From assembly GCA_005883765.1 (NCBI GenBank), contig VBAQ01000156.1:1-38858 (forward strand): a DNA stretch of 38,858 bases, in the 5' to 3' direction. The translations under genes and the position numbers were made by a program. Positions 1 through 38,858 of the stretch are shown here, one piece after another. Positions within the stretch are counted from its first letter, which is position 1. Each line of letters begins with the position of its first letter. Source of the DNA: Bacteroidota bacterium. Its GTDB lineage: Bacteria; Bacteroidota; Bacteroidia; Chitinophagales; Chitinophagaceae. Below the pieces are notes generated by a model. That model was not told where the DNA came from. It saw only the letters and a program-made list of their open reading frames with translations, and made no database searches.

Positions 1-51
1 ATTGATGAGCATCGCCACTAAAATGATTGAAGCATAAATCTTTCTTTTCAT
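1..51 (-). CDS. N-terminus of an exported protein, cut by the window edge
   Basis: Reading the minus strand from an ATG at 51 gives MKRKIYASIILVAMLIN and then runs off the window. A short basic start (KRK) followed by a hydrophobic run is what a signal peptide or membrane anchor looks like. Only 17 residues are visible, so no family can be named. The frame is open to the edge. It lies downstream of, and on the same strand as, the BNR protein ending at 382, but the terminator at 331-360 lies between them, so it probably has its own promoter. Confidence 0.45.
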   Translation of the reverse strand, partial: MKRKIYASIILVAMLIN

Positions 52-330
52 AAATGATGATTTAGTGATGAAATAGAAATGTCAATCCGTTTTGATGAAA
101 AACAGAATCGCTGTCAATAATAAAACAGTAGGGATACGAAATCAGGAATGATTCTTCAATCTTGCTAACTGAATAATCACATGCGCTATGGCGTTGATCA
201 AAGAGATAGGTTAACTGTTTTGATTGTATTGTTGGTAAAAAAGGGTTTCAAAATTTAAATTCGGAAAAACCTACGCAATCAATAAGTACGATGATTCATT
301 CAAGATGGATTTTGATTTTATTACCCGGAC
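52..330. other. Intergenic stretch, no gene recognised
   Basis: This AT-rich stretch lies between the truncated minus-strand gene starting at 51 and the terminator of the BNR protein gene. No convincing reading frame, RNA gene or strong repeat was seen. It should hold the promoter of the gene starting at 51, but no clean minus-strand TAnnTTTG element could be assigned. Confidence 0.4.
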
Positions 331-360
331 AAAATAAAAAAGGCCGGAAAACTCCGGCCT
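331..360 (-). terminator. Rho-independent terminator after the first BNR protein
   Basis: On the minus strand, AGGCCGG and CCGGCCT (341-360) form a 7-bp GC-rich stem with a 6-nt loop, followed directly by a T-rich run (TTTTTATTTTG). It lies about 20 bp beyond the stop codon of the gene ending at 382, the expected place for its intrinsic terminator. Confidence 0.85.
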
Positions 361-381
361 CGAATTCTTCGTATATGTAGA

Positions 382-3300
382 TCAATCTTTTTTTACACCG
401 ATAACCGGTAGCGTTTTCTGCCGGATCATGTCATTCAGCGCCGGTACATCCCGGTCAAAAACTTTTTTTAATTTGGCCAAGGCCATATCACTCTGTGCAG
501 CAATATCAGCATAGGCTTCTTTCACCTGTTTGCTTGGAGCCATGTTACCACTATTGGCAATATTAAAAATGCCTCCCAGCTTATCATTTAATTTGATCGG
601 GTAATTCAATACGTCCTGCCCGCTTTTTGCTTTTGTCTGGTAAAGTGTTTCTTCGATCGCAGTCATTTGTTTGTTAATGCTGTCAGCCATTTGCTTAACA
701 TCTTTCGGGATGTCTTTTTCCCAACGCGATGTAAGTTCGTTAATCTGTGTTCTGACCGTTCTTATGTTCTTGATCGCTTTCTGCACCTCATTGAACTTAT
801 TTTGTACCTCCACTAAAAATGCAAACTGTGCATCATAATCTTCTTGCGAAATTTTATAATTGGGATCTGCCTTGATCGTAAACGGAACTTCAACAGAATC
901 CTTTTCGATCTTAAATTTTGCAAAATAATTTCCCGGCGGCGCTACAATCGTGCCGGGTCCGCCAGTCCATAGGATCATGCTTTCAATTTTCTCGGGATCC
1001 TGGCACTGCATATTCCATATAAATTGATTCATTCCTTTACTTATATCAAGTTTATTGTCTTTTGAATCGGTTGAAAAAGTTTTAATGAGTTTGTGATTTT
1101 TATCCGTGAAAGTCACCGACGCCTTTGTTGAATCATTGACGTCTTTCAAATAATAATTGATCACAACTCCATTTGGTGGATTCGTTCCTGCATTTCTCGG
1201 TGTTCCAAAATTTTGCCTGAAGCCGCCTCCCTGCATGCGCCAGGCTGGATTAACGCCAAATACATGAAGGCGCTGACTCAAAATTTCAGAATTCATTTGT
1301 TGAATCAGACTCAGATCATCAATGACGTAAAATGCACGGCCTTGTGTGGCTACTACGAGATCATTTTCTTTTATTGTCAGATCCGTAACGGGGACGATTG
1401 GAAGATTCAATTGAAATTTTTGCCAGCTAGCCCCATCATCAAACGAAATATACATTCCATATTCCGTACCAGCATATAGCAATCCCGGTCTTTTCAGGTC
1501 AGCCCGCAGGCACCTTGCAAAATGCATTTTGTCAATTCCATGCGTGATCAGCTTCCATGACTTTCCATAATCTTCCGTTTTGTAGATGTAAGGAGTGAAA
1601 TCATCGCTCTTGTATCTTGTGCCCACAAAATAAGCAGCGCCCTTTTTGAAAGGATCAACATCCACACAGTTCCACATCATCCATTTGGGTACATCCCTCG
1701 GAGTAACATTCTCCCAGTTCTTGCCGCCGTCCCTGCTCACAGAAATGATCCCATCGTCGCTGCCCGTCCATAACAGATCTTTTTCCACCCAACTTTCAGT
1801 TGCCGTAAAAATGGTGCAGTAATATTCAACTGACGTATTATCTTTTGTGATGGGCCCGCCGCTTGAGGCTTGTTTGCTCTTGTCATTTGTAGTGAGATCG
1901 GGAGAGATGGCTTCCCAACTTGCCCCGTCGTTTTCCGTAGCAAACAAAACATTGCCGGCCGTGTATAATTTTTTTGGATCATGAGGAGAAAAGAAGATAG
2001 GGAAATTCCATTGAAAACGATATTTCAAAACATCAGCACCCGAGCCCATGGGATTTTCAGGCCAGGCATTTATCGCCCGGTTCTCCCCCGTTTTGTGATC
2101 CAGTCTCGAGATGTAGCCCCCATAATTTCCGCCATAGACAATGTCAGGGTTCAAAGGATCGGCCACAACATAACCACTTTCTGCCCCGGCAGTAGGCTGC
2201 CAATCTTGTTCAGTGATCGCAGCTCCCGGTGTCCTGCTTTTTATCCTGATCGTTGAATTGTCCTGCTGTGCTCCAAGAATGCGATAAGGAAATGAATTAT
2301 CGGTTGTGACACGATATATCTGCGCCGTTGGTTGATTGTTGTAAGTGCTCCAGTTTGTTCCTCCATCAAAACTGATTTGGGCTCCGCCATCATCGGCAAC
2401 GATCATGCGGTTGCTATCCTCAGGATCGATCCAGAGATCATGATGATCACCATGAGGTGTGTTCACGGCCTGGAAAGTTTTTCCCCCATCCCGACTTCGC
2501 ATGAAATTGACATTCGGGCAATAAACAAGGTTCTCATTTTTGGGATCAACAAAAACTTTTGAGTAATACCATGCACGTTGACGAATGTTGTTATCACTGC
2601 TGGCTAGTGTCCACGTCTCGCCGCCGTTATCACTCATAAACAAACCGCCATCTTTATTTTCAATGAGCGCATAAAGCTTATCGGGGTTTGAAGCAGCAAC
2701 CGCCACACTCACAATTCCCCAAACCCCTTTTGGTAATCCTTTTTTAGTCGAGAGGTTTGTCCACGTCGCTCCGCCATCTGTGCTTTTCCACAAACTGCTC
2801 CCAGCTCCGCCACTTTCCATGCTGTATGGCGTACGAAGGGCTCGCCACATGCCCGCATAGAAAACAGTTGGATTGCCGGGTTCCATGACCAAATCACTGC
2901 AGCCAGTTTGATCGTTTACAAACAAAGTTCGTTTCCATGTTTTGCCGCCATCAGTTGTTTTATAAACTCCTCTTTCATTGTTTGGACCAAACAAGTGTCC
3001 CATCACAGCCAGCCAAACTGTATTCGGGTCTCTTGGATGAATAACAATGCGAATAGTATGTCGTCCATCTTTCAGACCTAAATTTCTCCATGTTCTTCCA
3101 CCATCATCACTGCGCCACATCCCACCCAGACCTTCACTTACATTTCCGCGCATTGTATTTTCACCTTCACCTGCGTAAATAATATTCTCGTCACTCGGAG
3201 CAACGGCAACGGCGCCGATGCTTCCACCGAAATATTTATCTGAAATGTTTTTCCAGTTGTTGCCACCATCTATGGTCTTCCAAATACCTCCGCCCGTAGC

Positions 3301-3501
3301 CCCAAAATAAAACGTGTTCTTGTTTTTATAGTCGCCGCCTACAGCACCGCTTCTTCCTCCGCGAAATGGTCCAACAAGACGATATTTGAGCTTCGAAAAG
3401 AAAACAGAGTCAGAATTAGCAATTGCTCCTTGTGTGGACCTTTTTTGCGAGAAGGCATGAACCGAAATAAACGTAACAAATAATAACACCAGTTTTCTCA
3501 T
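382..3501 (-). CDS. Exported BNR-repeat (sortilin/VPS10-like) beta-propeller protein, paralog 1
   Basis: The 1039-residue product begins with a signal peptide (MRKLVLLFVTFISVHAFSQ), so it is exported. At least eleven Asp-box/BNR motifs of the form S/T-x-D-G-G-x-T/N-W are spread over about residues 75-700, for example TIDGGNNW, SDDGGRTW, TTDGGKTW, STDGGATW and SRDGGKNW. These mark multi-bladed beta-propellers of the sialidase/sortilin superfamily. The last ~250 residues hold a beta-sandwich-like segment and a helical tail rich in K, E and Q. No catalytic residues of a known glycosidase can be assigned and no C-terminal T9SS sorting domain is visible. Databases often name such proteins 'glycosyl hydrolase' or 'VPS10 domain'; the substrate is unknown. 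The next gene upstream (3606-6689) is a full-length paralog. Confidence 0.85.
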   Translation of the reverse strand: MRKLVLLFVTFISVHAFSQKRSTQGAIANSDSVFFSKLKYRLVGPFRGGRSGAVGGDYKNKNTFYFGATGGGIWKTIDGGNNWKNISDKYFGGSIGAVAVAPSDENIIYAGEGENTMRGNVSEGLGGMWRSDDGGRTWRNLGLKDGRHTIRIVIHPRDPNTVWLAVMGHLFGPNNERGVYKTTDGGKTWKRTLFVNDQTGCSDLVMEPGNPTVFYAGMWRALRTPYSMESGGAGSSLWKSTDGGATWTNLSTKKGLPKGVWGIVSVAVAASNPDKLYALIENKDGGLFMSDNGGETWTLASSDNNIRQRAWYYSKVFVDPKNENLVYCPNVNFMRSRDGGKTFQAVNTPHGDHHDLWIDPEDSNRMIVADDGGAQISFDGGTNWSTYNNQPTAQIYRVTTDNSFPYRILGAQQDNSTIRIKSRTPGAAITEQDWQPTAGAESGYVVADPLNPDIVYGGNYGGYISRLDHKTGENRAINAWPENPMGSGADVLKYRFQWNFPIFFSPHDPKKLYTAGNVLFATENDGASWEAISPDLTTNDKSKQASSGGPITKDNTSVEYYCTIFTATESWVEKDLLWTGSDDGIISVSRDGGKNWENVTPRDVPKWMMWNCVDVDPFKKGAAYFVGTRYKSDDFTPYIYKTEDYGKSWKLITHGIDKMHFARCLRADLKRPGLLYAGTEYGMYISFDDGASWQKFQLNLPIVPVTDLTIKENDLVVATQGRAFYVIDDLSLIQQMNSEILSQRLHVFGVNPAWRMQGGGFRQNFGTPRNAGTNPPNGVVINYYLKDVNDSTKASVTFTDKNHKLIKTFSTDSKDNKLDISKGMNQFIWNMQCQDPEKIESMILWTGGPGTIVAPPGNYFAKFKIEKDSVEVPFTIKADPNYKISQEDYDAQFAFLVEVQNKFNEVQKAIKNIRTVRTQINELTSRWEKDIPKDVKQMADSINKQMTAIEETLYQTKAKSGQDVLNYPIKLNDKLGGIFNIANSGNMAPSKQVKEAYADIAAQSDMALAKLKKVFDRDVPALNDMIRQKTLPVIGVKKD

Positions 3502-3570
3502 AACAATTTATTTGAAAGGAGAAATTACAACGCAATGATGAGTTGAAAATACTACTCAGGCGATTTACCG

Positions 3571-3600
3571 ACAAAATAAAATGCCCTGCGGACAGGGCAT
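3571..3600 (-). terminator. Rho-independent terminator after the second BNR protein
   Basis: On the minus strand ATGCCCTG and CAGGGCAT (3581-3600) form an 8-bp stem with a 4-nt loop, followed by TTTATTTTGT. It lies five bases past the stop codon of the 3606-6689 gene and separates it from its paralog at 382-3501, so the two are probably not simply co-transcribed. Confidence 0.85.
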
Positions 3601-3605
3601 GCACT

Positions 3606-6600
3606 TTAAAATGCTTTGGCAGGTTTTCCTTCATCTTTCGATGGCAAGCCTTCTTTCGCCAGCGCCACATCAACTTTTGGATTAAACTGCTTGGATAACG
3701 TCGTTCTCGTTTCCTCAGCCTTCGTGAATTTTTCCTGTAGTTGTGTTACTCGTTGCAGTTGAAGATTGGAAGGCGGTGCTTCCTGACCGGCGACTGCGGC
3801 ATAAACATCGGTAATTTCTTCTCTTAATTTTTTTTCATCGGCGAATATTGACTTCTGCTTTGTCGCAAGAAGCGTGCTTCTCAGATCTTCCAGTTTCGTT
3901 AAATAATCCTGCAACAATTTCTTTGACGCGCTATCTTTTACTTTCGCAATATTCTCGCGCAACATTTTTTGTTTTAGACTAATACTATCGACAGTAGCGG
4001 CAAGTCGTTCATGAAGATGATACAATTCCATTGAAGTTTTGTGTTGCAATTGCCTGTCTTGTAGTGTAAAGTCTTTGTCCTTTGGATCATTGACCAGTTT
4101 CAAAGTCTTTGTGTATTCTTTATCTCCTACTTTCAATTTCACTGTATAATCACCCGGCAGCACCATCGGTGCAACAAAGGCACCGAAATCCACTTTAGTT
4201 CCGCCGCTCGCTACCTTTGGAGGCTTCATCCTGAAATCCCAGGTTAATTTATTGATCCCTTTACGGATCGTCCCCGGAATTGATCTTACCAACTTTCCCG
4301 AAGGATCATAAATTTCAAGATTAACATCGCCAATACTTACTCTTTCCTTTAAATAATATTGGACGGGAGGAATGGAAGGAGCATTCGGTGCTATCCATCC
4401 CCCGGTAGTCGGGAAACCGCCGCCACCCAATTTGCCGGCGGTAACAACCATTGGTTTATTGTCGAAAAGATAGACATCCTGGTCCACGATATTCTTTGTC
4501 AAAGAACGCATGGGAGTAATATCATCGACGATCATAATACCGCGGCCATGTGTGGCAACGATCAGATCATTTGTCGCAGGCTGTATAGTTATGTCTCTCA
4601 CCATTACATAATCAGGAATATGATTTTTCATTCTGAACCAATTCTCACCGCCATCAACCGTAGCAAATAACCCGCGCTCTGTCCCCAAAAAAAGCAAATC
4701 TTTATTTTTCAGATCTTCTTTTATTTTATGAGCGAAGCCTGTGAACTCACTACTTTTAAATAATTTCCACGTCTTGCCAAGGTCCGTTGATCGCGCAACA
4801 TAAGTTCTATGATCGCCATACATGTGATTGTCAAACGTGGCATAAACTGTTTTCTTGTCAAATGAACTTGGCTCGATGCTGCTTACCCATGTCTGGGATG
4901 GAATGCCGGCAGCCGAATAATTTTTTGAAACATTCATCCAGGTCTTGCCACCATCTGTTGTGCATTGCAAATTACCATCATCAGTGCCGATCCAAACCAG
5001 GTTTTCGTCTAATGGCGATTCGGCTATTGAAAAGATGGTGCAATGATTTTCTGCTGAAGTATTATCAGCACTTAAGCCGCCACTATTTTCCTGTTGTTGT
5101 TTCTTTTTATCATTGGTAGTGAGATCAGGCGAAATTCTTTGCCAGTTTCGTCCCTGGTCGGTGGAGCGGTAGAGATACTGTGCCCCCATGTATAAATTCT
5201 TTTTGTTTTTTGCTCCGGTCACTATCGGTGAATTCCAATTCCAACGCAATTTGTCCTGCGTTCCTACCTCCTGGGGTTTTATATTTACTGTTTTTGTTGT
5301 TAACACATTTACACGACCCGCCTCGCCGCCTTGTGATTCAGCGTAAGCGACATTTGGGTCAGTTGGATCAGGCTGCACCCAGAAACCGTCACCACCATAG
5401 ATAGCTTTCCACGCATTGTTCCCAATGCCTCCCGGCGATGAAGACGGGCCCGTCCAACTTCCGTTATCCTGCAAGCCGCCGTACACATTATAGGGCTCAG
5501 CGTTATCAGTCCTGACATGATAAAATTGTCCGACAGGAAGACTTTGCACGAAGATCCATGTGGCACCGCGATCCAAACTGTAATAGACACCGCCGTCAGT
5601 GCCCACATATAATTGATTCGTATTATTGGGATTGATCCAGAAGGCATGCATATCACTGTGCAACCATCCTCCATCATTGTTGGCATCTGCAAAAGAATAA
5701 CCGCCATCATTTGAATAGGAGAAAGTAAAGGCGGGACGATACACCCTTTTTGGATCCTTCGGATCAATCGCTATTGTGCTGAAATAAAATGGACGGGCTA
5801 CAATATTGGCTGTCGCACTTTGTTGCTTCCATGTTTCACCACCGTCAGAAGAAATAAACAAGCCCGTTTCATTTGACTCAACAATGGCGACCAGGTTGTT
5901 CGGGGCGCTTGGAGCTAATGTGAACGCAATTCTGCCAAACGGCTTCTTAGGAAGCCCATTGGTCAGTTCCTTCCATGTCTTTCCTCCGTCCAGGCTTTTA
6001 TACATTCCACTTCCGTTTCCTCCTGAATTAAATGAATATGGTAGGCGGCGAAACTCCCAGGTGCTGGCATAGATCACATCCGGATTTGAAGGGTCGATCG
6101 CTACATCCGCGCAGCCCGCCTTTTCATTGATGTAAAGAATTTTTTTCCATGTCTGACCGCCATCGGTCGATTTAAATAGTCCACGCTGTGTTCCGTCACT
6201 CCATAGCGGACCAGGTGCTGCAACGTAAACGGTGTTGGAATTTTTCGGATCAATGACAATCTTCGAAATATGCTCGGTGCTGTCCAATCCAATTTTTACC
6301 CAGTTTTCACCGGCATCGGTACTCCTGTACATCCCATTACCAATTGAAACTGTATTTCGCATATTACTTTCACCCGTGCCCGCGTAAACGATTTTTGGAT
6401 TTTTTGGATCAATGGCAATCGCGCCGATGGACATGCAATACTTATCAAAAAGAGGTTTGAATGATGCACCTCCATTAGTTGACTTCCAAATGCCACCACC
6501 AGCAGTTCCTACATAAATGGTTTTCCCATCGCCTGCCACACCGTCAATCGCCGTAATACGACCGCTCATGGTTCCGGGTCCAAGCCAACGGGCCTCCATT

Positions 6601-6689
6601 TTACCAAATGTGGAAGAATTGATCTTTACCTGTGAGAAAATCTGGGTAGCAAAAGATCCAACTAATAAGGTCAAAAATATTTTTCTCAT
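3606..6689 (-). CDS. Exported BNR-repeat (sortilin/VPS10-like) beta-propeller protein, paralog 2
   Basis: The 1027-residue product starts with a signal peptide (MRKIFLTLLVGSFATQIFSQ). It has about eleven Asp-box motifs, among them STNGGASF, STDAGENW, STDGGQTW, SLDGGKTW, SSDGGETW, STDQGRNW, TTDGGKTW and TVDGGENW. These occur in the same order and spacing as in the neighbouring 1039-residue protein, and both share the phrase ISPDLTTNDK and a C-terminal helical tail, so they are paralogs from tandem duplication. The fold is a sortilin-like double propeller; no enzymatic residues can be claimed. It begins 21 bp after the end of the LolA-like gene at 6711, so these two are probably one transcript ending at the hairpin at 3571-3600. 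Confidence 0.85.
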   Translation of the reverse strand: MRKIFLTLLVGSFATQIFSQVKINSSTFGKMEARWLGPGTMSGRITAIDGVAGDGKTIYVGTAGGGIWKSTNGGASFKPLFDKYCMSIGAIAIDPKNPKIVYAGTGESNMRNTVSIGNGMYRSTDAGENWVKIGLDSTEHISKIVIDPKNSNTVYVAAPGPLWSDGTQRGLFKSTDGGQTWKKILYINEKAGCADVAIDPSNPDVIYASTWEFRRLPYSFNSGGNGSGMYKSLDGGKTWKELTNGLPKKPFGRIAFTLAPSAPNNLVAIVESNETGLFISSDGGETWKQQSATANIVARPFYFSTIAIDPKDPKRVYRPAFTFSYSNDGGYSFADANNDGGWLHSDMHAFWINPNNTNQLYVGTDGGVYYSLDRGATWIFVQSLPVGQFYHVRTDNAEPYNVYGGLQDNGSWTGPSSSPGGIGNNAWKAIYGGDGFWVQPDPTDPNVAYAESQGGEAGRVNVLTTKTVNIKPQEVGTQDKLRWNWNSPIVTGAKNKKNLYMGAQYLYRSTDQGRNWQRISPDLTTNDKKKQQQENSGGLSADNTSAENHCTIFSIAESPLDENLVWIGTDDGNLQCTTDGGKTWMNVSKNYSAAGIPSQTWVSSIEPSSFDKKTVYATFDNHMYGDHRTYVARSTDLGKTWKLFKSSEFTGFAHKIKEDLKNKDLLFLGTERGLFATVDGGENWFRMKNHIPDYVMVRDITIQPATNDLIVATHGRGIMIVDDITPMRSLTKNIVDQDVYLFDNKPMVVTAGKLGGGGFPTTGGWIAPNAPSIPPVQYYLKERVSIGDVNLEIYDPSGKLVRSIPGTIRKGINKLTWDFRMKPPKVASGGTKVDFGAFVAPMVLPGDYTVKLKVGDKEYTKTLKLVNDPKDKDFTLQDRQLQHKTSMELYHLHERLAATVDSISLKQKMLRENIAKVKDSASKKLLQDYLTKLEDLRSTLLATKQKSIFADEKKLREEITDVYAAVAGQEAPPSNLQLQRVTQLQEKFTKAEETRTTLSKQFNPKVDVALAKEGLPSKDEGKPAKAF

Positions 6690-6710
6690 GACGATTGTTT
6701 AAGGATTGAT

Positions 6711-7259
6711 CTAATTGGTTGAAGGTTTAAATACTGAATCATCCACAGGGACATTGATCTCGACTTTTTTTATTTTCACCGTATTTCCTCCACCGATATT
6801 CATGGGCAACCAAATCCCTTCAGGAAGTTTTTGGTAATTGCTATAGTCAGTCTTTGATTCATTCTCCTGTCCATTGGCTTTGGTGATCGTTACAGAATGA
6901 ATAATAAAATAATTGGAGGGATCTATGTAGTAGGTTATAATTTTCCCCGATTTTTCTGTGAGCTTGATCTTATAGCAATCTGTTCCTTCAAAATCATCCA
7001 TACCAACGTACTCAATCGTGTGGCCTTTTTCTTTGTAATCGATCAAGGGACCCTGCGCATCCATGTTGTCTTCATTTTCTTTCAATTCCTCAGGCGTGAT
7101 AGCCTCTGGTTTAAGATGCCCCTGCCAGGGATAAAAATTATATCCTGCAGATGGAGTATAAATGGTGTAGCCCGACAATCCTCCGAAAGTAATAGTTTGT
7201 CGCGAACCTTTATCGTGAGCTGTGATCGATTCTACATTCACTTCCGTTCCGTTAAACAT
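6711..7259 (-). CDS. LolA-like exported protein, main body (frameshifted from its signal peptide)
   Basis: This 182-residue frame contains the body of a Bacteroidota 'outer membrane lipoprotein-sorting' (LolA/LolB-like) protein: the repeated Y-Y-I-D-P-S, K-L-P-E-G-I-W-L-P and V-D-D-S-V-F-K-P segments are typical of that group. It lacks a signal peptide. The missing N-terminus, with signal sequence, is encoded just upstream in another frame (7252-7407) and ends at a stop codon overlapping this ATG. A one-base deletion in the A4 run (about 7262-7265) would join the two frames. Either the gene is broken, the base is a sequencing error, or the body is translated by coupling at the overlapping stop/start. 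It lies 21 bp upstream of BNR paralog 2 on the same strand. Confidence 0.7.
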   Translation of the reverse strand: MFNGTEVNVESITAHDKGSRQTITFGGLSGYTIYTPSAGYNFYPWQGHLKPEAITPEELKENEDNMDAQGPLIDYKEKGHTIEYVGMDDFEGTDCYKIKLTEKSGKIITYYIDPSNYFIIHSVTITKANGQENESKTDYSNYQKLPEGIWLPMNIGGGNTVKIKKVEINVPVDDSVFKPSTN

Positions 7260-7407
7260 GTTGTTTTATGGTATTGACTTTCTTCCAGGCATCCTTGCCT
7301 CCAATGGCATTAATATGCTTGTCAACGATCTCTTCCGCGGTCTGAGCGGAAGCCTTGATAAAACACAACAAAATGCAAGAGGTAATGATCGCTTTTGGTA
7401 ATTTCAT
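7252..7407 (-). pseudogene. Signal peptide and N-terminus of the LolA-like protein, out of frame with its body
   Basis: From an ATG at 7407 the minus strand encodes 51 residues: a signal peptide ([22 protein letters not shown]) and then TAEEIVDKHINAIGGKDAWK, the usual mature N-terminus of Bacteroidota LolA-like proteins. It then stops at 7252-7254. The rest of the protein continues in the next frame at 6711-7259. The two frames overlap by 8 bp, and the frame change falls at or near an A4 run in ATAAAACAACATG. Together they make one gene of normal length, 6711-7407. Confidence 0.75.
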
Positions 7408-7479
7408 TGCTGCTTTGGTTTTGGGGTGAATGGATATTTAAAATTATTGAATTTAGGTTTCTCGAAGCAAATCTTATTT

Positions 7480-9234
7480 ATGAGCACGATCACAGGTAAA
7501 CTTGTTGACATTCATCAAAAAAAAATTTACGCGGCTGAGATAAGTGTTGAGAATGGAAAGATAAAATCAATTAAAGAAAATCCCACTGGAATTCCACCAA
7601 TAGAAAATTCAGTCTCTTCGACAGGCGAGGCCGGTGCTGCGGTCCCTCCCCCGTTGGGGGAGCTGGAGGGTGCCTACATTCTGCCGGGTTTTATAGATGC
7701 TCATGTGCACATTGAAAGTTCTATGCTCGTGCCCTCAGAATTTGCCAGGCTTGCCGTTATTCATGGCACGGTTGCCACGGTCAGCGATCCACATGAAATT
7801 GCTAATGTATGCGGCATCGAAGGAGTGGAATTTATGATCAGAAACGGCAAAACGGTTCCTTTCAAATTTCATTTTGGAGCTCCGAGTTGCGTACCGGCAA
7901 CTCGATTTGAAACTGCAGGAGCATCATTGGATTCCGACGCTGTAAGAAAATTACTCCAAAGTGATGACATCTATTACTTAAGTGAGATGATGAATTTTCC
8001 AGGTGTCTTGAATGAAGATGAAGAGGTGATGAAAAAAATTGCCGCAGCTCATCATCTACTAAAGCCAGTTGATGGCCACGCACCCGGGCTCAGAGGAGAT
8101 GATGCAAAAAAATATATCGCCGCCGGCATTACCACCGATCATGAGTGTTTTTCAAAAGAGGAAGCGTTGGATAAATTGCAAAATGGAATGAAGATCATCA
8201 TACGCGAAGGGAGTGCTGCAAAAAATTTTGAGGCTCTCATCGATCTTCTTCATGAGTATCCCAACCAGATGATGTTTTGTAGTGACGATAAACATCCTGA
8301 TAGCCTGGTAGAAGGCCATATCAACCAACTTTGTTCAAGGGCGGTGGCCAGAGGCATTGATCTTTTTAAAGTGTTGCGGGCAGCTTGCGTGAATCCCGTT
8401 CATCATTATAAAATGAAAGTTGGATTATTGAGAGAAGGGGATGCGGCTGATCTTATCGTCGTAAACGATCTCAAAAACTTTGGAGTGTTGCAAACTTATA
8501 TTAATGGAGAGTTAGTTGCTGAGAATGGGAAGTCAATTCCCGAAAGCTTTCGGTACAAAGGTCAAGGACGAAAACTGATAAACAATTTTTCATGCAACAA
8601 GAAGAATATTAAAGATTTTGAGGTGAAAGGAATCAGCGATCAAGGAAAATCAATTTCGAATTCGCGGTGGTCAGACGATAAAAATACCTTACAAGCCATC
8701 GCAATTGAAGCATTGGATGGGCAACTCATTACAAACAAAACAAGTTTTAAGCCGGTATTAGAAAAAGGCAGTGTGATGAGCGATACTGACCAGGATATTT
8801 TGAAGATCGTAGTTGTAAATCGCTACAAAGACGCTCCCGTGGCAAAGGCATTCATTAAGAATTTTGGATTGAAAGCCGGCGCGTTGGCTTCCTCTGTCGC
8901 TCATGATAGTCATAACATTGTCGCTGTGGGTGTGGATGATGAAAATATTTGCGAAGCTGTGAACATGGTGATTGAACACAAAGGCGGTGTAAGTTTTGTG
9001 AGCGATGATACGCAGATGATCGTCCCCTTACCTGTGGCAGGGTTAATGAGCGACGCTGATGGCTATAAAGTTGCTGAACAATATTCTCTTATTGATAAGG
9101 CTGCTAAATATGCGGGCTGCACTTTGTCGGCTCCCTTTATGACCCTTTCATTTATGGCCCTGTTGGTAATTCCACACTTAAAGCTCAGCGACCTGGGGTT
9201 ATTCGATGGCGATAAATTTGAGCTCGTGAATTAA
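7480..9234 (+). CDS. ade: Adenine deaminase
   Basis: The product deaminates adenine to hypoxanthine in purine salvage, a cytoplasmic amidohydrolase reaction. The metal-binding [10 protein letters not shown] motif (H75, H77) and the phrases [32 protein letters not shown] and [10 protein letters not shown] are those of the Ade family, as is the C-terminal half ([22 protein letters not shown]). The ATG at 7480 (584 residues, [10 protein letters not shown]) is preferred over the upstream ATG at 7426, because family members start at this point. Between the N-terminal strand (ISVENGKI) and the [10 protein letters not shown] motif lies an extra run of about 30 residues including [10 protein letters not shown]. 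It is encoded by a GC-rich palindrome at 7643-7675 and is not typical of the family. The gene is divergent from the LolA-like gene. Confidence 0.92.
7643..7675. repeat. Palindromic element read in frame inside ade
   Basis: CTCCCCC and GGGGGAG (7646-7662) form a perfect 7-bp stem with a GTT loop, followed by a second G-rich arm (CTGGAGGGTGCC). The arrangement (C-rich arm, short loop, GGGGAG, then GGAGGG) matches the repeats at 27026-27047, 27449-27470 and 30989-31022. It is translated as part of [10 protein letters not shown] in adenine deaminase. Confidence 0.65.
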
Positions 9235-9361
9235 AATTTCCCTTGTTAAATATTGATTCAGAAACTTCAAGCAAACGTACAATTCTTTAATTTTTTGTTT
9301 GGCACAGTTTTTCTTTTAACATATCTGTATTAAATCGGAAAATAAAATTATCGTCCAATTG

Positions 9362-9712
9362 ATGTTAACAGATCGTTCAATAGGCTTAAAAGACTTTGTC
9401 ATGCAAAACTCTACTACATATATAACAACAGTATTTAGCAAACTGGACATCCCGGAAATGTTACTGGAGAAACTGGCAGGAAATCGTGCTGAGATGAAAA
9501 CTTCGGAAGTTGTAATCCCTAACATTTTGGAAACTATTGACCACAGTTCCACGGAAACCTATACGACGGTGAATGTTGAAGTGATCTTCATGAGCGATGA
9601 CTTTGAAGATTTTGGATACATTCATGTCCCCGTGATCACTCCTTTTCTTTTTACATGTACTAAAGGCAGCAAAGATGAGTTTGACGTGGACTGGGCAACG
9701 TCACTTTCTTAG
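9362..9712 (+). CDS. Small protein of unknown function
   Basis: The frame gives 116 residues from an ATG at 9362 (a TTG at 9359 and an ATG at 9398 are alternatives). The product is acidic and soluble, without signal peptide or membrane segment. The C-terminal half alternates strand-like stretches (TYTTVNVEVIFMSDDFEDFG, YIHVPVITPFLFTCT) and ends in DEFDVDWATS, which suggests a small beta-rich fold. I recognise no family. It stands alone between ade and the LiaF-like gene. No shadowing gene competes for this stretch, which supports it as real. Confidence 0.5.
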   Translation: MLTDRSIGLKDFVMQNSTTYITTVFSKLDIPEMLLEKLAGNRAEMKTSEVVIPNILETIDHSSTETYTTVNVEVIFMSDDFEDFGYIHVPVITPFLFTCTKGSKDEFDVDWATSLS

Positions 9713-9878
9713 CAAGTCACCATCCTTTCTACCTTTGGGTCTCTCTTAGACTAAAATCCTGATCTACTTTTTCTTTTCACCCCTATATTTCTGCCGTTCA
9801 CCGACTTTCCTTGTTTTACAGCCTATCGACCCTTGACCGGTTGCCAGTCATCATTGTATTTTTGATAAAAATTAAAAA

Positions 9879-10727
9879 ATGGATTTTCAAGATAAACCAG
9901 ATGAGAGCAGGGACTGGCGCGAGGACAGAAGAAGATGGAGAGAAGAACGGCGCCGAAGACTTGAAGAGAGAGGAAAACACTATCGTGATAGATGGATGAT
10001 ACGGCATCAGTCGAGGGGTGGTAATGTATGGACAGGAATATTTTTATTGGTTATCGGTGGTGTCGCTCTTCTTAAAGCAATGCTTTTTCCTATTCCTGCC
10101 TGGGTATTTACCTGGCAGATGCTTCTGATCGCAATTGGCTTTTTCCTGGGTATCAGGCATAACTTTCGGGGCGGGGCCTGGTTCATATTAATGGTGGTGG
10201 GCGGAGTGTTTTTAGTGAGTGAGTTTTTTCCCGAAATAATGCTAAGGCAATATCTCTGGCCAGGAGCACTGATCCTCCTGGGTTTGTTTTTTATTTTCAG
10301 ACCACGTCGTCACCGGTATTGGAGGGAATATACGGATCAAAAGGTGGAAGAAGCAATAAACGAAAAAATTGATCAACCCGCGTCAAGCGAAGATTATATT
10401 GACAGCACTTCGATTTTTGGAGGCGTTAAGAGAAATATTATTTCCAAGAATTTTAAGGGCGGAGACATAACAAACATCATGGGTGGCAGCGAAATTGATC
10501 TTACCCAGGCTGACATCAATGGCACAGTCACTATCGATCTTACCCAGATATTTGGCGGCACAAAATTGATAGTCCCCTCAAATTGGCAGGTAAAAGCACA
10601 AATGGCGGCCATCTTTGGAGGAGTGGAAGATAAACGCTCCGTACAAAATTCAGTACCTGATCCGGGCAAAACCCTGGTGCTTGACGGCACTTCCATTTTT
10701 GGGGGAATTGAAATTAAAAGTTATTGA
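9879..10727 (+). CDS. LiaF-like membrane protein with N-terminal helices and C-terminal beta domain
   Basis: The 282-residue product has a very basic and acidic N-terminus (residues 1-45, many R and E), four hydrophobic segments (about 48-68, 72-92, 98-116 and 124-143) and a cytoplasmic or external C-terminal domain. That domain carries three repeats of the IFGG motif (TSIFGGVK, AAIFGGVE, TSIFGGIE) plus related NIMGG and QIFGGTK turns. This is the LiaF C-terminal/DUF2154-type domain with DUF5668-like helices, common in Bacteroidota cell-envelope proteins. In Firmicutes LiaF controls a stress-sensing kinase. Here a LytS/LytTR pair lies 540 bp downstream with one small gene between, so a role in that signalling is possible but is inference. 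Confidence 0.75.
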   Translation: MDFQDKPDESRDWREDRRRWREERRRRLEERGKHYRDRWMIRHQSRGGNVWTGIFLLVIGGVALLKAMLFPIPAWVFTWQMLLIAIGFFLGIRHNFRGGAWFILMVVGGVFLVSEFFPEIMLRQYLWPGALILLGLFFIFRPRRHRYWREYTDQKVEEAINEKIDQPASSEDYIDSTSIFGGVKRNIISKNFKGGDITNIMGGSEIDLTQADINGTVTIDLTQIFGGTKLIVPSNWQVKAQMAAIFGGVEDKRSVQNSVPDPGKTLVLDGTSIFGGIEIKSY

Positions 10728-10816
10728 TGTTACTGCAGCTTTATAACCAATGATTCAAAAATCCCGCAGGTAACGAGTCCTAGTGCGTTCGTTCCGGTGG
10801 TATAAAACCAAAAATA

Positions 10817-11176
10817 ATGAACTGGTATCTTGCAAAACTTGTATTTCGAATTATTTGCGGTGATGGTGAGCACACTCCGCAATTTGATGAACAGCTTCGC
10901 CTGATTTCCGCAAACTCAAAAGAGGAAGCATTTAATAAAGCTCAACATGTCGGCAAAAAAGAGCAGGAAACTTTTTACAACCGCAAGCGGCAACTTGTGC
11001 AGTGGCAGTTTATTAATGCTAGCGAGATATATAAGATCAGCGAGCTCATTGACGGAGCCGAGTTATATTCAAGGATTGAGGAGAGAGACAATGCCGAGGC
11101 CTATATCCATATAGTAAATCAAAAGGCAGAAAATATTTTACTTACGAATACTCATCATCTTTTGCAGTTGGCATAA
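10817..11176 (+). CDS. DUF4288 domain protein
   Basis: This is a small soluble protein of 119 residues. The opening MNWYLAKLVFRI, the EQLRLISANSKEEAFNKA stretch and QWQFINASEIYKI are typical of the DUF4288 family, whose function is unknown. It has no signal peptide or membrane segment. It lies 89 bp after the LiaF-like gene and 90 bp before the sensor kinase on the same strand, so it may share a transcript with either. Confidence 0.7.
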   Translation: MNWYLAKLVFRIICGDGEHTPQFDEQLRLISANSKEEAFNKAQHVGKKEQETFYNRKRQLVQWQFINASEIYKISELIDGAELYSRIEERDNAEAYIHIVNQKAENILLTNTHHLLQLA

Positions 11177-11266
11177 AGAATATCGGAAAGGGAATGACCC
11201 AGTTGGGAATGATGACTGCAATTTATTCCGGCCGTTCCTTGTTCGATATCGATTATTCATTATCAA

Positions 11267-12337
11267 ATGGCTTCATCACCATTATCGCAGACAAGATTCA
11301 GAATCATTTTCGGAATAAGCTGGGTTATCGTGCTGGCTGATCTTGTTCTTATGCTAAAATGGTTCGGACAGCCATGGGAAGCTTCCCTTATCGACAGTTC
11401 CATTAGCACGATCACCTTAGTGCTGCTGTCACTACTGATTATGAACACGCTTCGTTTTTACACACCACGGCGCGAGCGTTATGTCAATATACTTGCATGG
11501 TGCTTATTCCTGATGGGCATCTGGCTTGCATTCAGTCACTGGCTATTGATACTGGCCGCGGGTCATTTTGAGGGCTATCGCCAATTTCTAAAAAGTTCGA
11601 TGCCGGTGCGGGGAAGTATAGGTTTGCTGATATTGGGTTGCATTGCATTGATAAGCGTGGTATGGTTTAATTCTGAAGAACAAAAACAGACCGATCAACG
11701 AAAGACCGATGCCGAAAAACTTTCAAAGGAAGCAGAGCTTTTTAAATTGCGCCAGCAGTTGCAGCCGCATTTTTTATTCAATAGTCTAAACAGCATCAAT
11801 GCGCTCATCAGTATAAAACCGGATGAGGCCCGGAAAATGGTACAACAACTTTCTGATTTTTTACGCGGCACAATGAGAAAAGAAGAAAACCTGTTTATCA
11901 GATTCTCGGATGAGTTGGAGTACCTGAAATTATATCTCGAAATTGAGAAAGTACGTTTTGGCTATCGCCTTAAACCACAAATGGATATTGCAGAGGAGGC
12001 GCTTTCCTGGAAAATTCCGGCGCTTTTGGTCCAACCCCTGATGGAAAACGCAATTAAATTCGGGTTATACGGAACCACCGGTGAGGTAACGATATTATTG
12101 AGAGCAAGAGTAATTGACAAGCACCTGGTAGTGGCCGTGATGAATCCATTTGATGCTGATATGCAAATGCCCGAGGGAACGGGGTTTGGATTAAATTCGG
12201 TTAAGAGGCGACTGTACCTTTTATTTGCAAGAAATGATCTTGTTGAAATAAATAAGGAGAAAAATTCTTTTGTTGTGGTTATTAGAATACCTGCCGTGGA
12301 AGAGGCAATTGAAGCCTCAAGAGCAGCTACTGCGTAA
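11267..12337 (+). CDS. LytS-type sensor histidine kinase
   Basis: The 356-residue product has four hydrophobic segments in its first ~135 residues (about 13-32, 47-63, 76-99 and 117-134), a short coiled linker, and a His_kinase (PF06580) domain with LQPHFLFNSLNSINALI. The phosphorylated His is H168. The ATP-binding part has PALLVQPLMENAIKFG (N261) and GTGFGLNSVKRRL. No extracellular sensor domain is seen, so the membrane part itself probably senses the signal. The response regulator follows after 23 bp, and the two surely form a pair. Confidence 0.9.
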   Translation: MASSPLSQTRFRIIFGISWVIVLADLVLMLKWFGQPWEASLIDSSISTITLVLLSLLIMNTLRFYTPRRERYVNILAWCLFLMGIWLAFSHWLLILAAGHFEGYRQFLKSSMPVRGSIGLLILGCIALISVVWFNSEEQKQTDQRKTDAEKLSKEAELFKLRQQLQPHFLFNSLNSINALISIKPDEARKMVQQLSDFLRGTMRKEENLFIRFSDELEYLKLYLEIEKVRFGYRLKPQMDIAEEALSWKIPALLVQPLMENAIKFGLYGTTGEVTILLRARVIDKHLVVAVMNPFDADMQMPEGTGFGLNSVKRRLYLLFARNDLVEINKEKNSFVVVIRIPAVEEAIEASRAATA

Positions 12338-12360
12338 ATGAATTCAAAGAAAGTAAAAAA

Positions 12361-13095
12361 ATGAAAATAATTATTGTAGACGATGAACCGCTGGCAAGAA
12401 GCATTATAAGAGAATATTTACAAAAATATCCTGAGCTTGAAATTGTCCAGGAATGCAGTGATGGTTTTGAAGGAGTCAAAGCTATCCAGCAGCATCAACC
12501 TGATCTTATTTTCCTGGACATTCAAATGCCCAAGATCAATGGTTTTGAAATGCTGGAACTATTAGATGAGCGGCCCGCCGTAATTTTTACTACGGCGTTT
12601 GACGAGTACGCGATCAGGGCCTTTGAAGCGCATGCGATCGATTATTTGTTAAAGCCATTTAACCAGGAAAGATTTGATAAAGCAATTCAAAAATGGAGGG
12701 ATCAGGCAGGAGGTGCACAAAAAAATACAAACGAACTTTTAGAAACGGCGTCGCAATCACCTTCTCAAAGCCAGCGCGTTGTCGTAAAGACGGGGAGCAA
12801 GATCAAAATTATCCCGGCGCAGGATATTTTTTTCCTCGAAGCCGCAGATGACTATGTCAAAGTCCATACCCAGGAAGGAAGTTTTTTGAAAAATAAAACC
12901 ATGAACCATTTTGAAAAGACATTAGATCCCCAACAGTTTGTCCGCTCGCATCGATCTTATATCGTCAACGTGCAACAGATTACCCGAATCGATCCCTATG
13001 AAAAGGATAATCATATTGCCATTCTAAAATCAGGAGGCAGGGTCCCTGTTAGCAGAAATGGTTACGCAAAATTGCGGGCTGTTTTAGGTTTATAA
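12361..13095 (+). CDS. LytTR-family response regulator
   Basis: This 244-residue protein has a receiver domain (residues ~1-115) with the acidic pair D7/D8, phospho-acceptor D53 in LIFLDIQMP, T77/T78 and K98 in DYLLKPF. A LytTR DNA-binding domain follows (about 140-244), seen in FFLEAADDYVKVHT, FVRSHRSYIVNV and VPVSRNGYAKL. It should receive phosphate from the kinase 23 bp upstream and act as a transcription factor. Its targets cannot be told from this window. Nothing convincing in the way of a terminator follows; only a weak ATGCT/AGCAT hairpin lies just after the stop. Confidence 0.9.
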   Translation: MKIIIVDDEPLARSIIREYLQKYPELEIVQECSDGFEGVKAIQQHQPDLIFLDIQMPKINGFEMLELLDERPAVIFTTAFDEYAIRAFEAHAIDYLLKPFNQERFDKAIQKWRDQAGGAQKNTNELLETASQSPSQSQRVVVKTGSKIKIIPAQDIFFLEAADDYVKVHTQEGSFLKNKTMNHFEKTLDPQQFVRSHRSYIVNVQQITRIDPYEKDNHIAILKSGGRVPVSRNGYAKLRAVLGL

Positions 13096-13229
13096 GACGA
13101 CAGCATGCTCGTAAGCATAAACTCTTACCGCGTTTGAATGATTCTTGGTAGACACTATAAATTTTGGTCCTTGCGTATTAAAGACAAGGGCGTCACGTTA
13201 TTACTTCAGGAAGACCAAAAAACCTATCC

Positions 13230-14380
13230 ATGTCCTATCCCGAGCTGAAAAACCAAATTTGCACTACCCTTGCGCATAAGCAAATCAAGGTTTTTGTTTC
13301 AGCAATTCTCCTCTTTCTTACCTATGGCAATATCTTAAAAGCTCAGTGCAGCCAGGCGGGGCCAAATAATGGTTCAAGCTTTACAACAGATAACACCAAC
13401 GGAGGCGTTTATAATTTCAGCAATCCTTCCAACGCGCAGATATCTGACAACAATCGAGCGAACGCTATTTCCGTCGCAGGCATTTTTACTAAAAAGAGTT
13501 ATTACCTGAAAGCGACGGGTTTTAATTTCAGCATACCTTCCACTGCAACTATTTGTGGAGTTGCAATAGACCTGGAACGCCGGGCCGGCAGTCTATTATC
13601 GACCGCGGTGGTGGATGATGACGAGGTTAAACTGATAAAAGCCGGAACTATAGCAGGCCAGAACCGAGCTACCAGTTCCGATTGGACAGGTACAGATGGG
13701 TACAACACTCATGGAGGCAGTGGCGATCTCTGGGGCACTACTCTAACACCCGGCGATGTAAACGCATCAAATTTTGGTGTCACCATTTCTGCAAAGATAA
13801 CCTCCCTGATAGGAGTCGCTCCCAGTGCCGAAATAAATCACATCCGGATTTCAGTCTTCTATAATGTACCACTGCCCGTTACGCTTGAGTACTTCAATTC
13901 CACACTAGAGGGTAACACGGCAAAACTGGAATGGAAAATGGATTACTCTGACGAAAGAAATGTAACTATACAACGCTCTCGTAATGCGATTACGTGGCAG
14001 GAAATCAAGACTTATCAACTCAGTTCCATTGCGACTGCAACCACTTTCCATTATGATGATGCCCTGGTAATAGCTGGAAAATACTATTACAGGTTAATGT
14101 TTACTTCTATTACTGGTGAGCAGGAATATTCGTTGGTCAAGACGATCAATTTTGAATCAGACAAATCAATAAGCGCTTTTCCCATTCCCTCAACCTCGAC
14201 TGTTTTTTTGGCGTAGAAGCGACAAGAAATATTATTGTTACTGACCTCAGTCAAAGAAAAATTGATATTCCAGTTGAGAACCTGGGCAGTAACCTCTGCA
14301 GCATAAATATTTCGTCACTCCCGCGGGGAATGTATTTCGTACAGATTGGAAAATCTGTCCTAAGGATAATCAAGAATTGA
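13230..14380 (+). pseudogene. T9SS-sorted surface protein, frameshifted before its C-terminal sorting domain
   Basis: The first frame (13230-14216, 328 residues) has a signal peptide ending near ILKAQ, a beta-rich body, and a domain around LPVTLEYFNSTLEGNTAKLE that usually precedes type IX sorting domains. It stops at TAG 14214-14216 just after the start of that domain (FPIPSTSTVF). The next frame continues the domain perfectly: GVEATRNIIVTDLSQRK, then LPRGMYFVQIG and VLRIIKN, stopping at 14378-14380. The shift falls on a run of seven T (14203-14209); eight T would restore the frame. So this is one gene of about 383 residues that is broken, miscalled by one base, or phase-variable. As read, the product would lack the signal for type IX secretion. 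Confidence 0.75.
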
Positions 14381-14382
14381 TC

Positions 14383-15495
14383 TCAAGCCTCCTGTCCTAT
14401 CCACAACGCCCCACCTATGCTATCTCTTATTGCTCCGGTTACAGAGGAAAGCACATTATATTCCTGCCGCCATCGAAGTACACCCATAAAAGCCATGATC
14501 ATTGCTTCCTTATATTTTATAAGATTTTCTTCCGGAACGATCACGTCAATATTTAGTTTATTCAATTCTTCCCTTAACTGCTGAACAAGAAAATCATTAA
14601 AGGCGCCGCCGCCTGTTGCAAGGAGTTTGGAGGGTAACGTTGGCGGAGTGATAGGTGTTGTGATGGAGTGGTTCGCATTCGTAATAGCATTGTTGATTTG
14701 CACAACAATGTGTTCGACATAAGTTCTTAAGGCATCATGCATTTCGATTTTAGAGTCGCGGATCATTGAGTAGACTATATTCGTTCCAAAATCATTTGCC
14801 AGTGATTTAGGGTAAGATTGTCTATAATAATCCAGGCTGTTTAAATCACTTAGTAAGTCTTCATTTATCTTTCCCTTCTCCGCCATCTGTCCACGATCGT
14901 CGTATTCTTTTCCCGCGGTATTGGCCAGCATATTTAAAACACGATTGGCCGAACAAACGTCGAAGGCAATGTATGGCTCCGCCTTGAAGGAGATATTGGC
15001 GATACCGCCGAGATTCAAAAAATAATTATAATCGCCGAGCAGCCATTTTTCTCCGATGGGTACAATTGGCGCGCCTTGTCCGCCAAATGCAAGATCCAAA
15101 GCTCTCAGATCGGTCACTACCGGAAATTGTGTCTCCGCGGCTATGGCTGCTCCATCACCTAACTGGGCGGTCATTTTTTGTGAAGGAACATGAAAACTGG
15201 TATGACCGTGCGAAGAAATGAGAGCGACCTGGTAATGCAGATTTCTTTCGCTAATGAATTTATTTATCTGCTTTCCGATATAGTGCCCATACTCTACGTG
15301 AAGCAATTGATAATCCAGGGCCGTGAAAGAAGTGGCTGTTCTTAATTTTTCAATCCACTCGTTGCTGTAGGAATAACAATCGGCTTCACGGATCTCATAA
15401 GACCATTGACCGGCATTTTCCTGGAATTCCGCAAAGGCTATGTCAAGCCCATCAAGAGAACTGCCGCTCATTACGCCGATCGCCCTGTAAATCAT
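14383..15495 (-). CDS. anmK: Anhydro-N-acetylmuramic acid kinase
   Basis: The enzyme phosphorylates and opens 1,6-anhydro-MurNAc to MurNAc-6-phosphate in peptidoglycan recycling. The 370-residue length fits the family. The ATP-binding phosphate loop VMSGSSLDGLDIAF is at residues 8-21, QLGDGAAIA and GGQGAPIVPIGE are typical, and LLATGGGAFNDFL closes the nucleotide site. It ends three bases from the end of the frameshifted surface-protein gene, which is convergent. A perfect 17-bp palindrome (15517-15533) lies 21 bp upstream of its start codon. Confidence 0.93.
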   Translation of the reverse strand: MIYRAIGVMSGSSLDGLDIAFAEFQENAGQWSYEIREADCYSYSNEWIEKLRTATSFTALDYQLLHVEYGHYIGKQINKFISERNLHYQVALISSHGHTSFHVPSQKMTAQLGDGAAIAAETQFPVVTDLRALDLAFGGQGAPIVPIGEKWLLGDYNYFLNLGGIANISFKAEPYIAFDVCSANRVLNMLANTAGKEYDDRGQMAEKGKINEDLLSDLNSLDYYRQSYPKSLANDFGTNIVYSMIRDSKIEMHDALRTYVEHIVVQINNAITNANHSITTPITPPTLPSKLLATGGGAFNDFLVQQLREELNKLNIDVIVPEENLIKYKEAMIMAFMGVLRWRQEYNVLSSVTGAIRDSIGGALWIGQEA

Positions 15496-15516
15496 GAAAA
15501 ATATTTTAGATTTTAA

Positions 15517-15533
15517 TCCCGATAATATCGGGA
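15517..15533. repeat. CCCGATA-type palindrome in the anmK leader
   Basis: TCCCGATAATATCGGGA is a perfect palindrome around a central A. The same type recurs at 26008-26025 (upstream of argF') and at 26549-26564 (inside argF'). Here it sits 21 bp upstream of the anmK start codon on the minus strand, where a hairpin could affect translation. Confidence 0.75.
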
Positions 15534-15601
15534 GCAGATTTTACCTGCCCGACTTACAACAATTTAAAAATATATTTTTTGAGGTCAGGCGGGGATTTTA
15601 G

Positions 15602-15703
15602 ATTTGCCGCAGCAAATTACGAATTACGATTTACGAAGACGATTTCACTTTCTCCTAAAACCGGTGCTATAAATCGTAAATCATAAATCTCAAATCGTAA
15701 ATC
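15602..15703. repeat. Repeat cluster leading into the upp start codon
   Basis: ATTTGC-CGCA-GCAAAT (15602-15617) is a hairpin. Shortly after come inverted and direct copies of a short motif: TTACGATTTACG on one side, then two copies of AAATCGTAAATCAT just before the upp ATG. The second copy ends in the ATG of upp itself. The 11-mer CCGCAGCAAAT (15607-15617) recurs after upp at 16374-16384. Confidence 0.6.
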
Positions 15704-16354
15704 ATGATAATCAATCTCAGCGAGCAACACAGCCTGGTGACAAACTGGGTAGCTGAATTGCGTGACTCGGAAATTCAAAAGGATCGCATGCGTTTTCGGC
15801 GTAATCTTGAGCGCATCGGTGAGGTAGCGGCGTACGAGATCAGCAAGCAATTGCCGTTTGAAGAAAGAGAGATCCAGACACCGCTCGGAATCGCTAAGGC
15901 AAAAATGATGAAGGAAGAGCCCGTATTGGCGACTATTCTCCGAGCTGGTCTGCCGTTACACCAGGGTCTGCTTAATTTTTTTGATAGGGCGGACAATGCA
16001 TTTATTTCAGCATATCGCAAACACGAAAAAGACGGATCATTTAAAATTAGTCTTGAGTATATCTCTTGTCCTGAAATGGAAGATCGCATTCTCATCATCT
16101 CAGATCCGATGTTGGCAACAGGATCATCGCTCGTAAAAACAATCCAATTTCTAAAGGAAGAGGGCCGGCCCAAGGCAATACACGTTGTGGTGGCCATTGC
16201 CTGCACAGTGGGGATCGAATATGTAAAAAGAGAAGATCCCTTTGTGACCATCTGGTGCGGCGACATTGATGATGAACTTACCGCCAAAGGTTATATTGTC
16301 CCTGGCTTGGGCGACGCAGGCGATCTTGCATTTGGAGTGAAGGTGCAAATGTGA
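15704..16354 (+). CDS. upp: Uracil phosphoribosyltransferase
   Basis: The enzyme converts uracil and PRPP to UMP in pyrimidine salvage. The 216-residue protein has ATILRAGLPLHQG, the PRPP-binding loop IISDPMLATGSS (residues ~131-142) and the uracil-binding tail YIVPGLGDAGDLAFG, all characteristic. The start ATG lies at the end of a short-repeat cluster and the stop codon lies within an 8-bp-stem hairpin (16351-16374), so repeats abut both ends of the gene. It is divergent from anmK. Confidence 0.95.
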   Translation: MIINLSEQHSLVTNWVAELRDSEIQKDRMRFRRNLERIGEVAAYEISKQLPFEEREIQTPLGIAKAKMMKEEPVLATILRAGLPLHQGLLNFFDRADNAFISAYRKHEKDGSFKISLEYISCPEMEDRILIISDPMLATGSSLVKTIQFLKEEGRPKAIHVVVAIACTVGIEYVKREDPFVTIWCGDIDDELTAKGYIVPGLGDAGDLAFGVKVQM

Positions 16355-16384
16355 ATTGGCAATCGGCAATTCACCGCAGCAAAT
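16351..16384. repeat. Hairpin overlapping the upp stop codon, plus an 11-bp repeat
   Basis: GTGAATTG and CAATTCAC (16351-16374) make a perfect 8-bp stem that includes the upp stop codon. There is no T-run after it, so it is a poor intrinsic terminator. CCGCAGCAAAT at 16374-16384 repeats the 11-mer at 15607-15617, so upp is bracketed by direct repeats 767 bp apart. Confidence 0.6.
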
Positions 16385-16525
16385 CAGTCCTGGGCCAACC
16401 CCGTTCTCCCTTCACAACTCGCTATTGACAATCGTTTCAGAGGGCAACTTTAACCACCCGTTTCAACGATTTTATTTCAAAACTTCTTACAATTGTTGTA
16501 TTTTTCCTTTCCATATTTTCCCCAA

Positions 16526-17542
16526 ATGAAAAAACTGCTTTTAACCGTAACTGTTTGTGGAGCTCTCGTCATTGGGGTGTCTGCACAGGACCCGAACTTT
16601 TCCCAATTTTTTGCCTCACCTCTCACCTTGAATCCTGCACTTACCGGAAAATTTGATGGCGTTTACCGGGTTGCTGGCAATTATCGAAATCAATGGCCAA
16701 CAATTTACAATGCCTTCACAACTTATACTGCTTCCTTTGACGCTGGAATTTTAAAAAATCGAATCCCTGAATACGATCAATTTGGTATCGGTATATTGGG
16801 TTTTGCAGACCAGGCCGGCGATGGAGTATTAAAAACAAACACTGCTGCTCTTTCGATCTCCTATCATAAGGCCATTGATGAAGATGGTTACCATCAAATA
16901 GGCGCAGGTTTCCAGGGCGGCTTCGTGAGCAAGCGGCTGGATGTGAGCAAAGTTTATTTTGAAGACCAGCTAACGACCTCAGGATTTACCGCACCGACGC
17001 TTGAAGTTTTTCCCAATCAGCGAGTGAGCGTTTCCTATTTTGATGTGAACGCTGGAATATTATACAATGGCTCGACAAACGGCTATAACAACTTCTACCT
17101 CGGAGCTTCCATGTATCATATAAATCGACCTAAAGAAACTTTCCAGAACGACCCTTATTTTTTGCTGAATGCAAGAGTCACACTGCAAGGTGGGGGCAAA
17201 ATCCCTCTCGGACAATACAATTATTTGCATTTTAGCGCTAATCACAGCATGCAGGCAAAAGCGCATAACACAGTCATTGGTGGTGCCTATGCTCTAAATC
17301 TTAACGGAGATATTGATAATCCCACGACACTCTACCTTGGAAGTTGGTTCCGGTTTGGAGATGCGATAATTCCTTACATAGGATTGGAGTTTGGTGAGTT
17401 GCATTTTGGCGCCAGCTACGATGTCAACACGAGCAGCCTCAAACCCGGCTCCAATATGAGAGGAGGTGCGGAAATTTCACTCATCTATATTAAAAAGCCG
17501 ACTGATCCGAACGCGAAGAAATTGAACTGTCCCAAATTTTGA
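16526..17542 (+). CDS. PorP/SprF-family type IX secretion membrane protein
   Basis: Starting from the ATG at 16526 gives 338 residues with a clean signal peptide (MKKLLLTVTVCGALVIGVSAQ). The upstream start at 16493 would add eleven residues before it. The mature start QDPNFSQFFASPLTLNPALTG is the hallmark of the PorP/SprF family of outer-membrane beta-barrels. These work with type IX secretion, usually as the membrane anchor of a co-encoded secreted gliding or adhesion protein. No such large partner is adjacent here. A strong terminator follows at 17564-17600, so this is a single-gene transcript. Confidence 0.9.
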   Translation: MKKLLLTVTVCGALVIGVSAQDPNFSQFFASPLTLNPALTGKFDGVYRVAGNYRNQWPTIYNAFTTYTASFDAGILKNRIPEYDQFGIGILGFADQAGDGVLKTNTAALSISYHKAIDEDGYHQIGAGFQGGFVSKRLDVSKVYFEDQLTTSGFTAPTLEVFPNQRVSVSYFDVNAGILYNGSTNGYNNFYLGASMYHINRPKETFQNDPYFLLNARVTLQGGGKIPLGQYNYLHFSANHSMQAKAHNTVIGGAYALNLNGDIDNPTTLYLGSWFRFGDAIIPYIGLEFGELHFGASYDVNTSSLKPGSNMRGGAEISLIYIKKPTDPNAKKLNCPKF

Positions 17543-17563
17543 TCAGCGAGAACCTTGCATGTC

Positions 17564-17600
17564 AAAAAGGGTCCGGTAGCTTCTGCACCCTTTTTTATTT
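17564..17600 (+). terminator. Rho-independent terminator after the PorP/SprF gene
   Basis: AAAAAGGGT (17564-17572) pairs with ACCCTTTTTT (17587-17596), followed by more T. It lies 21 bp after the stop codon and just before the start of the symporter gene at 17608. The outer arms GTCAAAAA and TTTTTGAC extend the pairing, so the reverse strand also has a T-run. Confidence 0.85.
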
Positions 17601-17607
17601 TTGACAT

Positions 17608-18906
17608 ATGAAGAAGCTGGTCACCAATCTTACATTTTGGGTTTTGATTGCGATCACGGTTGCGATCCTGGTTGGACATTTCGCTCCTTCTTTTGCCTTA
17701 CAACCTCTATTGAAAAATCCTATAAAGACAAAATTACTCGGCCAAGAAATAACTATCGGTTCAACACTAAGTGAATTCCTTGCGGGAATATTTATCAGTG
17801 CAGTCAAACTTCTTATCAACCCGATCATATTTCTGACAATCACCTTGGGTATTATTAGTATGGGAGATCTGAAAAAAGTGGGCCGTGTCGGAGCGAAAGC
17901 TGTAATTTATTTCGAGATCGTTACAACTTTTGCGCTGGTCATCGGTGTTGCAGTGGCCTTAGTTATTAAACCTGGATACGGAATTGTAACAAGTAATATC
18001 AAGGGCGGAGATATTTCAAAGTATGCTCATACAGAATTTAGCTGGTTAAAATTCTTAAAAGACAATTCAACGCTACAGGTGCTTATTGCCGCATTGATCG
18101 CCGGAATTATTTTAAATGGAACAAAGCATCACCAAAAAATTGCCAATTTTCTTAAGCTTCTTGCAAAATATGTTTTTAAAATACTGCACATAATCATGCT
18201 GGTTGCGCCAATTGGTGCCTTCGGGGGAATGGCCTACACTATCAGCAAGTATGGCATCAGCACATTAATACCATTAGCCAAATTGATGGCGACAGTCTAC
18301 GTCACCATGATCATATTTATTTTTGGCGCACTTTGGTTGATATTAAGATACTACCGCGTCAGCATTTTGAAGTATCTCAACTACATCAAAGAGGAATTGT
18401 TGGTTGTGCTCGGAACATCTTCCTCAGAGGCAGCTCTTCCTTCCCTGATGGAAAAACTAGAGCGGATGGGTTGCACAAAATCCGTTGTCGGGCTGGTAGT
18501 TCCTGCCGGTTATTCTTTTAACCTGGATGGCACGACCATTTATTTATCTATGTGCATGATCTTTTTGGCACAGGCATTCAACGTGCACCTGAGCGCTACC
18601 CAAATTCTTAGCATCATAGGCATTTTAATGGTCACCTCCAAAGGTGCTGCAGGTGTTACGGGCAGTGGTTTTTTGGTGCTCGCTTCCACTCTCACGGCCA
18701 TCAAAGTAATTCCGGTTGAAGGATTGGCTCTATTGTTAGGTGTAGACAGATTCATGTCCGAAGCGAGAGCCATTACAAATTTTATCGGGAATGGTGTTGC
18801 CACCATTTGGATCGCTAATAATGAAAAAGAGTTCGATCGTAAGAAAATGAATTATGCATTTGGCCATGTCGCAGAAATCGAAACCATAAAGAAAATCGAA
18901 AGTTAA
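17608..18906 (+). CDS. Dicarboxylate/amino acid:cation symporter (DctA/GltP family)
   Basis: This 432-residue inner-membrane carrier of the SDF (sodium/proton:dicarboxylate symporter) family has about eight hydrophobic helices and two re-entrant loops. The serine-rich loop GTSSSEAALP lies near residue 270 and NLDGTTIYLSMCMIF near residue 304; the latter and the following VTGSGFLVLASTL are family signatures. The second part resembles C4-dicarboxylate carriers (DctA) more than glutamate carriers, but the substrate is not certain from sequence. The start ATG lies seven bases after the terminator of the previous gene, so its promoter must lie within or upstream of that terminator, or transcription reads through. 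Confidence 0.9.
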   Translation: MKKLVTNLTFWVLIAITVAILVGHFAPSFALQPLLKNPIKTKLLGQEITIGSTLSEFLAGIFISAVKLLINPIIFLTITLGIISMGDLKKVGRVGAKAVIYFEIVTTFALVIGVAVALVIKPGYGIVTSNIKGGDISKYAHTEFSWLKFLKDNSTLQVLIAALIAGIILNGTKHHQKIANFLKLLAKYVFKILHIIMLVAPIGAFGGMAYTISKYGISTLIPLAKLMATVYVTMIIFIFGALWLILRYYRVSILKYLNYIKEELLVVLGTSSSEAALPSLMEKLERMGCTKSVVGLVVPAGYSFNLDGTTIYLSMCMIFLAQAFNVHLSATQILSIIGILMVTSKGAAGVTGSGFLVLASTLTAIKVIPVEGLALLLGVDRFMSEARAITNFIGNGVATIWIANNEKEFDRKKMNYAFGHVAEIETIKKIES

Positions 18907-18915
18907 CTTTTCAAA

Positions 18916-18941
18916 AAATTCGAATTTCGAAATTCGAATTT
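18916..18941. repeat. 26-bp perfect palindrome between convergent genes
   Basis: This sequence is built from AATTCGAATTTCGA units and equals its own reverse complement over 26 bases (centre at 18928/18929). It continues as a partial third unit to about 18948. It fills most of the 46-bp gap between the convergent symporter and glycosylase genes and could fold in RNA from either strand, acting as a two-way terminator. Confidence 0.8.
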
Positions 18942-18952
18942 CGAAATTGGTT

Positions 18953-19558
18953 TTACCTCGGCTTCCCACTCACAAAAGGGTTTCCTTTTACGTAAAAACG
19001 ATAAGGCAGTAACGCATCTTTACCGGCGTAATCGACACCAATACGCGGTGAAGCGGCAATTTCCTTTTTGCCAAATTTTTGCCCATCATCCCTGATAAAA
19101 ATTTTTTTGCCCAATAATGAAGTGCCCGAGTGTTTGGTAAAAATTCCCAGCGCTTTGGAGACATTTCCAGGACCACGGGTAAGAGTCTGATCCAATCTTT
19201 TTTTATTCGTGCGCAGCAGCATTTCCTCGATTCCTTGCAATGGATCCAATGCACGGATAAGAATAGCGTGTGGGATTTCTCTCGAGTTTGTCACTACATT
19301 AAATAAATGATGGATGCCATAGCAGAGATAAACATAAGCATATCCGCCTTCGCCGTACATAATTTCATTGCGTGCGGTCCTTCTTCCCCCTGACGCGTGC
19401 GAGGCCTTATCGATTACGCCGGCATATGCCTCACATTCTACAATACGGCCAGAAGTGATAATGCCTTCCCAATTTGTGACAAGAATTTTCCCTAGCAATT
19501 CCTTGGCGATCTGCACGACATCTTGTGTTTGATAAAATGAAAACGTCAATTTGTTCAT
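18953..19558 (-). CDS. DNA-3-methyladenine glycosylase (AAG/MPG family)
   Basis: The enzyme removes alkylated and deaminated purines in base excision repair. From the ATG at 19558 it is 201 residues, normal for the family. A longer frame to 19708 would overlap the divergent gene and the repeat at 19581-19604 and adds nothing family-like. Matching the human enzyme, RIVECEAYAG holds the catalytic Glu (E43) and the DNA-intercalating Tyr (Y45). GEGGYAYVYLCYGIHH, RGPGNVSKALGI and SPRIGVDYAG are further signatures. It is convergent with the symporter and divergent from the EI24-like gene. Confidence 0.92.
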   Translation of the reverse strand: MNKLTFSFYQTQDVVQIAKELLGKILVTNWEGIITSGRIVECEAYAGVIDKASHASGGRRTARNEIMYGEGGYAYVYLCYGIHHLFNVVTNSREIPHAILIRALDPLQGIEEMLLRTNKKRLDQTLTRGPGNVSKALGIFTKHSGTSLLGKKIFIRDDGQKFGKKEIAASPRIGVDYAGKDALLPYRFYVKGNPFVSGKPR

Positions 19559-19580
19559 GACAATCCTGTGCCTTGTAACT

Positions 19581-19604
19581 TGCCTGCTTATCGGGGTAGG
19601 CAGG
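19581..19604. repeat. CCTGC...GCAGG palindromic repeat in the glycosylase leader
   Basis: CCTGC (19583-19587) and GCAGG (19600-19604) frame TTATCGGGGTAG. The same CCTGC/GCAGG core occurs at 23649-23671 (end of argG) and, degenerate, at 21391-21411. Here it lies about 25 bp upstream of the glycosylase start codon on the minus strand. Confidence 0.5.
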
Positions 19605-19642
19605 TTTCTTGTACCTTGTTTATATTTACTCAAATTTAGGCC

Positions 19643-20401
19643 TTGCTCAAAGAAATTGTAATAGCGATACAATCCTATTTCGAGGCGCATCGTTTCATTG
19701 TAACACACAAACTCTGGAAATGGATCATCATTCCAGGAATTATTTATGCCTTTCTCTTTGGAGCCAGCATGTATTTTTTTAGCAAATCTGCTACGGCGGT
19801 TATAGACTATCTTACCGTGTCAACAGGTCTTGGCAACTGGATACAAAAATTTCAAAACAGCTGGCTTGGTTTCTTTTTCACATTTGCGGGGATCATTCTC
19901 TGGCTTATACTCATGCTATTCTATTTTTCCTTATTCAAATATCTCTGGCTGATCGTCGGTTCACCCGTCTTTGCTTACCTGAGTGAAAAAACAGAATCGA
20001 TCATTGAAGGAAAGGATTTTCCTTTCAATTTTAGACAATTGATAAAAGATTGCTGGAGGGGAACCAAGCTGGCATTGAGAAATACTGTTTGGCAAACCGT
20101 TTACCTGGTGGGACTTCTATTATTAAGCCTCGTTCCCTTGTTTGGGTGGATCACTCCACTGATCGCTTTATTTACCGAATGCTATTACTATGGCTTTTCT
20201 ATGATCGATTACAGTTGCGAGCGACACAAGCTGCCTGCGTCGAAAAGTATTGACTACATCAGTCATCATCGTGGACTCGCTATCGGCAATGGATTGGTGT
20301 TTTACAGTTTGCATGCATTTGTGTTCGTGGGTTGGGTGTTCGCACCGGCTTATGCAGTTGTTGCCGCAACGCTGAGTTTGTATAAGGTGAACCCCGATTA
20401 G
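19643..20401 (+). CDS. EI24/CysZ-like integral membrane protein
   Basis: The 252-residue protein starts at a TTG codon; the N-terminus LKEIVIAIQSYFEAHRFI is typical of the Bacteroidota EI24-domain group, which supports that start. Hydrophobic segments lie at about residues 27-46, 76-98, 101-115, 148-172 and 212-245. The EI24 domain (PF07264) includes CysZ of Proteobacteria, a sulfate channel, but close Bacteroidota members are uncharacterised and no cys genes are nearby. It is followed after 75 bp by the RsmI-like methylase on the same strand. Confidence 0.75.
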   Translation: MLKEIVIAIQSYFEAHRFIVTHKLWKWIIIPGIIYAFLFGASMYFFSKSATAVIDYLTVSTGLGNWIQKFQNSWLGFFFTFAGIILWLILMLFYFSLFKYLWLIVGSPVFAYLSEKTESIIEGKDFPFNFRQLIKDCWRGTKLALRNTVWQTVYLVGLLLLSLVPLFGWITPLIALFTECYYYGFSMIDYSCERHKLPASKSIDYISHHRGLAIGNGLVFYSLHAFVFVGWVFAPAYAVVAATLSLYKVNPD

Positions 20402-20476
20402 ACCCCAAACCAGGTTTACGTGCTTTCTGCAATGCTGTGATGTCATTTTGAAACAGATCACTTAAAAAAATTAAGC

Positions 20477-21223
20477 ATGAGCCAGCCGAGGAATACTGTT
20501 TATCTCATTCCTTCCTTACTTGATGACGACGCTACCCAAACTATTCCTTCTTACATAACCGAAGCGATAAAAGATTGCCAGGTTTTTTTTGTGGAGAACG
20601 AACGAACAGCACGACGTTACCTGAAAAAGCTCTGGAAAGACTGCCTGCCGGGCCAGGACATTGTGATCGATAATTACGAATGGCACACTGTGTCTGACAC
20701 CTTAAAGGTGTCTGACACGTTCAAACAAAAAATAAAACAAGGAAAAAATATAGGCATCATGAGTGAGGCAGGTTGCCCAGGCGTTGCTGACCCCGGACAA
20801 GCACTGGTTGCTATTGCTCATGAAATGAACGTGGTGGTTAAACCATTGGTAGGGCCCAGTTCTATTTTACTTGCATTAATGGCAAGTGGCATGAATGGTC
20901 AACAATTTCAGTTCGTGGGCTATTTGCCTGTCGATGCAAGCAAACGGATGAAGAAAATCAAAGAAATTGAATTGGAATCACTGAAAAAAAATTGCACACA
21001 AATCTTCATTGAAACTCCTTACCGAAATAACCAGCTTGTTGAATCTATATTAAAAACCTGCAAGCCGGCAACTAAATTGTGTATAGCCGTTGATCTTACG
21101 GGAAAAAATGAATGGATAAAAACAAAAAGAATTGCTCAATGGTTGAAAGGATTTCTTTCTGATAAGAATGAGAAAATTGATATTCATAAACGACCGGCGA
21201 TTTTTTTGATTCTCGCTGAATAG
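20477..21223 (+). CDS. RsmI-like SAM-dependent methyltransferase (tetrapyrrole methylase fold)
   Basis: This is a 248-residue protein of the tetrapyrrole methylase fold, the short Bacteroidota relative of RsmI (16S rRNA C1402 ribose methylase). NIGIMSEAGCPGVADPGQ (about 91-108) and VVKPLVGPSSILLALMASGMNGQQF are the SAM-site signatures, and IFIETPYRNNQLVE follows as in RsmI. Residues 72-81 read VSDT-LK-VSDT, an internal repeat encoded by a 29-bp near-palindrome (20690-20718) that appears inserted between the strand VIDNYEW and helix KQKIKQGK. The rRNA target is inferred from the family only. Confidence 0.82.
   Translation: MSQPRNTVYLIPSLLDDDATQTIPSYITEAIKDCQVFFVENERTARRYLKKLWKDCLPGQDIVIDNYEWHTVSDTLKVSDTFKQKIKQGKNIGIMSEAGCPGVADPGQALVAIAHEMNVVVKPLVGPSSILLALMASGMNGQQFQFVGYLPVDASKRMKKIKEIELESLKKNCTQIFIETPYRNNQLVESILKTCKPATKLCIAVDLTGKNEWIKTKRIAQWLKGFLSDKNEKIDIHKRPAIFLILAE
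20690..20718. repeat. GTGTCTGACAC near-palindrome read in frame inside the methylase gene
   Basis: Two copies of GTGTCTGACAC (20690-20700 and 20708-20718) flank CTTAAAG. The whole 29 bp equals its reverse complement except at three positions, and GACACCTT/AAGGTGTC (20696-20712) is a perfect 8-bp stem. It is translated as VSDTLKVSDT. Confidence 0.8.
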
Positions 21224-21355
21224 AAATACAGAATGTACGAGGGTGCTCCGAGGGAGTTCGTTTGGGACGACGCAACGAAAGTTAAATAGGAGTCTAAAAA
21301 GCTCGTAACATAAAAAATAATCTTCGGCTAACACTCGTTTTCTTAACAAAAAAAC
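21224..21355. other. Intergenic stretch before the arginine operon promoter
   Basis: No convincing gene, RNA or terminator was recognised between the methylase stop and the promoter at 21356. The stretch is moderately AT-rich, and the frames that cross it look like chance. Confidence 0.35.
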
Positions 21356-21387
21356 TTGACAATAACTTTATTTATTTTATACATTTG
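21356..21387 (+). promoter_or_regulatory. Candidate Bacteroidota promoter of the arginine operon
   Basis: TTG (21356-21358) and TACATTTG (21380-21387) fit the Bacteroidota sigma-ABfr pattern of a TTTG/TTG -33 box and TAnnTTTG -7 box; the gap here is 21 bp, within the usual range. Transcription would start near 21394, giving a leader of about 250 bases before the first gene of the arginine cluster. Confidence 0.6.
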
Positions 21388-21390
21388 TGC

Positions 21391-21411
21391 ATGCCCGCGC
21401 TAGTGCAGGCA
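21391..21411. repeat. Degenerate GCC...GGC palindrome at the arginine operon transcript start
   Basis: GCCCGC and GCAGGC (one mismatch) frame a short loop around the predicted transcription start. The G-rich arm is followed by GGGTTTTTG. It resembles the CCTGC/GCAGG repeats at 19581 and 23649. As the arms are short, the call is weak. Confidence 0.35.
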
Positions 21412-21433
21412 GGGTTTTTGCAAGATTGACGTC

Positions 21434-21579
21434 GTGAACAATATTTTAACACATACAAAGCAGTTTGCATTCCATGCGCCGATCACAACAGGTGTATATT
21501 CGGTGTGCTTCGATCTCTTCCGCTATCTTATCCGACCTGGGTTCTGATAGGACGAGCCAATAACCAGGGCCCCTATCAG
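21434..21579 (+). promoter_or_regulatory. Possible attenuation leader of the arginine operon
   Basis: A GTG-started frame (21434-21547) encodes 37 residues ending FRYLIRPGF. Its only two Arg codons (CGC, CGA) are in the last eight. Directly at its end two pairings compete: CCTGG-TT (21536-21543) with AACCAGG (21562-21568), and CTGATAGG (21544-21551) with CCTATCAG (21572-21579, perfect 8 bp). The order is A-B-A'-B', so they exclude each other as plain hairpins or form a pseudoknot. The peptide's stop codon is inside arm B. This suggests translation-dependent control, but the start codon is weak and no clear terminator follows, only T-rich bases at 21595-21603. Confidence 0.3.
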
Positions 21580-21646
21580 TGAAATTCCTTCAGGATTTTC
21601 TTTTACATGGATTGGTTATCCGCCTGACATCTCAATTTCATTTACA

Positions 21647-22354
21647 TTGGACACTCAAAATATAATTATCAGGGTTGCGACCCCAGAAGATAAAGTGTAC
21701 GCGAAAACAATAACGGATGAGATGGAATCATCCGCTAAGGCCCGTGGCACGGGCATCGCGCGTCGTCCTCCGGAATATGTCGCTGAAAAAATGGAACAGG
21801 GCAAAGCGGTTATCGCTGTCACCACAAGTGGCGAGTGGGTTGGCTTTTGCTATATCGAAAACTGGAGCCACGGAGAGTATGTAGCCAACTCGGGATTGAT
21901 AGTAGCTCCTGCTTATCGAAAAAGTGGGGTGGCAAAATCGATCAAACATAAAATATTCAATCTTTCCAGGGAAAAGTATCCGGATGCCAAGATCTTCGGA
22001 CTCACTACCGGTCTTGCTGTAATGAAGATCAATTCCGACCTAGGCTATGAGCCTGTTACCTATTCAGAACTTACGCAGGATGATGCGTTTTGGGAGGGAT
22101 GTAAAAGCTGTGTGAATTATGAAACCTTAATGAGCAAGGAGCGGCAAAACTGTTTTTGCACTGCTATGCTGTATGATCCAAAAGATCATTACAAACCCGA
22201 AGAAACAAAGGAGTTTTTTGAGAAAAATAAAAAAGGGTTTGAGAGGTTGTTGCGCCTCAAGCAGTGGAAATTGTTTAAGAAAAAAGAAAACAATGGGACG
22301 GGAAATGGCAACTCAAAACCAAAATCGTTCCTGTTTCATTTATTCAATTTATAG
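21647..22354 (+). CDS. GNAT-family acyltransferase, candidate N-acylglutamate synthase
   Basis: This is the first gene of the arginine cluster. It starts at TTG 21647, the only usable start before the conserved IIIRVATPEDK. The acetyl-CoA loop is RKSGVAKS at residues 91-98, after the strand SGLIVAPAY. The protein (235 residues) carries four cysteines, C152/C155 (CKSC) and C169/C171 (CFC), that could bind a metal. The cluster otherwise has no argA or argJ, so this gene is the best candidate for making N-acetyl- or N-succinylglutamate; that is inference from position and fold. The tail (residues ~185-235) is basic and low-complexity. Confidence 0.75.
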   Translation: MDTQNIIIRVATPEDKVYAKTITDEMESSAKARGTGIARRPPEYVAEKMEQGKAVIAVTTSGEWVGFCYIENWSHGEYVANSGLIVAPAYRKSGVAKSIKHKIFNLSREKYPDAKIFGLTTGLAVMKINSDLGYEPVTYSELTQDDAFWEGCKSCVNYETLMSKERQNCFCTAMLYDPKDHYKPEETKEFFEKNKKGFERLLRLKQWKLFKKKENNGTGNGNSKPKSFLFHLFNL

Positions 22355-22400
22355 GTTTGTGCCTTCCGTAACTTCACAAAAATTTTAACCAGATACATTG

Positions 22401-23678
22401 ATGCGTCCTATAACAAATACTCTCCAATATTTTCCTTCGGCGGATGGAGGCATGAAAGGAGGAACCGTCGTGCTGGGTTTCAGTGGAGGACTCGATACTT
22501 CATTTTGTGTAAAGTATTTAAGTGAAGATAAGGGCTACGATGTACACAGCATTATTGTGAATACGGGCGGTTTTTCAGAGGACGAATTGAAAGATATCGA
22601 AGCACATGCAATCAAACTGGGAGTAAAAACACATACTACCATTGATGCCGTTAAGACGTACTATGATAGCATCATAAAGTATCTTGTTTTTGGAAATGTC
22701 CTAAAAAATAATACCTATCCGCTTAGTGTAAGTGCGGAACGATTGAGCCAGGCGCTGCATATTGCAGAACATGCAAAAAAACTTTCTGCTGATGCAGTTG
22801 CTCATGGTAGCACCGGCGCTGGTAATGACCAGGTTAGATTTGATATGATCTTTCATATCATGATCCCCGGCGTACGGATCATTACTCCCATCCGGGATCT
22901 GGGTTTAACCCGTGAGCAGGAGATTGAATATTTAAAAAGCAAGGGCGTAGAGATGAATTTTGACAAGGCGGTGTATTCGATCAATAAAGGTTTGTGGGGC
23001 ACAAGCGTCGGAGGGAAGGAAACACTTTCTTCATTGGGTATGTTGCCCGAAGAGGCATGGCCTACACAGGTAACAGAATCCGGGACCAGGAACTTGCTGT
23101 TGGGGTTTGAGAGAGGTGAGCTGAGAGCGGTCGATGGAAAGGAATTTCAACATCCCTCTGAGGCTGTCAAATATGTGCAATCTGTCGCAGCTCCATTCGG
23201 GATCGGCAGAGATGTCCATGTAGGTGATACGATCATCGGCATCAAAGGCAGAGTGGGTTTTGAAGCAGCGGCTCCGATGGTGATCATAAAAGCACACCAT
23301 GCGTTAGAAAAACATGTGCTCACGAAATGGCAATTAAATTTAAAGGATCAGTTGGCACAGTTTTATGGCAATTGGCTGCATGAAGGACAGATACTTGATC
23401 CAGTAATGAGGGATATTGAAGCGTTCCTTGAAAGTTCACAACAAAATGCAACTGGCAATGTATTTGTTCAACTGATGCCCTATCGTTTTCAGATTATCGG
23501 TGTGGAGTCAAGATATGACCTGATGAGCAGTAAGTTTGGTAAATATGGTGAGATAAATACAGGTTGGAGTGGTGACGATGTTCGAGGCTTCTCAAAAATA
23601 TTCGGAAATCAAACGGCCATTTGGCATGCAATACAAAAACAAAATTCCTTGCCTGACCGGCACGCAGGCAAATCTTAA
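22401..23678 (+). CDS. argG: Argininosuccinate synthase
   Basis: The enzyme joins citrulline and aspartate with ATP. The P-loop VVLGFSGGLDTSFCVKYL, the AHGSTGAGNDQVRFD stretch and YSINKGLWGTSVGGKET are the Bacteroidota-type ArgG signatures. Starts are possible at ATG 22401 (425 residues) or ATG 22452 (MKGGTVVLGFSGG, 408 residues); the second is nearer to the usual N-terminus. The C-terminus normally ends near AIQKQ; here it runs on for eleven residues (NSLPDRHAGKS) encoded by a palindromic repeat at 23649-23671. The next gene, argC, begins 17 bp later. Confidence 0.95.
   Translation: MRPITNTLQYFPSADGGMKGGTVVLGFSGGLDTSFCVKYLSEDKGYDVHSIIVNTGGFSEDELKDIEAHAIKLGVKTHTTIDAVKTYYDSIIKYLVFGNVLKNNTYPLSVSAERLSQALHIAEHAKKLSADAVAHGSTGAGNDQVRFDMIFHIMIPGVRIITPIRDLGLTREQEIEYLKSKGVEMNFDKAVYSINKGLWGTSVGGKETLSSLGMLPEEAWPTQVTESGTRNLLLGFERGELRAVDGKEFQHPSEAVKYVQSVAAPFGIGRDVHVGDTIIGIKGRVGFEAAAPMVIIKAHHALEKHVLTKWQLNLKDQLAQFYGNWLHEGQILDPVMRDIEAFLESSQQNATGNVFVQLMPYRFQIIGVESRYDLMSSKFGKYGEINTGWSGDDVRGFSKIFGNQTAIWHAIQKQNSLPDRHAGKS
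23649..23671. repeat. TTGCCTG...CAGGCAA palindrome forming the end of argG
   Basis: TTGCCTG and CAGGCAA make a perfect 7-bp stem around ACCGGCACG. It is translated as LPDRHAGK at the C-terminus of argininosuccinate synthase and ends seven bases before the last base of the stop codon. Confidence 0.75.
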
Positions 23679-23695
23679 AATACAAGCTCCAAATA

Positions 23696-24721
23696 ATGAG
23701 TGAAATCTCAAAAAAGGAAAAAATTTCAAAAGCCCCAATAGGAGATAGGAGTATTAAAGCGGGCATCGTTGGAGGAGCAGGCTATACGGGTGGAGAACTC
23801 ATTCGCTTATTGATTCGCCATCCATATACATCGGTTTCTTTTATTCACAGCCGCAGCAATGCGGGGAAGCCTGTACATACTGTTCACCAGGATCTACTTG
23901 GAGATACTGATCTAAAATTTGCCAATGAATTGACCAACGATGTGGATGTTTTGTTTTTATGTGTCGGCCACGGCGAGGCAAAGGAATTTTTAGAAGAAAA
24001 TAAGATTGATGGTAAGATAAGAGTGATCGATCTTTCGCAGGATTTCCGCCTGCGTAACGCTAAATACGAAAAACGAAACTTCATTTATGGCTTGCCGGAG
24101 CTGAATAGGGAAAAAATCAGGTCGGCAAAAAACATTGCTAATCCCGGTTGCTTTGCTACAGGCATTCAACTAGGACTATTGCCACTGGCAAAAGCCGGGC
24201 TATTAGAAGATGTATATACGACGGGAATTACAGGGTCAACGGGTGCCGGGCAGGGGCTGACGGTCACCTCGCATTTTAGCTGGAGAGCGAATAATATTCA
24301 GGCTTATAAAACACTTACCCATCAACATTTAGCAGAAATTGGCGAATCATTAAAACAGCTTCAGCCGAAAGGAAACATCGACTTAAGTTTTATTCCCTGG
24401 CGAGGAGATTTTACGCGTGGGATCTTCGTCAGCTCACAAATAACATGTACTTGGAAAATCGAAAAAGTGGTTCGTCTATATGAAGAGTTTTATGCAGATC
24501 ATCCATTTACATTCTTAAGCCAGGATATTATTTTTTTAAAACAGGTAGTGAACACGAATAAATGTGTGATACGATTAGAAAAAGTAGGAACAAAACTTGT
24601 TATCCATTCAGCGATTGATAACCTGTTAAAGGGTGCCAGTGGACAAGCTGTACAAAATATGAACTTAATGTTCGGAATCGATGAATGTGCAGGATTAAAT
24701 TTAAAAGCAAACTATTTTTGA
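23696..24721 (+). CDS. argC: N-acetyl-gamma-glutamyl-phosphate reductase
   Basis: This NADPH-dependent enzyme reduces N-acylglutamyl phosphate to the semialdehyde in arginine synthesis. KAGIVGGAGYTGGELIRLL is the nucleotide-binding fold, and NPGCFATGIQLGLLPL holds the catalytic Cys (C152). FIPWRGDFTRGI and DNLLKGASGQAVQNMNLM are further signatures. The protein has 341 residues. About 20 extra residues (MSEISKKEKISKAPIGDRS) precede the usual start, so the true start may be later, though no ATG, GTG or TTG lies close to KAGIVGG. Confidence 0.95.
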   Translation: MSEISKKEKISKAPIGDRSIKAGIVGGAGYTGGELIRLLIRHPYTSVSFIHSRSNAGKPVHTVHQDLLGDTDLKFANELTNDVDVLFLCVGHGEAKEFLEENKIDGKIRVIDLSQDFRLRNAKYEKRNFIYGLPELNREKIRSAKNIANPGCFATGIQLGLLPLAKAGLLEDVYTTGITGSTGAGQGLTVTSHFSWRANNIQAYKTLTHQHLAEIGESLKQLQPKGNIDLSFIPWRGDFTRGIFVSSQITCTWKIEKVVRLYEEFYADHPFTFLSQDIIFLKQVVNTNKCVIRLEKVGTKLVIHSAIDNLLKGASGQAVQNMNLMFGIDECAGLNLKANYF

Positions 24722-24773
24722 AAGATGACAACGATAACTCTAAATCTTAAAGCCTAAACCTAAAACCATTTAT

Positions 24774-25949
24774 ATGAACTTATTTGATGTGTACCCGATA
24801 AATGATATCACGATTGTAAAAGCAAAGGGCTCCTACGTTTGGGATGATAAGGGAGATCAGTACCTCGATCTTTATGGTGGGCACGCGGTGATCAGCATCG
24901 GGCATACGCATCCGCATTGGGTGCAGCGAATGGAGGACCAGCTTGAGAAAATTGCTTTCTATTCTAACTCAATAAGAATTCCTTTACAACAGCAATTGGC
25001 CGAAAAACTCGGGAAAATTTCCGGCAAGGAAGACTACCAGCTTTTCCTTTGTAATTCGGGTGCCGAGGCAAATGAGAATGCGCTCAAGCTCGCCTCATTT
25101 CACAACGGAAGGAAAAAAGTGATCGCATTCAGCAAAGCATTTCACGGCAGAACTTCCCTGGCGGTGTCGGCAACTGATAATAAAAATTATATTGCCCCGG
25201 TAAATGAGACAGACAATGTGATTTTTCTTCCTTTCAATGATGAGCAGGCATTGGAAAATTGTTTTGCTCAAAATGGAAAAGAAATTTCATCGGTCATCAT
25301 TGAAGGTATACAGGGTGTTGGTGGAATTAATGTAGCTGAGGAAGATTTTCTAAGAAAGATCAGGGAGTTGTGTGATGAATATGGCGCTGTATACATTGCC
25401 GATGGCATTCAATGCGGTTACGGAAGAAGTGGTAAATTTTTCAGTCATGATTTTGCGGGAGTGAACGCTGACATATATACTATGGCCAAAGGGATGGGTA
25501 ATGGATTTCCCGTGGCAGGGATCATCATCGCTCCTCACATCAAGCCAAAGCATTTCCAGTTGGGAACAACCTTTGGCGGCAATCACCTGGCCTGCGCCGC
25601 AGCTCTCGCTGTGCTGGAGGTGATCGAAGAAGAAAAACTGATGGGCAATGCAGTGATGGTTGGAAAATATTTAAAAGATGAATTAGACAACATTCCTGAG
25701 CTGAAAAGAGTCAGGGGTCGCGGTTTAATGATCGGGTTTGACGTTACCGAAGAATTAAAGGATCTCAGAAAAAATTTATTGTGGAATCAAAAAATTTTTA
25801 CAGGCGAATCCAAACCCAACGTGATAAGGTTGTTACCCTCACTTGCATTGAAGAAAAGAGATGCCGAAGATTTTATTGAGGCATTGAAAGAAGAAATCCA
25901 ATTACTCAATAGCGGACAAAGTGTTGAGGTACCTGCAAGGACTCTCTAA
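24774..25949 (+). CDS. argD: Acetylornithine (or succinylornithine) aminotransferase
   Basis: This PLP-dependent class-III aminotransferase converts the N-acylglutamate semialdehyde to N-acylornithine. The 391 residues include CNSGAEANENALKLA, KAFHGRTSLAVSAT, VIIEGIQGVGG, the cofactor-binding Asp D210 and the PLP lysine K239 in AKGMGNGFPVAG. Residue 211 is Gly (DGIQ) where the family usually has Glu (DEVQ or DEIQ). It lies between argC (52 bp) and argF' (101 bp). Confidence 0.93.
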   Translation: MNLFDVYPINDITIVKAKGSYVWDDKGDQYLDLYGGHAVISIGHTHPHWVQRMEDQLEKIAFYSNSIRIPLQQQLAEKLGKISGKEDYQLFLCNSGAEANENALKLASFHNGRKKVIAFSKAFHGRTSLAVSATDNKNYIAPVNETDNVIFLPFNDEQALENCFAQNGKEISSVIIEGIQGVGGINVAEEDFLRKIRELCDEYGAVYIADGIQCGYGRSGKFFSHDFAGVNADIYTMAKGMGNGFPVAGIIIAPHIKPKHFQLGTTFGGNHLACAAALAVLEVIEEEKLMGNAVMVGKYLKDELDNIPELKRVRGRGLMIGFDVTEELKDLRKNLLWNQKIFTGESKPNVIRLLPSLALKKRDAEDFIEALKEEIQLLNSGQSVEVPARTL

Positions 25950-26007
25950 AGAATTGCTCACGGTTTGTGGAGATCGATCATCCGGCCACAGAAGCCAAAT
26001 AGTAGCA

Positions 26008-26025
26008 TCCCGATTTCGGTCGGGA
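26008..26025. repeat. CCCGA-type palindrome between argD and argF'
   Basis: TCCCGA and TCGGGA form a 6-bp stem with the loop TTTCGG. It lies 25 bp upstream of the TTG start of argF' and belongs to the same repeat type as 15517-15533 and 26549-26564. Confidence 0.65.
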
Positions 26026-26050
26026 CTGGCAACAAAAAAATACACCAAGA

Positions 26051-27040
26051 TTGAAACAGTTCATTTCCGTTCATGATGTATCAGATATAGACGCTTTAGT
26101 TAGCAAGGCGCTCGATTACAAGTCTGATCCGTTAAAGGATAAAAAGCTTGGTGAGAATAAACGGATCGGTTGCCTGTTTCTGAATCCGAGCATGCGCACG
26201 AGGCTGAGTACGCAGATTGCTGCGCAGAATTTGGGAATGGATGTTATTGTTTTTAATGTGGGCAGCGAAGGCTGGGCTTTGGAATTCGAAGACGAGGCCA
26301 TCATGAGCGGCAAAACGGCAGAGCATGTAAAAGATGCCGCCCCGATCATGGGAAAATACTTCGACATTCTTGCCATTCGAACTTTTCCTTCTCTCAAAAA
26401 TCGTGAAGATGATTACAGTGAATTATTCATAAAACAATTTGTGAAATATGCCGGCATCCCGGTTGTAAGCCTGGAAAGTGCAACGCTTCATCCGTTGCAA
26501 AGCCTGACCGATGTAATGACAATTACCGAGGAAATACAAAAGTCAAAACCCGATAGTTATCGGGATCGTGTCAAAAATCAAAGACCAAAAATCGTTCTTA
26601 CATGGGCGCCCCATGTGAAACCCTTGCCGCAATGTGTGGCTAATAGTTTTGCTCAATGGATTAATACATGGGGTAAAGCTGACTTTGTGATCACACATCC
26701 GGAAGATTATGAACTAAACAGGGAATTTACAAATGGTGCCACGATCACACACAACCAGGATGAAGCTCTGAAGGCTGCAGATTTCGTTTATGTAAAGAAC
26801 TGGAGCACTTATACCGACTATGGAAAAATTTATTGTAACGACCCAGGGTGGATGCTCACCAATAGCAAATTAAAACTTACAAATAGTGCCAAGGTGATGC
26901 ATTGCCTGCCTGTTCGAAGAAATGTGGAATTGAGTGATGAGATCCTCGATAATTCGAATAGCCTGGTAACCGAAGAAGCAGCAAACAGGGTTTGGGCGGC
27001 ACAAGCCGTTTTATCAGAAATATTGGCCCCCCTCCCCTAA
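26051..27040 (+). CDS. argF': N-succinyl/N-acetylornithine carbamoyltransferase
   Basis: This enzyme carbamoylates an N-acylornithine, the Bacteroidota variant of the arginine pathway. FLNPSMRTRLSTQ is the carbamoyl-phosphate site, HPLQSLTDVMTI and MHCLPVRRN are ornithine-site signatures, and the C-terminus is like that of Bacteroides SOTCase. The start is TTG 26051 (KQFISVHDV). Residue 90 (GKTAEH) is Ala where Bacteroides SOTCase has Pro and Xanthomonas AOTCase has Glu, which argues for succinylornithine. An insertion of about eleven residues (KPDSYRDRVKN) before RPKIVLTWAPH is encoded around a palindrome (26549-26564). The last residues APLP and the stop codon are encoded by the left inverted repeat of the DUF559 unit. 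Confidence 0.9.
   Translation: MKQFISVHDVSDIDALVSKALDYKSDPLKDKKLGENKRIGCLFLNPSMRTRLSTQIAAQNLGMDVIVFNVGSEGWALEFEDEAIMSGKTAEHVKDAAPIMGKYFDILAIRTFPSLKNREDDYSELFIKQFVKYAGIPVVSLESATLHPLQSLTDVMTITEEIQKSKPDSYRDRVKNQRPKIVLTWAPHVKPLPQCVANSFAQWINTWGKADFVITHPEDYELNREFTNGATITHNQDEALKAADFVYVKNWSTYTDYGKIYCNDPGWMLTNSKLKLTNSAKVMHCLPVRRNVELSDEILDNSNSLVTEEAANRVWAAQAVLSEILAPLP
26549..26564. repeat. CCCGATA-type palindrome read in frame inside argF'
   Basis: CCCGATAGTTATCGGG has a perfect 7-bp stem and 2-base centre. It is translated as PDSYR (residues 167-171), in the region that is about eleven residues longer than in Bacteroides SOTCase. GTCAAAA occurs on both sides (26542-26548 and 26570-26576). Confidence 0.75.
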
Positions 27041-27047
27041 AGGGGTG
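27026..27047 (+). repeat. Left inverted repeat of the DUF559 unit
   Basis: This 22-bp repeat (core TCCCCTAAAGGGG) matches the reverse complement of 27449-27470 at 20 of 22 positions. It is itself a hairpin (CCCCT/AGGGG). It supplies the last codons and the TAA stop of argF' and the GTG at 27045 that opens the following reading frame. Confidence 0.8.
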
Positions 27048-27077
27048 TTTTCGAAGATTCATTATATTGATAGCGTC

Positions 27078-28280
27078 ATGAAGGAAAATATGTTCTATGG
27101 AGCCAGCCCAATAATTTTCAAAAAAGCTGAGGAGCTTCGAAAGAAAATGACCTCTGCTGAAAAAATTATTTGGCAGCATATTCATATCAATGAATGGAAA
27201 CTAAAATTCAGAAGACAACATCCTGTTTCCAATTTCATTGTAGACTTTTATTGCCATGCTCTAAAACTTGTTATTGAAATAGACGGCGACATTCATGATG
27301 TTGAAGAAGTTAAAAAAAATGATGTTGCCAGAGAAAGGACGCTTTTTTCTCTTGGCTTAAAAGTTCTTAGGTTTAGTAATGAAGTGGTTTATAAAAACAG
27401 TAAAGAAGTTTTAAAAAAAATTGATGAAACCATCAGGGTGTTGCGAGGCTCCCCTTTAGGGGATGGGGGCAGAGAAACACTTTATGTAATTAAGATCGGG
27501 GGAAATATTGTTGATGATGAAATAAAACTTTCTTCATTTTTAAAAGATTTTGCCAACATTCAAGCTCCACCACCCGGAAGGGGCGACGTAAAGAAAATAT
27601 TGGTACATGGCGGAGGCAGATTGGCCACACAGCTTGCCGAAAAATTAGGTGTCGAACAAAAGCTGGTTGATGGCAGAAGAATTACGGATGCTGAAACTCT
27701 GAAAATAGTAACGATGGTATATGCCGGGTATATCAATAAGAATATCGTTGCGCAGCTCCAGGCCAATCATTGCAACGCAATTGGATTGTGTGGTGCGGAC
27801 GGCGATCTGATCCTGGCCCACAAAAGAAATCACCCCGTAATTGATTACGGATTTGTCGGTGACGTAGATGCTGTTAATGTGAACCTGTTAACGACACTTT
27901 TAAATCAGAACTTGTCAGTTGTGGTCGCTTCGCTCACCCACAACCAGGAGGGACAGTTACTGAATACAAATGCAGATACTGTTGCGCAGGAAATTGCCAA
28001 CGCTATGAGCCCTGATTTTGATGTCCATTTGATTTACTCATTTGAAAAAAGCGGTGTATTGCTTGATGCGAATAATGATAAGACAGTGATCGCGACAATC
28101 GATCCATCTTTGTATCAACAACTCAGATCAAAAGAAAAAATATTTGCCGGCATGATACCGAAACTGGACAACGCTTTTGCGGCATTGAACAATGGAGTAA
28201 AAAAAGTAACCATAGGCAAGGCGGAACAATTAAAAGATCTGATCAGTGGCCGGTCCGGAACAAATATTGTCAATGGGTAA
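27078..28280 (+). CDS. argB: DUF559 (Vsr-like fold) domain fused in frame to acetylglutamate kinase
   Basis: One frame encodes two proteins. In numbering from GTG 27045, residues 12-130 are a DUF559 domain: LRKKMTSAEKIIW, RRQHP, the candidate catalytic D67 (DFYC), E78 and H84 (IEIDGDIH), and GLKVLRF. Residues ~144-411 are N-acetyl(succinyl)glutamate kinase: VIKIGGNIVDD, ILVHGGGRLATQLAEKLG, NTNADTVAQEIA and a C-terminal ILE-type IPKLDNAFAALNNGVKKV. The linker RGSPLGDGGRE is the right inverted repeat. The ATG at 27078 is the likeliest start (GTG 27045 is possible). No ATG lies near the native ArgB start, so ArgB depends on this fusion or on an internal GTG/TTG at 27438/27441. An extra QAPPPGRGDV interrupts ArgB at residues 173-182. 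Confidence 0.9.
   Translation: MKENMFYGASPIIFKKAEELRKKMTSAEKIIWQHIHINEWKLKFRRQHPVSNFIVDFYCHALKLVIEIDGDIHDVEEVKKNDVARERTLFSLGLKVLRFSNEVVYKNSKEVLKKIDETIRVLRGSPLGDGGRETLYVIKIGGNIVDDEIKLSSFLKDFANIQAPPPGRGDVKKILVHGGGRLATQLAEKLGVEQKLVDGRRITDAETLKIVTMVYAGYINKNIVAQLQANHCNAIGLCGADGDLILAHKRNHPVIDYGFVGDVDAVNVNLLTTLLNQNLSVVVASLTHNQEGQLLNTNADTVAQEIANAMSPDFDVHLIYSFEKSGVLLDANNDKTVIATIDPSLYQQLRSKEKIFAGMIPKLDNAFAALNNGVKKVTIGKAEQLKDLISGRSGTNIVNG
27449..27470 (-). repeat. Right inverted repeat of the DUF559 unit, in the fusion linker
   Basis: This is the reverse-complement partner of 27026-27047 (20 of 22 positions), with CCCCT-TT-AGGGG at its core. It is translated within RGSPLGDGGRE between the DUF559 and kinase domains. 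Confidence 0.8.
27564..27587. repeat. Degenerate C-rich/G-rich repeat inside the argB part
   Basis: GCTCCACCACCCGGAAGGGG has the layout of the other C-rich palindromes but with mismatches. It encodes the APPPGRGD segment that has no counterpart in typical ArgB between the first helix and ILVHGGG. Called mainly from the protein insertion. Confidence 0.4.
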
Positions 28281-29346
28281 TGAACAGATCTCAATATTGC
28301 AAACCGATGCTATTGGTTTACTAAAACAGTTAATAGCCATTCCTTCTTTTAGTAAAGAAGAAGACAATACCGCGGACCTCATTGAACAATTCCTGGAAAA
28401 AAAAGGAGTCAAAACAAGAGTTCATCTAAATAATATCTGGGCAAGAAATAAATTTTATGACGAAACCAAACCGACGATCCTGCTCAACTCACATCACGAC
28501 ACCGTAAAACCAAATAAGGGATATGCACTCGATCCTTTTTCTCCCCTGGAGAGTGATGGAAAATTATTTGGCCTGGGAAGTAATGACGCAGGAGGGGCAC
28601 TGGTTTCGTTGATAGCAACATTTCTCTATTACAATTCAGAGCCTGGTCTGAAATATAACTTGATAATGGCAGCGACAGCCGAGGAAGAAATATCGGGGAA
28701 CAATGGCATAGAAGCCCTGCTCCCTCACCTGGGGAAGATAGAATGTGGTATCGTAGGGGAACCGACTGAAATGCAAATGGCTGTTGCCGAAAGAGGATTG
28801 ATGGTGCTGGATTGTGTGGCTAATGGCAAAGCAGGCCACGCGGCGAGGGACGAGGGAGAGAATTCTATTTACAAAGCTCTAAAGGATATTGAATGGTTAG
28901 AAAGCTACCGGTTTCCCAAAGTTTCATCATTGCTCGGACCTGTAAAAATGAGCGTGACAGTAATAGAAACGGAAAACAAAGCCCATAACGTAGTTCCTTC
29001 TCAATGCAAATTTGTCGTTGACACCAGGGTCAATGAACTTTACACATTTGAAGAAGTGCTCGCCACGATACATGGTCATGTAAAGAGTGAAATCAGGCCC
29101 AGGAGCACAAGACTTCGTTCTTCCTCTATCGCGCTGGATCATCAACTGGTAAAAGCTGGAAGGGCTTTGGGCAGAAGTTATTACGGGTCCCCAACTACAT
29201 CAGACAAAGCATTGATGTCGTTTCCTGCATTGAAGATGGGTCCGGGAGATTCTGCAAGGAGTCACGTAGCAGATGAGTATATTTATATTGATGAAATAAA
29301 AGAAGGGATTGAGTTGTATATAAGGTTATTAGGTCATATCGTATAA
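28273..29346 (+). CDS. argE: M20 peptidase: acetylornithine/acetylcitrulline deacetylase
   Basis: This zinc hydrolase removes the acyl group in arginine synthesis. In organisms with an acylornithine carbamoyltransferase the substrate is usually the N-acylcitrulline, so that is likely here. LLNSHHDTVKP gives the first metal His and Asp, LGSNDAGGALVSLI the bridging Asp, and ATAEEEISG the catalytic Glu pair, followed by GIVGEPTEMQMAVAERG. The preferred start, ATG 28273 (357 residues), overlaps the argB stop by 8 bp, which points to translational coupling; an earlier frame start at 28246 exists. Confidence 0.9.
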   Translation: MGNEQISILQTDAIGLLKQLIAIPSFSKEEDNTADLIEQFLEKKGVKTRVHLNNIWARNKFYDETKPTILLNSHHDTVKPNKGYALDPFSPLESDGKLFGLGSNDAGGALVSLIATFLYYNSEPGLKYNLIMAATAEEEISGNNGIEALLPHLGKIECGIVGEPTEMQMAVAERGLMVLDCVANGKAGHAARDEGENSIYKALKDIEWLESYRFPKVSSLLGPVKMSVTVIETENKAHNVVPSQCKFVVDTRVNELYTFEEVLATIHGHVKSEIRPRSTRLRSSSIALDHQLVKAGRALGRSYYGSPTTSDKALMSFPALKMGPGDSARSHVADEYIYIDEIKEGIELYIRLLGHIV

Positions 29347-29349
29347 GAA

Positions 29350-29373
29350 AGTTCCCGGTTTCCAGTTTCCGGT
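29350..29373. repeat. AGTTCCCGGT/GTTTCCAGTT repeat before the four-helix-bundle gene
   Basis: AGTTCCCGGT (29350-29359) and GTTTCCAGTT (29358-29367) each have a perfect 10-bp inverted copy after the gene: ACCGGGAACT at 29764-29773 and AACTGGAAAC at 29784-29793. It begins four bases after the argE stop codon. Confidence 0.65.
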
Positions 29374-29386
29374 AAAATTAGATCGA

Positions 29387-29785
29387 ATGAAAAGTTACAG
29401 AGAGCTTGATATTTACAACGATTCCAAGAAACCCGCCATCGAGATTCATAGAATGACTTTAATGTTGCCAAAATTTGAACTTTATGAAGAAGGTAGTCAA
29501 ATTAGAAGGTCATCCAAATCAGTGACTGCAATGATCGTTGAAGGTTATGGAAGAAAAAGATATAAGGCAGAATTTATCAAGTATCTCGTTTACTCGCAAG
29601 CAGAATGTGATGAAACTATACTTCATCTTGATTTTTTATACGAAACAGAATCTTTAAAAGATAAAATCAAATATGATGATTGGCGAAGCCGATACGATAC
29701 ATTAAGTAAACGCATAAATAAATTTCTTCAATGGGTTGAAGATAATTGGAATGATTTTTCTTCACCGGGAACTGGCAACTTGTAA
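29387..29785 (+). CDS. Four-helix-bundle protein (S23/23S rRNA intervening-sequence type)
   Basis: This 132-residue all-helical protein begins MKSYRELDIYNDSKKPAIEI and contains QIRRSSKSVTAMIVEGYGRK and FIKYLVYSQAECDETILHL, which define the four-helix-bundle family first seen in 23S rRNA intervening sequences. Its function is unknown; it is not an arginine enzyme. It sits between argE and argH, bordered by inverted 10-bp repeats, and its last residues (PGTGNL) and stop codon are encoded by the downstream repeat. The position suggests a passenger gene inserted in the operon without breaking it. Confidence 0.85.
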   Translation: MKSYRELDIYNDSKKPAIEIHRMTLMLPKFELYEEGSQIRRSSKSVTAMIVEGYGRKRYKAEFIKYLVYSQAECDETILHLDFLYETESLKDKIKYDDWRSRYDTLSKRINKFLQWVEDNWNDFSSPGTGNL

Positions 29786-29793
29786 CTGGAAAC
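29764..29793. repeat. ACCGGGAACT/AACTGGAAAC repeat after the four-helix-bundle gene
   Basis: This holds the inverted copies of the two 10-mers found before the gene at 29350-29367. The order of the two motifs is not nested, so this is a cluster of related short repeats rather than one clean terminal inverted repeat. It contains the stop codon of the gene and ends six bases before the argH start. Confidence 0.6.
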
Positions 29794-29799
29794 ATTCTT

Positions 29800-31140
29800 A
29801 TGAAACTCTGGCAAAAAAATACCGAATCATTACACGAAGTGGAACAATTCACGGTCGGGAGGGATCTTGAATTTGATTTGCAGCTAGCTCCTTTTGACGT
29901 TCTGGGTTCTATTGCCCATGCCACTATGCTGGCCGAAGTAAAATTATTGACAAAAGAAGAAGCAGCGCAAATCATGAAGGAGCTGAAAAATATTTATAGC
30001 TCTATTCACAATTCCCAATTCGCCATTGACAACGGAGTTGAGGACATTCATTCCCAGGTTGAGTTCATGCTCACGCAAAAACTCGGCGATGTTGGAAAGA
30101 AAATCCATAGTGCAAGAAGCAGGAATGACCAGGTGTTGGTCGACATAAAACTCTTTCTCAGAAGTGAGTTAGAAGAACTGGTGAAGACGATCCAGGTTTT
30201 TTTTGAATTGCTGCAGTCCCAAAGCGATAAATATAGAGATCATTTGCTGCCGGGCTATACACACTTGCAACTGGCTATGCCCTCGTCATTTGGCTTATGG
30301 TTTGGGGCTTATGCTGAAAGTTTGGTCGATGACGTGGTTACTTTGAAAGCTGCTTATGATGTCGTCAATAAAAATCCATTGGGTTCTGCGGCCGGCTATG
30401 GCTCTTCGTTTCCTATCGACAGGACCCTCACCACAAAACTCCTGGGTTTTGACAATTTAAATTATAATGTAGTTTATGCGCAAATGAGCAGAGGTAAAAC
30501 GGAAAGGATCGTAGCGATGGCTTTAGCAAATGTTGCGGATACGCTTGCTAAGCTTTCTATGGATGCGTGCCTCTATTTAAATCAGAATTTTGATTTTATT
30601 TCTTTTCCTGCAGAGTTGACGACAGGGAGCAGCATCATGCCGCACAAAAAAAATCCGGACGTGTTTGAACTGATCCGCTCACATTGTAACCGCATAAAAT
30701 CACTACCCAATGAAATCATGTTGATGACCACTAATCTCCCATCAGGATATCATCGTGACCTGCAGCTACTAAAAGAACATTTGTTCCCGGCATTTCATGT
30801 ACTGAAAGATTGCATTGAAATGGCAGGGTTGATGTTATCAAACATCGAGATCAAAAAAGATATTCTTAAAGATGATAAATACAAGTACATTTTTACCGTG
30901 GATGAAGTAAACAAACTGGTGATGCAAGGCATTCCGTTTCGCGATGCGTACAAACTAGTAGCACAAAAAGTTGAAGACGGTTCTTTTACTCCTCCCCTGT
31001 TGGAGAAGGTTGGGAGGGGGCCTCATGAAGGGAGTATCGGAAATCTGTCCAATGGAGAAATAAAAAAACAAATGCAGAAGATCGTGGAGTCATTTCCTTT
31101 TGCAATAGTTCACGCGGCTACTTCAAGTCTATTGAAGTGA
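29800..31140 (+). CDS. argH: Argininosuccinate lyase
   Basis: The enzyme splits argininosuccinate into arginine and fumarate, the last step of the pathway. The fumarase/lyase signature GSSIMPHKKNPD is at residues 276-287, with GKKIHSARSRNDQVLVD and LLPGYTHLQLAMPSS in the N-terminal part. The 446-residue length is normal. Near the C-terminus FTPPLLEKVGRGPHEG is encoded by a C-rich/G-rich palindrome (30989-31022) where the family usually has a variable linker before HEGSIGNL. It is the last gene of the arginine operon. Confidence 0.95.
   Translation: MKLWQKNTESLHEVEQFTVGRDLEFDLQLAPFDVLGSIAHATMLAEVKLLTKEEAAQIMKELKNIYSSIHNSQFAIDNGVEDIHSQVEFMLTQKLGDVGKKIHSARSRNDQVLVDIKLFLRSELEELVKTIQVFFELLQSQSDKYRDHLLPGYTHLQLAMPSSFGLWFGAYAESLVDDVVTLKAAYDVVNKNPLGSAAGYGSSFPIDRTLTTKLLGFDNLNYNVVYAQMSRGKTERIVAMALANVADTLAKLSMDACLYLNQNFDFISFPAELTTGSSIMPHKKNPDVFELIRSHCNRIKSLPNEIMLMTTNLPSGYHRDLQLLKEHLFPAFHVLKDCIEMAGLMLSNIEIKKDILKDDKYKYIFTVDEVNKLVMQGIPFRDAYKLVAQKVEDGSFTPPLLEKVGRGPHEGSIGNLSNGEIKKQMQKIVESFPFAIVHAATSSLLK
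30989..31022. repeat. C-rich/G-rich palindrome read in frame inside argH
   Basis: CCTCCC (30991-30996) pairs with GGGAGG (31012-31017), and CTCC...GGAG is an alternative pairing. The layout matches the element in ade. It is translated as PPLLEKVGRGP. Confidence 0.6.
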
Positions 31141-31213
31141 TTATTGATCATTAATTACTGATTACTTTTTTAAGTATCATCCTAAATAATTAGTAATCAA
31201 TAATTCAATAATC
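31141..31213. terminator. AT-rich inverted repeat between convergent argH and the M28 peptidase
   Basis: Imperfect arms of about 25 bases (31141-31165 and 31187-31213, both built of ATTATTGAT/TTACT elements) frame a T-run and an A-run. Lying between two converging genes, it could end transcription in both directions. The stems are AT-rich, so the call is moderate. Confidence 0.45.
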
Positions 31214-31216
31214 TTC

Positions 31217-32584
31217 CTATAATCCATACTTGTCAATCAAATAAATTAACGCAGCCATATTCACGACACCCAGTTCAAGCTCTCGCTTGTTCACATTTTC
31301 AAAAACATCATTGCGTGCATGATGGTAATCGAAATAGCGCTGAGAATCGGGAGCAAGTTCGGCTACAGGCGTATTCAGCGCTTTGTTCAGAGGACCAATA
31401 TCTGCGCCACCGCCGCCACCAGTGATTTCATACACACCATATGGATACAAAAGGGGTATCCAGCGCTGCACTTTCTTTAATTGTTCTGGCGTTCCTCCAA
31501 AACTATAGCTGCGCGGCGTAAATCCGCCACCATCGCTTTCCAAAGCGAAAACATGTTTTTCATTTTTTGCTTTCGCTTCATCGCCATATTTTGTTCCTCC
31601 GCGTAAACCATTTTCCTCGTTCGCAAATAAAACAAAGCGAATGGTGTGTTTTGGTTTATAGCCGAGAGCTTTGAATGTGCGAAGTATTTCAATCGTATGC
31701 ACAATGCCGGCGCCATCATCATGCGCACCCTCTGCAGGATCCCAACTATCCAAATGACCGCCAATAGTAATGAATTGGTCAGGGAATTCTGTCCCGGTCA
31801 GTTCACCTATCACGTTATGACCAATTGTATCGGGAAAAAATCTTCCACCTGTTTTAAAATACACCTGGACGTGTTGATTGGAAATGGTGGCGCTCAACCA
31901 ATCTGCATCTTTGAGGCCAATTGCAACAGCCGGAATTTCTGGTAAAGTGGTATCATAAGTCAGCGCACCCGTATGCGGGTTGTTGTCTGTGCTTTCACTC
32001 ATACTTCTGACGATCACCGCAAGAGCTCCATACTTTGCGGCCCTGCTGGGACCAGTGCTTCTGTATTTTACGGCATCGCCATAGGCCTGGAACACGCCAA
32101 TAAATCGGGGATTGAATTTGTAATTATAAAAGACAATTCTTCCTTTTATCGAATCTTTTTTTGTTTCAAGGTCATCAAATGATCTCACTTCTATCACGTC
32201 GGCTGTTATTCCTTTCGCGCCGGTGCCAAGTGAGTTTCCGAGAGCAATGACATCAAGTTTCTTTGTGGTTGAATTCTTAATCTTAGCCTCAGCCTTATCC
32301 TCGCCACCTCTAACCCAATGAGGAACCATGCATTCCTGTAACCACGTTTTATCCGCGCCACTCTGTTGCAGAACTCTTAAGCCCCATTGTTCCGCTTTGT
32401 AGAATTGTGGCGAGGCAGTTAAGCGCCCGCCTATGTTCTTAGTGAGATCATGAAGATTATCATATGCCCTGCTGTGCAAAAGAATTTCGTCGGCAATGCG
32501 ACGGATCATTAACGAATCTTCATTCTGACCAAAAACACAGATGCAAATAAAAAAAGCAAAAAAGCTAAGCCCGGGTTTTCTCAT
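31217..32584 (-). CDS. Exported M28-family metallopeptidase
   Basis: From ATG 32584 the product (455 residues) starts with a signal peptide (MRKPGLSFFAFFICICVFGQ). The upstream start at 32680 would place 32 residues before it. Zinc ligands of the M28 family are visible in order: H and D in IGGHLDSWDPAEGAHDDGAG, the catalytic and metal Glu pair in FANEENGLRGG, D in ALESDGGG, and the last His in YHHARND. A protease-associated (PA) domain precedes the catalytic part. It resembles carboxypeptidase Q-like aminopeptidases of Bacteroidota; the substrate is unknown. It is convergent with argH and divergent from bshA. Confidence 0.9.
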   Translation of the reverse strand: MRKPGLSFFAFFICICVFGQNEDSLMIRRIADEILLHSRAYDNLHDLTKNIGGRLTASPQFYKAEQWGLRVLQQSGADKTWLQECMVPHWVRGGEDKAEAKIKNSTTKKLDVIALGNSLGTGAKGITADVIEVRSFDDLETKKDSIKGRIVFYNYKFNPRFIGVFQAYGDAVKYRSTGPSRAAKYGALAVIVRSMSESTDNNPHTGALTYDTTLPEIPAVAIGLKDADWLSATISNQHVQVYFKTGGRFFPDTIGHNVIGELTGTEFPDQFITIGGHLDSWDPAEGAHDDGAGIVHTIEILRTFKALGYKPKHTIRFVLFANEENGLRGGTKYGDEAKAKNEKHVFALESDGGGFTPRSYSFGGTPEQLKKVQRWIPLLYPYGVYEITGGGGGADIGPLNKALNTPVAELAPDSQRYFDYHHARNDVFENVNKRELELGVVNMAALIYLIDKYGL

Positions 32585-32721
32585 ATTACCCAATTTTAAA
32601 CTAAGATAGGAAGGATGAAAAAGATAAACGTTATATTTTGATGAAAGGGTTGAATAGTCTTGTCCTTTCATTCCTTTCATTCCTTTTGTCTTAGTTTTGT
32701 TATCCTTTTTAAAATATATGT

Positions 32722-33840
32722 ATGAGAATTGGAATCGTTTGTTATCCTACGTTTGGCGGAAGCGGCGTTTTAGCCACAGAATTAGGAAAGGCATTGGCGC
32801 AAAAAAATCACCAGGTACATTTTATTACTTACCAGCAACCAGTGAGGTTGAATGGTTTTATTCCTAACATTTTTTATCACGAAGTGCAGGTTCCTCCTTA
32901 TCCCCTTTTTGATTATCCTCCGTATGAAACCGCACTGGCTAGCACGATGGTAGATGTGATCCGGAATAACAACCTTGACCTTCTTCATGTTCATTATGCA
33001 ATTCCTCACGCGTCGGCTGCTTTTGTTGCAAAGCAAATATTGAAGAAGGAGAATAAAATAATTCCTGTGGTGACTACTCTTCATGGCACAGATATTACTC
33101 TCGTCGGGAGAGATAAGATGTACGCTCCTGTTGTTGCTTTTTCAATCAATCAGAGCGACGCCATCACGGCTGTGTCACAAAACCTGCGTGATGAAACCTA
33201 TAAAACTTTCAAAATCGAAAAAGAGATAGAGGTCATTTTCAACTTTGTGGACGTAAAACGATTTACACGAAAGCCAATTGATGCCTTCCGGAAAGTCATT
33301 GCACCCAATGGTGAAAGAATTCTACTGCATGCTTCTAATTTCAGAAAAATTAAAAGAGTGCAGGATGTGGTTCAAGTTTTTTACAACGTGAATAAAGAAT
33401 TGCCCTCAAAACTTTTATTTGTCGGAGACGGCCCCGAGCGGCAGACGGCTGAGGAGCTAAGCCGCAAGCTTGGAGTTTGCGACCAGGTTCAATTCGTTGG
33501 CAAGCAGGAGCAGATGGAGGACATCCTCGCCATTGCCGATCTTTTTTTGCTTCCTTCGGAATATGAAAGTTTCGGTCTTGCTGCACTGGAAGCAATGGCC
33601 GCCGGCGTCCCTGTTGTTTCCACCAATGTTGGCGGGTTAAGCGAAATCATTATACCAGGTGTGACAGGTTATATGAGCAATGTAAAAGATATAGAATCGA
33701 TGACGAACCAGGCCCTGGAAATTTTGAGGAATGATGATGTGCTGAAAGCTTTCAAATCGCGAGCGGCGGATCATGCAAAAAAATACGACATAAATAATAT
33801 TGTACCTGTGTACGAGAGACTCTACGAACGATTCCTTTAA
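32722..33840 (+). CDS. bshA: N-acetyl-alpha-D-glucosaminyl L-malate synthase (bacillithiol pathway)
   Basis: This GT4-family glycosyltransferase joins UDP-GlcNAc and L-malate in the first step of bacillithiol synthesis. The start MRIGIVCYPTFGGSGVLATELG, the stretch VHYAIPHASAAFVAKQIL, VTTLHGTDITLVG and the sugar-nucleotide motif PSEYESFGLAALEAMAAGVPVV match BshA. It has 372 residues, near the usual 375-380. TAGTTTTG at 32692-32699 fits a Bacteroidota -7 box and would give a leader of about 15-20 bases, although no good -33 box is seen. bshB and bshC are not in the window. Confidence 0.93.
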   Translation: MRIGIVCYPTFGGSGVLATELGKALAQKNHQVHFITYQQPVRLNGFIPNIFYHEVQVPPYPLFDYPPYETALASTMVDVIRNNNLDLLHVHYAIPHASAAFVAKQILKKENKIIPVVTTLHGTDITLVGRDKMYAPVVAFSINQSDAITAVSQNLRDETYKTFKIEKEIEVIFNFVDVKRFTRKPIDAFRKVIAPNGERILLHASNFRKIKRVQDVVQVFYNVNKELPSKLLFVGDGPERQTAEELSRKLGVCDQVQFVGKQEQMEDILAIADLFLLPSEYESFGLAALEAMAAGVPVVSTNVGGLSEIIIPGVTGYMSNVKDIESMTNQALEILRNDDVLKAFKSRAADHAKKYDINNIVPVYERLYERFL

Positions 33841-33849
33841 CAAGTAAGG

Positions 33850-33876
33850 AATGATGACCCTCGAGTAGTCGTCATT
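33850..33876. terminator. Inverted repeat between convergent bshA and the EnvC-like gene
   Basis: AATGATGAC (33850-33858) and GTCGTCATT (33868-33876) pair with one mismatch around a 9-base loop, ten bases after the bshA stop. No strong T-run follows, so this is only a possible terminator. Confidence 0.35.
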
Positions 33877-33901
33877 GATAACTCATCAATCATTGATTAA
33901 T

Positions 33902-35182
33902 TTATCTTCTTCTCAACCAGGGCTCAGGATTTACATTCTTACTTTCAATCATCAATATAAAATCAATTTGGCCACCAGTTCCGTCATCCGACTGTCCCAC
34001 GCGACCAATTGACTGGCCGGTTGAAACCGAACTTCCTTTGCTGACACTTACTCCGGTGAGGTTACTATAAGTTGTAAAATACTTACCATGTCGAATGGTT
34101 ACTGCCATCCCATCGCCCATATTGTACACGCCAGCCACCTCTCCATCAAACACCGATTTGACTGGCATGCCCGCAGATGGTGTCGCTATTGTAATACCGG
34201 GATTGTCGCCTTTCAATCCGTGAGTTCCTTCTACTTCGTATTTTCCAAAATGAATGCTTACAAAGCCATTATCAACCGGCCAGGGTAATCTTCCCTTATT
34301 ACCTGCAAACTCTGTATTCAATTTTACATCTGAGGCATTCAGATCAAGATAGCTTCTGGGAGCGACGCTTGTGGTTTTCTTCGTCGTTGCATTTTCGGTT
34401 GGGCTGGTAGGTGTTGCTTTTGTAATCGCGGCATTTTTTCTTGCTTCTTCTTTAGCTCTTTCGATCTCCCGTCTCACAATTGCAGCCAGTGAGTTCTTAA
34501 GAACGCGATCTCTTTTCTGTTTTGCTGCAATCTGACCTTTTACTTCTTTTTCTTTTGATTTTAATTCCGTTACTGCGACGTCTTTTTCTTTTTTCTGGCC
34601 TTCAAGTACCTCAACCTGCTTAGCCTGGTTTTGCATCGCCATTTTTTTCTCTTGCATTTGCCCTATCTGTATCTGCTTTCTTTTTGCTATCTGCTGTTGA
34701 GTTTGTAAGATGCTGTTCACTTGCTGTTCACGATATGAACGATATGATTTCAGATAGGCAATCCTTTTAAGTGCATCGTTAAAATTATTCGCGGAAAAAA
34801 TAAAATTGAGAAAATCATAAGTGCTCCTGTTTTTATAGGCGTACACAACACTGCGCGAATACTGAGCTTTCAGCGTGTCAAGCTGCTTTTGCATTCTTGC
34901 AATTTCGAGAGTGCTGCGATAAATATCATCATTTAGAAACCGGATCTCACGATTGATGTTATTGAGATACCTCTCCTGCACCTCAATTTTTCTTTTCAAA
35001 ACATTTAACTGGCCTAACGTAACGTGCCGCTGACCCTTAATTTGATTGTAAGTTTTCTGAAGATCGGCCAGTTCCTGCTGAATTTCCTGCCTTTCTTTTT
35101 CCATTTGGGTCTTGTCGTCCTGCGCATGAACGTAGGCCAGGCCAGAAAAAACAAAGACAATAAGAAAAACTACTTTCTTCAT
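33902..35182 (-). CDS. EnvC-like murein hydrolase activator with degenerate LytM domain
   Basis: From ATG 35182 the product (426 residues) has a signal peptide (MKKVVFLIVFVFSGLAYVHAQ); an upstream start at 35236 is less likely. Long coiled-coil segments rich in Q, K and E fill about residues 20-255, followed by a LytM/M23 domain. The metal ligands of active M23 peptidases are missing: the HxGxD site reads NPGIT, the YxHL site reads YSNL, and HLHFE reads QIDFI. This is the pattern of EnvC/NlpD proteins, which switch on amidases for cell separation instead of cutting peptidoglycan themselves. It is last in the ispF-dut-DUF4292 run. Confidence 0.88.
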   Translation of the reverse strand: MKKVVFLIVFVFSGLAYVHAQDDKTQMEKERQEIQQELADLQKTYNQIKGQRHVTLGQLNVLKRKIEVQERYLNNINREIRFLNDDIYRSTLEIARMQKQLDTLKAQYSRSVVYAYKNRSTYDFLNFIFSANNFNDALKRIAYLKSYRSYREQQVNSILQTQQQIAKRKQIQIGQMQEKKMAMQNQAKQVEVLEGQKKEKDVAVTELKSKEKEVKGQIAAKQKRDRVLKNSLAAIVRREIERAKEEARKNAAITKATPTSPTENATTKKTTSVAPRSYLDLNASDVKLNTEFAGNKGRLPWPVDNGFVSIHFGKYEVEGTHGLKGDNPGITIATPSAGMPVKSVFDGEVAGVYNMGDGMAVTIRHGKYFTTYSNLTGVSVSKGSSVSTGQSIGRVGQSDDGTGGQIDFILMIESKNVNPEPWLRRR

Positions 35183-35256
35183 GACAAAAATTTTGACAGG
35201 GTTAGTACGATGAGCCAGGGACAATAACGACCCCATGCAAATTAAATTTTATCGGT

Positions 35257-36066
35257 CTAATTTGTTTTGTAATTTTTAGGAATCGAGAATGGAAATGTTA
35301 AGTCCTCATTAAAATTGTACTGCTTAAACTCAAGCCGGATATCCAATTTCTTCTTTTCGGCGAATGAAATTTTACGGATCTTGGAAAAATTCATTCCTTT
35401 TTTATTTTCGTAATCTGCATACGTAAGGTCTCCTGTCCTGTTGCGTAATTCATCGAGATCATCCAATTTGATCCTTTGTACCAGGTTATCGTCGCTTAAT
35501 GTTATAAGGTTCTTAAAAACTTTTCCGATGCTCAATAAAGAAACCAGGTTATCAAATTTTGAATACGACACGATATTGCTGTCAAGAAAGACTGCATTGC
35601 CGATAAGTAGGTCCTGTAAAGTGGAAAGATCGACCGGCAAGGCGCTCACTTCCTGTAAGAATTCTATGCTCCTGCCAGTGTAAAGCTTGTTTTGCTTGTC
35701 CAGGATCTTTACAGAGTCCCTGGTAATGAGTGCCCGCAAGCCTTCAATACCAAAGATCGCATTCACTGATATCCAGATGGCACTATCCTTATACATCCGA
35801 AGATTGGCATTGACATTATATTTTTTATCATCTGCGTCTATGTAGTCTACATTCAGCTTCGCGGAAAAAGTGCGGTAATCAATATGATTAGCAAGCGCGG
35901 CATGGTAGGTCTTTTTTATAAACAGGGTAGAATCTTCTTTGGCATGATCCAAACTAGCCGTTCCTGTTGTATCCTTTCTTATGATCGCCGTTTGTATTTT
36001 TTTTGTAGGCTTACACGAGATAAACACGAGAATAAAAACGCTCAAAATAAAGAATACTCTAATCAT
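35257..36066 (-). CDS. DUF4292 lipoprotein
   Basis: The 269-residue product begins with a lipoprotein signal (IRVFFILSVFILVFISC, Cys at residue 18), so it is anchored in a membrane. The body (YRTFSAKLNVDYIDADDKKY, VNANLRMYKDSAIWISV, FGIEGLRALITRDSVKIL) is the DUF4292 family, a LolA/LolB-like beta half-barrel common in Bacteroidota. It starts 6 bp after dut and precedes the EnvC-like gene, a neighbourhood often conserved in the phylum. A role in moving lipoproteins or lipids is likely from the fold, but unproven. Confidence 0.85.
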   Translation of the reverse strand: MIRVFFILSVFILVFISCKPTKKIQTAIIRKDTTGTASLDHAKEDSTLFIKKTYHAALANHIDYRTFSAKLNVDYIDADDKKYNVNANLRMYKDSAIWISVNAIFGIEGLRALITRDSVKILDKQNKLYTGRSIEFLQEVSALPVDLSTLQDLLIGNAVFLDSNIVSYSKFDNLVSLLSIGKVFKNLITLSDDNLVQRIKLDDLDELRNRTGDLTYADYENKKGMNFSKIRKISFAEKKKLDIRLEFKQYNFNEDLTFPFSIPKNYKTN

Positions 36067-36072
36067 AATGGT

Positions 36073-36516
36073 TTATTGTTTGCCGGTGTGACCAAAGCCG
36101 CCGGTGTTTCTTTCTGTCTCATTCAATTCGTTCACCGGCAACAATATTGCTCTTTCCGCTTTTTGAATGATCATTTGCGCAATGCGATCACCCGGCTGAA
36201 TGATGTGCCGTTCCTGTGAAAGGTTGATCAAAATAATTTTGATCTCTCCCCGATAATCTGCATCAATTGTCCCTGGTGAATTCAGACAAGTGATACCATG
36301 AGTTATAGCGAGACCGCTTCTGGGCCTTATCTGCGCTTCATATCCTTGTGGCAATTCAATAAATAAACCAGTAGGCACCAAAACTCTTTCAAATGGACTG
36401 AGGGCAATTGATTCATTGAGATCGGCTCTGATATCCATTCCCGAGGAGCCGGCCGTTGCATAGTGTGGTAGTGGGTTCTTGGACCTGTTTACGATCTTAA
36501 CATGAATGGATGACAT
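36073..36516 (-). CDS. dut: dUTP diphosphatase
   Basis: The enzyme hydrolyses dUTP to dUMP and keeps uracil out of DNA. All five motifs of the trimeric family are present in the 147 residues: [12 protein letters not shown] (1), RPRSGLAI (2), [11 protein letters not shown] with the catalytic Asp and Tyr (3), GDRIAQMII (4) and [11 protein letters not shown] (5). It lies 40 bp after ispF and 6 bp before the DUF4292 gene on the same strand, so these are probably one operon. Confidence 0.95.
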
Positions 36517-36556
36517 GCGGGCAAAGATAGACCACTGATTGAAATGATTAAATTGA

Positions 36557-37033
36557 TTATCTTTTTTGTAACAATACAGTCGCGTATGCGGCTATTCCTT
36601 CTCCCCTACCAATAAAACCCATTTTCTCCGTCGTCGTAGCCTTTATAGAAATATCCTTCGTAGAAATATTCATCACGCTTGCGATTACCTTCTGCATTTC
36701 TTCGACATAAGGGCTGATCTTGGGCTCTTGCAAGCATACGGTACTGTCGACATTGATCACATCGAAATTTTCATTCCTGATCAACTCAACGGTTTTTTTC
36801 AAAAGAATTTTGCTATCGATATCCTTAAACTCATCTGACGTATCCGGAAAATGAACGCCAATATCGCCGAGGCAGGCGGCTCCCAATAAAGCATCACAAA
36901 CAGCATGAAGTAGCACATCAGCATCACTATGACCTGTTGCTCCTTTGTGATGAGGGACCTTAACACCACCTATCCATAGTTCTCGTCCATCAACCATCTG
37001 GTGAAAATCCATTCCTGATCCGATCCTGAACAT
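36557..37033 (-). CDS. ispF: 2-C-methyl-D-erythritol 2,4-cyclodiphosphate synthase
   Basis: This is the fifth enzyme of the MEP isoprenoid pathway. It has 158 residues. Zinc ligands lie in GMDFHQM (D and H) and [19 protein letters not shown] (H), and the nucleotide-side motif is [19 protein letters not shown]. It begins the ispF-dut-DUF4292-EnvC run, after the terminator of porV. Confidence 0.95.
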
Positions 37034-37056
37034 GTTTTTCTTTTTACAGCAAATAT

Positions 37057-37090
37057 CTAAAAGAAGAACGTCCCAAATGCTTGGGACGTT
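37057..37090 (-). terminator. Rho-independent terminator after porV
   Basis: On the minus strand AACGTCCCAA and TTGGGACGTT (37067-37090) make a perfect 10-bp stem with a 4-base loop, followed by CTTCTTTT. It is 19 bp past the porV stop and separates the porU-porV pair from ispF. Confidence 0.8.
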
Positions 37091-37108
37091 TCAAAATTCA
37101 TTTATGTT

Positions 37109-38284
37109 TTATTTGTTCTCGGGTGAAACAGTAGCATTATTTTGCGCGTCCAGATCAAATAGCAAAGTGAAGCGAAGCGTGTTTGATAGTGGATTACGAT
37201 TTACACCGCTGCCTGAAGGCAGCAGGTAGGAGAAATGCAAAGCAAAAATGTTGTACTTAACACTTACACCCATCGTAAAATATTTGCGATTGCCTTTTGT
37301 CTTGTCCTCATAGAAATATCCCAGGCGAAACCCAAATTGATTGTTGTACCAATATTCACTTCCAAGAGAAACCTGGACTTCTTTTAATTCTTCGCTGGCG
37401 CCACCAGGTGCGTCACCAAAAGAGCTGAACCAACTACCTACTACACTTTTTGTACGGTATGCATCTAATGCGGCCTGGTCACCCTCTGCCGGCGGAGTCG
37501 GCACCAGGAGTTTATTAAGATCCACGCCAAAACTTATTTTGTTTTGCTCGTCAATAACCTTGGTGTAAGTAGTTCCGAGACCCAGGTTCGCAGGGATAAA
37601 ATCTTTTTGATCCGCGTTGTCTGTATAAGCAATCTTTGAACCCAGGTTAGTCATGGCCAAGCCAAAAGCCCAACCACTGCCTCCCTCATTTTTTCCATCG
37701 TAAAAAAATCCGAGATCACCTGCGACTGCAGTCCCAGCCTTATAATTAGAACCGTTGGTGGCGGCGCCACCGGCAAGGTTTGAGTAAATATATTTTAAGC
37801 TTACGCCTATGCCCATTTTTTCAGACAACTTGCGCGAATAACCAACGTCAACTCCAAACTCCCGTGGGCGGAACGTGTTGAGATCATTTCCTAAATTGTC
37901 TGTGAATTGAATGTTGCCGAGACTGAAATAGCGAACCGAAGCATTGATAGCCTGGTTCTCATCAAATTTATAATATCCTGCAAGCGATGCAAGGTATACA
38001 TCGTTTAATCCAAGATCCTTCAACCAAGGAGTGTATGTGACACCGATGCCGCCTTGTGATTCATTGAAGGGGATCTTCGCCAAATTAAAAAAACCTGAAT
38101 TGGCGTCTGGAGAAGTTGCTAGTGCCAGATCACCCATGCCACCTGTTCTTGCATCCGGAGAGATTCTTAAGAAAGGAACAGCGGTCGTTACCACATTCAA
38201 ACGATTGGCCTGGGCATTTACGGTTAGGGTGAAAACAAATAAGAGTAGGCAAGTAGCAAAAAATCTTATTGCAGTTGATCTCAT
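37109..38284 (-). CDS. porV: Type IX secretion outer-membrane protein PorV
   Basis: PorV (LptO) is the beta-barrel that shuttles type IX cargo to the attachment complex with PorU. From ATG 38284 the product has 391 residues and a signal peptide ending in TVNAQ; the in-frame start at 38311 would add nine residues. The mature start PFLRISPDARTGGMGDLALATSPDANS is the hallmark of PorV, and beta-barrel strands fill the rest. It lies 80 bp after porU, the usual gene order. A good promoter is visible in that gap (38309-38316), so it may also be transcribed alone. Confidence 0.92.
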   Translation of the reverse strand: MRSTAIRFFATCLLLFVFTLTVNAQANRLNVVTTAVPFLRISPDARTGGMGDLALATSPDANSGFFNLAKIPFNESQGGIGVTYTPWLKDLGLNDVYLASLAGYYKFDENQAINASVRYFSLGNIQFTDNLGNDLNTFRPREFGVDVGYSRKLSEKMGIGVSLKYIYSNLAGGAATNGSNYKAGTAVAGDLGFFYDGKNEGGSGWAFGLAMTNLGSKIAYTDNADQKDFIPANLGLGTTYTKVIDEQNKISFGVDLNKLLVPTPPAEGDQAALDAYRTKSVVGSWFSSFGDAPGGASEELKEVQVSLGSEYWYNNQFGFRLGYFYEDKTKGNRKYFTMGVSVKYNIFALHFSYLLPSGSGVNRNPLSNTLRFTLLFDLDAQNNATVSPENK

Positions 38285-38308
38285 CAGTAAGAATTTAATA
38301 TTGGTGTG

Positions 38309-38340
38309 CAAATATAGTGGCTTTTAAAAGTTTGAAACTT
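38309..38340 (-). promoter_or_regulatory. Candidate promoter of porV with two upstream palindromes
   Basis: On the minus strand TATATTTG (38316-38309) is an exact TAnnTTTG -7 box about 24 bases before the porV start codon. The upstream flank holds two perfect palindromes, CTTTTAAAAG (38321-38330) and AAGTTTGAAACTT (38328-38340), in the place of the -33 region. They may be an operator or only AT-rich symmetry. Confidence 0.5.
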
Positions 38341-38364
38341 AAAATATTGGATTTGGGAGGGCAT

Positions 38365-38858
38365 TTAGAAAACCACTAATCTTTCAATCCGTTCTCTTTT
38401 TTTGCCTTCGGGAGTGATCACGGTGAGCCGGTATAAATAAACTCCACGACCTAATTTATCCCCCTGCTCATCACGACCATCCCATTCGACTTCAGAAGAA
38501 CGATTTCCTGCATCGTTTATTGTTTGTTTGATCGTTTTGACCACCTTGCCGGTGACTGTAAATATTTGAACCTTGACCTGCAAATTTTGCCCCGGCCGAT
38601 TATGTTCAAACCAAAACTGTGTTTTTGTGGTGAACGGGTTTGGATAATTAAGTACATGACTCAATACAAGCTCTTCATTTTTTGCTACTGTAAATTCCAG
38701 TGTGTATTCGCTGGAATTATTCAAAACATCCCATGCTTTTATTTTCAAACTATGCATCCCTGCGGACAAAGCGGGTAATTGAAAGTGCACGGTGCCTTGT
38801 TGGTAGTTATCAAGGTCAGCCTGGTAAAAATCATTCAAGATAAAATACTGGCGATTGT
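38365..38858 (-). CDS. porU: C-terminal part of the type IX sortase PorU (cut by the window edge)
   Basis: The frame is open to the edge, so only the last ~164 residues are seen. NRQYFILNDFYQADLDNYQQ, the GMHSLKIKAWDVLNNSSEY stretch and LNYPNPFTTKTQFWFEHN are the conserved end of PorU, the Cys protease that removes the C-terminal sorting signal of type IX cargo and attaches cargo to lipopolysaccharide. The final segment (WDGRDEQGDKLGRGVYLYRL...RIERLVVF) is a T9SS-like C-terminal domain, which PorU itself carries. The catalytic residues lie outside the window. porV follows directly. Confidence 0.88.
   Translation of the reverse strand, partial: NRQYFILNDFYQADLDNYQQGTVHFQLPALSAGMHSLKIKAWDVLNNSSEYTLEFTVAKNEELVLSHVLNYPNPFTTKTQFWFEHNRPGQNLQVKVQIFTVTGKVVKTIKQTINDAGNRSSEVEWDGRDEQGDKLGRGVYLYRLTVITPEGKKRERIERLVVF

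Follow-up and report, generated by a model that had tools for sequence, protein, structure and literature searches.

The argF'-argB Locus

The window, that is, the whole stretch of 38,858 nucleotides that was analysed (contig VBAQ01000156.1, from a Chitinophagaceae genome), carries between argF' and argB a Vsr-like DUF559 domain that is bordered by two inverted REP-like palindromes and is in frame with the downstream enzyme. The features of the locus are the following:

26051 to 27040, + strand: argF', ornithine/acetylornithine transcarbamylase family (PF02729/PF00185), start set mechanically
27026 to 27047, no strand assigned: left REP-like palindrome, with foot GCCCCCC and hairpin CCCCTAAAGGGG
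27078 to 27434, + strand: DUF559 Vsr-like nuclease domain (PF04480) with its probable ATG start
27449 to 27470, no strand assigned: right REP-like palindrome, the left one inverted, translated as the linker GSPLGDGG
27471 to 28280, + strand: ArgB (acetylglutamate kinase), lacking an ATG of its own and continuing the DUF559 frame
27078 to 28280, + strand: complete DUF559-ArgB fusion frame, 400 aa
27567 to 27583, no strand assigned: palindrome relic CCACCACCCGGAAGGGG, translated in frame in the ArgB loop region

The 22-bp repeats described by an earlier sequence-only reading are complementary at 20 of 22 positions, with a 95% match over a 20-nt core. As that reading had also proposed, the left repeat encodes the end of argF', whose last codons and stop (TAA, 27038-27040) fall within it, and a stop-free frame extends from GTG 27045 through the right repeat into ArgB, up to the stop ending at 28280. 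The domain between the repeats, which had been called complete-looking, covers positions 5-108 of the 109 of the PF04480 profile (E 1.4e-30). At E 1e-3, the inter-repeat frame matches only PF04480 and PF18741, the latter below its cut-off, and no Y1_Tnp gene is found between the window's palindromes. The ArgB part of the fusion scores 195.5 bits with TIGR00761 (cut-off 151.3), and its loop that holds the relic CCACCACCCGGAAGGGG has 31 aa compared with the usual 23. The lack of an ATG at the normal ArgB start was borne out as well, the in-frame alternatives being GTG 27438 and TTG 27441. Upstream, ATG 27078 opens the motif MKENM(F/Y)YGA, common to the ArgB-junction copies in the window's genome (G000) and in two other genomes of the family, G103 and G083; since this ATG is conserved in both, the fusion more probably starts here than at GTG 27045. 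ArgB has a single match in the window's genome and no ATG of its own, so that, as far as the sequence tells, arginine synthesis probably depends on the DUF559-ArgB frame or on an internal GTG/TTG start.

The Nuclease Domain

An AlphaFold prediction for the full-length fusion proved weak (pLDDT 66), and DUF559 was therefore modelled alone, on the basis of 38 sequences, with a pLDDT of 85 and a pTM of 0.79. The predicted domain aligns with NGO0050 (3hrl) at Z 13.5, with the homing endonuclease I-Bth0305I at Z 11.2 (rmsd 2.8 over 91 residues) and with E. coli Vsr at Z 9.8, a value with which unrelated mitoribosomal chains of similar fold tie (Z 9.5). In Foldseek, an E-value of 0.001 is passed by 3hrl and I-Bth0305I alone; Vsr has E 0.085. 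When the PDB is searched by sequence (A1 profile), 3hrl is the sole match. The proposal that DUF559 has a homing-type nuclease fold is thus upheld by comparison of the predicted structure, which is I-Bth0305I/Vsr-like. We take Vsr-like homing endonucleases such as I-Bth0305I to be the EDxHD group, to which the nucleases of 'fractured genes' (those of Dassa, 2009) are reportedly kin.

All 84 full-length domains, 47 of them fused and 37 not, agree in eight columns (E, W, R, Q, D, E, D, H). In the window, the codons of the putative active-site residues start at E27159, D27243, E27276, D27282 and H27294, with W, R and Q as neighbours. The invariance of these columns in fused copies too means that the putative active site is under constraint there as well. 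With Vsr-like homing endonucleases the domain shares a predicted PD-(D/E)XK fold of the Vsr type and an intact putative active site.

Empty and Occupied Junctions

The DUF559 unit at the argF'-argB operon junction is an insertion. Forty-two such junctions were read, namely the 30 best matches and 12 added partly for long or split frames, and the unit is present at three of them, in G000, G103 and G083. ArgB matches occur in 96 of the 117 genomes of the family, which is taken to be Chitinophagaceae, and frames of at least 390 aa among these family matches only in the same three genomes and in G108, whose argF'-argB junction has no DUF559. The search of related genomes for an empty junction, which the sequence-only reading had put forward, was successful: in G001, of the same genus as the window, the junction is empty, with the end of argF' and the start of argB 4 bases apart, and it is also empty in G004, a congener of the occupied G103. 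In G103 itself, the ArgB ATG is retained directly behind the right repeat, where the window has AGA. On a quick tree of argF' (42 rows), the three occupied hosts need three changes and their grouping as a clade is rejected (AU p 0.007); their DUF559s form a clade (SH-aLRT 97). Other junctions carry palindromes alone, as a lone copy in G086 and G014 (by eye) and as a nuclease-free short inverted pair, 57-58 bases apart and with weak arms (15 nt at 80%, 12 nt at 83%), in G078 and G038. Neither a target-site duplication nor a near-identical occupied/empty pair was found.

DUF559 Copies Fused into Other Genes

PF04480 is present in 60 of the 117 family genomes, with 125 matches in the profile search; in a wider sample of the phylum Bacteroidota, 222 of 395 genomes have it. 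Of the family matches, 87 were examined, the 38 omitted being mostly weak or partial and some strong. By a length rule that counts a copy as fused when at least 90 further residues lie on one side of DUF559 within the frame, 48 of the 87 reside in a longer frame, and a host is recognised for 44 of these, by scanning one or two members per group against NCBIfam and, for the remainder, from BLAST grouping or junction motifs. Among the four copies without a firm host, two were unscanned, one gave no host match and one had a sub-cut-off match only. LeuRS holds 19 insertions, 14 at one site and 5 at another, with one protein having both. The other hosts are MetH (5), CinA (4), AroC, ArgB and IcmF (3 each), adenine deaminase (2), and MetRS, a DEXH helicase, IspG, ThrB and HisA (1 each). 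On Thermus LeuRS (1h3n), the LeuRS insertion of the window's genome lies between residues 238 and 243, a position which presumably falls in the editing domain. In the family, ArgB and LeuRS frames mostly have the length expected without DUF559.

A search of named genomes gave at least 571 relatives, and 26 of the best 80 are fused by a similar rule, in HisF (16), ArgB (5), ThrB (1), HisA (1) and others (3). One HisF fusion was scanned; the others were assigned by visual reading of the junction. The HisF fusions come from Pedobacter and Mucilaginibacter, and the HisF start Met is kept in 0 of the 16. Named isolates with a fusion include Flavisolibacter nicotianae X7X (ArgB), Segetibacter aerophilus NBRC 106135 (HisA) and Pedobacter suwonensis DSM 18130 (HisF). 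For comparison, frames among the matches listed are at most 287 aa long for RAYTs and at most 180 aa for PDDEXK_3. The in-frame DUF559 design, which had been noticed at the locus as unusual, thus recurs in no fewer than a dozen host proteins. The idea of a transposase-free inserting unit that keeps the host frame open fits the empty sites and the repeat-bordered DUF559 frames found elsewhere. Inteins were considered and set aside: scans of 18 fused proteins with the NCBIfam library, which we take to include intein models, gave no intein model at E 1e-3. By placing a nuclease unit in the frames of essential genes, selfish DNA would seem to persist in proteins unspliced.

Palindromic Ends and Solo Palindromes

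Inverted ends were scored in 200-base flanks against the 99th percentile of 510 control spacings, leaving out 2 of the 87 copies that lack full flanks. Other DUF559 frames with repeat borders, which the first reading had proposed to look for, are indeed common: 52 of 85 copies exceed the threshold and 33 of 85 fall below it, compared with 63 of 1009 mismatched element pairs. The end sequences vary by element (CCTCACCCC..CCCCTCTCC.., GCCCCCTCTAAATCTCCCCC.., GCCCCCATCCCCTAAAGGGG) and match within one element. Between genomes, end similarity correlates with nuclease similarity (r 0.47, 1307 pairs, 0 of 2000 permutations), also when pairs that share a host gene are excluded (r 0.36, 1181 pairs, 0 of 2000 permutations). 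In addition, different units within one genome have a median end similarity of 0.25 (19 pairs), as against 0.53 for nearest nuclease neighbours in other genomes. End similarity tracks the nuclease and not the genome, so that ends and nuclease travel as one unit. By this pattern the palindromic ends and the nuclease are inherited jointly, nuclease action on the ends being a separate matter. Inverted ends as such do not set DUF559 apart, since inverted flanks of other sequences pass the same threshold at 22 of 27 PDDEXK_3 loci (3 of 30 were skipped for length) and at 13 of 28 RAYT loci.

In 32 of the 52 units whose ends are inverted, the frame continues past the right end. An in-frame ATG from the left end up to the domain is lacking in 18, and 15 contain neither internal ATG nor stop and are open across both ends. 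Roughly three copy designs can be distinguished, with own start and stop, with a start only (as in the window) and with neither; copies without own start and stop would rely on those of the host.

The repeats of the window have many relatives. The pattern CCCCTTTAGGGGNNNGGGG occurs 16 times in the window's genome and the reversed control 0 times; together with the inverted ends of 52 of 85 copies, this shows that the repeats are not due to chance. The palindrome CCCCTTYAGGGG with its foot is found in 42 of the 117 family genomes, and the opposite-polarity control pattern in 14 of 117 and not in the window's genome, which has 18+24 correct-polarity matches, overlaps included. Since a single place can contribute several overlapping matches to the per-genome counts, the thresholds of 10 and 20 used below refer to matches and not to places. 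Among the 132 distinct places listed (13 genomes), 17 neighbours lie less than 600 bases apart, 15 of them with their feet outward like the window unit; with the two known units left out, 13 of 15 are feet-outward (p 9e-7, among the places listed).

Palindrome number follows DUF559. Strong DUF559 matches occur in 27 of 29 genomes with at least 10 palindrome matches and in 22 of 88 others (p 4.8e-11), and in 32 of 42 genomes with at least one match and in 17 of 75 others (p 2e-8), kinship being uncontrolled in both tests; two genomes with at least 10 matches have no strong DUF559. A phylogenetic-pair test gave four usable pairs on supported branches, on average about 2 for and 0.1 against the association, too few for significance. 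In one loop of ArgB, palindrome-coded peptides lengthen the protein; this is so for 5 of the 8 genomes that have 20 or more matches and for none of the 30 remaining ones (p 1.1e-4; p 9e-4 when G014, with the least distinct palindrome, is left out). Of the 41 loci surveyed, 3 gave no loop. The window's ArgB is one of the five lengthened loops, and the long ArgB loops of G029 and G107 show no such palindrome. Besides forming the ends of the unit, the repeats thus belong to a dispersed family of REP-like palindromes that also occur solo and in short pairs.

Nuclease Lineages, Sites and Hosts

On the nuclease tree (86 rows, one row with an inner stop having been removed), insertion sites change 12 times, compared with 18-23 in 300 shuffles, and the fused or stand-alone state changes 8 times, compared with 19-34. 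Genomes change 50 times, within the 47-55 of shuffles, and thus give no signal. The few changes between fused and stand-alone copies suggest that residence in genes is a lineage habit. Nuclease lineages are tied to sites and spread across hosts, as in homing, with LeuRS as a partial exception: several nuclease lineages share a single LeuRS site, and one nuclease group spans ArgB, ThrB and HisA. Strict homing, with one nuclease for one site, is rejected because of the several lineages at the LeuRS site, and was relaxed to a site-preferring form. A behaviour intermediate between homing and transposition fits best, as sites are revisited by kin, the LeuRS site is multi-lineage and one group has three hosts.

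Competing Explanations

Alternatively, DUF559 might be a passenger of REP units that a RAYT (Y1 tyrosine) transposase or some other enzyme mobilises in trans. REPs have a classical association with RAYTs (PMC3733652), Y1_Tnp is found in 89 of the 117 family genomes, the inverted flanks at 13 of 28 RAYT loci would suit such a mover, and Y1_Tnp has a weak association with the presence of at least one palindrome match (p 0.025, kinship uncontrolled). However, from 10 matches upwards palindromes are associated with DUF559 and not with Y1_Tnp (p 0.21, kinship likewise uncontrolled), seven strong-DUF559 genomes have no Y1_Tnp match, and strong-DUF559 genomes average 23.4 matches with Y1_Tnp and 26.6 without. 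Moreover, a GTAGG-type hairpin is present in 7 of the 13 inverted RAYT flanks, and the C-foot with CCCCTNAAGGGG of the unit was seen by eye in none. A RAYT as the mover is thus disfavoured, and we regard the passenger explanation as unlikely. Much the same low probability is given to old fusions that were inherited vertically, lost many times and are currently immobile. Such inheritance would account for related nucleases at the same site across several genera, yet the three occupied ArgB hosts are not a clade, an empty congener exists in both occupied genera in which a second member was searched (G000/G001, G103/G004), and the active-site columns remain invariant.

The intact frame and the conserved domain could also mean that ArgB and the other enzymes recruited DUF559 for a useful role in regulation or DNA binding. 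This seems very unlikely to us, as the host enzymes are unrelated, most of the family's ArgB and LeuRS frames have DUF559-free length, and the linkers come from palindromes also found solo. As to an assembly or binning artefact of a fragmented genome, the window's genome does consist of 403 contigs, but the same arrangement is present in the named isolates F. nicotianae X7X, S. aerophilus NBRC 106135 and P. suwonensis DSM 18130, by which the artefact is already contradicted and keeps next to no credibility.

Relation to Known Systems

The unit resembles REPtrons, which consist of a small gene between REP-like palindromes, with dispersed solo copies, and whose repeats may supply a stop codon or sit in genes (PMC3733652). 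Dispersed oriented palindromes are likewise present in the window's genome (the 16 copies against 0 for the control). It differs in that the gene is a Vsr-like DUF559 nuclease and not a Y1 transposase, and in that host frames stay open. Membership in the REPtrons is rejected, as the unit lacks a defining feature of theirs, a Y1_Tnp gene between the palindromes, and neither a GTAG nor a CGTC tag was seen by eye beside the hairpin at the window unit's two ends. RAYTs of Bacteroidetes are described in PMC6006769. Like the Rickettsia palindromic elements, which are in-frame palindromic insertions in many unrelated genes (PMC10969869), the units sit in frame in unrelated protein genes; however, those elements are about 150 bp long and belong to another phylum, whereas the units here include a nuclease domain. 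I-Bth0305I, a Vsr-like EDxHD homing endonuclease, shares the predicted fold, and here too nuclease lineages follow sites, but DUF559 remains in the host protein and has palindromic ends, and no intron or intein was found. VsrA of Caulobacter is a stand-alone Vsr-like DUF559 protein with the same domain, without which a methyltransferase mutant does not mount its SOS response in vivo (PMC12907096); in contrast to the unit, it is a separate gene, and the text consulted does not call it mobile. We found no prior description of the unit in the open-access literature, where subscription papers are largely absent, and an earlier notice is possible.

A Probable Mobile Nuclease Unit within Proteins

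The account that we consider likely is that of a REP-bounded element with a Vsr-like nuclease, which would spread selfishly by nuclease-driven mobility and persist as an unspliced in-frame domain of a fused product. Positions 27026-27470 would then be one copy of a Bacteroidota mobile unit, in which inverted REP-like palindromes, each made of a C-rich foot and a short hairpin, flank the nuclease. The latter may cut or nick an empty target or palindrome, and repair or replication would copy the unit in, similarly to homing or to RAYT/REP movement, with solo palindromes as candidate non-autonomous derivatives. Survival in essential genes would be possible as the left repeat can end the upstream gene while the frame and the right repeat are open, so that the host enzyme would be made as an unspliced fusion. 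A bolder version, to which we give somewhat less than an even chance, would be that of a class of Bacteroidota mobile elements that live inside proteins unspliced, where the nuclease mobilises its own REP palindromes and co-diverges with them as RAYTs do, some lineages having neither start nor stop and being translated only within essential enzymes such as LeuRS.

If true, the movement of short Bacteroidota palindromes by a Vsr-like nuclease would represent a new kind of enzyme for REP spread, and a nuclease gene would persist in essential genes as a tolerated protein domain with neither intron nor intein. This would also account for the frequent DUF559 domains in LeuRS, MetH, HisF and ArgB of these bacteria and offer a route for domains and linkers to enter proteins. 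Type strains that carry the unit permit direct testing. The bolder version extends further: as a second PD-(D/E)XK family, PDDEXK_3, is likewise flanked by inverted repeats of different sequence, repeat elements driven by nucleases may form a wider group.

The argF'-argB junction that carries the DUF559 unit in the genome of the window is occupied in another genome of the family sample, G010, by a PDDEXK_3 gene (PF13366, E 1.4e-38; locus L032:870-1491), which encodes a PD-(D/E)XK nuclease different from DUF559 and is flanked by inverted repeats whose kind also differs from that of the DUF559 unit. Across the family, 30 PDDEXK_3 loci (L327-L356) were fetched and 27 were tested for inverted flanks, which exceeded the threshold used for DUF559 (the 99th percentile of 510 control spacings) in 22 of the 27. 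CACAGAG-like repeats are present in many of these flanks, and a long fused frame was not found for PDDEXK_3 among the matches listed. PDDEXK_3 loci perhaps represent a second nuclease-repeat element family.

The RAYT genes of the family (L191-L214) also often lie between inverted palindromes. Around half of these are of the GTAGG type, and they are unlike the palindromes of DUF559.

Within the window, a second palindrome relic is present in frame inside ArgB itself (27567-27583). Elsewhere in the same genome, DUF559 is also found in frame in IcmF and LeuRS (L012 and L164; contigs C152 and C369). Two more of its contigs, C263 and C293, terminate within DUF559 genes (L016 and L017), as if the assembly had broken at near-identical copies.

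In the incomplete genome G013, two LeuRS fragments on separate contigs (L140 and L159) each carry DUF559 at the same site; either this genome has LeuRS in two copies, or its bin may be mixed. In G014, a single LeuRS frame of 1315 aa (L113) contains two DUF559 units at two sites.
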